NCBI GenBank assembly: GCA_963457665.1
Contig: OY735225.1
Coordinates: 3,621,086-3,685,085, forward strand
Reading direction: 5' to 3'
Length of the DNA stretch: 64,000 nt
DNA from: Thysanoteuthis rhombus
Lineage: Eukaryota; Mollusca; Cephalopoda; Oegopsida; Thysanoteuthidae
Below the pieces are notes generated by a model that did no database searches, had not been told where the DNA came from, and saw only the letters and a list, made by a program, of their open reading frames with translations. How positions within the stretch are numbered: position 1 is the stretch's first letter; every line of letters starts with the position of its first letter. The position numbers and the translations under genes were made by a program. This document shows, piece by piece, positions 1 to 64,000 of the stretch.

Positions 1-44
1 ATGATACGAGGGGCTGTGAGTATGCACTGACTGTATAATTGCTT

Positions 45-125
45 TCTACCGAACGCTATTTTCACTTTTTACCCTTTTTCCGTAAAAGTGAAAATGGCGC
101 GAGGTGGACTTTCGAAAATCGGAGG
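45..125 (+). repeat. Hairpin repeat, family A copy 1
   Basis: A 12-bp perfect inverted repeat (58-69 and 84-95, ATTTTCACTTTT and its complement) lies in a block starting cgaacgctatttt. Related blocks occur at 5061-5125, 12105-12185 and 58189-58262, each with a T-rich arm, a short loop and an A-rich arm. This looks like the core of a small non-autonomous palindromic element. Confidence 0.6.
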
Positions 126-155
126 AGACCTATATATACGCGCGTGTGTGGTTAA

Positions 156-216
156 CAGAGAGAGAGAGAGGGAGAGAGAGAGAGAGGGAGGGAGAGAGAG
201 AGAGAGAGAGAGAGAG
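156..216 (+). repeat. (GA)n microsatellite
   Basis: About 60 bp of nearly uninterrupted GA dinucleotides, with occasional extra G. It creates artificial Arg-Glu (or Leu-Ser on the other strand) open frames. Confidence 0.95.
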
Positions 217-299
217 TTATACAATCTGATAACGGAATGTTTATCGTGGAGAAAAAGAGGAAAGGAAGAGGAAAAGCGAAAGGTATCCAAATATGAATA

Positions 300-480
300 G
301 AAACAAGTTTGGTTAGTCACCCAATTTGGCTGCATGCCGTGTTTGGGGTGACTTCTCTCGCCGTTTGTTAAGTAGTGATCGCTAAAATGAGTCATAATTT
401 GAAAAAACAAAAACAAAACAAAACAAACGTGAATGCTGTTTGACACAAACTTAGGGATAAATCTAGCATGAAAATAAATT
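300..480 (-). repeat. Dispersed repeat, family C (reverse copy)
   Basis: The ggctgcatgcc/cttctctcgcc module, followed by an A/C-rich tract, resembles (in reverse) the blocks at 25250-25430, 51115-51350 and 55190-55445, and (same orientation) 58420-58580. Its order relative to the family A hairpin upstream is the same as at 58190-58580. Confidence 0.5.
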
Positions 481-2580
481 GCAAATCCAGGGGGAATTCT
501 AGAAAAAACCAAACAAAAATCGTTTTTGTAGAAATGAGGAGCAAATGTTTGAAATTTTTTACTCCCTTTTTGGGCCTGTGTGCGCGATACATAGCCAGAC
601 AGCTAGCTTAACTTGGAAACTGAAGAAACCTATTTTGACAGTTTTATTTGACTGTCTCTTATCAAACCGTCGGATTACTGAATCGATAAGGAGAAAGGTA
701 ATTTTTTTTCAAGAACGACCAAGAAATAAAACCCACGTCTGATGTACTTGAAGATAAATCTCTTTCGAGGAAAGAGACTATGAAAAACAACGGGAAAGAC
801 AATAGACAGAATTGGAGAAAAAAAGAAGCAAAAACAGTATAAAACAAGTTATTGTATCTGTGATCATTCAGACTAATTTCCTCGTCTTTAGAAGAAAATT
901 CACAACGTTTCGACTGCAGGGCTTTTTTGTTAGTCCCCACCAAGAGCTATCGTCCATCATTTCAATGTACAGAAACAAGATCATTGCATTTACCTTTTCT
1001 TGCTAACTAGCGGCTCAATTCGTGGTATTAGATGGGGTAAATTTTATTGGCAATTTGATCTTTGGGAATCAAGACTTTTCAATTTTTCTACCGAACGGTC
1101 AGTCTGTTCCTTGTTCATTATTTTGACTCCATTCCGTAGAGGTTAGTGTATCCACCTTTCTCCTTCCACCATATCTTGAACTTTCTTCACAGATTACAGC
1201 TTTCCGATATTCCTTAGGCATTATTTTTAGAGATGGTAGTGGTGGTCTCAGCCTTATATTTACCCCCTGCAATATCTGTATGTGTACTCGATTTACCTGG
1301 TCGTTTTTCATCTCGTGGAATTTAGACAAGAATCGTAAGACAAGGTAAATATAACCATTCTGATGATGAAAAGATCTATCCATTTCTATTTTGCATTTTT
1401 CTTGGATTTCTCTCACCCTTCTTCAATGTTTACCTTCTAATGCATAGATCTTCAAAAGTTGAATGAATAAACGAAAACGATTAGATAAATTGACTATAAC
1501 TTTGAAAATAGCCATCGTTAGTCAAACTTTGACTTTAAAAAAAAAGCAACACCATCTTAGAAGTACCGAATACGAATTGCCATGTATACAGACTATCTTT
1601 GAACCCCCCACCCAAATTGTTTGTTTACATACCCATTCTGTTATTTAATGTAGTACTACTACTGTAAAGTAAAACTAATTCTAATATTTGGTCATAAATT
1701 CTTTGAATTCATAGTTCGTTTTTAAACACGTTCTGTTAGAAAAGGTAGTGTTATTACTTTGCATTACTAAAAAATCATTTAATTGAAACTCAAATACTTC
1801 CGCGAATTTCGTCACGCGGATTTGTAAATGAATAATATAAAGTGAGTCGTTTGAATCACAGAGAGAGAGAGAGGAAAAAATCACGATTGTGATCGCGTGC
1901 ATGATATCATATGAGTTGAACTGAATCTAAAATCATATCGTCCCACGACCAATATAAAATGTACCAGCAACAAGCGACGTTTGGACGTCGAACCGTTTCC
2001 GTGTTGCAAAGTGAGGAAATTGGAGTTTCAATCTGGGCGCTGATCAGAAGACACTAATACTGAACTGTCACCGAACATGGCGCGTGTAATTGCGCGGGAA
2101 GGCGGACCAGGAGACAGACCAGAGCAGCGGACTAAAAGATTGAGACGTGATCGCGAGGGATGGAAGGAAATACAGAAAAAGAGTGTGGGGAGAGAAAAGG
2201 GGGGGAGGGAAAGAGACCAGGATGGTTACGAGCAAGGTCGATATTGCCTATTCTTCCAATCAAATCTACGCATCTTTAATCAGAACTGATTCATAGCACT
2301 GGCCAGTCACATGCGGTCACCTTCGGTCGAAAAGGCCATGACGTTAGGTTTTTGCTTCATTTGATAATCACCATGGCTATTTTTCACAGACACGGAATTT
2401 GTTTATTTCTTCTGTCTTCTATACCAAGAAAATTAGAATTCATTTAGTAAAAAAAAAACCCAAACTCTTGGTCAGACAGCAAACATACTTACAGTGAAAG
2501 CGTTAATGCTTAGATGTAAACGAACTGATAGTTTTGTTCTGAATTTTCTGAGATGAGGACTAATCATTTTTGGGACAGTT

Positions 2581-2850
2581 CCCGTTTCAAAGGTGCATGT
2601 TTGGATGGGACTGGACTTTATGGTGTGTAGAGCAGCCTGCCATAATTGTCTTGCAAAATGATTTTCCGCTCGTCGTGCGAAACGTCGGCTTCGTAGAATT
2701 TCGGTTACCCTTTTTCAGTGTTGCCCATTTTGCAATGTCTTAGATGCTGACTATTATATCTGGGGAATGTCAATTTCGTAAAATGGCCATTTGTCGAGTA
2801 ATCGCGGTGCACACAGATTTCCCCAAATGTAATTAGATTATACTCTGATT
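2581..2850 (+). repeat. Dispersed repeat, family E copy 1
   Basis: Starts with the motif tttcaaaggtgcatg, continues through agcctgccataattgtcttg and cgtcgtgcgaaacg, and ends with a block containing ttgtcgagtaatcgcggtg. The same order of modules recurs at 11380-11755 and 38071-38790. It is non-coding and of unknown class. Confidence 0.65.
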
Positions 2851-2905
2851 CACACTGACTAATGTTCTCATATTGGTCTTTATAGTTACTGAGAATGACG
2901 GACAC

Positions 2906-2965
2906 CTGAAGAAGGCTGGAGGGTACAATGGCCGAAACATTGTGGTGATAACAATCAAGATAAGG
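2906..2965 (+). repeat. Hammerhead-like module, family D copy
   Basis: Reads CTGAAGA, then a GGCT..GGCC stem, then GAAAC, then ATTGT-(7 nt)-ACAAT. At 31115-31194 (minus strand) the second hairpin is GTTGT-(7 nt)-ACAAC, so one stem pair differs by a compensatory change. See the findings for the ribozyme hypothesis. Confidence 0.5.
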
Positions 2966-3229
2966 ACTCTAACTATTGCGCTACACCAGATGCCCTCTAT
3001 CCAACCTGCATAATTTTGAATGACTAATCATATATATTGATCTGAGTGACATCTAACGTTCTCTTTGGCTAGATTCCGTCGTACCAATTTGAAAACAAAA
3101 GGGCAAGCTGAAATAAACATAATATATCCGTACCTCGCATAAATTCATCACCGTAGCCTGCGCAAGTACCATAACTAGTTATCGGGAAAGTTATCTAGAT
3201 AAATTATTTAAAAAATGCTGGCAGATGAT

Positions 3230-3425
3230 TAGGGCATAGTTGGTACAAACAGACCCCCAAAAGCACTTTTTGCCCCCCCCATCAAAAAAGCAAAAAACAA
3301 AAAAGAGTTTTTAGACAGTGCCTAGCGGTGTACTTATGCAAATTGCCAGGTCTGTAGCCACAGACATGTAAACAGGTGCATCCAGAATCAAACACACACA
3401 CACACACATAGACAGACACAGACGA
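3230..3425 (+). repeat. Probable diverged family F fragment with (CA)n
   Basis: The stretch caaattgccaggtctgtag followed by a CA-rich tail resembles the 3' parts of the repeats at 5312-5690 and 15579-15958. A (CA)n tract lies near 3392-3409. Confidence 0.35.
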
Positions 3426-3559
3426 GCTAAGAGTGGAGAATCTGTAGCCCACTTGGGTGATTAGTCGGTTGGGCCATTTGTGGAGCTACAGTGATTCGAT
3501 AAACTTACTGGAAAGATTATCTCAGTTAAACATATCAGGAATTAAGGAGAGCTTTACAG

Positions 3560-3800
3560 TTGACAGGCATCCAAATGAACAAGGGTCGCCGGGCAGTGTG
3601 GAGAGAACTCGGAGGTCAGAGACCGCACCTACAGAGCCAGGCACGGACTACACCTGTGGAGGCTGCAACGGACTTTGTCGTTCGGGAATCGGGCAGCTCA
3701 GTCATAGCATCTGCTGTCGTTCAATTATAAATTAATCCTTGGTGCAGTCTCCATTGTCTTCCGAGACATAAAGAGGCCGACGACGACAACACTTAAATCA
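3560..3800 (+). pseudogene. LINE reverse-transcriptase C-terminal zinc-finger remnant
   Basis: The frame at 3457-3735 ends with TDYTCGGCNGLCRSGIGQ followed by LSHSICC. A Cys-x2-Cys-x12-His finger with the (C)RSxIGLxSH flavour typifies the C-terminus of several mollusc non-LTR retrotransposon proteins. Only this tail remains, followed by a GAC-rich 3' end. It is a decayed retrotransposon, not a host gene. Confidence 0.55.
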
Positions 3801-4389
3801 AGGGAAAAGACGTAGTTAAACGTATTTGGAATTTAGAACGGCTTCACAATTGATAGAACCCAATAATGTTTACTTTATTGGATTGCATTAATGATGTGAC
3901 TGGCACGGTAATCTTTGCTTCGATGTACATAAACAGGTTTCAAAAGTCATACGTAAGCTGTAAAAAGTATAATCAAGCAACATATTCATCTGGAATTAAA
4001 CGCAATGCTGAAATCAAATGTATGTCCTCATCAGATTGTGTATCATGAATTCGTTAGTTTCGTATGTCATGTGCACTGTCTACGTTATACCTTGACGAGT
4101 TCATGACGCGCCATTTAATTTCATTATCAGGTTAATTTCTGATGAATACGTTCAATTATACTTTTGAATGAAAAGATTATTTTCCAGCTTTTGTATGACT
4201 TTTGAAGCCTCTCTCAAAGATTACTCCAAAATACAACTATTTCCATAATGTTCTCTGACCATTTTCATATTAGTGCAGCTGAGGTCCAAGTACTGAGAAA
4301 TGATTTAATTCAGTTTGTAATTCTTTTGCTCGTACCCTCGAAGGTGTCACGGGATTATTTCATGTGAGCAATCATTGGAATCCACTTCC

Positions 4390-4600
4390 TGCTTGCTAAG
4401 CCCGTTGATGCTTCACCAGAACCCGTTAACCGTAGGTTACAGGAACACGTTTCCTACTCCCTGTTTCAAGCTTTCGACGGTGCTATTTCCACCATAGCTA
4501 GAGAGGAGACGATAGATGGGTTCATACCTTTCCTAAGGGCATTGGTGTGGAGTGAACGTAGATTGGCTCTCCGATTCCGTTAACCCCTTGGCTACCGTCA
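4390..4600 (+). repeat. Dispersed SINE-like repeat, family M copy 1
   Basis: Contains gggttcatacctttcctaag followed by ggcattggtgtgg. The equivalent segments are at 6425-6500 and 16290-16345 (same strand) and about 7675-7735 (opposite strand). The family is short, non-coding and of unknown class. Confidence 0.5.
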
Positions 4601-5060
4601 CATCTCAATAATTTAATTCGTTCGTTCGTTATTCTTGATTTCGTAGCACGCACCCAATCCGAATAATAAGAGATTAAAAGTTGTTTACGTTAGTAGCAAG
4701 ATTAAGAAAATTAGTTCCCACTAATCACATACAATGGTACATTGCTGTTTCTCTTTCATTTACGTATCATATGTTGATAATAATAAATGACTATATGGAA
4801 ATGAAAATACTAAGAAGTAGTTTGATGCATTTCAAAATTTAATTTGACGAAATGGATGGGATTCGTTTACCTAGTACGTAGCTTCCCTGATGATGAAATG
4901 CATCTTGCTTACGAAAGGACAATAAATTAAGATAAGGCACAGATGTTCACAGACACAGTTCAATGCTATAGCAGCTTGATGCTGAGTGTAGTTCTCGTGG
5001 AAGGCGCACGAGGGCGCCACTTTCGCTGCTTGGGGTGTGCGATGCCTATGTAACGACCCA

Positions 5061-5125
5061 CTGCAAAACAAACCATGAACGCTATTTTCGTTTTTTGTCT
5101 TTTTCTTGTAAAAGTCAAGATCTTC
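5061..5125 (+). repeat. Hairpin repeat, family A copy 2
   Basis: The ctgcaaaa...gctattttcg block with a T-rich then A-rich arm resembles those at 12105-12185 and 58189-58262. Confidence 0.5.
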
Positions 5126-5311
5126 GGGCTTCTTTTGGTTAGCGAAAACTACTACTAATCTAGGTATTTTGTAAAAACTAAGTTGACTAAAGAGAACTTT
5201 CGAATACGGGGGATATCTGTACCAAGTTGAGCAGAGGAAGATACAGTGAAAACACAATGTGAGATTTGGGGTTAAATTAAGAATAATATCACTGTAAAAC
5301 CGAATATATAA

Positions 5312-5690
5312 CGTACTCGCCATCACAGCCAATGATTGAACAACCGTAGCGTCAAAATTTGAAGTCCCGTAAACAATTCTATCGAAGAATATACAATAAA
5401 TTCTATTTATGACATTGCCAGCATTTTTCACTGGAAAACATTTGAAATAGAGTTGAAAAATTCAAAAAACAAAACAAAAACATCTAGAAACATCTAGATT
5501 CTTCAGAATCTAAATGTCATTAATAAACACGTTAAAATAAGCCTTTTTTGCAAAGATTAGATTTTTTTTCATGAAGGGTCTAGTTGAGTACTGCTGCCAA
5601 TTTTCAAGTTTGTAGACAAGACAAAACTTCATGACCAGGAACACACAAACAAATGCACAAACACGCAAATATAGATAGACTTCTTTGAGT
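5312..5690 (+). repeat. Dispersed repeat, family F copy 1 (about 380 bp)
   Basis: Aligns over its whole length with 15579-15958. Shared segments include gtagcgtcaaaatttga, aattctatttatgacat, ctgaaatagagt-like, and the 3' segment caattttcaag.ctgtagaca, ending in a CA-rich stretch. The minus-strand frame at 4871-5431 overlaps this repeat and should not be called a gene. Confidence 0.75.
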
Positions 5691-6142
5691 TAAAACGGAC
5701 TCCATTTAGCTGGACATCAGATAAAATAGACGAAATATGAATTGGAAAACTGAAAAGATCATCACCATCATTCGTAACATAGTATCATGACTGGACCACT
5801 TCATAAGTACTACAACAATTACTTCTCCTTATCTAGAAGTAAACAAACTAATAACGATTTATGAATTTTCAGAGGAGTCAAATCTCAATTCGACCTGAAC
5901 TTTGTTACATGTTAGATGATTCAGACAGAATCGATAACACTTCGGTCAAAAACGTAAACATGGCTATTCTGCACAGAAATCCTCTGTGAGTACACAAAAG
6001 TATTTCTCCTTTTCTCACGACTAACTTCATGATGATTCTTACAGTTATAACCCAAATTTTACATCCAAAGATTTGTTATAATTCGTTTTTAAAAGAGTGT
6101 AAATATAGTCCATGAGAGATACAGATGTATATACTTTCTGAA

Positions 6143-6152
<10 letters not shown>

Positions 6153-6175
<23 letters not shown>
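6153..6175 (+). repeat. (TA)n microsatellite
   Basis: Short AT dinucleotide run preceded by CT repeats. Confidence 0.9.
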
Positions 6176-6284
6176 TAATCCCTGGTCAACTCAGATAATC
6201 GGCTGAAACAGACCCCCCACTTAATAACTTGTTTTGACGATGATTCAGTGTGTTAAAATCCAATTATCTCATGACTAGTTAGTT

Positions 6285-6500
6285 GAGCATCGGGTAACGT
6301 GCTTGCTCTTCCATTTCGTGTTCTCGAGACAATAGTGCTTATTGGACAGTAAACATCTCTTCAAGTAACATTTCACTGGTTGTACTGGGTTACACAGTAG
6401 CTAAAGCAATCCCTGACCCGACCTGATAGAAGTAGATTCATGCCTTTCCAAAGGGCATTGGTGCGGACTGAATACAAAATAACTGCCTCAATCGGAATGT
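6285..6500 (+). repeat. Family M copy 2, possibly tRNA-headed
   Basis: Contains the diagnostic gattcatgcctttccaaagg. Upstream, a stretch with tagttgagcatcggg and tgttctcgagac loosely resembles Pol III A and B boxes, so the family may be a decayed tRNA-derived SINE. The tRNA resemblance is weak. Confidence 0.45.
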
Positions 6501-7619
6501 GGACTGAATATAAACAAACATATTTATCACTACTACTATTTACTTATCAGTCTGTAATCTACGATATCACGAGTAAGATTTATTGAACAAATACGTCAAA
6601 ACTTTCATTCGGTTTAATTAACTATACATATAAAGATCATAGTCACCAAGCTTGTGTGTTTGTTTACGTCACGATGAAGACAATTTTTTTCTCTCTTTCT
6701 AAAGCTGGTTGAAGAGAGGAAGACTTGTGTGGCCAGCTGCTAAAGTGTGGCTGACTACAGTAGCTGTGTTTACAGATAGCTTCGATGTGTGAAAGTTTGG
6801 CAGGAAACAAGTTTTTTTCTCTTCCATTATCCAAAGCTGACAAGAGAGAGGAAGAGATTGAGACATATGTGCCTGAAACAATGTTAACAAAAATTTGATA
6901 TTTTGGAACACTTCTATCTGTAGATAGCATAAGAAAACGTCATTTTTGATAGGTATTATGCTAGTTCCGTCATAAACACGCAGGTTAGGTGGCTATGTAC
7001 CAAATGAAAAAAAATGAGGTGTTGTATCATTTCTAATAGTGGTAGTAGTTGTAAAAACACAACGCAGCTTGCTGTTTTATGGTTGAGTCTTTACGATTTC
7101 GGACGTTGAATGGGCAGAAAGAGAGCTAGAACAATGGTTTAAGTTTCATCAATTCCAGTATAACTGTAGATTCATCCATTCTTTTGCTAATGTTCATCTC
7201 TTTCTATTACTTTCTTGTTAAGATGGACAAAGACACATAAAACACTTCAACGAAGGTCAAGTGCTCTGTCTGTTTCAAATTTACTTCATGTTGACACTGT
7301 TCTCTTAACTTTCAAAAACAAATGCTACAGTCAGTTGCTGTAATGACATTTACAATTCACGCCAAGTGAAATTGATTGTGCATAATTGAAAAAATAAAAA
7401 ATGGATGACTATCGAAGTAGTATTATCAAGTAATAAAACTATCTACACTAAATTACCATAAACGAAGATAAGTTTAAGAATCACTTTAGATACTTGAAAA
7501 TATGTTGTTGTGGCTATTTATGGTACTTCGGTCAGGTCGATTTTAAAACCGAGTAGAAGGAAGTTTTGGTCTGTTCTCTTTAGAGGCAATATAGTTGTTT
7601 ACGTTATTTGTGATATAGA

Positions 7620-7740
7620 AGTGTGATCCGCGTAGTTAGTAACAGCTCAGACAATGGAATCAACCACGGTCGGGGCTGTTCATGTTCGCTTTACACTAAT
7701 GCGCTCTTGAAAGGCATCAATGAATCTATTCTCCCCTGTG
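7620..7740 (-). repeat. Family M copy, reverse orientation
   Basis: Read on the minus strand it contains gattcattgatgcctttcaa followed by gcattagtgtaaag, matching the copies at 4515-4560 and 6425-6470. Confidence 0.45.
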
Positions 7741-8540
7741 GGTAAAAATAGCGGATTGGACTCTCTAGCCTTGGGAAGGAAACCAGTCTAGGAGAAGGAC
7801 AACTGAAACCAGGGAGTTGAGTTCCCTTAAGTAGGCTTAAATGTCTGATATGATATCTATCTGGCAGCTCCGGTGGTCAAGCTGATGTCAGACGTATCGA
7901 CCCTCCGCTTTCCTCTAGACTTTTCGCAAGGCTGAGAAGGGGATTCTTACGATTAGGACATCAGACCTAATGAAAAAAGTTGGTATAAAACATATTTTAA
8001 GAAAAAAGAACAGTTTTTCCCAAGGAGAAACCTGTGCTTACGATTGTTGTAAAGAGTCCTTTTTTCACCGCAAGTGATGACGTGTTTCAGAAATAGACTT
8101 TTATGATTACGAGTAAATGTTGGCGAATATACCTCAAAATAAAGCAGTTTCTATGAATTTATGAAAAATTCTACCTGTAATGAATTTAAAAACCATATCG
8201 TGACTTTTTGGATCGTATTGTTGCAATTTTTTTTTCATTTCAGATAAGCAAATTGACTTTCTATTGTTGCTTCGTTATATTGATACATGAATAAGCATCC
8301 ATTTTACACAAATATTCATCTCTAACATAATCTAATCCCTAGTCTAGACACTTAATTCAGTGGAAATAATAATCTTTAAGATTGAACATTATTTATTGCA
8401 TTATAAGCATTATTAAGTGCAATTCATTTCCCCTAATAAAATCATTAATAATGTATTTACATTTTACTTTTAATAGCCCTAATCTCTCCGTAATCTCCGG
8501 TCCATGACAACCCATTTTGTCTCATTTTCAATGCACAGCA

Positions 8541-8865
8541 TACAGACCGAGTGCCGAAATTCGTTTGAAATAAATGTTAGGGTCAACAATTACGAAATTC
8601 TACGTACAGACTGAGAGCTGAAATTTTTTAATACAAATGTCCTGTCAGCAAATGGAGAGGTCTTCTCAGATGTTTCTGTCATCTTTCCTCCAACCTGTTT
8701 GGACCTCCAACTTAAAAAGGAAATCTTCTAGAAGACCTCATGTCATCAGCCAGTCAATGTATGTGCGTAGGGGTCTGCCAACTTGGGTAGTCCCATGTGA
8801 TAGTCCCCTCCCATCTTTTTTACTCACAAGAGGGAGATGTTAGGTCAACAATTACGAAATTCTAT
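8541..8865 (+). repeat. 63-bp tandem duplication interrupted by a roughly 196-bp insertion
   Basis: 8541-8603 (tacagaccgag..., then gtcaacaattacgaaattcta) is followed at 8604-8640 by a second copy of its first half. The second copy resumes at about 8836 with ttaggtcaacaattacgaaa. The intervening 8641-8835 segment is bounded by ATGT on both sides, consistent with an insertion that split the second copy. The inserted segment holds a 68-codon frame I do not recognise. Confidence 0.6.
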
Positions 8866-9234
8866 GCCTGATCATAATTGTTCCCTATCACCAGAGATGT
8901 TCAGTTCGTTAGAGCAAAAATGAATGGAGCAAGTAGTGGAGTAGCACCAAAGTAGGTGGGTAGCGATAAGAAAAAGGTGAAACTCATACTGGGTTCGAAT
9001 GCAGTCAATGCTAGAATACAACCATGATTATAGTTCCATTTTCTCATCTACAGATTGCATTTTCTGTTTCGCTATAGCTGTTATAATGATTAGTGGATAA
9101 TCTTCTGTAATAGGTCCTGCCTGTCGAATTTTGGATTAGATTAATGGCTTTTTGGCATTTTAAAAATGTAACGTGAATGATCAAGATGACTGTATTATAT
9201 CTGACTATTCACAATAGTATACCCTACTTTTTCA

Positions 9235-9617
9235 AACCTAACTAAACGATTGATCTCCAAACTGAGAATCATGCAACATGTACATGAGAGAACCATGTCC
9301 AACATCACATGAGATCACAAAACAGCGCATTACATAAAAAAAAAACAAAACAGATCTCACAAAATCTATCAATAAAAACTCTAATGGCAGTGGGCTGGTC
9401 ATGTTGCAAGAATGTTACAACTGCTTGACATCATGATTCCCAGCATGGATCACATGATCATATGCGAAACTGTGGACGATAGAAAATAAGACGATGTGAC
9501 GAATTAGACAAGTTCAGAATGTACTGGATCCACGACGCCCATGATAGAAAGGTTTAGTTTATCTTGCAAAAGGTCTATGTCCAACGACGGACGTTAAAAG
9601 CCTGATGATAATGATAG
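9235..9617 (+). pseudogene. RTE-type LINE, 5'-truncated 3' end
   Basis: The coding remnant is frameshifted. Recognisable nucleotide blocks encode the C-terminal W-A-G-H-V/A-A-R-M segment (gggctggtcatgttgcaaga at 9393-9412) and the LGKVYVQRRTLK-like end (ggtctatgtccaacgacgga), followed by a gatgataatgat tail. The copy contains stops, so it is dead. Confidence 0.85.
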
Positions 9618-9799
9618 TAGTTATTTAGTTTTGTGCAGACAACTTTTTTTTGTCGGTGAGGATCAGTCAATTGAAATAATTATCTCGCTTCAGTATCAAA
9701 CAGTTGTAGAAGAAATAATTCACGTTTTGATCTGGGAACAACGCAATCCATAGATGTTCATAATTTTTCATCGATATCAATGGTGAGTTTTAAATTACA

Positions 9800-9905
9800 A
9801 TTATATTAGTGAAAACGCACAGTCAAAAATGACGACATATATGAAATATATAGATACACATTGCATTTTATATACGCAAATAATAGAAAATATCATGGAA
9901 AGGAC
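9800..9905 (+). repeat. Dispersed repeat, family G copy 1
   Basis: Shares atgaaatayatrga.ayacrt and ttgcattttat with 14865-15115 and 50521-50730. It is non-coding and AT-rich. Confidence 0.55.
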
Positions 9906-9973
9906 ACAACTCTTCTATATTGTCAATAAGTAGTTCACGTCCCTTCGGTAACAATGTTTATTCAGTTGATTTG

Positions 9974-9976
<3 letters not shown>

Positions 9977-10021
<45 letters not shown>
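9977..10021 (+). repeat. (TA)n microsatellite
   Basis: About 45 bp of pure AT dinucleotide. Confidence 0.97.
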
Positions 10022-10204
10022 GAATACGTGTGCTTTATTACTATGGCTTACCCCAAAAGTTCGTTCGGTTTACTGAATAAGAATAGAGATAAAAAAAACA
10101 ACAAAAATTCTACATTAATTTTATTGATCAAAATTGAATTTTTGAGATTTTTCTAGAAATAAAGAATAGTTGATTTATTTTAGGGTAGATGATCATTGCT
10201 ATTT

Positions 10205-10345
10205 GACGCTCACCCCAATCCGTTTTTCTTCCATATGATTTAATAACGTATCAGTTTAGTATCAGACCGCCAATAGCAGGGGATTCAATGAGGATTGAAC
10301 GCACTAAAATGAGCCAACCCAATCAGCTTGCTGATCCTTGTTATA
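10205..10345 (-). repeat. Possible tRNA-like SINE fragment
   Basis: Read on the minus strand, gcgttcaatcctca fits a Pol III B box and lies about 30 nt downstream of an A-box-like ttggctcatttta. The resemblance is moderate and no second copy was found. Confidence 0.25.
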
Positions 10346-10817
10346 CGACATTTTTATATGATTTACTGGTTAATTCTTGCGAACAAAATTCAGGTATATT
10401 TCAATTTCTATGAGCAGTATTTTTTTTTTTTTCTAGAAAAATAAAATACTTAATTCGTATCACTGGAATAGGCCATAGGTTCGAATGGTTGGTAAGAGGT
10501 GCTTTATCGGCAAATCTCTCAACTTTAAGTGGAACAGTCTATTGTTACGGAGAGAGACTTCCCCGACAAAACCCCAAAACAAAACACTGTAGTTGTAAGT
10601 TTAAGACAGGGAAATCTTTGGCACGTAACTATGCAATTTATGCCTTGAACTATGTATTAACCGGTTTGTTATTGGAAAAGATAAATGATACATTAATATT
10701 TCTCCTTGATCTGAGAGAATTGAACTGAGAAGAAACCCTCCCTATGACTCTTATATCTAACTTGAAAAAAAATGCTTGCTGCTCATAAATTGATGTAACC
10801 CAGAAAAATGGATAGGT

Positions 10818-10917
10818 ACGGGTATATAGATTGATGGATAGATATGATCAGATAGACCTGAACAGACTGAGATAGATGAATAGATATGAACAAACTGAGA
10901 TATATTATAGATAGATG
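10818..10917 (+). repeat. Degenerate GATA-rich array
   Basis: Repeated gatag/gatata units, interspersed with a duplicated gaacaractgagatag segment. Confidence 0.7.
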
Positions 10918-11379
10918 CCATAATATTGTTTCTTTTTCATTTCAAGAACAGATGATATTGGCTTTAGAAAAAATAATCACCTGCCGTTGAACGATCTCTA
11001 TCGAACCACCACACGTTCTTAATAAAATTCTGGAGGCGGGAAATATTTTTCTCTTCTTTTGAAGACATTATCTGATATTGTAAAATTGTCAGTTACAGAT
11101 CAGACTCATCGAGGCGCCAGTAAAGAGATGAAATTGATTTACTCGCTGCTAAAACATGTCTTCTTTATCTGTTCATTATTTCGAATCCTTTTTCATTTTT
11201 CTCTTAGCAAGTTTTTGTCTTTTCCTTTTCCTTCATCGTATATGTATGAAAATAGAAAAATGGCGACCGGTGAGTTTGAAGCAATTGCACTATCGTCGCA
11301 AAGCAGTTTGAAGAATTAAGAAGTCAAGTCTTATGGAAGCGAAAGACACATGGGCAGATTATTTCAGTATGGCTGCTTG

Positions 11380-11755
11380 ATTTTACTTCCTGTGTGCAGA
11401 GCAGCTTGCCAAAATTGTCTTGTAAAATAAGTTTCCGTCCGTCGTGCGGAACTGTGGCATCGAATTATTTTGGTTACTCTTTTTTTTTTTCTGTCAGTGA
11501 TGCCAATTTAGATATTCAATATCTAGAGTCAAATCTAAAATTATACATAAGAGATCTAAAAATTGAAGTTTGTTTTTGCTATCCATTTGTATTCGATTTC
11601 TCGAGAATCGCTGATCCAAACAACTGCAAACTCGACACTGCAATGTATTATGTGTTGACTAATATATATATATGTTGAATATCTCCGTACAGTGGCTAGT
11701 TGTCGAGTTATCTCTGTGAATACAGACACGCAAGCACACTCACAGGGATTTCTTA
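11380..11755 (+). repeat. Dispersed repeat, family E copy 2 (most complete)
   Basis: Contains the agcagcttgccaaaattgtc and cgtcgtgcggaac modules, then an AT-rich middle, then ctcgagaatcgctgatccaa and gtgttgactaatatatatat, ending with tagttgtcgagttatctctg and a CA-rich tail. The 38-kb copy has the same order but is split by a LINE. The 94-codon frame inside (11394-11678) is a repeat frame, not a gene. Confidence 0.7.
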
Positions 11756-12104
11756 ATTTATTTTATTTACATGCTTGACTTCACCAGCTACTAAATGTGT
11801 TATTAAGTTCGGTAGTTGGCCAATATGATGTGCATCGAAGCATGTTCGCGTCCATTACAATTATATGGTATCCGAAGGTAGAGAGTTCCTATACATAAAA
11901 AAATACCTTCGTAGACCGAAATGGCAAAACGCGAAGAATCAATTACCAGTAATATATATGGCGAAATATGAATGTTTTGAGCGTCCCCAGACACACCAAA
12001 GGGTGATGATAGTATCTTAGGCTGAGTTGTCAGTGATTGGGTGGTGATTGACACTGGTGTTGGAGAGCAGGGGGAGGGGGCGTGTTTTGCTTCTAAAACG
12101 GCCG

Positions 12105-12185
12105 ACTGCAAAATATACGCTAAATGCTATTTTCGCTTTTCGCCTGAAATTGAAAGGGTGGCGTAAATGAACTTTCAAAAAGCTA
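12105..12185 (+). repeat. Hairpin repeat, family A copy 3
   Basis: gactgcaaaata..., then atgctattttcgcttttcgc, matches 58189-58262. The upstream 12010-12105 block (ttaggctgagt..., G-rich) also resembles 58095-58185. Confidence 0.55.
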
Positions 12186-14864
12186 GGGATAACGGTAGAT
12201 TAACTGGTAGCTCTAAACTAAACGTACCCCATAAGCGTAAAGCTAGAAAAAGCCCACACACCCAGCAAAATGAGGCACGAGTCGAACCGGAAATAAACAA
12301 GTTTTATTAGTTAATAATATTTTTGCTTTTGTAAAAACATTTTACCTTCAACTGAAAAAGATCTCCATGGAAGAGGACTTAATGGAATATCTAGCTATTT
12401 TTCTCGATAAATTGCGTGCAAATCTAGATAATTTTAGACATAATTTGAGTCAATTTAGATAATAACTGAAAGTAGCGTCAATACCTTCCCATTGTTCTTA
12501 CTGTCTTTATTTGTCTCTCTCTGCGTGTGTGTGTCTGTCTCGCTCTCTTTCGTTAATTAATGACGTAGGAATAGACTCTCTCTCTCCCTTCGCTCTTCAT
12601 CCATCATTTTAAATTCTTCACTTTTTAGTCTTAACTTGAAGTCCTGTCGTTGTTGTTAGGTGAGAAAAGTAAAGTCAACAACTCAGTAATAGTTTGACGA
12701 AAACAAAAGTCGAAGAATGAAAGAAGTAAATTCAGATAAATTGTTAACACGAAACGCGCAGAGATCTAATGGTTACAATGGGTCGAAGATAAAGCATGAC
12801 TTTCTCCTGACAATTCTTCTTTAGATTAGATTATTGATTAATTGCGATTTCTTAAGCATAGCCCATGACGGAACAAGGACGAATAGAGCGCAAGTCGAGA
12901 AGAGGACCTGCTTGCTTCAATTGAAAATTGGTTTGGTCTTTTTCGTCGGTTATCACCGAAAATGGTTTTAAAGTACGGAAGCCTAAAAAGGAGAAAAAGA
13001 AAAAAAGATTGTTGCTTTTCTTTTTCTTACTTGGGGCTCCACACTTATGACTTTGTGCTATACTTTTCGTAACGTTTAAAATATACCTTTTCAAAAATCT
13101 TTAGTAATATTGTCAAACTCCTACTATTATTGGGGTTGACTTTATTTCCCTATTAAAGTTGACACTCCCGATGAAGAATAAAAGTGAATAGATTTCAGAA
13201 TTTAAATGATGGGTAGACAGAGGATGGAAAAGAGATAGGTAGATTCTATTCCAGCGTCATCGAGAAGAGAAAGAGAAAACGGAAAGCCATGAATTGAATT
13301 ATCTGGCGTCACTAATCAGATTTTCCCTACTCTTCTCTGTCTCATCCGTAGCAGAAGCTTAGAATTTATGCATACACTCGTTGAGTTGTGAAAACAGTTC
13401 CTTTCTTTTTCATTCTCGCCAGTGGCCGATGAGATGCATTTTTCAATCTCTACTTCACGTGTCTAGGTTGCATCAACGGAGTCAAGAGCGGAATTCTACC
13501 CTGAAGCAGTCTGTCTTGTTTCTCTTACATTTCTTCTCTGTTCCTGTCTATCAGTTTTATTTTCTCGTTTTACGATATTTGTAATGCGTGTCTTCCACCC
13601 TGTGGTTTCATTTTTGCCAAGGGTTGAATCTTTTTTTGGCCAAGGCCGCTTTCATTGTTCACTGGAATCTGAAGTTTAATCATTAGAACAATCAAGCAAT
13701 TTCGTTTATGCATCGACTCGGTAAAGTCGGACCAAAAGAGAACGAGACAAAGAAGCCGGGAGGTAAGAAAATCTGGACTAAATGGCCAATGCCTCGAGCA
13801 ACTCAGACCGGCCATCGAAATGAGCACGATACGTTCGGAGGAAAAAAATCTCTGAATAAGTTACGGCTGAATCGAGTTGAATTCTGCAACAATCACTAAA
13901 AGTGAGCAATGTCAAGCCTGTTCAGTACATAAATTGTGACTGTCTGAGAAAACCAGGTACCGGAAGTAGCAGGCAATCATGTAGAGAGACTTCCGTCGCG
14001 ATCTCGTTAATATTTCTACGGAGGAGATTATTCTTTACTCTACGCTCTAATTTCACAAGTCGAAGGCCTCTAACCCCTCTGAACTCTAATTGGCCTGACT
14101 GCAAGCGACAAGAAAAAAAAACTTGTGAATAGATATATCACACACACACACACAACAATAGACCATTCAAATTGAGTTTTGTGTAATAGTAGCAGTTGTA
14201 GTAATAGTAATCAATATTAATGATATCAGACCAAATCTTATCTTCTTTTCAAGACAATATAACACACAATAGTGATGCATACATATTCACTAAGCTTAGT
14301 TTGGTACAAGGAGGGCCTTCCAAGTCTCGTGCATTCTGCGTGAAACGCACGTTTTCTAAAACATTTTCACGCTCACGTGCAAGAAGGGGAAATTCTCACG
14401 CATATTATAAAAAAAGTCGCTAGATTTATCAAACTGGTTTAGATTTCTGGTTAAAATCTTGGGTGAGCTTTGAAACGTTTTGAATAGACTTCTATACAAC
14501 ACTTAATTTCAGTCGTTAAAACGCCATGAAACATAATTTTACCCAGTCTTGGATATAAAGACTCTCATAAGACCAACCCCCACGCCCACGATTTTCCTCC
14601 TTACTTTTTTTTTGCGTTGGGGGTTCACTCTGTTGTCACTGTTTCTTAACATTGAAACAGGTTTGACAGAAGCTGTGACATAGTGACATTGAGAATTGGA
14701 CCCATCACATGAGCATGATGCTTTCATTGCTGCTTTTTAACGCAACACTGTTGGTCAATATAATATTCTTTCTGATAACTACTGTCCCATAATAGTTGCC
14801 CCATTTAGTGTATGAAATGCGTATGTGAATGTAACAACTATTATGTGGTATTATTTTATTACTA

Positions 14865-15115
14865 GTTTACCAATACCGCCAAAAATAGCAGCATAAATGA
14901 AATACATGGATATATACGTTGCTTTTTTATACGTGGACAATAGAGATATGCTTTGTTACGAACTTGGAAAATGGGGTCCTGTTGACCATGAACGAATCCT
15001 TTCCCTTTTCTTTCCTTTTTGACATCTTTATAACGTCATTAGAACATGAATGAAAGTCTATTTTCCTCCGTCAGCTGAATGAATGAGATTCTATTTTACT
15101 ATATCAGTTGTGCCA
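14865..15115 (+). repeat. Dispersed repeat, family G copy 2
   Basis: Ends about 100 bp upstream of the first visible GCH1 exon. It matches 50521-50730 in two blocks: the tgaaatacatgga..cattgc-like block, and gtcattagaa...attctattttac..caattgtgcc. This marks the nearest recognised mobile insertion to a coding exon. Confidence 0.6.
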
Positions 15116-15215
15116 TCTAGCACATTGCTAATTATCAAGTGTGAACTAGTTTCATTCTATCGTAGGATTTCTTTTCATAACGAATAACCTGTTTTTTTCC
15201 CATTTATATTTGTAG

Positions 15216-15325
15216 ATGTTCTTAATGACGCTGTGTTTGATGAAGACCATGACGAAATGGTCATTGTAAAAGACATTGAGATGTTCTCTCTCTGTGAACA
15301 CCATTTGGTACCTTTCATGGGAAAA
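15216..15325 (+). CDS. GCH1: GTP cyclohydrolase I, internal exon (equivalent of vertebrate exon 2)
   Basis: GTP cyclohydrolase I converts GTP to 7,8-dihydroneopterin triphosphate, the first and rate-limiting step of tetrahydrobiopterin synthesis. The cofactor serves the aromatic amino acid hydroxylases (dopamine, serotonin) and nitric oxide synthase; the enzyme is a cytosolic homodecamer. The exon starts in phase 1 (last two bases of an Asp codon) and reads [37 protein letters not shown], ending on a complete Lys codon. The zinc-site motif CEHH is intact: Cys at 15293-15295 and the second His at 15302-15304. The third zinc Cys belongs to a later exon outside the window. The acceptor is a T-rich tract ending tttgtag; the donor is gtaagtaa. 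The 110-nt length and both phases equal human exon 2 as I recall it. There is no stop or frameshift, so this looks like a functional exon. Confidence 0.97.
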
Positions 15326-15578
15326 GTAAGTAATTTCCTTTCTGTTCCTTCGTTTTTATTGACTGAGATAGTTGCACCTTCCCCGTTGGTTTCAAAGGTT
15401 TGTCTCCAAGTCCTGGAAAAACGACAAAATTTTCAATGCAGATTTTCAAAGCAAGAGGGCAGGTTCTTTTCACTTTGAAGATTGGCACACTGAGACCTCT
15501 GTTCAAGCTTCTTCTGTAGCTCAGGAGGTCAATATGGCCAACATGGCTACCAAAATGTAGGTTTTTAAAAAGATATGT

Positions 15579-15958
15579 ATACTCACTACTACAGTCCATA
15601 ATTGAACAAGTGTAGCGTCAAAATTTGAGCTGATGTAAACAAAATTGAATCGGAGGATAAATATGGTCAAATTAAATTCTATTTATGACATCACTGGCGT
15701 TTTCCATTGGAGACATCTGAAATAGAGTAAAAAAAAACCCATCTACATTCTGGGGATTGTCATTGATAAACCTGTCGGAATAAGGCCCCAAAGAGGTCAA
15801 AAGAGATTTCTTTTAGAAAGAAACGAACAAACAGATTATAGAAGGGTTCTTGTGGAGTACTGACTCCAATTTTCAAGTCTGTAGACAAAACGGTATGGTT
15901 AGGAACCCTGGAACGCACAAACGCACGCACATAAAAAGAATGGATAGACTCTTCGCCA
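15579..15958 (+). repeat. Dispersed repeat, family F copy 2
   Basis: Collinear with 5312-5690. It begins about 250 bp after the exon at 15216-15325. Confidence 0.75.
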
Positions 15959-16289
15959 CTTTTGGTTGCCACGGTTATTCGATTCTTGTCTGAGTTTTAG
16001 AAAAGTCATTAACATACAAACTCTGTTCCGGACAACTCGAACTGTACTTTTCATCTTCGATTTAGTCTCATTTTGGCTGATTCATTACTACGTCCCTCTT
16101 CAGGTGTAAATTGTAATATCCGTAGGGAAGAAGAGACCGATGGAAGAGAGGACTTTCCCCCATGGATATTCCAATGTACACCAGATGAGAAGTGCCTTCA
16201 TTGAAGATGAAAAGAAGTATTGATATATGGGCTGCATTACAGGATTGAAAGGATCGTTCTGTCTAGTTATTTTCTCCATAACTGGAGGC

Positions 16290-16345
16290 TGTATAGTGGA
16301 TTTATGCCTTTCTCAAGGACAGTAGTTCAAACTGATCACGAACTA
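16290..16345 (+). repeat. Family M fragment
   Basis: gtggatttatgcctttctca is followed by a diverged version of the module seen at 4515-4560 and 6425-6480. Confidence 0.4.
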
Positions 16346-16679
16346 CTCCAGTCGGAATTTGAGCTCAGTTCGCCTATTACACTTCCTGTGGATAATAACT
16401 GTTTAACCATTTCTCAGCGGAAAGGCCCCAGTATTTATTTTTTTGAATTTATATTTAATGAGAATGATCGTTCTGTACTGGAGACAGACAGAAATAGATA
16501 GACACAAGCAAAACTAGAAAAGCACTCGGAGAGTGCATAAGTCGGCCAATGTCATACGGTAACTAAAAACTGAATGATAATCAGTTCATATTTTGCTACA
16601 AGGAAGGGGATGTAAATGTGATACGATTTTCCATATTTTAAGCTATTGTTTACCTCTTCTTAATATATATCTTTCAATA

Positions 16680-16870
16680 AAAAACAAATTGCTGAATCTG
16701 CCCCCAAGTTCAATCAATTTTTCCTTAGTTTATGGTTAATCATCCCATCGAATCCCATGTAAATTCATTGGGAACTGTTGGAGATATTGGGTGAACAAAC
16801 AAATAGACATAGACATGAGTTAATACATTTACCTCTTCCCATTTCATCGGCAGAGGTTAACTGACGCAGA
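16680..16870 (+). repeat. Dispersed repeat, family J copy
   Basis: Carries attgggaactgttggagata and the ending cggcagaggtta, the same modules as 24590-24880. Family J is recognised by a fixed order: a weakly conserved caccaaattt-like block, cattgagaacttttggagat, cgtgtggacaga, then ...ggcagaggt. Confidence 0.5.
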
Positions 16871-19011
16871 GATTTTTATCAACCGAAGACAGAATTACAT
16901 ACCTTGAAATTAGAATCAGACGCGAGTTATTTATAAAACGTCATTCAAGGTTATCAATCATGGCTGACGACTTGCAACAGAAAATGAAGTTATTGATCTT
17001 TCCATTTCTTCCTATCGTGTACATTTGATCCGGGCTGTTAAATGATGGTTAAATTACATCGTTATATAAAATAAAATAATAAAAAAAAAACTTATATAGT
17101 TTTGTAATGTGTAATCGTTTTTATTATTACTTTCAACACCTAACCTAAAACCGACCCTTAAGCCTAAAACTAAAGTAAATCCTTTATAATTGAATTTAAA
17201 AAATAGTTTTGTGGTCCTGTTTTCTGCTTCCATTTATTCTTTAATGCGTTAGTAGTAGTAGCAGCAGCAGCAGCTGCCGCCGCCCGAGTCAGTGTTATTA
17301 GTTACCTCCCTTTGATATTTCATTTTGCGAACCAGTAACAGACCTTTACCAACGCACGAATTGTTGTTGATGATAGTGGTGCATTTAGTGTTATGTAGCA
17401 CGAGTTATCCAGATTGGATACAATGAAAGTTGGATGAACTTTCATCTAGCCATGACGACGCTATTAAAGATTGTTGTGTCCCATATAAATACGTAGTATT
17501 ATTTAGTACGGATGGTCGGATATCATTTGACATATATGAACTAAGATATCGCCTTGATTCACTCGGCTATTATAGTTGCAAACTGCTCTCATCACTGAAA
17601 ACCTTTCTTAGTTTAGCCACAGATTCTTTAACGAAGTGTTTTCTTTAGTTGAAAGAACACAATATTATGGATATGATACACCTAATCTGTCAGGAACATT
17701 TACCTTGTAAACCTGACTGTTGACAGTTGTTTTCTTCCTCATCTCTATTGCATTAACTAACAGAATCATTCGAGAGTTATAATGTATCAATCCATTTGAA
17801 ATATATATTAACAGAGCCAATAAAACCAGGAGAGCGTTGTAAAATGTGGTAGTATATTGTCATAACGAAGGATTCGTCGCAGGAACGCAGATCGTTTGAA
17901 ACAAAACGAAAAAAAGTATGTGTGAATTACTGAAAGAAATGTTCAATGTTTGTTTAATGTTATATCTAATACTTAATGCCCGATCACCCTTCAAAACATT
18001 TTGAGTTGAGACTTGAGGAAAAAAAAACCTTTAAAATTAGAATACTTGAATTATCAAAAGAAAAAAATACCTAATAATAAAATAGCTTTAGGCTCCATAA
18101 ATTAATTAGCCCATTAATGGTAGTTATACGTGTAAAAGTGTAACAGTTTCTTTCTGCCAATGATGCTTGCATTTATTCCTGACGACTGACAATCCCTTTC
18201 TCCTTGATTTACCTTGAATTTCTCTACTAAAATCATAAGCAACGTATTTACATTATACCTATGATATCTCTATTCTGTCAGTAACGCTTGAATTTTATTC
18301 TTGACCTCTACAAATCCAACAATGGGATCATTTACGTATGAATCGACATTTTTACCTAGCTCAGTTTAGTATCTGTGCGCCCTGCCTAAGATCAGGGTGT
18401 TGTGTACTTGTGATGATTGCCCAACGAACCATTTTTTAGAAGTTGATATTTTCATTATTTTCAGAGCTACAAAGTTCAGTTTATTCTATATTCAAGTTGA
18501 GCACTTATTATCAGCATTTATAGCCTTCAAGCTTCAAAATAGATTTCAAAAACTGAGTATTGTAGCTTTAAAAATAACAAAAATGTGTGTGCATATTTGG
18601 ATTATCATAAAAGTTTGGACGTTTGTTTTACAAATCCTGCCCGTAATACCACGGATCACAAAAATAATTTGTTAGAAAATATGAGGCAGATGTTGTTTCA
18701 TAGTTCAAAGTGAGCATTTTAAAAGAAAACTGACGAAGAACGGGTACTTTTGAAGAGTTCGCCATGAGATTATTCAAGATGTCTCTTCTGACTGATTCTT
18801 GGTCTTGGCTTCGAAAGAAAGACGTTAACTACAGCTGCTTTACTTAGAATTTCCAATTCAAGGGGAAGATGTTCCATGAAAAAATTGAAATTTTCATTGT
18901 TATGGCAAGGAAATATAAATGGGTCTAACTGTTTTCGCAGTTAGAGCTTGAACACTTGGCATTATTCCTGGAGTGGTTCAGTTTCAAAATCAGATCAAAG
19001 CATTGTGGCTC

Positions 19012-19239
19012 TTAACCCTTTTACCGATCGATTTTCCTCCCGTCATACAGTACCAGTCGGTACTAATAAAGGAATTACATCAGACAGACAGTACTTCTAG
19101 GCACAACGTAGTTGCTGAGTGGACACTCTGTTTTAGCCAGATTTACTCAAAGAATTAATTTTAATGAAAAGGATCAAAAACGACAATAAATGACTCAACC
19201 GGCAACCAAATGGTGACTTTCGACCGGTAAAAGGGTTAA
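19012..19239. mobile_element. piggyBac-type MITE (220 bp between TTAA sites)
   Basis: A 220-bp unit (19016-19235) lies between TTAA at 19012-19015 and TTAA at 19236-19239. Its ends are CCCTTTTACCGATCG and, inverted, CCCTTTTACCGGTCG: 14 of 15 positions match and both begin CCC. A TTAA target duplication with CCC-starting inverted ends is diagnostic of the piggyBac superfamily. No transposase is encoded, so it is non-autonomous. A small internal palindrome (gtacc-agtc-ggtac) lies near the left end. Confidence 0.85.
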
Positions 19240-19418
19240 CATTACGGAAATATCAACTTTAAAAAAAAAAAGAGTGGCTTGTTGGTCACCTATCATGCGC
19301 AGCTACACACACTCACACACGTATATATATATGGTATCATGCTTGCCATGGAAGGAGATGGGAAAGGCCTTTGTCTAGCGGTGGACCTATAACGGGTGCC
19401 ACTGATGATATATACATA

Positions 19419-19425
<7 letters not shown>

Positions 19426-19489
<64 letters not shown>
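19426..19489 (+). repeat. Compound (CA)n(TA)n microsatellite
   Basis: About 37 bp of CA followed directly by 27 bp of TA. Confidence 0.97.
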
Positions 19490-19617
19490 GCTCTATATTT
19501 CATCCTACAGGCACATGTATATATATCCACTCATACACTCTCTCTTAGATATAGCTAATGTATCAATAAGAATTATGATTTATCGGACAATATTCGAGTG
19601 AAATGACTATTCAGAAA

Positions 19618-19737
19618 GCCATGTTTTGTACAAATGAGATTTTTTTAGTTTCTTTCGACGTTTTAATTCAGGAGAATAAATATACTGGCGAAACATCAAA
19701 ATAAACTAAAGAAAATCTCATTTGTACAAAACATGGC
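19618..19737. mobile_element. Palindromic MITE (foldback), about 120 bp
   Basis: Arms are 19618-19663 and about 19691-19737. The outer 24 bp (ccatgttttgtacaaatgag and on) is a perfect inverted repeat, and the inner parts differ mainly by transitions. The loop is about 27 bp with no coding content. The superfamily is unknown. Confidence 0.75.
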
Positions 19738-19745
19738 CATCATTA

Positions 19746-19747
<2 letters not shown>

Positions 19748-19785
<38 letters not shown>
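19748..19785 (+). repeat. (CA)n microsatellite
   Basis: About 38 bp of CA, starting 10 bp after the palindromic element. Confidence 0.97.
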
Positions 19786-19786
<1 letters not shown>

Positions 19787-19849
19787 CTATATATCTATCT
19801 ATCCATATAGGCTGGATACCCGTCTGACAAACTGGTTAATCGGCGTGTA

Positions 19850-19877
19850 TGTATATATATATATATATATATATATA
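19850..19877 (+). repeat. (TA)n microsatellite
   Basis: About 28 bp of TA preceded by gtgtatg. Confidence 0.95.
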
Positions 19878-20242
19878 ATCAGGAAATAGGAGTACAGTTT
19901 TGAATTACAGGTGCATTATAAATAAGGACCCCATCTAAAACTTTTTGATTTAGAAAAGATCTCCTTCGCTTTCAATTCCTTGAAAGATGGGTTTCCGTTC
20001 ACTTTACAGTCATTAAAGAATTATGTATAGATACATAAAATAAAATGTGCATATTGGTGGAAATTTTTTTTTCACCATTCTAGTTACATTTTAAATAAGT
20101 TCTCTAAAACTCTTTAAAATATTTTTCTCAAAACTTTTTGTATTGAAAACTCCTCCCAGGTCCATTGTCAAATTTGTTTGGGCTTTACCCATGTAAGGTA
20201 CTTTTTTTACATATTTTTTTAAACATACAGACACCTCCTACT

Positions 20243-20243
20243 T

Positions 20244-20324
<81 letters not shown>
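20243..20324 (+). repeat. Long (TA)n microsatellite
   Basis: About 80 bp of TA with one phase break, the longest TA array in the window. Confidence 0.97.
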
Positions 20325-20327
<3 letters not shown>

Positions 20328-20411
20328 ATTTTGTTTCGGCATTCCAATACTATGAGGGAAAGCCTGGTGGTTGACACTAGGGTTATCATCCCATGAAGGC
20401 GTTGTTAGCCG

Positions 20412-20515
20412 TATTATGACATTTAGGAAAACGTATTCAACATATTTCGCCTATGTCGCTCCATAAGAAATGTAGGCAAAGCATGTTGAATATTTTTTTC
20501 CTAAATGTCATTATA
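20412..20515. mobile_element. Palindromic MITE with TA flanks
   Basis: The arms TATTATGACATTTAGGAAAA... and (inverted) TATAATGACATTTAGGAAAA... pair over about 45 bp around a loop of about 12 bp, and TA borders both ends. This is consistent with a Tc1/mariner-type foldback MITE, although no transposase is present. Confidence 0.7.
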
Positions 20516-20549
20516 CTTTAATATCGTCAGATTCCAGTATATATCTGCA

Positions 20550-20812
20550 TGTTTTTAAGAAAAGTATATATGTTAAGGAAAGGATATATGATCCAACAGA
20601 ATAATCATAAATTGTGTTATATTATATTGAAACTCTCATTCAAAATGATGTCCCGTTATTACATGTTGAATGTATCATTTGGCTCGGACAACGTTGATAG
20701 AATGAACAATCAAAGAAAATGGGACTGCTGTAGGGGTCGAACCTGTGACTGATAAGGTAAGCTACTTCAACGTAGCATTGCTCTTATCACTGAGCTAAAC
20801 TGTCCCTGGGAA
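20550..20812 (-). mobile_element. tRNA-derived SINE, copy 1
   Basis: On the minus strand, a head with A box (tagctcagtgataagagc) and B box (caggttcgacccct) is followed by the body tttctttgattgttcattc, then aataacgggacatcatttt, and an AT-rich 3' end. The copy at 31953-32190 has the same head, body and tail order, which defines the family. Octopus and squid are known to carry several tRNA-derived SINE families; I cannot assign this one by name. Confidence 0.85.
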
Positions 20813-20829
20813 TGCGAGTTTTCCGGAAG

Positions 20830-21110
20830 AGTAAGCTGTGTGCTAAGGAAGAATTGGTTAAATTTTGCAGTTGATCCAGGAATATTTTCTTCGATTTTGA
20901 GATATTTTTTGATTGCATTTTTTATTTTCAATTCGTTTGTGTTTGTCCATACAAAATCCCACCTTGAAGTTCTCGAAGACATTTTGTGGGAAGCCAGGAA
21001 GAATCGACTAAATTTTGGGGCCGATTGAGGAATTTTTACAGTCGACTCCACCCCCCGCTGCATCATAGGTATATACAAACTGATTTTCATTCAGTTTCAG
21101 AGTCGTTGGC
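20830..21110 (-). repeat. Family J copy, reverse orientation
   Basis: Segments such as gttaaattttgcagttgatc and the paired frames on both strands resemble 38885-39330 in the same (reverse) orientation. Confidence 0.45.
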
Positions 21111-21855
21111 AGAGGTATACACTCTCTGAACGGTTGCTAGTTTCTTTATAAAATGCATTGGACCTAAGTAAGAATGTGACTTTTACCTTTTTTTTTCTTT
21201 TTTGACCTTCACCCAAATTTCAATGTGGGAAATGAAGTTTCTGTTTGTACGATATTCCTTTCATATTTATCCTTTCAAAATCTAAGATAAACAACCCCTG
21301 CACCCCCCCTTACGAAATCTGTGTCTTCCCATGAAAATGTAGGCCAGGATGTCACGTGTTTTTGAGCATGGTGTTATCAAATCTTTTCCGCTAACAGCTT
21401 TTTTGTCCTTCTTTGTCTCCCGTCTTCAACTACTATGAATTCATAGACCCAACATTTCGATTCCCAAATTCTTCGCAAAGTACACAGCCTAAGAGCTCCC
21501 TGTGGTGCCTGGATATTGTCAACTTAAAAAAAATATTTCCTGAACTAGGCTCAGTTTGAGATAAATCCGCAAATATGAGGCATTCTGTGAGGATCAAAGT
21601 CAATACAGTAATTATGATGATGATGATAATAACAATAATTATAATAATCAGAAATTCTGACTGGAATAGGCACAGAGAGTACATTCGTTTGAACACTGGG
21701 ATAAAGACAATGAAACCCGTCTGTATTAATCAATGTATAATAGTAACAAAGCGTTGTATCAGAAATACAAAAAGAGGCAGGGATACAGTGGTTGAAACGT
21801 TGTGATAAAGACAAGAATACTATTTGGAAAGACAGTATGATATTGATATTTCATA

Positions 21856-22265
21856 ATCATCATCAGCAGCTTTTTAGCATTCGTCGTTGGACGTAAACCT
21901 TCCTCAAGATTCTATTATGGGCATCGCAGAACCAGTATATTCTGAACTTGTCTTGTATATTACACCATCTTATTTTTTGCCGGCCATAGTTTGGATATGA
22001 TCTTGGAGGATCCACGTTGTGAATCTTGATATCCAGCGGTTGACTGAGATTCTAGCAACATGACCGACCCAATGCTATTTCAGTTGTCTAATGCTTTCTA
22101 TGATATCTCGGACTCCTGTTTGCTTTTAATAACATACTGTGCTGTCTTGTGATATCTCCTTGTGATGTTGAGCAGGATGCTCTCATGCACCTTCTCAATC
22201 TTTAGGTCAGCTTCCTTGTTTCTGCTTCAGCTTTATAGGTGACAGCTTCCGAGTTACTTCCCTTT
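21856..22265 (-). pseudogene. RTE-type LINE, 3' end
   Basis: On the + strand it begins with the reversed GAT tail (catcatcagcagc) and cgtcgttggacgtaaacctt, then the complement of the W-A-G-H-V-A-R segment, upstream to the complement of a Tyr-Gly-Ala-Glu-like region. It is frameshifted and 5'-truncated. Confidence 0.8.
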
Positions 22266-22496
22266 ATATTGGATAATTTGTTTGCTTTTTCCGAGATTCT
22301 TTTGATGAGAGGTTCCCAGATGCTATTGATATCGACACTCGTTTGGCTGATTGGTTCGACTGAAAAAAGTTAGAACTCGATCAAGAAAATTCAACTTGGA
22401 TGTAAAAAAAAAAAAACAACAAAAAACGGTGGTGAAGTTTAAAGTCCAATCGAGTATGCGTTCCGAGTAGTGATTCAACATTCAAAAACAACCAAC

Positions 22497-22536
22497 ATCT
22501 GACGAAGGCCCGAGGGGACATGACCGAAACTTTGGA
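22497..22536 (+). repeat. Hammerhead-like module, family D copy
   Basis: Contains CTGACGA, then AGGCCC...GACC, then GAAAC in the same spacing as at 2906-2965. The hairpin after GAAAC is not obvious here. Confidence 0.4.
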
Positions 22537-23139
22537 CTAATGAACACATAGACAAGGAAAATAGAGTATATCATAAAAAATGATATTCACCTTTATCCGT
22601 TTAGTTGATCTAAAATTCAATTTGGAACATCCATCATACATCATAAAACTTCGAGATAATTCGCAAATTACATTTCCTCTGTATGATTTGATACTCTCAA
22701 GATAATGAATATATTCATGAAGATTAACAATACTTATCTGATGTTTGTTTCTCGTTGTTTTGATATACATAATAGCAAATGAGCCGAGTTGTTTTGATTT
22801 ACACATGAAGCACTCGGTAGATTTTGATGACGTTTCCGTCTTGTTCCCAAAATGGAGACAGGGGTAGTGTCAGATATACATCATTTACCGTTAATGGTTT
22901 GATGTCTATCATGAAACATTCTTTCGCTATCCGTCTAAATTCAACTTTACTTGCTGATACAAGTTGGTGTTTTGAAGAAATAAAAATGACTAAACATTTG
23001 CGTCACGAGAATAAAAACGATTCTTAACAAGAAATTTGTAACGTTCCCAATACAATCTGAAAATGTTGAAAAATAGTACGTTCGCTGAAAAGAAGATCAA
23101 ATATAATCATTCTTACCATACTACTAATGGTATTATTAG

Positions 23140-23407
23140 AACTTTAGCGTTATTCGTTGGACATAAACCTTCCCCTAATATCCCTTAGACCTCTCTATCA
23201 TGAGCATCGTGGAGCCCGTATTTTCTGAATTTGTCTGCAGCTGTCTGTATCATGACCAGCCCGTTGCCATTTGAGATTTTTAATGGTTTCCACGATATCT
23301 CTCTCCTCCAATATACTGTAATTTCTTATGATGATTATTTCTTATGGATGTTGTATGGTTCTCAGTTTGAGGGTCAATCTTTTGATGGTTTGCATGATCG
23401 AAACAAC
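23140..23407 (-). pseudogene. RTE-type LINE, 3' end with internal deletion
   Basis: Contains attcgttggacataaacctt and the complement of the DREVWRILG-like end, then jumps to the complement of the MTRWAGH-like part. Compared with 37272-37830, a central piece is missing. Confidence 0.75.
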
Positions 23408-23440
23408 TTAGTTTCAAAAATCTGAGTGCAAGTGACAGAC

Positions 23441-24003
23441 TGCAAGATTCGTCCGGAAAGTATCCACCCGCTTTGAATATCTCGGGAACTGTTTGTGCAT
23501 CCTTGATTTAAATTGGCATCAAATCAGAAGTGATTTTCCCGTGCATGCATGAATATGAACACTCCAATGGGGTTACTCAGTCGACAGTGGGACGCCATGA
23601 TCGAGCTTTTGGACTGTGTAACTGTTGTATTCATAGAGACCGAGCGTTCCCAGTCTTCACGTCTCGTGTAGATTTTTATTTCCAAAACCTCGCATCACTC
23701 TTGCCCTCCAGTCCCTCTCCCCCAATGACCAGATTTGACCCCCTAGCAACTTCTGGCTTTTATTAGTTTATAAGGAGGAGATCTCAGATCGTGAAAGGTA
23801 TTTGGGAGAATGCAACGAAGAAACTGAAGGCTATTACGAAAGAAGACTTTGCATATTTTCAGAAGTTTTTTGGACACCAGGGCACGTGTGTAATGTCCCA
23901 AAGGAAAGCAATTTGAAGATGAGACTGAAGTGCCATTGCACTAGGTAGAGTATATTTTTCGTTAATATTAAATATCTGGATACTTTCCGGACGGACTTTG
24001 CAC
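23441..24003 (+). mobile_element. mariner-type element, internally deleted (about 560 bp)
   Basis: The ends are inverted repeats: 23441 tgcaagattcgtccggaaag and, inverted at the right end, tgcaaagtccgtccggaaag, both continuing tatcc. The interior keeps a decayed C-terminal transposase stretch: a P-S-P-P-M-T-R-F-D-P block resembling the SPDLxPxDF motif, then KLKAITKEDFAYFQKFF followed by a Cys-V-x-S-like end, with stops between. This matches the mariner transposase C-terminus. TA target sites are decayed to TG/CA. It is non-functional. Confidence 0.75.
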
Positions 24004-24579
24004 ATTGATCACAAGTCAACAAATCAAAATTATCTTTTCTAGCGACAAATCTGGTCTTTAACAATAAAGAAAAACGACTCGATTCAAATCCTGCGACGAT
24101 ACAAGTTGGCGACGTTTGTCAAAATTTGTTTCTGTGTTAAAATAATTGTTTTTAATTGATGCTTCAAGTTGATTTCCGTTAAAACGCCCGATACAGAAAT
24201 AAAAAGCTATTGCATCAGACATAAAACGAAACATATCGTCGGCAATGCAACACCATTCATTGAGAAATTAATTAATTATACATACATATATATAGTAAAC
24301 ACTGTATAGTCTGCTTTCTTTTTTTCACATCCTATCTTCTCCCTCGGGAATTGATTAAAAGATCAAAAACGGGAATGATTGGACGTTGTGTGACGTAAAA
24401 AAATCGCCTCTCTTCGCCCACTCTCTTAAACCTTCCTTTCTTGACTCTATGGACCGATTATGATTTGGTCTAAACGAAAAACCTTCCGGCATTCATACAG
24501 CTGTAGTCTTTCACTGCAGTTAAATGAAATACGCAAACTACCAAAATGCCAAAGATTATGACACTCAGTTTTTCCTATG

Positions 24580-24880
24580 TCGCCCAACCCTGAGATTTCA
24601 AAACACTGGAAAACCATCAATCAAACACAACCAGACAGTACATGCCTCTACCAACGCCATTGTCACTAAAAACAGTGAAAATTGGTTCATATGTAGCTAC
24701 AATGCTGGGGTGTGGACTGGAAAGAATTTCTTTCAATCACTTCTTCCTTTGCTCATGGGTCATACATCTACAGAGTTTCATTGAGAACTTTTGGAGATAT
24801 TGTGTGGACAAACTGTTTGACACAGCCATACATTAGTGAATACATATAGCTCTTCCAACATCGTGGGCAGAGGTAAAAAT
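24580..24880 (+). repeat. Family J copy
   Basis: Contains cattgagaacttttggagat, tgtgtggacaaac and cgtgggcagaggtaa. Open frames at 24524-24836 come from this repeat. Confidence 0.55.
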
Positions 24881-25249
24881 CATGTTGACGTCTCTGCTAG
24901 CTTTAAATGATAACAGCAGAATGATAGCGTCGCATCGGAGGTTGGAGACTCGACTGACTGGTGAGGGTGGGAAATCGACAGTGACAGGTGATCATGCAGA
25001 CCAAGACTCATGAATATTCAACGAGTGGCTGGTGTCACGGGGGACATAATAACGACTTCGATCGATTGTTATCGATATTTGTGTTGTCGTTATCAATACG
25101 GAGGTTCGTTTTGCTAGAAACGAAATAGACTTTATACTAGAAAACGTCAACCAAATCTTTCACCGAAATATTCCTTCCCCAAATAGGTGTAAATTTATGC
25201 TAAATAGGCCCTTAATTTGTCTGGTAGCATTCGTGTGTGTGTGTGTGTG

Positions 25250-25430
25250 TATTTCTTTTTAAATTAAACTTTTTTAGTGTCCAAAAGATGAGATAAGTAA
25301 CTTATTCATTTATAACGCAATTTTCCTAATTTTAATTAATCACCACCAACACGGCATGCAGCCAAAAGACAGTGAGTACACAATGGTCTCTATTTAGTGA
25401 CTAACCAGACCTGATTACTTATCTTTGCTT
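25250..25430 (+). repeat. Family C copy
   Basis: Shares cttttttagtg, agtaacttattcattta-like, aattaatcaccaccaacacg, gcatgcagcc and gactaaccagacctg with 51115-51350 and 55190-55445. Confidence 0.55.
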
Positions 25431-25704
25431 GACTAAGTTAAGCTAAGAGTCAGAATACTGGCACAACGCAGTCTTCCAACTTAGGAGAGTTTTTCTCTCA
25501 AGAGAATCAGCATTTGAATTCCTGGTAAAAAAGGAGTATTTTCATTATTCCTCCAATTTTCTTTGACTGATTTTTTTTTATTGTTTAATGTTATCGATAT
25601 TTACTAAGCTTAGCTTTGCACAGCACAGAGCAAAACGAAAGTAGGAAGACTGTGTCGCACCAATTCTCAAATTTAAGAGCAAATCGCTAGGTGGGTTGTT
25701 TTAT

Positions 25705-26370
25705 GTATATGTATGAAGCTCAGTGAAACAAAAGTCATGTACAACAATTATATTGAAGACAAAGACACATCAATCCGAATTGAAGAAGCAGAACTAGAGA
25801 AAGTAGACTGCTATATCTACCTAGGGGAACTAATATCTATTGAATCTTCAAAAGGAGAAGAAATCAAGTGAAGAATAACTCTAAGTTGGTAAGCTGTCGT
25901 TAGAGCAAGCTCAACCATCTAGACCAAGAAAATCCCATCAGTCCTAAAAAGAAAGGTATACAACCAATGCAACCTCCTGATAGTCACCCATGGAGCTGAA
26001 ACATGGAACCAAACCAAAAGATTGACCCTCAAAATGAGAACCATACTGCCTGCACTGGAGAGAATTGTGCTCAACATCATATGAAGAGATCACAAGACAG
26101 TACAGTAAATTAGGGAAAAAAACAGGAATCAGAGATATCATTGTATCTATTGAATTCAAACTACAACGGGCTGGTCATGTAGCAAGAATGTCCTACAAGC
26201 GCTGGACTCAAACCGAGGATCCCCAGAGATCAAATGCAAAACTGTGGTCGGCGGAATAAGGTGGCGTGACGAACTAAACAAGTTAAGAAAGTATTGGCTC
26301 TGCAACGCCATGATAGAAATGTCTGGCGGATCTTGGTTCATGTTCTACGACGGACGCTAAAGAACTTGAT
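25705..26370 (+). pseudogene. RTE-type LINE, longest reverse-transcriptase remnant
   Basis: Three-frame reading recovers a near-continuous reverse-transcriptase C-terminus: LSETKVMYNNYIEDK, then KVDCYIYLGELIS, KIPSVLKRKVYNQCN, VTHGAETWNQTKRLTLKM, then the GHVARMSYKRWTQ segment and a K-L-x-KY-WL-like end. This is the endonuclease/reverse-transcriptase type annotated as RTE in many invertebrates. Several stops and frameshifts mark it as dead; the endonuclease and catalytic reverse-transcriptase domains are missing. Confidence 0.9.
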
Positions 26371-26544
26371 CATTTAGAACTGTATTTTATTAACTTAAAT
26401 CATGTGTAGTTGAATTCATGTTTAGGATCAATGTTAATGATTAAGGTTATATAAGCCAAATTACTGAACAAATGAAAGCAGCAAACCGGCCATTATTACA
26501 ATGGTAGTTTTGCCACTGAAAATATTTTTACGCCATCTTTGTAT

Positions 26545-26590
26545 TGAGTTTAACATGGAAAAGGTAGCAATTCAAAACCACCACCACCTC
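26545..26590 (+). repeat. Short family H fragment
   Basis: attgagtttaacatggaaaa followed by ggtagcaa matches the 3' part of the 380-bp repeats at 32636-33015 and 35921-36300. Confidence 0.35.
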
Positions 26591-28559
26591 GACCCAGGGG
26601 CCTATCTAAAGAAAATATCAAGCACTGAAATTTCCGTTTTTTTTTTTTTTTAAATTCTGACAGTGACACCGATCTTTTACCATGATAATCAGCTCAAATA
26701 TATGTCAAGCTCATGAATCTTTTATTAGCAAATCATGGCACAAAATGAAAATTACTCCTTTCTTGACTACATTGGTATAAATTCGTCTATGATGCACCGT
26801 ATCGGTGGCATGTAGCATAAACACAAGTAATGACATTATATTGATTTTAAAATCCCCATAAAACCATCATTTTATAGATCAGAATATAAACATTTGGAGA
26901 GACACTTTTAGAGTGGTGGTACTGATTTCAGTTCTACAGATCCCTCGTTTAGAACAGTGGCTGATATCACTATTCTTTAAATGGGGTCAGTCAGTTCGAG
27001 AGTATCGGCCACCTAAAGTTTTGACAGTTTGATGGGTCTTCTCAGTTTTTGTGCATCCAGAAGGGTCTTTCAAGCTTGATCATACCTCTCCCTATATATA
27101 AAGTTTTTAACTAAGTAAGAGGCAGTTAAATTTGAAATAGAGCTGGATAAATGGGCAATGAGTGAAATGAATAAGGAAGAATTATTTCTTTCAATTACTC
27201 ATCTGATTTTGATTTCTTCTCGCTACAGGTAGCTTTAGGGTTTCTCTTTGCAGTTGGAAAAAAATTGATTTTTCTTTTTACCCTGCTAAAGAATCATACT
27301 TTCGACCCGGGCTTGGAGTAACAGGAATTTATCCCTGGGACTGGTCTGTCTTTGAACCTAATCGTTTGTTTTTATGGCCGGTCTGGCTCTGGACGTTGGA
27401 GGGTGGGTGTTCGACTTATCTTTCTTTTTAAGGGATTTTGTTTTTAATTTTTTTTCTATCTTCGTTTTAGGGGTTATTGGAGTATCATAATTGGATTTGA
27501 TTTGCATTTAGAAATTTCGGAGCCCTACTCTTGTGCACATTTTTGAGAGAAACGAATTTATCCAAGCAACCAGCTGAGGGGTCTATTCAACGGGAATATT
27601 CTGATGTTTATGTTTGAATTGATTAACAGGGGTCGCTTGCTTAGTACCGAACCTCTCTAATCGCGACGTAAGAACATTTCCCCTCTTTGAAGGAAAGTGT
27701 TGCAATATCTAAAAGTGTAACTTCAAAAATTGAGTTCATTGACCAAGACTACTACCCATATACATTATTTATGCTGATTCTTTTCTGAAGAGCTCTTACT
27801 TATTTCGTAAAATCGCCTTTTAGCCGGTATTACCTCTCCTAAATCATGCCGATATTAAGGTTGCTTTACATTAAGTGATTTTATGATTTGGGGTAAAAGC
27901 TCTCAAAAAATATATAAGTACGAATTAATGATCATATACTGTATTTGGGTCAATCTATTCAATTTTCTGAAGTGACACTTTGTAATGCTGTAACGCCTCA
28001 CCTTTTAAGAGAGGCCTTGTTGTAGTTTAACGATTTCGTTGAACGGATCTAAGCAAGTGGTCATTATTGTTGTGAATACAGACATCCGATTACCCCTGTT
28101 GAATAAAAACCCTCAAATGACATCTTGAATAAATTGATCCTATTCAAATTTTCCTTGTCCTTAAACTCCCAAATTTTCAGTTGGTCGATATTAGCTCTCC
28201 GTACAGAACTTTCAGCTTCTTCTCTGTCAATACTCAGTAGAACACCCACCAATGTATTTTCGACGAATAATTTATATAAGTAGTTTAACAATGTAGACAC
28301 CCCAGTATTTCTCGCCAATGATAAGGAAAGGCAGACCATACAACTGTAAAACAAATCTTTTATTTTTACTGTATGGGGATATCTTGTTTTACTTTCATAG
28401 AAACTGCTCAGTGGCGTCCCTCTCAAGTGGTGCCCAGGGCACGTGTCATGCCTTCTATTTCCTAGATACGCCATTACTACCATCCAATCTGGTTCGTGCC
28501 GTACTAATCCAAGCTTGGATAATCTTGAACAAAATATAAAGATAGCAGTTCAAATCAAA

Positions 28560-28860
28560 TCTTTTGATCGTAATGAAACTTCTGGATCCACCACAAAATT
28601 TAGCCCGTTCAGCTCAGCCAAAGACCCACCCATCTACAAAATATGATCAGAATTCATTGAGAACTTTCAGAGATTTTGTGTTGACAGACATGAATGAATG
28701 TCTCGAAAAATATCTCCCAATCTGAAAAGAATTCTCGGATCCGTCCCCAAAAGTAATCGGTTATTCTTCAGCCCATGACCAACACTCCCACCTAATTCAA
28801 TTCGGATTTATTCAGAATTTTTGTGAACGAATAGGCTTGAGTGAATACATATACCGCATT
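28560..28860 (+). repeat. Family J copy
   Basis: Contains ggatccaccacaaaatttag, cattgagaactttcagagat and tgtgttgacagac, followed by a second partial unit. Similar repeated units appear at 46770-47230. Confidence 0.55.
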
Positions 28861-29449
28861 TTCCGGTTTATAAGGTGCGCGTTTTTTCTGTCACGGGAGG
28901 CAAACGCTTTATCAGTTGTTAGGTTTCACTGCGCAGTAACATACGCAATGTAAACAGCCAGCCACTGTGGGGGTTAATATAGATTTGAATAGACGAGAGC
29001 AAAATGAAAGAACCCGATACGGTAGAGGAAGAAGATAAGGAGGAAAGGGGGCGTTTTTTTCAAATTAATTCCGAGAATATGCCAGCAAAAATTGAGGCTT
29101 CCAATATGCCGGAAAATAACCAACATCTTCTGTATCATTTTGCAGTGGTGACATATTTTTTTTACCTCTTAGCCAATATTTCCGTCCAGCAGAGACGGCA
29201 ACGCTTTAAGAAACGGACAGGAATAGAAATAATCATAAAAATACCTATCAATATAGAATCGCTGAAACACTATACTGTAACCTATGTAATTATTGTCAAT
29301 TATTATAAGCATTAACTTCTGTGGAATCGTTACTATCATTATTAATTGATAGCGAGTCTGGTTGGTCAATCAACATAAACCTTCACGCGACTAACATCTT
29401 TGGCAACATGCTATGTTGAGAGTGATCAATTAAAAAAGACTGATTAATA

Positions 29450-29735
29450 CTTGGAAAGATATTGGAGAAAAACAGGACTTAGAGAAATCATAGAAACCAC
29501 AATAAAATTCAAATGGCAATGGGCTGGTCATATTGCAAGAATGTCAAACAAACGCTGGACATCATAGCTCAAAACGTGGATTCTGAGAAATCATATGCAA
29601 AATGGTGAGTGGCAGAAAATATAATGGCGTGGCGAATTTGACAAATTCAGAAAATACGTCCATGATAGGGAGGTTTGGCGAACCTTTGGAAATGTCCATG
29701 TCCAATGTCGGAAGCTAAAAGGCCGATGATGATCA
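29450..29735 (+). pseudogene. RTE-type LINE, 3' end
   Basis: Contains gggctggtcatattgcaaga, the complement-free DREVWRTFG-like stretch and ggccgatgatgatc at the end. It is frameshifted. Confidence 0.8.
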
Positions 29736-30750
29736 GTAAAAAATCTGAAAAATAAAACAAACAAACAAACAAACCAAACAGACACAAACTAAAGGATCAA
29801 TTTACCATAAACTTTCATTGTAAATTGAACACCCTTTGAAAACTTATTTAGGGAGTGGAGATTCCCCCCCCTTTAAGTTATAGGGAATGAATTTAAAAAT
29901 TAGCTCCGTTGGTGCGGCCTTTTCGCATGATACATCCATAGCCAACCAGTCGAACCAACTTAAAAACTGAAGAAACCGATGTTGGCAGTTGTAATTGACG
30001 TTTTCTAATAATTGTCATCTGTGCGTGGGCTCAGCAGATGTCAGCCATTTTGCAAATATGAGTTTTCCGGTCTGGATTTTGCAGACTTTGAATGTTCGAA
30101 ATTTGCATTTAACGACCCTTGACGATTATTCCAGGAGATCTAGGATCAGTTTACATGGTTAATTACGCAAAATATTCTTTTTTTCCAAAAAGAAAAAAAT
30201 TACAAACTCTAAGTACGGTAGTGGGGAAAAATTAAAAAATTACTGTTGTTCTTGTCTGAATTTTGTTTGCCGAGGTATTGATAATTGAGTATGATATGGT
30301 CGGATGGGTTATCCTTGCTTATTTTGGGCTTTAAGAACGGTTAAATATAAAAATGGTTACTTCCGTTTAACTTTAACAATATGGCTACTTCCAATTAACT
30401 TTCACAATTTTTCTTAGGATGACTAATTGTTTATTGTTACTGGAGGTCAGGATTTTGTGTTTGATGGTTTTGTCTTGCTCATTTTATTTTTCAAACAATC
30501 GTTGCAAAAACGAAAAAAGCAAATTTATTTTCAATCAAGGAAGAAATAATGTAATTTATTAAAGAAAGGATTAGATTTTATCTTATCATGTAAAGGAAAA
30601 ATGTAGAAAATGTACTGATGCACCAAAATAGATAATTCAAACGACAGAGTATTAAAATAGTAGCCCTATTGCTAAAGTTAGTCATCTTACATCAAACGTT
30701 TTTGAAGCCCCATTCAAAATAAGATAACTGTTCGGATTATTTCATTGTCT

Positions 30751-30798
30751 GTTTGTTCACAACGTTTCAGTCACGTATCCTTCAGCCTTTGTCGCTTG
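30751..30798 (-). repeat. Hammerhead-like module, family D copy
   Basis: On the minus strand: acaaaggctgaaggatacgt, then gactGAAACGTTGTgaac. It lies 320 bp from the inverted pair described next and in the same orientation as its left arm. Confidence 0.4.
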
Positions 30799-31060
30799 AT
30801 CCTAATTCTGAAATAAGGAATCACGCAAGCTCGATTGGACTGGACACACCATGCCCGTTTTTTTTTGTGTATCATTGATGGATGCCCTTGATGTATATGT
30901 TACGGCTGTTTGGGCCATTTTCAACATCCAAATCGTTAAACCGTCAACGTCCAGCAAGCGTTTTCAGGACTGAGCCTATCTTGATGATCCCTTTTTACAG
31001 CAAGAAGGTGGGATATAATCTAATGAAGAAAATTCATGTACAGAGTAGCGGGAAATTAAG

Positions 31061-31483
31061 GAATCCTGGCATAGTGTTTCTCTGAATTTTTGAGATGAGG
31101 TATTATCATTATTTCTATTATTGTTTGGACTATCCTCATCTTGGTTGTTTTCCATACAACGTTTCGGCCATTGTACTCTACGGCCTTCATCAGGTATCAT
31201 TTGGTAAGTGTGGTGGAAGTAACGAGCCGAGCCCTTTATTTAACCGACGGGGGTTTATAGACCACACTCCCCTCTTAGCAGTAGTGGTATTTTCGAATTA
31301 TCTCACACTGGGATTGAATCTAGAACCATTAGATTACTTGCAGCAATTCTGTCCGACTCTCTAACCACTACACCATGTATCCATGTACCTGATTAAGGTC
31401 GTAGAGTACAACAGCCGAAACGTTTTATGGAAAACAACTAGGATGAGGATAGTCTTAACAATAATAGAGAGAATCCTGGCATA
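31061..31483 (-). mobile_element. Inverted-arm retroposon-like insertion with tRNA-like core
   Basis: A perfect 13-bp direct repeat (GAATCCTGGCATA at 31061-31073 and 31471-31483) brackets a 397-bp segment. Inside are two 80-bp inverted arms, 31115-31194 and 31388-31467, differing by 9 mismatches and no gaps by hand alignment. Each arm carries the CTGATGA/..GAAAC module. The 193-bp centre holds a tRNA-like sequence on the minus strand (A box tggtgtagtggttagagag, B box tagattcaatccc). A 13-bp duplication is typical of LINE-mobilised retroposons. The 31081-31114 end resembles 2539-2571 next to family E. Confidence 0.7.
31300..31385 (-). repeat. tRNA-like (Pol III promoter-like) segment
   Basis: The minus strand begins ggatacatggtgtagtggtt and carries B-box agattcaatccc about 40 nt later. 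It lacks a clean acceptor stem, so it is a tRNA-derived promoter of a SINE rather than a tRNA gene. Confidence 0.55.
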
Positions 31484-31952
31484 ATCGAAAGTCATCGAAG
31501 GTGCTGCCACAGGTGCAGTGATGTTGGGGAGGTCATACACTTGCACTGATAAAGGAGACGTGGCGTATCGTACGTGCCCTTTCCCTCGGTGAGTGTGCGT
31601 CAGACCCAGACCTCAACCACCCCCCTGCATTAACCACCCATTCGTTTGCACTAATTGATTGAACTTGATGACAATCGATTCCATGTAGATCTGTTGTGGG
31701 GGGGAAACAAAACATTTACTGATGTCCTGAAAGACCCATTTGTCGCGTGCTTCGCTGAAGAGGGGATCCTTTGAAAGAAAAAAAATAAAAATCGATCACA
31801 ACAAAAATGCTTGACACGTCGTAACCTGTGAAAAGCTGGTAATAGGTCTAGGCTATATGGGAAATGTAGACTCGGTTTTAAACTGCTCATTAAGTATTTT
31901 GTAATCAGTGCAAAATACATATGATTTATGCATTTTGCCTTCACCTTTCTGG

Positions 31953-32183
31953 CGGGCTGTTTAGCTTTAGCTCAATGGATAAGAGCGACGCTCCGTTGAA
32001 GCTGTTACCTTATTAGATGCGGGTTCAATTCCTGCTGCAACCCCATTTTTCTTTGATTGTTTATTCTATTTACGCTGTATAGGCTGAGTGACTCATCCTC
32101 TGTGTAACAACGGGACGTAATTTCAAATAGTTTCAAAAATATTGTCGGATTGTATATCCATTTCTTAATAATAACGACAATTA

Positions 32184-32190
<7 letters not shown>
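31953..32190 (+). mobile_element. tRNA-derived SINE, copy 2
   Basis: The head ttagctcaatggataagagc-like plus B box cgggttcaattcct is followed by ttctttgattgtttattcta, aacaacgggacgtaatttc and an AT-rich tail ending in (TA)n. It is the same family as 20550-20812. The head covers about 31954-32042. Confidence 0.85.
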
Positions 32191-32217
<27 letters not shown>

Positions 32218-32218
32218 G
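32191..32218 (+). repeat. (TA)n microsatellite at SINE 3' end
   Basis: About 28 bp of TA directly after the SINE tail, probably grown from it. Confidence 0.9.
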
Positions 32219-32635
32219 ATATGCTTACAAGTAACAGAGCAGAATAAAAGTACGACTCATAAAAGGTAATGGCAAGTAATTTTCTTCAAAATGTGTATAA
32301 GACAATCAGAGGTTCAGTACTGTATCGCGAAGAACTAAATATAATAGTATATGCCCCTCTCCAGGGGAAATGGGCCTAACTCTAAAAGTAAGCCTATGTT
32401 AATCCAACTGAAAATCCTTTTCTTCCCGAATTTCCATGTTTTTTTTATAGTAAACTATTTTACTATGTACATCTATGGTAAAATGATTAGCAATGCATTC
32501 ACATTATACAGTGAGAGACCTATTTTATGTGCAGTGCTTCCATTAATTTCTTACCAATTTTTTTTCCAACTGATTTCCAGTGTAGAATATATCCGGTGAT
32601 TATCTTTTCCACATTGAATTAAAAAATATGTACCG

Positions 32636-33015
32636 TGTAAACTATTTTTCAGTAGCAGAATTACCATCGCAATGAAGACAAAGTTGCTGTTTACATTTAT
32701 TCAGTATTTTACTTATATACCCCACCCCTAAACTTAGCCCTGAACACAACTTATATCCTTCGCAGTTGAGTTTTAATAAAATAGACTTTTGAATGGTTGA
32801 GATTACTGTTTTCATTTTAAAAAGAATTTTTTGAAAAATATGGTTTGAAAAAGTGAACAAAAAACGGTCAGAGAAAATATCAGAATGTGGGAAGCAAAAA
32901 TGTTGTTCTGAGCCCCCCCCAACATAATGCTGCGTAATCTAAGACAGAAATGTTTTGAATTTAACACAGAAAAGGTCATGATCAACTGATGTTCAACTTT
33001 GTATAAAGTCATAAA
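32636..33015 (+). repeat. Dispersed repeat, family H copy 1 (about 380 bp)
   Basis: Ends about 200 bp before the exon at 33215. It aligns along its length with 35921-36300: gtaaactatttttca, aattttttgaaaaata, ggtcagagaaaat..t.aaa, a C-rich run before aacataat, then ttttgaatttaacac.gaaa and aggt. It has no coding capacity; minus-strand frames at 32642-33012 are repeat-derived. Confidence 0.75.
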
Positions 33016-33214
33016 AAAAAATAGTTATTTTCCTCCGAAAATATCTTGTTTATGCGGTTCTGAAATCTCTTAAAATGTGAAATTAAGAAAAAAAAGAGCA
33101 ATTAGAGATTAGACGGATTTTCTGCCAAAAGTAATTGATACTTAATAAAGAATATTATTCAAGAGGTTTCAACTGTATAACTGATCACTATTAATATTCG
33201 TTGTTCTCCAACAG

Positions 33215-33270
33215 GTTTCCATTGGCTATTTACCAAATAAACGGATTCTAGGACTTAGCAAATTAGCCAG
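33215..33270 (+). CDS. GCH1: GTP cyclohydrolase I, internal exon (equivalent of vertebrate exon 3)
   Basis: This 56-nt exon starts in phase 0 directly after the preceding exon's Lys codon and encodes VSIGYLPNKRILGLSKLA plus two bases of an Arg codon. The Y-L-P-N-K...LGLSKLAR segment is the signature stretch of GTP cyclohydrolase I next to the active site. The second residue is Ser where vertebrates have His; from memory insect enzymes also have Ser, which fits a protostome. The acceptor is ttctccaacag and the donor gtaagttt, so both splice sites are strong. Splicing from the 110-nt exon keeps the frame without adjustment (GK|VSIGY). The exon is isolated: 17.9 kb of repeat-rich intron precedes it and 19.6 kb follows. 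No premature stop is seen. Confidence 0.96.
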
Positions 33271-34177
33271 GTAAGTTTGCATGCTTCTATATTTCTATTT
33301 TGTTTCAAAATTAATTTGGCCAAAGCCCGTGCTGTCTATAAAGGGCTACATAGTTGTGGTATGGCGTTGCAGTCCGAAATAAGGTTGTACTTTATGCCCT
33401 TACATCTTATGGCAACGTATCCTTTCCTGGATTGCCGAGCCTGTCTTGGGTCGAAATCAAGTCTGCTTTTATTTAAATGGTTGAAGAAGGCGTCCAAGTT
33501 ATCATCTAGGATTAAAACTCTTCGATGTTCATATATCCGTTTCTCGACAGATCCAGGTATTTTGGACAATCCATAAAATTTACACGCGAGAGTGAATCCA
33601 ACGCTGCCTTACATTTCTTTGACATTCCACTATATAGAACCAATAAAACATTCTTATATATCTAAACAGACATTAAATAAAATACTTTATATCTAAAAAT
33701 TGCAATCAACTTATATATTGAACAGTGTGTGTTTTTGTGTTTCTCTCCGTAACATTGGACAAAGGTAACAATTTTGCTGATCAAAATATCTTCTCCCCAC
33801 TATTTGAATCATTGAGCTCTTCCACTGAAACAGATTCGATTGTTTCTTCTCTAAAAAAATCATCTAGAAATTGAAATATATCCCTGTTTTTCCACGTTTA
33901 ATAACAAGTCATATTTTTCTCATCTTTGTATCTTTCTCAAGAGGTTTTGGCCCCTCTATTCCCCAGCTATTCTTTGGCGTCTTTCGCATCCGGTAACTTT
34001 CTGCAAATGCTGAACGAGACCCTCTCTTTGATCTGCAGGGGCATATTGTTCTCACTTTTTTTTATCTCTTACATCCAGAATCCATCTCAGAAATTTCACT
34101 ATCTCATAATTGTCAGTTATTCCTTATGACGCCTTCTGCCTTTTCACTGAGCAGGTTTTATTTTCCCACACTACGCC

Positions 34178-34262
34178 TTTTAATTGGGGTTGATATTCTA
34201 GCACAGTTGGTAATGATTAGGTTCGTTTGTGTCCATTTTCATTGAGTCTACATTCAGCACCT
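34178..34262 (+). repeat. Family K direct repeat, left copy
   Basis: Matches 34719-34800: ttttaattg.ggttgatatt, acacagttggta-like, and tccattttcattgagtctac. The copies are about 540 bp apart and directly oriented. Confidence 0.75.
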
Positions 34263-34410
34263 GCCATCAGACCCAATGTCTATATCCACCATACTATACC
34301 CAGTTGATTGTCTTAACACACACCTGAGATTAAATATTTTCAAGATTAATTTTTTCCTTTCATATTATTGTCGCTACGGGAATAACTATGTGACTGTTCT
34401 TACCTCCCCT

Positions 34411-34570
34411 GTTTCAAAATGGCTGCTGCACTAGCTGCCAGATTATAAGGGTTAGTATTTTTGTGGTTAGGCTTATTGAAATCTGCTTCTGTGACTTTGA
34501 ATTCGCCATTAGCGCCTGTCACTCTACAGCTGGATTGGCAGTCGTTTTGAAACGAGGAAGGTCACACCTG
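34411..34570 (+). repeat. Family L copy 1
   Basis: gtttcaaaatggctgctgca, tagctgcc, ...gcttctgtgactttgaattc, ccattagcgcctgtcactct and the ending ttttgaaacgag match 53018-53205. Confidence 0.65.
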
Positions 34571-34718
34571 TAAGCTATGAGCCCCACAATTTCATGCTTG
34601 CAAGCTATCAATTCTGATTCAGTGTTCCTGCACTTGCTCTATTGCTATAGTACTATACTGCTTCCAACTTTTATGAACAATTTCGTATTTAAAGTTTGTG
34701 ATTCCAGCCAATTATCAT

Positions 34719-34800
34719 CTTTTAATTGAGGTTGATATTTTAACACAGTTGGTAGTTATTAGTTTAGTTTGTATCCATTTTCATTGAGTCTACCATTTTA
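34719..34800 (+). repeat. Family K direct repeat, right copy
   Basis: See the left copy at 34178-34262. The two copies flank family L copy 1, so K may be the flank or ends of a larger element. Confidence 0.75.
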
Positions 34801-34839
34801 GAGCCTACCATTTCAGCGATGTCTATTTTTAACGAGTCT

Positions 34840-35155
34840 TTGCGTATATTATCATCATAATCATCAAGCACATGAACAGGCTGGCTTCAGTAGAAACTAC
34901 TCGACCGTTGGTCATCCCCATTCGGTGAATCACCTGGATAGGAAAGCAGCAGAATATAAAATGCCTCTCGCTGTTGCATTCGTTGAATTCTAGAGGGCCT
35001 TCAACCCAGTGGAGCTCCCCAACACCATAGATGATATCACACAACAAGGTACTGAATCCATATATGTTACAGATTAGCAACATATCTAAAGCTGCATCAG
35101 TTAATTTCTCTGGCTGTATCAAGACTCTGAGCTCTTTCAGCTTGAAAAAGTGATA
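34840..35155 (-). pseudogene. Possible 3' end of an unclassified LINE
   Basis: Minus-strand frame of 110 codons ending in a run derived from a GAT-rich tail (atgattatgatgataat), as in the RTE tails elsewhere. The protein (for example FIQ/VIHRMGMTNGRVVSTE near the end) is not one I recognise. It could be a retrotransposon 3' UTR read as protein. Confidence 0.3.
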
Positions 35156-35769
35156 AAACAAGGCGACACCAGCTCACACAAACACTTCAGTCTGCCTCGA
35201 GATGATTTGCGAATATATCGGCGTATAATACATGTATATGAATCTGGGACACGCATAAGGAATCAGTTTGTGCGTTTTGATTGGATCGCCAAAACTTGCA
35301 TGTTTATTTCGAATTTAGTAATTAATGAAATTTTAAAAAGGTTTTTGTACATTTTGAAATATATCTGAAAGTATATTTTGAAAAATATTGATACTGCTCG
35401 TACATAAGCTGTTACATAAATGTCACTTCATAATCTCGATAGATTTCATGTAATGTGCACTTTTTACACTTGTGTATTAAACATGCTACAAGAGGAATGA
35501 ATTAAACTAAATTATATTGCCATGTACATAAATCGAATGTATACAAATCCAGCCACCATCGCCTCCGGAGTGGAAATTCACAATTGTAGAAATACAAAAA
35601 TTACATAACATCAAATCTAAAAGTACATCCATTGAAACGACAGGCGCTGAATGTATAAGTGAAAGTAGACTCGCTGAACTGACCGCACACGATTAGCTTT
35701 GAATGTCGACATTCTGTATCGCCTACCGTAAAGTGATGAATAACTGACGCACCTTGCAGAACTATTCAC

Positions 35770-35860
35770 CTGTGCAGTGGGTTGTGCCCTCATGTAGTAA
35801 CTTCAAAGCAACCTCGTCTCTAATTCGGAAGTGTCGTGAGTTTGACCCTCATGTATGTAT
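35770..35860 (+). repeat. tRNA-like repeat, copy 1
   Basis: aattcggaagtgtcgtgagt followed by ttgaccctcat resembles a B box and matches 36400-36435 (about 33 bp shared). The two copies flank family H copy 2. Confidence 0.4.
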
Positions 35861-35920
35861 TACCACTGAGTCCGATAATTGTTAACTTTCCCTCGTTACA
35901 TTCAAAACTTACGGACGACA

Positions 35921-36300
35921 TAAACTATTTTTTCAACGGCGAAACTATCATTGCGATAATGACAAGTTTTCTGCTCTTATTTGTTCCGCAATTGACTTGT
36001 ATAACTTTAAACCTAACATTAACTCATCGAATTCGACTATAAAGGTCATAAGTTTTAAATGGACAAATTTTCTGTTCATATTTGAAAATGAATTTTTTGA
36101 AAAATAAAGTCTCGGATAAGGTTAAAACAGTGAAAAAAAAAAACAACTGTGATCAGAGAAAATCTTAAAATTTGTGAGAAAATGCTGTTTGAGGTCCCCC
36201 AGACAAACATAATACAGCAGAATCTAATATCAAAAAGTTTTGAATTTAACACGGAAAAGGTAACAATGGCCATGTACTTTTGAGTCAGATTGCGTTATGC
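35921..36300 (+). repeat. Family H copy 2 (about 380 bp)
   Basis: Collinear with 32636-33015, same strand, 3.3 kb away on the other side of a GCH1 exon. Divergence is substantial with small indels, so they are old copies. Confidence 0.75.
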
Positions 36301-36364
36301 ATCAGTAAATAACCATTAAGACAGTAAATATTACTTCCGAATAGTGATCCCCCAAAAAGCACAA

Positions 36365-36450
36365 ACCACTATAGAATGGTTAGCAAGCTTGTCTTACGGA
36401 CCAATTCGCTTGTGTCGTGCGTCTGATACTCATAGGTTTCCGACTACCAT
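36365..36450 (+). repeat. tRNA-like repeat, copy 2
   Basis: gaatggttagcaagcttgtc, then aattcgcttgtgtcgtgcgt and ctgatactcat. It pairs with 35770-35860. Confidence 0.4.
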
Positions 36451-37271
36451 AGCCTAGTGCCAGACTAAGGTAGGAAGATGGGAATTACTTTCAATTAGTC
36501 AACCCTAAAAAGCATAGAATATAGTACCTATGTTACCAAGACCAATCTGTAAGACCATTTGCAGGCAATATCAACGACATGAGAAATGATGAGAAACTAT
36601 TTTCATTTTTCGCCCTATGATAAATCATGATTTTTAATTACTGATTTTTGCCTAGTCTCCTCAATCAATAACATCTTCTATTAATTGAAATTAATGACAT
36701 CTTTTAGTAATTGAAAGTTATAATCACTGGGATAAGTTTCAATTCCCAAAAGGGGAGACAAATCCACCATGCAATAAACAATCAATCAAATAAATGAGAA
36801 TATTTTTTCAATGAGTTTTCCCCCTTCCCAATGAATTATAGGACAATTATAACAATCGTCTCATATATAATGGACATTTGTCTAACCTCTGTCACGACAT
36901 ATCTTCCTGAAAATTGCGTTTGACCCCGAAAAAACGGTTTTAAACTTTAGATACTTCACTCTGGTTACATTTAATTCATCTTTAATATATAAAATATATC
37001 CTAAATTTTAGATATTTATCTGAAGAGTGTAGATATTTCTAGGTGTTTCAAAGTGTTTTCAATTCAACTTTAAAAGTAAACTTGAAGATAAAGTTGGCCA
37101 CACTGCCCTTGTCAGATCTCCACACTAGAAACGAACTAGCACATCTAGGGTCTGACTTTCAGGTTTGTTTTTGATTAACAAACTGAACGAATATCTCATC
37201 AAACTCAATATAAGATTCCAAGAGAAACAACTGGCATTGCCCAGTTTTTTAAATATCTAAAATGAATGACT

Positions 37272-37830
37272 CATCACCATCATCAACCTTTTAGCGTCTG
37301 TCGTTGAACATAGACCCTCCCTAAGATCCGCCAGACTTCTCTATCGTGGGTGTCGCAGAGCCAATACTTTTTGTTCTTGTGTAGTTCGTCACGCCATTTT
37401 ATATTTTGTCGACTACGGTTTCGCATATGATCTTTGGGGATCCACGTTGTGAGTCGTGATTTCCACCGGTTGTCTGTCATTCTCATGACATAACCAGCCC
37501 ATTGCCATTTGAGTTTTTCTAATGAATTCTATGATATCTTGGACTCTTGTTTTTTTTTCTTCCATATACTGTACTGTCTTATGATATCTCCAACTAATGT
37601 TGACCACGATTCTCTCTGGTGCACGTTGCATGGTTCTCAATTTGAGGGTCAATCTTTTGTCTGGGTTCCATGTTTTAACTCCTCAGGTGATTATCAACCG
37701 GATGCGTTAGTTATATCCCCTCCTTTTGAGGACTGACCGGATTTTCTTGTTCTTGAAGGATGGGCTTGCTCTACCGAAAACTTACCAGCATAGAGCGATT
37801 CTCCGCTTGATTCTTTCTTCTTTTGAGGAT
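37272..37830 (-). pseudogene. RTE-type LINE, 3' end (best-kept C-terminus)
   Basis: The minus-strand frame reads MRMTDNRWKSRLTTW, then KWRDELHKNKKYWL and DREVWRILGRVYVQRQTLKG, ending at a reversed GAT tail at 37272. Upstream minus-strand blocks encode QRAPERIVVNISWRYHKT, then an IIEFIRKTQM-like stretch. One or more frameshifts separate the two halves. Confidence 0.9.
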
Positions 37831-38070
37831 TTCATGAAGAAAAAAAAATGGTGCCCAAATTGGCCCAAGTGATTTCATCAGAATCGTTGCTTCCTTGCAA
37901 TTAAGGGAATGGTTCTCCTTTTGTCTTTTACAAAAGTTTGCATGATTACAATCATGAATGAATAAAACAAATATAAAAGCTAAAATTAGATTCTACTCTT
38001 ACACTATTTCTAATTTTCAGGGAAATCCTTTTGTTCAAAATACCGTACTAATTTATATAACCTAGACACT

Positions 38071-38790
38071 ACCCGTTCCAAAGGTGCATGCTTGGAAGGG
38101 TCCGGATTTTGTTATGCGGCCCAGCCCTCATAATTGTCATAAAAGCAATTTCTGTCAGTCGTAAAGAACTACAGCATCGAATTATTTCGGTTGCTTCTAT
38201 TAGTGTCGCCAATTAATCGAAAGTAAGGTCTATTGCGAATTTAGATATTATGCTCAGCCTCACACGGAGAGGCCACAAGATAGCACAATACACCCAGGAG
38301 AAGACAGGAGTCAGGGACATCATAGAATCCATTGAAAATCTCAATTGGCAATGGGCTGGCCATGTTGCAAGAATGGCAGATAACCGATGAGAGGGATCCC
38401 CAGAGATCACGTGAGCCATCGAGACCGGCAGAGTATTAGATAAAGAGACGAGCAAGACGAATACAGAAAGTACTTGCTCCGCAACGCCCATGATAGAAAA
38501 GTGTGACGGATCCTGGGGAAGGTCTATGTCCAACGACGGACGTTTAAAGACTGATGATGATGATGATATCTAGATTTAGATCTATAATTCTAGTTAAGAT
38601 CTATAATCAGTTGTTTTAAAAACAGTTTTATTACAATTCTCGAGAACCACCGATCAAAACAACTGTAATACCTACTGTGTTCACTAATATATATGGTGAG
38701 TATCAACCCCGTACGAAGACCAGTCGTTGTCGAAGTATGTCAGTACATACATATACACATTCGCACAACCACGCACAGAGGTTTCTCCAA
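38071..38790 (+). repeat. Family E copy 3, split by a LINE insertion
   Basis: The left part is 38071-38250 (ttccaaaggtgcatgcttgg..., then aattgtc and cagcatcgaattatttcggt). The right part is 38567-38790 (tctcgagaaccaccgatcaa, gtgttcactaatatatatgg, a CA-rich end). Compared with 11380-11755 the order is unbroken if the LINE at 38250-38567 is removed. Confidence 0.7.
38250..38567 (+). pseudogene. RTE-type LINE, 5'-truncated insertion inside family E
   Basis: Starts mid-protein at MLSLTRRGHKIAQYTQ, then IIESIENLNWQWAGHVARMA after a frame change, and ends in acgtttaaagactgatgatg with a GAT tail. The sequence atttagat borders both sides, a plausible target-site duplication. Confidence 0.85.
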
Positions 38791-38884
38791 TTATAGTTCA
38801 ATTACGATTTGTGAATACTTTTTAATCCAGAACTTTTGTTCACTGTCAGTTGCATCTTTTATTACCTCTGGCAACGAATTTGGA

Positions 38885-39330
38885 GAAGTATGTGTATTTG
38901 TTCACACCTGATATCTCCAAAAATACCGAACATATTTCAATGACAGTCCCTGGAAGGGTGGGCCATAGGATAAGATATAAATGTTGAAATTTTAGGGCGG
39001 ATCCAGGAATTTCTTTTGATTGGAAGATATTTTTCCGTTTTTTTTCTTCATACATTTATGTATGCATTCACAAATTTCCTCGATATCTCCAAAAGTTCTC
39101 AATTAGTTTCAATGAGAATTTGTGGAAGAGTGAACTATAGGCTTCAAGAGAAGTCATTAAATTTTGCACAATAACGTCCCATATGTTGAGATCAACAAGA
39201 GTCCATGTCCGTCCGCACCATTTCTTCTAAAGTCATCAGTGATTTTCAATGAAATTTTATGACAGGGTGGACAATAAGCCATGGGAGAATTTATCTAATT
39301 TTAGGGTGGATCCATGCACAATTACTCACA
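38885..39330 (-). repeat. Family J, reverse, at least two units
   Basis: The + strand shows gatatctccaaaagttctca (the complement of the family's gagaacttttggagatatc), with gattttcaatgaaatttta-like and ggcggatccaggaatttctt units repeated. Confidence 0.55.
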
Positions 39331-41111
39331 TCAGCCAACATTATTTTCGAGGGATGTTGAGTAAAGGTAGATTATCTCACTCGGAGTTTGAACTTGTAAA
39401 ATATGTTTTCCATGTTGCGTAAATAATGGCAGCGAGGATCGATATTTGAATGAATTATTCATCGATGCGTCCAAGAAATGTCCGCTCATGTTTATGTATT
39501 TACTTTCAAGTTTCGTTCAATCTGTGAATCTAACTTAATTTACAATAGCCTCGTTTGATCAATCATTGCTTCTATGTCTCGTCTCTCGTATCAAATGACG
39601 ATCATTCGATCGATCTTTGAAGAACTCGTGTAGGCAGAATATCGTCTGCAGGTGCAAAGTATCGCCAAAGACTTCTTTTGGAAAACCTTTTTTTCGTGAT
39701 TTTTCACCCAATTGTTATGTCTGCAAATTCTAGTCGCCTATGGTTGAGTCAGTGCCACCTGTATACAGTTGGTAATAATTATATGTACATGGCTGGATGT
39801 TGTGATATATAACAACATATTAAAACCGTGGTTGGATGTTATATCTTTGTCGTCAGTTGTCACGTTTGGAGTGGTTGTTATACCTTTGGGTAGTACAAGT
39901 TAATTCCTCTTAGTCAAATTATATTTGTACTTTCGAGCGTTTCCCAAATATGTTGTATCTGTTTGATAGAAAGATTTTTTTTCTTGTATCACTCATTCTC
40001 GGTTACTGACTTAGTCACAATGTTATGGCTGTAAAATGTCGACTCTCGTAGGTGACCTCGTACTATCTCATATTCCACGCATAACACCTGCTGTACATCT
40101 CAGTGTGCCACTTTGGTTCTATATTCAGGTATACATTTGACGGTGACAGTAAAGCAGTAGGAGAATGATGTCGGCAATGGTAGCAGTTGCATGATGATGA
40201 TACAACTATCCAACATTTTCGAATATTTATTTGTGTAGACACTGTATCTTACAGTATGTCAGGTTTTATTATTCAAGTCAATGTTTTCACAGTAAAATGT
40301 TGGTAAGATTTCCGGGATATATTTATATTCATATGAGCAATGCATCGTGTGAGTTTCAGCTTATGTTTATCTTTTCGTTACGTCAAGAGTAAATAAAACA
40401 TTTTCTAAATTCATAAATAGATTCAAAAGATACAGACCACAGAAACTTATATTTGATTAAGATAACATCCCGTATACCCGAATAGATCATTATTATATAA
40501 CTTTAATATATGCTCCTTGACGTTCTATAATCTTCATTGGTCTTTCGCATATTGATTTTGATTCTTACACTGTTTCGATCTTAGCAATACTTTTTATTGC
40601 TTCTCAAAGATCTTTGATTTAATATTGTTTTCCACTCTCATTTGCATTTCTTTCAATGATGGACTACACGCGTTTTATTGCTTTAATACCTGGAGAGACT
40701 GGGGGCCATTCCATTAATTTGATGTCTGGAAAAGCTTTTTGGCAAGGTGGTCAAAAGACAGATTTGCAGAATGTGGAGTCTTGCATTAATAAAATCTGTA
40801 GCTCAAAGCTTCTCAGGTGTGACCTGCACCCCTCAGAAAACGCGTTGTCCAAGAACTTACAATAATTTATTTATCTTGACACCATTGTCAACTTTGTAGG
40901 TACCAATGATTTTACTGACGACAATACAAGCTCAAAACGTTACTACCCTCCGCTATATTTTAATTCGTGTTGGATACGGTAGAGGTTGGAAATAATTTAC
41001 CATCAGGTCTATCCATTGCAGCTCGACATTTATCACTAAGAAGAAAGAAAAAGCCTACCCGGCCTGATGGTTAATACCCCGCTGACCTCAAAAGCGAAAA
41101 AAAAAAAAAAT

Positions 41112-41193
41112 GAGTCTCTTCCCCGGGTGGATTCGGTCCCAAGATCTTCTAGTGTCCAGCCAAACGCCTTAAAGGATTGAGCCACAGAGACTT
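41112..41193 (-). repeat. tRNA-like SINE head
   Basis: The minus strand gives ctctgtggctcaatccttta (A-box-like), then tgggaccgaatccaccc (B box, 9 of 11 to consensus), followed by a T run. Spacing of about 45 nt fits a tRNA-derived Pol III promoter. Confidence 0.5.
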
Positions 41194-43076
41194 TAACAAA
41201 AAGTTGAAAATTTTGCGAATGAAGATGGCATTACATTGTTTAGATCTATTATTTTAACATTAAACAGTAATTTCCACCGAAAAGAAAAACATATATATAC
41301 TTGTTAACATCATATAGACATTTTGAGACTGTCAATTTTTATATTGGCCATTTCAATTGGCTTAAAGTGGCTGGATTAAAAACCTGCATATTTAGTAGAT
41401 TTGATTGCAACGTAGCCGTGTAGAGTTAATTTCTTCTATATCAAAGTTACTTTGAATTTTAAGATCTACCAATGAAATAATCTCAAGATCATATGAATAA
41501 TGCGCATGTGTGACTTTTTAAAAACCTATTAAAAAAAACAAAAAACATTTTAATACACTGATTGTTCATCAGGTGATTTTCTTTCCGTCACACCTTGACG
41601 AATTCATAGCAGGAAGACTTGTAGAAAACAATTTATTTGAAAAAAAATTCCCCATCGGTATAATTTTAGATTAAAACGTTTTCGTGTAGAACTATCATAA
41701 GATGTCGTCTTTCAAGTTAGAAAAAATCCTTGGTGAACCTTCAATCCATTTGCGTCACATCACATTCATCTAGTTTTATATTTTACAATAAGATAAAGCT
41801 AAAAAAGCAACAACAAATTAATGGCTCGTGTTTTTCATTATTGTGTTTTAACCAAAAGATCATAGAGAAAACGTTATTTTACATCAAAATGAAAGTTGTT
41901 TGAACAACGATTCAAACCATTCAAAAATTGCCTATATAAAAATGGCCCCTCATCAAAATTTCTACACGATACGTCTTTGCAAAGATAGATACTTGCTATT
42001 GTATAGAAATATTTTTCATAAGTGAAATTCAATGATTACCAAAAAATGGAATGGCTTTTGACTTCGAAATATAAGTGAAATGACATTGTCCCATGATTTA
42101 GACAATACCCTAATTCTCAAAGTGAAAAATACTTCACTTTCGCATCATATCCGTCCAAAACAACGATGACAAAAGTTTTCATGGAACAGTTTTGAAATCA
42201 ATCTTTTTCTCTTAAATCTATCAATTTTCTTAGGAATAGATATGCAGAAATGAATTTGTTATTGTTGGATAGTAAAATAAAATATATTCTATTCAATTCT
42301 AGAATTAGATAAAATTAGAAATTTAGTTTGAAACCTTCAATTCGATTTGATAATTAAATATCAATGATTCTCCTTGGTATATATTCAAAAGAAAAAAAAT
42401 ATATTTTGGCTTCTCATGCCATTCCATTATCAACGTTTGAAACCTATTCTCTGATGCGTTCAGTATTTAGAAAAATCAGTCATGATTGCTTTACAAAATT
42501 CAGCACGTGACACTATTCTATTCCATTCATCGTATCGAAGAAAACTTACTCTCCAATTTGTTTTGCTGTTTGTTCCGTCATCAGTTAGTGTGTACATCAT
42601 CGTGTTACGTGTATGAATCATCAGTTTTTGATGAGGTGATATTATTACGGCTCAGAAACAAAGTCAATTTAGATTTCGACAAAATGAACCCTCACATTGT
42701 ATACTGGTTAATTCTGTATGATTGCGTCGTCTTTGTGCTTTCATTTTTATCACAACATTTCGCCACTGTATTTGCCCAAGGGAGCACATGCTTCCTTTCC
42801 TATACACGTCATATTCCATGATTCTGCCTGCGAACTTTTGGTCTCTGACCCACGCATTGATAACCTTCCAGTGAACTTGGTGAACTTAGCAAGCACTCTT
42901 GTTTTGGAGGCTATGTTCCAAAGAAATCTTCAGTGTTGGAGTTGATAGCCTTTAATTCATCATCTGTTATTTTTTTTTATTTGTGGCTCTTAGATATGAA
43001 TGAAACTTATGCTTAGTCTGCCGATTGAGTTATCTGAGCATAGTTTGTGTGTCAATTTCTTATTCTCAAATATTGT

Positions 43077-43175
43077 TCCTTTGCCCTTCTCAGTCGATGT
43101 GACTAAGAGGTGGATAAATGCATGGGGGTTAGAAAATGATCGACAAATGCTGGGGGCGGTCTATTGATTTAACTA
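43077..43175 (+). mobile_element. hAT-like MITE fragment
   Basis: Shares tcgatgtgac, ggataaatg, gatcgacaaatgctggg and gcggtctattga with 44130-44220, without the 5' terminal motif. Confidence 0.5.
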
Positions 43176-43564
43176 GCCGCCTCGAGAACAAATGCATTAC
43201 AAGGTCAGTTGTAATGTGGGGCCCTCATGCGTGATTATTGGTGAAGCTCCTAATCTACCTATCATATAGATCAGAAATTTTTCAGGTAAAATAGTTTCCA
43301 AAGTATATGACTCCAACTCAATGAGAAAGTTATCTAGTTAGGTTTCCCGTTGAGAGCAAGTTCTCTGAGGGTGACGCCGACACCGACAGCCTCTATTCGT
43401 GTGCTCAAGCATGAACACATTGAGTGGCAACGTCATAAAAAGGAAACGAATTTGGAATACGTGTCTGTGCATAATATCAATAAAATTTCTTTATCCCTTT
43501 GATGGAAATCTCTGAAACCTGCAGAATCAATGAAATGTCTTTTCCCAACGGAGGTGAATGAAGA

Positions 43565-44040
43565 ATTTCCACTCCCTTTCTGTTTTTTTAAATCTGTCTC
43601 TCTCTCTCTTTCTGTCTTTTTTTCACTCTCTATCACTCTCTTTTAACTCTGTCTATTTCACTCTGTTTTTACTCTCTCTTTTGCTTTCCCTCTTTCTATT
43701 TTTGCTCTCTGTTTTTTACTCTCTCCCTCTGTTCTTTTACTCTCTCTGTTCTTTTCTTTTCAACTTCTTGTCTTCCTTTCGCCTTTTCTTTATTTCTTCT
43801 TCTCCCTTCTCCTTTCTTCTGCCTTTCTCTCTCTCTCCCTTTGTCTTTCCCGCTTCCCCCTTTCAATCTCTCTATTTTCTTTATTTTTACTTCTCTCCTA
43901 CCCACTTCGTTCTTTCATTTTCTCCAGTTTTCCTCGTCTTTCTCTCCCTTAGTCTTCCCTCTCTTTCCTTCTACCAGTCTTTCTTCCCTCCCATTTCTTT
44001 CTCCCCTTTTTTCCATTTCCCCCTCCTCTCTTTCTTCAAG
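43565..44040 (+). repeat. Pyrimidine-rich low-complexity tract (about 475 bp)
   Basis: Almost entirely C and T on the + strand (ctctctttctgtctttttt-like units). It produces long Ser/Phe/Leu frames on + and Arg/Glu/Lys frames on -, none of which should be called proteins. Confidence 0.95.
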
Positions 44041-44095
44041 TGACCTTGTACTCTATAGAAATATAGGTTTTCACTAAACTTATCATAGTCTCTCA

Positions 44096-44222
44096 CAGCG
44101 GTCTCCAAAGCTATCAGCAACGACCCCTTGGGTCGATGTGACCATTTAATGGGTCGATAAATGTACAGGAGTCAAATGAGGGTCGATAAACGCTAGGGTG
44201 GGCGGCCTATTGAATTTTTTTG
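44096..44222 (+). mobile_element. hAT-like MITE
   Basis: Starts cagcggtctccaaag, then acgaccccttgggtcg, a short palindrome, and repeated gggtcgataaa units. CAGNGGT(T)CTC-type ends with internal GGGTCG are typical of hAT non-autonomous elements. The right end is not resolved. Confidence 0.55.
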
Positions 44223-45029
44223 GATCGAAAGCTGACATTCGTATAAGAAATAAAAGTGCACGAAATACAACTTGCTGACATGCATTTCTGATTTATATAT
44301 AAATCAATTTTTAATCATTATTCATGATATGGTCAATTTGCTTTTCATCCCATTAGGGCCTGTGTTCACTCCTTACCATCCACATGGACCAATTATGGGA
44401 AATGAGAAGATTCTGTCGCGTCAACGGGGAGAACCTGTTTGCCTTAAAAACAAGCATTCGAAACCATTGCTTTTAGCAAGGCTCGATCTCCAACCATTAG
44501 CACTGTAAGGAACTATTCAAATATTGCATCCATGAGTCTGGTTTTGATTTTTCCCAGTATATGTGAAAATGAGGCCCTTCCCCAAGCCAATGTTTAGCTA
44601 TTACCATAGACTAGTAGCACCCACTGATGCAATGAATGGAGCTGGGCAGTGGGCAAATCGTGAAGCAGTGACGACGGTAACTGGGCAATTTTTGCTGCTA
44701 CCCACGCATGTATGTAGGGGGTGTCCGACCTCGTATTATATTTGCTCACGTGTCGATGCGATAACTATATACTATCGCTTCATCAGCAAGGGAAGAGATT
44801 ACCGGATATTGTCCATATGTAATTGATCGAGTCGCAAAGAAAGATAATTTTCATGTCATATGACGCTCAGCACAAATCTATAAGATTCGTTACAAGGTCT
44901 GTTTCTGATGGGGAAAATTAAAGATCCGAAAAAATTAACTGGGGGCAAAAAAAAAAAACAAAACAAAAAACAAAAACAAACTAAAATTCAATCAAATGCT
45001 GTCTATAATTTTGAGAAGTGTTTCTAACA

Positions 45030-45290
45030 TTTAAAAAGTTTATCGAACGGTTGAACTCTGGCCGATCCATTCTACAGCCTTTGTCAGGTGTACTATCTGA
45101 ATGTGATGCTGGTAAACAGAATTGTTCTCCCAACAGAATCCAACGTTATAAACGTTGCTACCATTGGAGGAATCTTCTGTTGACCACAAACGCCACCACT
45201 GCACTCGGGGAGTACACCTGGAGAAGGACGCAGAATGGGTAGGCCAATACGTCTTATTAACACAAATAACAAGGAGTTCAATCGTTCGAA
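45030..45290. repeat. Second facing pair of family D modules
   Basis: Left arm (minus strand, about 45040-45090): agtacacctgacaaaggctg, then agaatggatcggcc and gttcaaccgttcga. Right arm (+, about 45200-45295): agtacacctggagaaggacg, then cagaatgggtaggcc and gttcaatcgttcgaa. The inner ends share AGTACACCTG. The centre is about 115 bp, without tRNA resemblance. Confidence 0.55.
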
Positions 45291-45510
45291 ATACTCGTTG
45301 AAAATTTAATTATGAATTATATAATTCGTTACAATTCAAACAAATTGAGTGCAAAACGTGTTGAAAATAGTTTTCTTTTTGCCTTGAACATTCAATCTGA
45401 AAATTGGCCGTTCCTTATTTGTATTTATTAAAACCGATTGTTGTTTTTGATACTCATTCGCTAAATTTTCCAAAAAAGAAGTGGTATTTTTTTTTCACGA
45501 ATTAGCTGTT

Positions 45511-45559
45511 TATGTAAGTAATGATAGCACGTGTAGGATATAGAAAAATTGATTTCATT

Positions 45560-45599
<40 letters not shown>

Positions 45600-45673
45600 A
45601 TATAAGGAAAGAGAAATTTGAATAAAATGAATTTTTCTGTAATAGATCCTACACGAGATATCATGACCTACAT
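45511..45673. mobile_element. Palindromic element with CT microsatellite in its loop
   Basis: Left arm 45511-45564 (tatgtaagtaatgatagcac, gtgtaggatatagaaaaatt...). The right arm 45615-45673 is its inverse with one 7-nt indel. TA lies at both outer ends. The loop is a 34-bp (CT)n at 45565-45598 plus about 15 bp. Confidence 0.8.
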
Positions 45674-45862
45674 AATCTTCTTGATTTCCATTTTTGCTTC
45701 CAAAGCAAAATATCCGATGCTAAATTTGTTTTCTAATCACTGAAAAGTATACACATGCTACTGAAGATGGAAACCCCTCCTGAAACATTTGTAGCATATG
45801 AATTGATTAACAAATAAAGTCTCCATATACTTTTACTCCTGAGTCAATCACATTGCCCGTTG

Positions 45863-45863
45863 T

Positions 45864-45910
<47 letters not shown>
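45863..45910 (+). repeat. Compound (CA)n(TA)n microsatellite
   Basis: About 28 bp of CA then 20 bp of TA. Confidence 0.97.
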
Positions 45911-46769
45911 CTACAAATCAGTATTAAAAAAAATCAAATGTGTGATAGGTTTACCATTAAACATCAAATAGAATATAGCTTAAAATATGATGAAATGAAT
46001 GATTTGCTCTACAAACATGTTTGTGTTTCTGCACTGTTTGGCTTCTTCAGGCAAATGATTTGATTTATTTGGATCCCTAATCAGAACGTTCTTGGGATTG
46101 TGTCTATTTTTGGGGGTGAAGAACCATCTTTTCATTCTATCTATACATCTTGTTTTTTTCTTTTCTTTTCCTTGTTTAGTTGCTGGTCATGACTTGTTTT
46201 ACTTCCCAGAAGGGAAAAAGATCCCTGCCTGTTTGTTATAAATTACTTCGGCTATAACTGACACTTTCTTTTTCAGTGTGTTGTTAATTCATCAGCTCTT
46301 TATGGTATGTTTCCTCTGAAGGAGTATTCAATAATTATATATTAGTGACACAAATTCTGGAATTACAAAAAAAAAACAAACCAATAATCATTAATCACGA
46401 TTTTATTCAAGTGCTGACTGCATTCCAACCTGGTATACGTAGGTAAGATTTTGACTGTCCACAATAACTGCTAGTCTACTTTCCGTTTACCTTTAGTCAT
46501 TTCCGTACCTACTAAACATTTTCTGACGTTTGCGTGAAATTTATGATTAAATACTTAAGAAAGTATTGTAGCAAGTTTTAGGATGTTGTGCACTGAAACT
46601 TTGAAGGTAAAAAGGTTTTAACTTTTTCAGATATTCATTTGTGCATCATTGACCCAACAAAACTATTGTATGTATCATTCAAATACAATGCTAATGAATT
46701 TACTGTTAAAAAAAATTTTAAATTATTTAACGCGAGAAATATATAAAAAACTACAGGGCACACTGTGCA

Positions 46770-47230
46770 TTGTCAATAGAATAATTGTTCATGAATCCAC
46801 CTATAAAATTGAACAGTTCTTTTGTAGCCTATTGTTCATTCAAAATTTATAGAGAACTTGGAAATATCGTGTGGACAGACACTGAATTTTGGCGATATTC
46901 TGTTAATTAAATATAACTCTAACGAAGGAAAAGTAATTGTGAATGGATCCACCGATAAAATTAGTCAATTCTTCCGTCACTTATTGACCACTCCTCCACT
47001 GAATTTCATCCTGATTCATCGAGAACTTTTGGAGATATCGTATGGACAGTCATGAATGTATACATAGATGTATGGCAAAAAAACAATCTCCCAATCAAGA
47101 AAAAAGATTCTACCCCAAACTTTGTCCACCTCTTTCCTACCCCATCGTCCATCGTCGACAAAATTTCATTGAAATTCAATCAGTACTTTTGGAGATATCG
47201 TGTGGATTGACAGACAGAGAATCGTTCTTG
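46770..47230 (+). repeat. Family J, three tandem-like units
   Basis: Three successive blocks with ggatccacc..taaaatt, an attc..ctgattcatcgagaa-like stretch, cttttggagatatcgt and gtggacag, spaced roughly 120-180 bp. Small frames here come from this repeat. Confidence 0.6.
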
Positions 47231-47780
47231 CAACACGAAATCCATTTCGAAGAAGTATCAAGGTTGAAGACCTTACTGTCGAGTAAGCCAAGGATACTCA
47301 CATTGGGAGATTAATTTCCATCTGATTGTTCTAAGATTGTCAACTATCTGACGCAGCTGCAAATGAAAGCATATCAGCAGTTATACATTCATTGAATGAT
47401 ATAAAAAAAAAAAACTTTATAGAAAGAAATTGTCTTAATGAGACAGCTTGGTTCATTCGATGTGGCTTGTGTATTCAAATCCAACATTAAACATGGTTGA
47501 GGTATCTGCTTTGATCATTGAAAAATCGGAATTCATGGCAATGGGTCTTCATAGGTGGTGTTTGCAAGTCTAATAATAAAGTAAATATACATCTGTAATT
47601 TTAGATATAAATATTCGAATTTTCCAGTGAAGCATTGTCATTTTTCATCGATTTTTCTACTAGTATTTCCTTTTTCTCATACCTTTATTCTGTAGGTTGG
47701 TACATAAGTTGTATAGGAGTTAAAACATGCCATAAATTGTATATTGTAATTCAAACAGACATAGTAATTGGAATTTGATT

Positions 47781-48110
47781 TTGAAATTGGAGACAGTACA
47801 GAGAATATTTCCCAGAATTATATGTAGCATGAGGTATTTAGGTTATAAGGTTAGACTATGAAAGTTAGGCATGGCTACTTTATTTGAGGAAAGGGCAAGA
47901 GGAGACTTAATCAAAAATTTCAAGATGATGAATGGCCTTACAAATCACGTGATTTTAATGTTTGATAAGTCAGATAGGACGGGGAAAATTGCAAAAACAA
48001 ATTGATTTTTCTTTCCTCCAAAAGTATTTTGAAATACAAGAATAGTTCATCATCTAAAGTAGAAATAGCGTAAGTATTTATAATTTAAAATTATCTGGGA
48101 TAAAAAATAA
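47781..48110 (+). pseudogene. CR1/L2-type LINE, reverse-transcriptase C-terminal remnant
   Basis: One frame reads LKLETVQRIFPRIIC, then SMRYLGYKVRL*KLGMATL, then FEERARGDLIKNFKMMNGL and SDRTGKIAK, with three internal stops. The L-E-x-V-Q-R-x-x-x-R...L-x-Y..RL-KLG...R-x-RGDLI..K...G pattern is the conserved C-terminal region of CR1/L2-clade reverse transcriptases. No other part of the element is visible. Confidence 0.8.
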
Positions 48111-50520
48111 ACTAATGGGGCATTCTGAGGAGCTATTAGCTAAAATGAATGGAAGAACTTTGGGAAAAATAAATAGAATGTGCCGAATAAAAGTTTTTCT
48201 GTACTGGTAAGCTTAGTAATTTTTCATTAAGTTTCATACATTTTTATAATTTGAATTAGTGTATATTTTAACAGTATGAATTTCCTATGTAAATTGTTTA
48301 TGGGGATTCCCATAGAAGCATTTTTATTCAGTAAAAAAAAATAGATAAATAAACTTTGAAATAAAAACAATTGGAATTTTGGTTTGAATTTATCATTGGA
48401 ATCAAGTATTGAAAATGATGTCCTTCAAATAATGCCAATCGGTTTTGCTTTTTGGAATGAAGTTTCTCCTGTTACTACTTCCATTTACGATCGAATGTTG
48501 TCTTTAGCTCTTGAATGATAGTTAGCCTGCTTGTGTATATACCATCTTTCGGATACCTACAAATGAAAGACTCTTGGGCTGCCAAATCGGGCGAACGAAG
48601 AGGAAATTAGAGCAAGACTTTGGGAAGAGGCATTAGGGCTGTAGAAAGTAAGAACCTTATTGTCAATAGAGGATGATGGTGCAATACAATTGTTTTATTA
48701 TGTAATCCCAACTTAATGCTCCCATATAAAGAAACTGTATTATTATCCAATGGTTGCCAAAAAAATATATTTTGAGTATACCCTCACCCTGGAAATACAT
48801 CCCTTTATACCCTCCCCTCGGGGAAATGAGTAGCGGACACCCATTGCCCATCTACAAATAAGCACCATGCGGAGTAAATTTTTGAAAAAAAGATTTCAAA
48901 GAATGTTACCGCTTAATCATTCTTGTAAAATATTTTCAAATATTCCTGCAAAGAAGAAAACGTACTCATTAAAAATAGTATCATGAATTGAAAAAAACGC
49001 ATGTGCTGTAATGGGAACGTAGTCTTATTTCTAAGGTTTTTCTGCAACCCTATTACAAGTAGAAACACACTTTTTGTTTTTATACTTACTACAGATATAA
49101 AAACAATGAGAAAGATAAGAATTATGAACTTTAAGTAAATGACAATTAGCCTCAGTCTGTGTAAGTCAATCAATAAAAACATCGATCCTCGAATACATCA
49201 ATGAATTACCAACTAAATCAGGAAATAACCCCACTGAGAAAAAATTGGGTTTATATCAACATTTCAACCAGAATTCAGAAAAAAATGGAAAAATAAGTAA
49301 TTTCTACATACCCAGTCTTTACACGATCCCTACTTATTGAAATCCTGCTTTAGTCTAAACTCTCAAGTACTCCCTGAAAAAAACCCCGTAAAACAGTACC
49401 CTTCAAGACCCCCTGCCAGTGAGCGATTTAAGTTTTTAGGTAGGCGGTAGATTTATTACAGCTTCTATTAAAACAATTCCAATTAAACATTTGTGGGAGA
49501 TACGGATGTAATAGTTTGCATAAAGGCCGATGGATTTGTCTGTAACGTTACGAATTTAATTTATATGGCGCCAATCTGGGCCAGTGAGAAGCTCCCAAAG
49601 CACCCCGGTTGAAGAGGGCTGTTGTTGAAGGAAGTCTTCAAAACCTTTTTCTTTTTGTTGAGCTAATTTATTTGTAAACAAAGAAAGAAAAAAAAATAGT
49701 GTCTGGGTTACCACCCCACGAAAGAAAGAAACAAAACGTGTGTACGTTAACATGAAGTGACATCATTCTTTTCTTCTTCAATTTCCTCTTTTAAAAACAA
49801 GAACCATAAGTTCAACGATGCGTCCACCCACCGAGATAGAAGGAAGAAAAGCAAGTCGTCTTTCCTTGATTCGATTGATTCTCATACTTGTAAAACTATT
49901 GTGATGTGGAAATATTCTGCAAGTATTATTTCCGAAATGTTATTTTTCGTAAATTGACATTTTTGGTGCTTTTTGGCCATGTTTAGCCTTTTTAAACACA
50001 AAATGCAACTTCGTATATTCTACTTTAACATCATGAAATGTTTAAAAAATGATCGGAATAGATGTTCTTTTAATGGCGTTACTCCTTACAATAACATCAC
50101 ACCTCTTCTTTCCTTTTCTCTTTCTGTTGATTACCACAATCAGACCCGACCGACAGGCCGAAAAAAAAAAACTTCTTATTGAGATGTGCGGATACATCTA
50201 AAAACTAAGTATATGAACGAAGGAAAACAACACGTGTCAATATTAACTTTCAGTTTGAAACAAAGTGACGTCATTCTTCCCTTTTCCGACTCCCTTTTCT
50301 AAGAAAGAATGTGAAGGAAATAGTCATGTGGCTCTCGCAATGCACTTCTAATGGTGACCCTTTCTCTGTTGATGGTAAATAGAAAAGTCCCCATAGTGGG
50401 GTAATTCTTTTTCCATACTCTTAAGTTTCTCAGAATTTTTCCCATCCGGTTGAGTTAGCGAGGGTGAAGGTGCTTCAAGAACTTGTGACATTCATATTTG
50501 GGTCATATGCGTGACTAACC

Positions 50521-50730
50521 CGTACTGTCGAAAATGGCATATATGAAATACATGGACACACATTGCATTTTATCGACGTAGATAATATAGATTTGGATTG
50601 CTCACAGAATTACGTTCTGTTGAGCACAAAGGGATTTTTATTTATTTATTTATTTATTATGTATATGTTGTTTAAAACAAAATTTTTATTACGTCATTAG
50701 AAATTCTATTTTACGACGTCAATTGTGTCC
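50521..50730 (+). repeat. Family G copy 3
   Basis: gaaaatggcatatatgaaat, then acacattgcattttat, and the 3' block gtcattagaaattctatttt ending aattgtgtcc match 14865-15115. A (TTTA)n run sits at 50637-50659. Confidence 0.6.
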
Positions 50731-51114
50731 TTTGATTTGACAAAAGATATATGTACATTGGTAATTATTCTATGTGTAGATTATCGGATCAGAAACAAAA
50801 GTATGTTCGATTATTTAGGGAGCCTCGGGGATATACCCTTTGTAGGGGTCCTAAATGGCTCACATATATTGCCCTAACAGCTGCTCTATTTGAGACTGCG
50901 AACCAAAACTATCACAAAAACAACAAAAAAAAAAGTTTTTTCTGTTCTTAAGTTGGTCTGAGGCGTTGACTGGGTATGTATCCCACGTACAGGCCGCACC
51001 AATAGAGCTATTGGGCTGAAACCTTCAACATTCACTCCTTATGTCTTGAGAAAATGTTTTTTTTTGTTACCACTCTAAATTTTAGAGGGAGGGAGGTCAA
51101 TCTCCAATTTAACT

Positions 51115-51350
51115 TTATTTCATGTCCGGCCAGTATCTTTCTTTCTTTTTTTTTTTTTTTTTTTTTTTTTTTCAATCTAGACTTTTTCGGGGATACTTCT
51201 CCCGTCTTTTATCAGAGAGTTAACTTGTTCATTGATCATCCCTTTCCTAATTTTCAATTGATCATCCCCAACATGGCATGCTGCAAAAAGACATAGGTCA
51301 CATCACAGTTTCTGATGATTGACTAACCAGACCTGTTTTACTCACTCGCT
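51115..51350 (+). repeat. Family C copy with long poly(T)
   Basis: An uninterrupted T run at 51146-51172 is followed by cttttatcagagagttaact, ttcaattgatcatccccaac and atggcatgctgc, shared with 55190-55445. Confidence 0.65.
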
Positions 51351-52394
51351 TTCTATTTTAACGTACTGTGCTCAGTCCTTCCATGGGAAAATGCGTGAGA
51401 CACACATGAAAATTAAACTCTCACGCATTTTTACACCCAGTTAAAATCAGTAGCTGATATGCCCTGTAACGCAATTTAAGCCAATGTTGGATGGGTAATT
51501 AAAAAAAAAATCTGATGGAGCATGCCCCAGACTCCAACAGAACCCCCCCCCCCTGCGCCAAGTTGTCTTCCTTGCTCATAGAAATTGTTTTGTTGGGGGG
51601 GGGGTATAATTTTTTCACTCCTTCACATTGAGACATGAAAGGTCTGCGTGCGATTTTGTGTATCATGTTATCTCGTATGTTTGTAGGCGGAAAGGCCTGA
51701 ATAATTTCATTTTACGTGTAAAATAAGATCCCACTTTACTCAGAAAAAGTATAAAAATTAGTTCTCGGTTTACGGAACTCATTGATCGTCTTATTAATAC
51801 AATTTTAGAAGCCACTGTAAACGTTGGACTTTTGGTGCTTATGCAATTGTGTGAAAGCAAGAATGGTAGATTTCTACGGTGAAAATCTACCCGGAGTTGT
51901 AACACAAGTTGGCTACCCATGAATAGTAAATTTAAGAGTCAACTGCAAATGACTGAAATTTCAATCATAGCAGTTCTATGGCTCAACTGCAAATGATGGA
52001 AATTTTCATCTGTCACACATATGCAGAGTTACGAACAAAGTGACAGAAAAATAGAGAAAAAAATCGTCTTTGTTTTCAAGTGGAACGGTCCATTGTCAAC
52101 AGAAAATAAATTGTTCAGCTTTCTTATTTACACCAGGGCAGCTAAGCTACCCCTGTCGCAGTTAATGGCAAACATCGTACTAGTCACGCAAAAACAGTCG
52201 TATTCGTATGCTAACTATTTACGAGAGGGTCAGTTTCCAGTGAGACCACTGCTCGTAGCAGTTAATTCGTTGTTACAAGTAAACAAAATTGCCAAAATAT
52301 TACACTCGTGTTCAATGTGAATCCTCTGCTGTCCATTTTGGCTTTTGACATTGACATAGAATGTTTCGAATTGTACACAAAACATGTAACGTGA

Positions 52395-52714
52395 ACCAAA
52401 AAAGAATCGTGTTCAACATCAGATGGACAGATCACAAGACAACACAAAAACATGACATAGCATCCATTAGAAAACTCACTTGGAAATGGGGTGGTCAAAT
52501 GACAAGAATTGCAGACAACCTCTGGACATCATGACCCAAAATGTTGATCTCCAGAGATCATATGCCAAACCTTCGCCAACAAAAAATAAGATGGTGTGAC
52601 GAACTAGACAAGCTTAGAACATATTGACAGCGCTACTCTCTTGATAGAGAGGTGTGGTGAATCTTGGAGAAGGTCTGTCCAACGACGAACGTTTGGAGGC
52701 TGATTATGACAATG
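52395..52714 (+). pseudogene. RTE-type LINE, 3' end immediately upstream of an exon
   Basis: Contains tcgtgttcaacatcagatgg, a ttggaaatggggtggtcaaa block (W-x-W-G-G-Q), acgaactagacaagcttaga and the end aacgacgaacgtttggaggc, then ctgattatgac. It stops about 160 bp before the 32-nt GCH1 exon. Confidence 0.85.
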
Positions 52715-52872
52715 GTGAAATACGTGATATCCATCATTAGATGTACTCACAAAGCAGCCTATACTTGAAGACACATTTTATAATTCACAGAGCAATGAAC
52801 ATCATCGTAATTAACATTATGATCTGAAACATTGATGTATACTGCATTGATATATTTCTTTTTTAATTTCAG

Positions 52873-52904
52873 GATTGTAGAGATTTATAGTAGAAGACTT
52901 CAAG
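52873..52904 (+). CDS. GCH1: GTP cyclohydrolase I, micro-exon (equivalent of vertebrate exon 4)
   Basis: This 32-nt exon supplies the last base of the Arg codon opened in the previous exon, then IVEIYSRRLQ, and ends on the first base of the next codon (phase 1; Val in known homologues, giving RLQVQERL). It is far too short to be found as an open frame. It was found from the peptide, the length and the flanking splice sites: a tttttaatttcag acceptor and a gtaagttg donor. Length and phases agree with human exon 4 as I recall. The next expected exon (QERLTKQIAV region) was looked for downstream and not seen before base 64000, so intron 4 exceeds 11 kb. Confidence 0.93.
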
Positions 52905-53017
52905 GTAAGTTGAATATGTTTTCTCTATGATTATATGGACCGAAATTAACAACACTTGAAGAAAGAAGAAATAGGTGCGATGCAATAGAAACATTCAAGG
53001 ATATTGTTATCTTTTGC

Positions 53018-53205
53018 GTTTCAAAATCAGTCACCACTCTAGCTGCTGGGTTAGTTTTTCAAGTGTTAATCTTTTTTGAGTTAGAGCAAAGATTTGTATT
53101 TTTAGGGTAGGGTTATTGTCGCCTGCTTCTTTGACTTTAAATTTGTCATCAGCGCCTACCACTCCACAGTTGGAGCGTTGGTTATTTTGAAAGTGAGAAA
53201 AGTCA
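53018..53205 (+). repeat. Family L copy 2
   Basis: Collinear with 34411-34570; begins 114 bp after the 32-nt exon. Confidence 0.65.
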
Positions 53206-53332
53206 CTGTTGCCTTATTTAAAATAAAAAAAGGATAGAAAATATCCTAAGTGATAGATTCTTTACAATGAATAGAAGAAACAGCAGCAAAAAAGGTACTG
53301 TAGAAAGAAAACAAGAAATATCTTCTCACGAA

Positions 53333-53335
<3 letters not shown>

Positions 53336-53396
<61 letters not shown>
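53336..53396 (+). repeat. (TA)n microsatellite
   Basis: About 56 bp of TA preceded by GT repeats. Tyr-Ile frames across it are artefacts. Confidence 0.97.
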
Positions 53397-53399
<3 letters not shown>

Positions 53400-55189
53400 T
53401 TTTGTCATCCACAGACAGCTATTTCGTTGTATTACAACTCCTCTGTGTGGCTACAGACTATCCATTATTCCATCCAGCACCATGAGGTACGATCGAAAGC
53501 TTAGCTTCAGACCCAGAGGCTGGTATCCTCCCTCTATTCCACAGAACTGGATGGTCAGTAAGGTTGAATTCAAGCAATATATTTATTTACGCATATATAT
53601 TCCTTGTCCATCAGAGTGCTCCATTCCATGTTGGAAGAGATATATTGGTAGATTATGACAAAACAAAACAAACAAAATAAGTATGGTTAGCAACTGAGAG
53701 AACAAATGACAAGTAGAGGTCATAAGACAAATCTGAGTGTCAAACCAAGACAAAAACTGTAAACAAAACTGAAGAGGCAAACTAGAACCACATGAAAACT
53801 TGCCAGTAAGAATGATGCACATATTTGTGCTGGTATATCGCCTTTGCTAAAGTTATTTACTCTTTGTAAACTCTTTATTTTTTCATGTCGTCCTATTTAT
53901 GGTTGAAGTTGTTTGTTTTGTTATTAGTATTGTTGGGTCCTGCTGTAAAAATGAATTCCAGTCGTTTGTAATTCTTTGTGAAAAGTCTTTTCTATTGTTT
54001 CTTTTTTGCAGTGTACTTCATCAATATTGCTGTTTTTTCTTCAGTTCATTGTAAAAAAAAAATAATGTTGGGATGTTGTTAACGCCCTTTATTATTTTGA
54101 ATGCTTATATTGCGTCATCCCTTATTCTTTCTTTTTGTGTAGTTAAATTATTTCTTGAAGTCTGTCATCGTGTGTAATGATGAGCACTAAGGTTACGTTT
54201 CGCCTTGTGCTTGGGTTATTAGTATTTTGAAGACAGAAAACTGCCTTCGTTTTAAGGTAACTCACTCAGAAGTCACCGTCAGCTGCCTTCAAAGTCCATG
54301 TTAAGTCACTCCCTTTTTATAAAATTTACAGATTGAATGTTTGCTGATTTCTCTTTAAAAAAAAATAAAATAAAAACAAAGAATGGTAAAAAAGAAAAGT
54401 AATTAGAAATTAATAAACCTGGATTTATTTCCCTTAGACATTTTCTTGTCAATTTATACTTAGATTGATCACTGGAAAACTGATAGTCTGATTGGATTGG
54501 ATTTGCTTTATTCTTCTTCTTAGTGCAACACCCTTAAATGCTCTAATCAAGATCTCGCTACAATGCCGATTTACTGTGTTACGGTAACACACCCACCCAG
54601 TCAAAAACCGATATTGGATCATCACAATATAAATCCTACCAACGGATGTCACGCGCTCCACCACGCATTAAATCTGGGTCCAATAATTGTTTGCCTGCAC
54701 TTATAAACCAACCGTACTTGCGATTGACTGATCGATCTACATCGATCAAAGACGACATGAGTGATATATTCCCCCCACCATTTCTACATTAACCTATCCC
54801 TTCCCCACTGCGTTCTTTCTTGTTCCATCACCCTCCCCCCCCCCATGTCTCCATTCATTGGTGCGTTACCCTATGTTTTGACAAACCCGTCTTTTCATTA
54901 CACACCGTATTATTTTTCCCCCTTTGGGACCCATCACATCTCAATTTCTGCACTTTCGTTTCCAGTCAATCAACAGATCGATTGAACCCCTTTTTATTTT
55001 GTCTCCGAGTTCATTCTATACTTTCAGCTCCGCCTTTGCATCTATTTCTCTACATTATTTCTATATTAGAAACCGTCAACTGTCATCATAGGTTTCTTCA
55101 GTTTTCAAATCTGGTCTGGATGGCAATGCGTATAAGCCACATCAATGGAACTAGATAGTTGTGAATTCAAACATTTACTACTTATTACG

Positions 55190-55445
55190 TCCAGAAATTT
55201 TTTTTGTTCCCCCCCCCCCCACAGGGGGCAGTTCAAAATGTAAGTTAATGCCAAATTGGTCTGTCTGTCCGGATATATTCACGCTTCTTCTTTAAAAATT
55301 TCGGACTTTTTTAGTGATCACTGCCTAATAAAAGAAGTAACTCATTTATTGATCATCCCTTTTCCAATTTCTTTCAATTGATCACTCCCAACACAGCATG
55401 CTGCCATAACACACTGGCCATGTGACGGTTTCTATCGTGTTATTG
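55190..55445 (+). repeat. Family C copy with poly(C)
   Basis: A C run near 55210-55220, then cggacttttttagtgatcac, aagtaactcatttattgatc and tcaattgatcactcccaaca plus cagcatgctgcc. Confidence 0.65.
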
Positions 55446-57368
55446 CTTTATTTGTATTTGTTATTTTAAGTCCCTCTTGTCCGATTTCGATATATGTTAA
55501 TAAGCATCACCAACGCTTTATTATTCGGGCCATACATTCACTCACAAGGTTGACCATAATAAGGAAAGCTCATCCAAATTCTTTTTTAAACTAACATATG
55601 AATTACTATTATCAAAACAAGTGTAATTTTACTATATGAATAATGAAATTGACTTTCAGAGAAAAATTATTTGATAGATAAATACTTTATCATCATCATC
55701 TTAACTCTGTTTGTATTCTTAGAATTCAGAGCGTGTCTCCTGGATTCCGTACGTTTTGGTTATCGGAGACTCAAACCTGCCTTTATTTTGCATCGGGTGT
55801 TTGAGATGTATTGTCATCAGTGATGTTTGTTTTTTGTATTCCTTCTATGAGCCTTGATGGTATTTTTTTTCACATCTGTTCTAAACAGAAATTGTTTTTT
55901 CAGTGAAGAATCGCTGAGAAACACGTTATCTGGATTGGGGTATAAAGGTATGACGAGAGATTGATCGTAGTTCATACCATCATAACAACTGTTTGGGTCT
56001 GGGAACTATCAAAAAGCATAATCGTATGAATTAATGGTAATAGCTTCTTTGCTTGTTGGGCTAACGAAATATCGTTTTTACATAAACGCTATACTTTCGG
56101 GTAGCTTGGGGAACCTGTGAAAGTAAAAGGTTAAACGGACTAGGTCGCTGGTAAAATGGGGGAGGGGAAGGCCAAGTTCTCGATTGTTATTGAATCGGCT
56201 TGATAATCTTGCGTGCGTAAAAGCAAATTACTTTTACTCGAATCAAGATGTCACGAAAATAGTTCTGCCTCTGTCCCATGATAGTTGTTACATTCAGTGC
56301 GTGGAATGCATATAAGAATGCTATTCTGGGACAGAGATTGTAAACAGTTTTTTTTTGGACGTCGTTGTGCCAAATAAGTTTTTTTTCTTTCTTGCTATGA
56401 AAGAGTTCACGGTGTTTGCAATTTAACGAACAATTGGTTTCTAATGAGAACGAATGAATAAGTTTAGAGAAATGAACTTTCGCATTTAGATCTGAATGCC
56501 CTTTCTCTGCCATCTCGTGCACACACAAGAAACACGAAAAAGATTTCCAAAAGAATGCTGCGCCTACCATAAGAGAATTTCAATGTTTTTTTTTAGAGAA
56601 CAGAAATTTCACTTCTCGAGCCATCAAAATGGCTTATCATTCAAAGGCAGATAGGATAATCAATCTAATATCCTGGTTCCCAGACCTCCCACTCTCGATT
56701 TTCAACAAAACTTACACGCCAGACTTCTAAATCAAACAGAACCATATTCAAACTAGACATTTATTTTGATAAGCTCATCTCTCATAAACACTCTCGGAAA
56801 AAACTGCATAAAAGGAGGGTCTTTACTGCTTGCAGTGCAAGAATTTGAAATTTATAATCGCTGACCATCTTTAACTGAAAGTCCAAATACTTTGAAGATT
56901 CAAACACTGGCTCAAGAGTCAAGACGTTCTTTACATCAATGGAGTTTCCTTACATCGAGTACTGGCCGTAAATGTTGACAAAATCCACTCGTACTTAGGG
57001 GCCTCTGTCTGGTCCCCAAAGTACTTCGAAGTAACAGTCCAGTCGCTGCAAATGCTTTTGTATCACTTTACACTCAGACTTGAACTCCCTCCCCGGTCTC
57101 ATCATAAAAATAAAATGCTTTTAATGTGGAGGAAACCACAAAATCACCTCTTGATAATTTTGCATGCCACAGCGAAAGTCAGAAGAATTATTAAAAAATA
57201 TTAGGCTGTCAGCATCTTTTGCACAGACGTGTACTTCAGAAAATTACTTTGCTCCACACGATCTATGAATTTAGCAGCTGCTCTCCTCGAAAAAATCCTA
57301 TTCATTCATCTTTTCTTGTCCCCACTCCAGATATCATCCGAGCCACCGCCCCTTTGAGAAACAATGAT

Positions 57369-57370
<2 letters not shown>

Positions 57371-57434
<64 letters not shown>
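57371..57434 (+). repeat. (TA)n microsatellite
   Basis: About 62 bp of TA bracketed by atcttt and aaagat, an inverted border. Confidence 0.97.
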
Positions 57435-57436
<2 letters not shown>

Positions 57437-58074
57437 ATGAGAGGGGGGTACCCATCGCTCTTTGAAAGTTGGTTTCAAGTCAATTTTTCGCTTTTATGAT
57501 TTGTGAATTCATTTACCCTGATAAGTATCTACATTACTTATGCTTGCAAAATTGAATGCGTTTATGTCACTACCAAGTCAGCGCTAATATGTGGATGAAA
57601 ATTTCAATTATCCCAACAACTAAATGACATATCATCGGTAGTAGATGTGAATCAAGGAAGAAATCAATTGCGTAAATTGCATTCGATGAGTAGACATTCG
57701 GTAACTCATTGAGCACACCTGGCGCTACAGTAAACCGTTCAGGAACCTATATTCAAAATTTGGGGGGAGGGTAGTTTTTTTTTCTTTTTCAATAAACGCA
57801 CCTGACTATGTGATAGATATTAGAAATTACTGCAAATGAAGACGTCTTAAATTCTGGTCTGATAATTACTTTAAAAAAATGGTGACATGTTTTTTTTTTT
57901 CATATCTTTTATACACATAAATTTATCTTTCGGCAAAATATTGCTTATAACATAATCTTCATGCTGTAGAACATAATTCTCTGCACTACATCGATGTCCA
58001 TTGTCTGTACGAAGAGAAGTTTAGAATTTCTTAAATCTTGATACACAGTAATCGTAACCAAATCACGCTCCTTA

Positions 58075-58600
58075 GACTACAACTTGTATTGAAATTTGGT
58101 ATGTTAGGCTGAGTCGAGAAAGCTGGGGTTGGTGGTAGGTAAGGGAGACTGGGACTGAGGAGAGAGATGAAGAAGGCGTATAATGCTCGCTGCAAAATAA
58201 CACTGAATGCTACTTTCGCTTTACGCCTTTTCATAAAAGCAAAAAAAAGGGGCTGAATTTAACATTGATAGGGCCCAGTGCATAACATTTGTTGGGCTCC
58301 CTTCTATTCTTATATCCAGCTATTATTTTTCAAGCAATCAAAATACTAATGAATCTAGCATTACAAGGGAAATTATGAATCACCACACTATGTATTCTGT
58401 GTTGGGGTTAGCTATTAAAAAGTTGGTCAATGAATAAGTTACTTCTCTCGCCTTTTATTTGGCTGCGATAACTAAAAAAGGTCTGAATTAAAAAAACAAA
58501 CAAACGTGCACGAAGTAGTAACTAATTATCCATAAACTTACATTAAACACCAAACTAAAATCCTATTTCGGAGGGCAATTTTCAAAAAACGAAAGATTGC
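58075..58600 (+). repeat. Composite repeat: family A hairpin plus reverse family C
   Basis: The hairpin core at 58189-58262 (cgctttacgccttttcataa, then aagcaaaa) is followed at 58430-58500 by acttctctcgccttttattt and gctgcgataactaaaaa. The same module order occupies 45-545, so these are two copies of one roughly 500-bp composite. Confidence 0.6.
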
Positions 58601-58624
58601 ATTTTCCTCTACTCACTGAGAGGG

Positions 58625-58722
58625 GTGTGTGTGTGTGTGTGTGTGTGTGCAAAATTCTACCATGAACAGTAGGAGCAGGGCAAAGTCTGGATAGACAGAT
58701 ACATACATACATACATACATAC
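58625..58722 (+). repeat. (GT)n and (CATA)n microsatellites
   Basis: A (GT)n run at 58625-58649 and a CATA tetranucleotide array at 58701-58721. Confidence 0.93.
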
Positions 58723-58839
58723 TCACATGCATATATTCATACAAATGTCAGACCATATGAATAGCCCAAACTCAGCAACGGTGATTAAACTAGTTTGTTG
58801 TGGGTAGCAATGCTTAATATTCACGAAATTCTGATCTTT

Positions 58840-58985
58840 CATCATCATCAGCCGTTTAGTATCCGTCGTTGGACCTTCCCCAAGATTTGCCAGACCTCTC
58901 TATCATGGGCAATGTGGAGCCAGTACTTTCTAAACTTATTCAGTTCGTCATGCAATCTTATTTTATGCCAGTTATAGTTGAAATA
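58840..58985 (-). pseudogene. RTE-type LINE, very short 3' end
   Basis: The minus strand encodes RLHDELNKFRKYWLHIAHD, then REVWQILGKV, ending at a reversed GAT tail (catcatcatcagccgtttag). Confidence 0.85.
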
Positions 58986-59002
58986 AGGAAATAGCTTCAA
59001 CA

Positions 59003-59345
59003 TTAGCAACAGCCTTTTATCGGCTGTTGCTGGACATAGACCTCGCCCTCTACGAATTTGCCAGTCCTTTCTATCATCGGTGTCGCAATTCGTGTATGAT
59101 TTCTGGGTACCCACGTCGTGTGTTCTCAAGTCCACCGATTGTCTGATACTCTTGCAACATTATCACCCATTGCCATTTGAGTTTTCTAATGGGTCCCATA
59201 TCTCTGTTTTTTTCTTTAATATATTGTGCTGTCTTGTAATCTTGAGCATGGCTCTCTTCTGTGCACATTTCATGGTTCTCAGTTTGAGATTCAAGCTCTA
59301 GCTTAGGTTCCATGTTTCAGCTCCATAGGTGACTATCGGGGGATG
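59003..59345 (-). pseudogene. RTE-type LINE, second 3' end in tandem
   Basis: On the minus strand, WQWVIMLQEYQTIGG precedes DRKDWQIRRGRG, then the tail. It has an internal deletion relative to other copies and lies head-to-tail with 58840-58985. Confidence 0.8.
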
Positions 59346-59929
59346 CATTGCTTACCCTAAATGATCCTTGAAAATCATTGATTAACTTTAAAAATGAAGA
59401 TTTATCATTTCCATTGTCCAATTAGAATGATGGGATGAAAAAAAGTGGATCATACCGTGATCAAAACCCTGGATCCGCCCCTGTAATCAGTATATGTTGA
59501 AGTTGAGATATCTTCGTTTTTTACCTGCAAAAATACAGGATAATATTAGAATGTTTTTCAAGACATATTTTCGGTCGGGAGATGGGTGTGGTTGTTACCT
59601 GGGGGCAGCTACACTCTCTGCACTGACTCAAGGACGAGCTGCACTGCGGCACGTATGTGCAAAATTTCTTGTTTGTTCAAAAATCTTGTATCATTTGACT
59701 GGAATGAGGAATTAGAGAAAGAAAATCATCAACTAAAAAACACAGCCGAAGTAATGAAAACAATCTCGTCTGAATTTCACCGACATCGATTAATGTATTT
59801 TTCACTCTAACTAGTCAGTGAACATCTGTCGGTTGCTTTGTTAAAGAGACGGTGATGTTGCCACTTATCTGTTACTGTCTGCTCACATCTAGTCATCATA
59901 GCCGGCTCAGATCTATATCTGAATCTGTT

Positions 59930-60530
59930 TTATCAGTCTATCTATCCATCAATCTATATCCTCAGATCTATCTGTTTGTCTATTCAAGTGCCCCTCTCTC
60001 CTTATCTGTGTCTTTCTTCATGTGCCCCTCTCTATTTTTATCTATTAATTTTTGTCTCTTTTTGCATCTAGCTCCCTCAGTCTTTTTGCATCTAGCTATT
60101 CCGCTCTATCTCTGTCATTTCTCGATCTCTATCTCTCTGTGAGTCTTTTTTCATCTCTCTTTCTCTGTCCTTTTTCATCTCTTTCTGTCTTTTTTCATCT
60201 TTTTCATCTCGATCTCTCTCTGTCTTTTTTCATCTCTTTCTCTCTCTATTTTTTTTTTCATTTCTATGTCTCTCTCTCTGTCCTTTTTTTCAGCTATCTA
60301 TTTTCCCTTCTATCCTTTCTATCTAGCAATCTATCTCTGTCTCGTTTTTTATCCGTCCTTATTTCATCTATGTATCTCTCTCTGTCTCTGTCCTTTTTTC
60401 ATCTACCTCTATCTCTCTCCCTCTCTCTCTTTTTTCTATCTATCAATATGTCTGTCTTTAATATTTATCTACCTATCTTTTTTCTTTCTCAATCCTTTTC
60501 AACCTATCTTTTTATAACTATCTATGTTAA
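59930..60530 (+). repeat. Pyrimidine-rich minisatellite (about 600 bp)
   Basis: Degenerate units of roughly 20-25 bp, ctctctctgtcttttttcat-like, repeat many times. The 169- and 96-codon Ser/Leu/Phe frames are by-products. Confidence 0.93.
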
Positions 60531-61055
60531 TTCATTGATCCGAAATGCTGGCTACAGTTGACTTCTGTTTTATCTTTCACTAAAAATACTCCCACCTTAA
60601 CCTCTTCTCCGTCCCACCACAGGTGAAGAAGGAAGCCACAATGGGGGGAGGGGGATGCACGGGTTGACGTATCGTCTGCCTCGTTTGTCACTCTGTAATA
60701 GAAAGCATCGCATCCCTCTTTGCTGTCGCATCATCAGACACCTGACCTTTTCAGCATGCGTCGCCATGACAACTGAATTTTTCATTATGCACACAGAATT
60801 TCTCGGTCCGCTCAGATCGATAATCGTTCATTTCCAATCAGGCTTCTGCTTTGGGGGCCGGGACCGGGGCTTGGGCTGGGACTGTTGAGAGAACGTGTCA
60901 GTGTGGCGACATGAGATCGGTATCCCGTGCACGCAGGGAAAATCTACTCTAAATGACAAGAAAACTACACTCGGAAGAGGATGGTGACGTTTGTAATACA
61001 GCGTAGTATCGATAGTCGGATCAGGGGGTGGGAGATCCGAGATGAGATCAGATGT

Positions 61056-61087
<32 letters not shown>
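61056..61087 (+). repeat. (AG)n microsatellite
   Basis: About 30 bp of AG. Confidence 0.95.
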
Positions 61088-61091
<4 letters not shown>

Positions 61092-61133
61092 AATATGGAG
61101 AAGATCGCAGCGTGTGTGTGTGTGTGCATATAT

Positions 61134-61307
61134 CAGTGGTTCTCGAACTGTGTGTCGCAACACAGTAGTGTGCCGCGACTATTCTCCGAAGTGTACAACG
61201 TAAATTTTTACAAATACACAAAAATGTATTTCGAGCCCAATTTCTATTACAGTGCATATTGTAATTTACATATCATTTTCACAGAGAGAGAGAGAGAGAG
61301 AGAGAGA
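61134..61307 (+). mobile_element. hAT-like MITE end plus (AG)n
   Basis: cagtggttctcgaactgtgt, then gtcgcaacacagtagtgtgc and cgcgac: the classic hAT-MITE terminus with a subterminal palindrome. The other terminus is not identified. An (AG)n run occupies 61282-61307. Confidence 0.6.
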
Positions 61308-61824
61308 AATATATATATAATGTATGTTATTGATCATCGCAAAGTATACACTGTTTCGCTCCCAATGATATTATTCAAATTGGTTGGAGTAATCTCTCGT
61401 ATACTTCGTAATGAGTCGCTAAAACCTTGTATTTTTTGTATATTTGCTCTACATTCATGTATTGAGCACTCTATAACAATTTCGAAAGAATTGTAAAACT
61501 TATACCTAGTCTAGAAAGCTGTACAACTTTAAGTACTAAACTTTAAAAAAAAGCTTTATCAAAAATGTTCTGACGTTACTTCAGTCACTTATTTCCCAAT
61601 ATCTGTCAATACAATTTATGGAATTTTCTCCAGTCTTTTTACCCTTTTTTACATATACTTTCTTATTATGGTTCAATGTGTAAATTTTCTCTTGTTGGGA
61701 TCACCAGTTGTTTACCATGTAACAGTTTCGGTGATTTTAAAAACAATATATCGCTCTTGATGAGGTCTGATCCAAGGTGGTGTGAGGGGTTTGAACCTCA
61801 TCCCCTTAAACTAGCGCTTGCCTA

Positions 61825-61875
61825 TGGCGGTTCTCAAACTTTGTTGTACGACAGAACATTAAGAAATACATTTGG
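61825..61875 (+). repeat. Decayed hAT-like terminus
   Basis: tggcggttctcaaactttgt and ttgtacgacagaac resemble the terminus at 61134. Confidence 0.4.
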
Positions 61876-62671
61876 CGAACGCTATACAACTCTTTACTCG
61901 ATTAAAATATGCATATTTTTGTTCGAAGCACCTTTTAGTTGTGTAATGAAAACAAAATACTTGGAGGGCTATTTTTACTGGATAAACATCTCCCAATATA
62001 TAAACGTACCTGCACATCTAACGAGTTATATACAAACATCCCCGGGGGTTTGCTTCACGCCAATTTTCCCTAAATCTTTGGCACTAAACATGTAAGAGGC
62101 TAAGGACTATGATAAACATTTTTGATCAACGTTTGTATTACATTTAGTCGTTATGGAGACAGCGTGCACCCTCTTCCTATCTCTCCTACACCCCAGTCTC
62201 TCGTCTCTCCCTCCATCCCAATCTCCCACGAATCAGCCAAACATAGAATTAACGCCAATTTTAGTACTGGCAACGTTCAAAGCTTCTACCCATACATATC
62301 AATGGTGATTACCTCTTTGCATCACGCCATTTCCGCTTAGGAAATTTGTTATAGGAATACTATTCTTTCAGATGGTTGAAAAAAATCTCTCCAGGTCCCC
62401 CGCTTTACCAAAGTTCGTTTCATGCCACTTAACGTTTACGAGTGACTTCAAGATGCCATAGCTTTGAGCTGTGTCTGTGAACATCTCTGCTTCATCTTGA
62501 TTCATTTTGAGCATCCATTATAAAGATGTGTCCAAAGGTATCAGAAAAGCATAAAAGACCATGCAGGAATATTACGTTTAGTATAAAAGTGGCATACGTA
62601 AAAGAGAGGATCTCTTTTAGGGTCTAAAAACGCCAAAAAGATTTCCCATATAAATCAATAGTAATAGGTTC

Positions 62672-62735
62672 ATCCTATGAAGGTCTATATGAGCCGAAAT
62701 AGCGTTATTTCGGCTTACATAAGGCTTTATAAGAA
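62672..62735. repeat. Imperfect palindrome with perfect 10-bp core
   Basis: AGCCGAAATA (62692-62701) pairs with TATTTCGGCT (62706-62715) across a 4-nt loop. The pairing extends imperfectly to about 28 bp per arm. Confidence 0.8.
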
Positions 62736-62827
62736 TACTCTATTTTTGATAGGAGGGGGTTGAAAATCTTTAGGTTAAAAAAGAAAAAAAAAGCAGAGCA
62801 AAATAATGACAAAATCTCTCTCATGCG

Positions 62828-62828
<1 letters not shown>

Positions 62829-62882
<54 letters not shown>
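62829..62882 (+). repeat. (TA)n microsatellite
   Basis: About 53 bp of TA. Confidence 0.97.
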
Positions 62883-62885
<3 letters not shown>

Positions 62886-63219
62886 TGACGAGAAGGGTTA
62901 TTAACATTTGCAATGTTTTTCGGACCATAGAACTCCTTCTTGTTGTCCGATTCGAGGATAAAAGCCATAATCAAAGACGAAATAGAAAAGTCTGAAATGA
63001 CTGATCATACTTGGAGAGAGAAGGACTGACATTATTGTGTCGGTGAAAAAGTACAAATTGTAGACAGGGAAGCTTATGGAACCTGACAAAAATCAAAGAG
63101 GCAGCTTCCATCATCTCCCGCTACTGGACTAAGTATGGAAATCCAGGCCTAACAGGGAAAGGAAAATAATACACCCCAATCTGACATTGAAAGCAATGCT
63201 ACCTGCATCACATTCGGTT

Positions 63220-63300
63220 TGTGCATCCGAAGATGACTGTAGAATGGGTCGACTGAAACACCGTGTTAACAACACAAACAACAACAGAGTTCAAACATCC
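63220..63300 (+). repeat. Hammerhead-like module, family D copy
   Basis: ccgaagatgactgtagaatg, then ggtcgactGAAACACC and the hairpin GTGTT-AAC-AACAC, then aaacaacaacagagttcaa as in the 45-kb copies. Confidence 0.45.
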
Positions 63301-63315
63301 GAACATTTCTTTGAT

Positions 63316-63341
63316 ATATATATATATATATATATATATAA
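63316..63341 (+). repeat. (TA)n microsatellite
   Basis: About 25 bp of TA; a further (TA)n(CA)n lies at 63546-63572. Confidence 0.95.
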
Positions 63342-64000
63342 TCACTCATGTTTGCATTCATACGATGCACCTAGATTATTTGGCACAAAGTCGTCGTGGC
63401 AAATGCAGGTCAAATGTGGTTAAACACAGTATTACAAACCTCAGAGCACTTCGAAGTCTTGCTGAAACACAGAAACTTATGATATTTGAAGCCAGGGCAG
63501 CCGATACAAAAGGTCACTAACTCTTTATCTATCTCTCTCGAAGTATATATATATATACACACACACACACACTGTGTAACCTGTCTTGAGGAAGACAATC
63601 CTTTCTACAAAACACTTCATTCGATGGTCAGTCATTTGGTGGGAAAATTAGCCAGTTTGATTTAAGAAATTCGTTCCAAAAAAAAACATCAGGTCCCTAA
63701 GATCTCAATAACCATGCAAATGATGTATAATGAAATATATATGTTAATGACCTAATGAATGAAGAATGGAATCTGATTATATACATTATAATGGGCCAAA
63801 AGCAAGTCCATCTGTCTTTCTGAAAAAAGTGGCTGCATATGAATCTCAATGATAATATATGAAATGTACATGGTCTTAGATTATTCTATGGAATTATCTG
63901 TTTTTCCTCATACGAAATTGAACATATTCTGTGCTGTACAACCATGACTTTTACCTAAGTGAGATTGTTATATATATACATATATATGTATATATATTAA

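Follow-up and report, generated by a model that had tools for sequence, protein, structure and literature searches.

The segment at 31061-31483 of the window (the whole stretch of 64,000 nucleotides analysed) very probably represents a single insertion from a SINE-like family with many copies, mobilised in trans by the machinery of Penelope-like elements (PLEs). The first-pass annotation had offered two readings, a composite non-autonomous retroelement or a Penelope-like pseudo-terminal repeat pair, and both hold jointly: there are many copies, and they combine a single-ended tail, a target duplication and an inverted second copy. SINEs are usually regarded as parasites of LINEs. The present family likely represents a SINE-like class that uses PLE enzymes, not those of LINEs, and whose insertions are built from two cDNAs begun at two points of a stem-loop, one for each cut strand.

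The positions of all features are collected in Table 1. The insertion is bracketed by a perfect direct repeat of 13 bp, GAATCCTGGCATA (100% match), as had been noticed earlier. Self-comparison of the window gives an inverted arm pair (31108-31196 and 31386-31474) of 89 nt with 11 mismatches (88% identity, E 9e-27), near the previous hand count of 80 bp with 9 mismatches and likewise ungapped. The outermost arm nucleotides overlap the extension and the duplication; the homologous arm itself spans approximately 31114-31196 and 31386-31468. Between the left arm and the left duplication sits an extension of 34-40 nt that had gone unremarked as such, although a resemblance of 31081-31114 to sequence elsewhere in the window had been recorded as a caution. 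This sequence is part of the PLE-type tail. On the minus strand, the window copy reads in the order A/B-box head, body, left arm and extension, and the centre between the arms measures 192 nt (31194-31385). No open reading frame (ORF) for a reverse transcriptase with a GIY-YIG endonuclease is present in the unit of ~400 bp. The copy is predicted to fold as a long hairpin, with a minimum free energy of -170 kcal/mol.

Table 1. Features of the insertion, its diverged relatives in the window and the loci with an empty counterpart.
Feature	Position or locus	Strand	Remarks
Target-site duplication, left copy (13 bp)	31061..31073	+	Perfect repeat; other copies have other duplications
PLE-type tail, 34-40 nt, single-ended	31074..31113	-	Recurs at 2528-2571; one per copy
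Left arm, PLE pseudo-LTR-like, 3' part of the putative mobile RNA	31114..31193	-	Hammerhead-like core CTGATGA...GAAAC at 31193-31161
Predicted RNA stem-loop	31074..31146	-	No-tail end in the loop, tail end just 3' of the stem
Body of the putative mobile RNA	31194..31299	-	Conserved among copies
Head, Pol III type 2 A box (from 31375) and B box (from 31320)	31300..31385	-	5' end near-constant, ~31385
Right arm, second copy of the 3' part, inverted, truncated at its 5' end, no tail	31386..31470	+	Start differs between copies
Target-site duplication, right copy (13 bp)	31471..31483	+	Perfect repeat
Tail relative, more diverged	2528..2571	-	82% over 44 columns to 31071-31113
Arm relative, more diverged, core CTGAAGA...GAAAC	2901..2966	+	82% to 31133-31198 (66 nt); 26 open codons in frame 0
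Loci with an empty paralogous site	L009, L012, L015, L019, L020, L023, L029, L035, L037, L049		Joined-flank search

The genome from which the window comes (2.73 Gb, 514 contigs) was searched with the whole unit, which gave 4,916 first-look candidates. All 40 that were scored belong to the family, at 100% identity for the window and 85-92% for the other 39. The first-pass annotation had proposed a check for copies with the same boundaries and for copies with different flanking duplications, and both kinds were found. Query positions 7-21 through at least 394 are covered by 35 of the 40 scored copies, the window included; four of the remaining five begin at query 41-56, with the tail at the other end or expanded, and one is without a right arm. 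Two further searches used the centre only (2,232 candidates, 40 scored, 30 fetched) and the arm with the tail (2,467 candidates, 40 scored, 8 examined); candidate counts are not copy counts. The unit profile is matched by 71 of the 71 distinct loci examined (79 minus eight repeated places). The unit is short, many-copy and independently inserted, as is required of a tRNA-derived SINE, and the existence of such a family rules out a single chance capture. Two pattern scans of a viral contig collection gave 0 matches.

Direct repeats reach a target-site duplication (TSD) score of at least 8 in 28 of the 30 first copies, against 4.0% of 870 crossed flank pairs. With a stricter threshold (exact matches of at least 9), 18 of 30 copies qualify, compared to 4.1% of the crossed pairs. 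Among the loci with a second arm, 49 of 60 score at least 8 (3.5% of 2,000 crossed pairs) and 11 fall short of it; for the unpaired loci, the count is 2 of 11. For the 45 duplications that score at least 9, the median length is 13 bp (range 9-17, apart from one of 25) and the A+T content 73%. Moreover, an uninterrupted paralogous (empty) site was found for 10 of the 51 joined loci with a TSD score of at least 8 (Table 1). One of these sites, that of L020, lies in the window itself (2578-2730), where it aligns over 153 bp without gaps at 75% identity. Inverted arms that adjoin direct repeats could also be those of a MITE-like DNA transposon with long terminal inverted repeats. The chance of this is practically negligible, as the termini are unequal (a single tail, at either end) and both the lengths of the duplications and the inner ends of the arms vary. 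The median of 13 bp, as well as the Pol III boxes of the head, would also fit a SINE mobilised by a LINE, in which the inverted arms stem from twin priming or a secondary rearrangement and the PLE likeness is due to chance. LINE-mobilised SINEs usually show such duplication lengths and such boxes.

The tail bears on this alternative. When the 71 loci are read on a sense-unit profile, they divide into those with the tail on the full copy only (38), on the second copy only (14), on both (2) and on neither (1), together with five in which one end is unreadable and 11 in which the second copy is undetected. The three exceptions were resolved by hand re-reading: the other end of L005 meets the duplication at the no-tail point, L032 shows one tail by BLAST and, in L030, the tail lies past an expanded AAT run. 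Hence, exactly one tail is found in 55 of 55 readable pairs. A BLAST table of 41 loci (eight repeat other places) gives one tail in 35, none in 5 and two in L071, where the second tail belongs to a separate adjoining copy. In the centre-selected sample (n = 30), where the arms played no part in the choice of loci, 8 pairs carry the tail on the full copy and 11 on the truncated one, with a further pair half unreadable. The remaining 10 loci are without a visible second copy; three of them (L055, L062 and L067) seem by eye to hold a very short one. A tail inherited on one side is ruled out, as it occurs at either end.

The RNA of tail and arm is predicted to form a stem-loop (z -3.07, reached in 0 of 200 shuffles), and across 29 copies (L025 omitted) 195 of the 203 cells of its seven-pair stem are paired. 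The no-tail end falls in the loop, and the tail end lies 3' of the stem. We know of no LINE that gives a single tail at either end, two fixed starts and a hammerhead-like core. A tail at one end, two fixed cDNA starts and such a core are reported for PLEs (PMC3846280, PMC11167929). No poly-A or simple-repeat 3' end was seen in the aligned copies; together with the single tail of each readable pair, which may be at either end, this makes mobilisation by a LINE very unlikely.

An inverted second copy is present in 60 of the 71 loci, and none is detected on the profile in the other 11. Its extent is variable: by local alignment, the inner end of the right arm takes 15 positions in 30 copies, from -23 to +12 relative to the core (seven at -7), and on the profile 58 of 60 second-copy starts fall within 105-233, the other two being at 2 and 272. 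The second copy adjoins the near-constant 5' end of the head, often via a few shared bases (by eye). The arms of one insertion are more alike than arms crossed between insertions (0.924 vs. 0.911), and none of 20,000 permutations reached this value. At two subfamily sites, both arms carry the same variant (left 15, right 13, both 13; left 14, right 14, both 12), and the other 13 of the 15 listed variable sites show no clear mirroring. None of the 28 private alleles of left arms is shared with the own right arm. This pattern is what would be expected if the template RNA of the second cDNA belonged to the same subfamily and the arms then decayed independently. Mirrored variants could also arise by gene conversion, which would not, however, yield variable arm starts.

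These observations also bear on the nature of the mobile unit. An internally deleted, non-autonomous PLE could have captured a SINE once between inherited inverted pseudo-LTRs (pLTRs), the whole 397-bp unit with both arms then serving as the template. Both arms are indeed present in all scored whole-unit matches but one, and captured sequences between solo pLTRs with TSDs are described in Adineta (PMC3846280). However, a right arm inherited with the unit would not be expected to start at so many positions, over a wide range in the 60 pairs, nor to be missing on the profile in 11 of 71 loci; the switching of the tail between ends and the mirrored diagnostic sites are likewise at odds with this explanation, which is considered unlikely. 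The variable start of the right arm and the variants that it has in common with its own left arm indicate that the mobile unit is probably an RNA of ~310 nt. The 397-bp inverted-repeat unit of the first-pass annotation thus gives way to this shorter one, as the right arm is seemingly not inherited.

On the PLE-mobilised reading, the mobile RNA would be the minus strand from ~31385 to 31074, consisting of the head, the body and a PLE-derived 3' part that resembles a PLE pLTR with the start of its ORF and terminates in the stem-loop. A PLE reverse transcriptase/endonuclease, acting in trans, would cut both strands of an A+T-rich target, usually 9-17 bp apart, and both cut strands would prime cDNA on the RNA. 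One cDNA would begin just 3' of the stem, thus including the tail, and the other in the loop, leaving no tail. One of them would reach the 5' end of the RNA, while the other would usually stop early. Joining of the cDNA 3' ends would then produce head-to-head inverted arms, one tail and the target-site duplication.

The left arm contains CTGATGA, a GGCC/GGCC stem II and GAAAC, whereas the core of the right arm is altered (CTGATTA...GAAAC); the module that had been ascribed to both arms is therefore intact in the left one only. Rfam returned no match within 31000-31550, up to E = 10, and no hammerhead at the element in this stretch of the window or in 19 loci. A hammerhead stem I was not found by hand. 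The earlier label "ribozyme-like" stands as a resemblance in core and stem II of the left arm, and the Rfam hammerhead match is absent at the element. An off-element match to the type I hammerhead was obtained at L012:512-557, and it is weak (23.4 bits, below the gathering score of 34). Rfam also matched two copies to a miRNA family, far under the gathering score, for which the long hairpin is probably responsible. A lone hammerhead-like core, CTGACGA...GAAAC, occurs at 22499-22530 of the window, with no long open frame downstream.

Frame 0 (the frame that starts at the C of CTGATGA and whose steps include an ATG) is open for 40 codons in the left arm and extension and for 27 in the right arm; in the older arm near 2901, the same frame is also open (Table 1). 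Frame 1 has many stops in each of the three arms, and frame 2 is open in two of three. The openness of frame 0 agrees with a derivation from the start of an ORF, without proving it. The ends of the second copies were also considered as a record of ribozyme cleavage, with 8 of 60 starts at profile 214-233 and a predicted cut after 230. This reading was dropped, since the starts are spread over several nucleotides and short matches to the 5' end of the head could explain them (by eye). The core would further suit an animal retrozyme, a hammerhead-bearing tandem repeat whose circular RNA is reinserted, possibly with the help of PLEs, which have been proposed as helpers of animal retrozymes (PMC7761336). 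Such an origin is highly improbable here: a hammerhead match is lacking at the element, the window contains no tandem array of the unit, and the second-copy starts form no exact peak at the predicted cleavage site.

The head carries an A box and a B box on the minus strand. The window holds two A+B pairs, vs. 0.16 expected from 50 Markov sequences; the other pair (31968-32032) lies within a repeat common to 20627-20799. By pattern, the A+B pair is found in 22 of 30 copies, and conservation across copies is 98% for the B box and 91% for the A box. A TTTT run occurs within the putative RNA in 2 of 30 copies. These boxes suggest that the mobile RNA may be transcribed by Pol III. ARAGORN detected no tRNA in the window or in 30 loci (0/30), nor did Rfam at the element (window stretch 31000-31550 and 19 loci). 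The "tRNA-like centre" of the first reading stands as a resemblance, with A and B boxes and no recognised tRNA fold; hence the element is called SINE-like and not a tRNA SINE. The boxes and the near-constant 5' end suggest, and do not confirm, a tRNA origin of the head. Four loci (L043, L047, L049 and L069) have in common an extra stretch that lies 5' of where the head usually ends and surrounds a GTCCACATGGAC palindrome; this is perhaps another transcription start or a longer subfamily.

Among known elements, the Penelope elements described in Adineta vaga have pLTRs in inverted orientation, one of which may carry a 31-bp tail at its 3' end; their TSDs measure 8-10 bp in the cases described (some copies are without), and unrelated sequences captured between the pLTRs are reported as well (PMC3846280). 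The present family shares with them the inverted pLTRs, the one tail, the TSDs, the head-to-head order and the foreign sequence between pLTRs. The Adineta vaga elements contain the reverse transcriptase/endonuclease ORF or occasional captured genes, whereas here a many-copy, ORF-less unit with Pol III boxes is found, and its TSDs (median 13 bp) are longer than those given for Adineta vaga. In the Poseidon PLE of Anolis carolinensis (PAc), reverse transcription has two start sites, and the stretch between them constitutes the tail (PMC11167929). The site used most often is within an AC-rich stem-loop and lies 111-118 bp into an ORF whose beginning is at hammerhead stem II, and both target strands are cut and extended, with apparently no difference in start site (PMC11167929). 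Similarly, the family has a hammerhead-like motif at the putative ORF start and inferred start sites in and beside a stem-loop; on the proposed mechanism, its tail would likewise correspond to the distance between two starts, with both target strands cut and extended. In the window copy, the distance from the start of stem II (31186) to the tail end (31074) is 113 nt, compared to 111-118 in PAc. PAc is autonomous and was tested in vitro, whereas the present family is known from insertion scars alone.

tRNA-derived retroposons of octopus were reportedly described by Ohshima and Okada in 1994. They would share a tRNA-type promoter with the present family, possibly in the same host group, and the family may coincide with one of these retroposons. 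For the Schistosoma element SMalpha, a 1998 paper is said, by its title, to report an active hammerhead. SMalpha is SINE-like, as is the present family, and carries a hammerhead and a tRNA sequence, which the hammerhead-like core and the tRNA-type boxes of the family resemble; the available sections of its accounts describe no PLE tail or inverted second copy (PMC8490949, PMC4918200). Animal non-LTR retrozymes are small and non-autonomous, as is the present family, and bear hammerheads, with PLE help proposed (PMC7229834, PMC7761336); they have been termed SINE-like (PMC7761336). The accessible parts of these papers describe tandem hammerheads and circular RNAs and mention neither Pol III boxes nor an inverted scar (PMC7229834, PMC7761336). 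In octopus, SINEs are abundant and PLEs are present (PMC13282606, PMC8967140).

The component features are thus known separately: a hammerhead in PLE pLTRs, the tail and the captured sequences (PMC3846280, PMC11167929, PMC7761336). Searches of the CC-licensed PMC literature turned up neither a SINE-like family that bears a PLE integration scar nor a SINE family mobilised by PLEs. Were a SINE-like family to carry both the 3' end and the integration scar of a PLE, SINE parasitism would extend to a third class of retroelements. PLE mobilisation is poorly understood; the first full-length PLE protein has been purified, and later steps await validation (PMC11167929). If the proposed mechanism is true, the copies document PLE integration as it occurs naturally in a living genome, supplying many natural products in which both strands were apparently primed, the start sites were used one each and the cDNAs were joined variably. 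The scars, possibly at thousands of sites, would also yield long double-stranded RNA on transcription, and a transcribed hairpin could, speculatively, be relevant to RNA editing or to the small RNAs of the host.

No autonomous partner PLE was found among 150 scored of 1,161 candidates in the same genome. This search gave seven GIY-YIG matches (L072-L078), decayed and PLE-like by eye; Pfam recognised four of five pieces as GIY-YIG and did not recognise the lone reverse transcriptase-like piece. An arm beside the endonuclease was seen at 0 of the 7 loci, two of which hold N. One profile match in the vicinity of a GIY-YIG locus (L080) proved to be a copy of the family, at a distance of some 3.6 kb, and not a partner, and the matches of L072 and L079, which are the same place, are at chance level (E 0.41). 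The lone arm-like pieces in the fetched flanks have no long open frame downstream. Within the window, the diverged tail and arm at 2528-2966 (Table 1) keep the same relative orientation around a different repeat (2574-2729), which resembles 11392-11484 and 38065-38214. It may be a different body joined to the same PLE 3' end, and a duplication was not seen. The window also contains an abundant dispersed repeat, 65-77% alike, at 9235-9621, 21853-22190, 25843-26363, 37271-38566 and 52380-52709.
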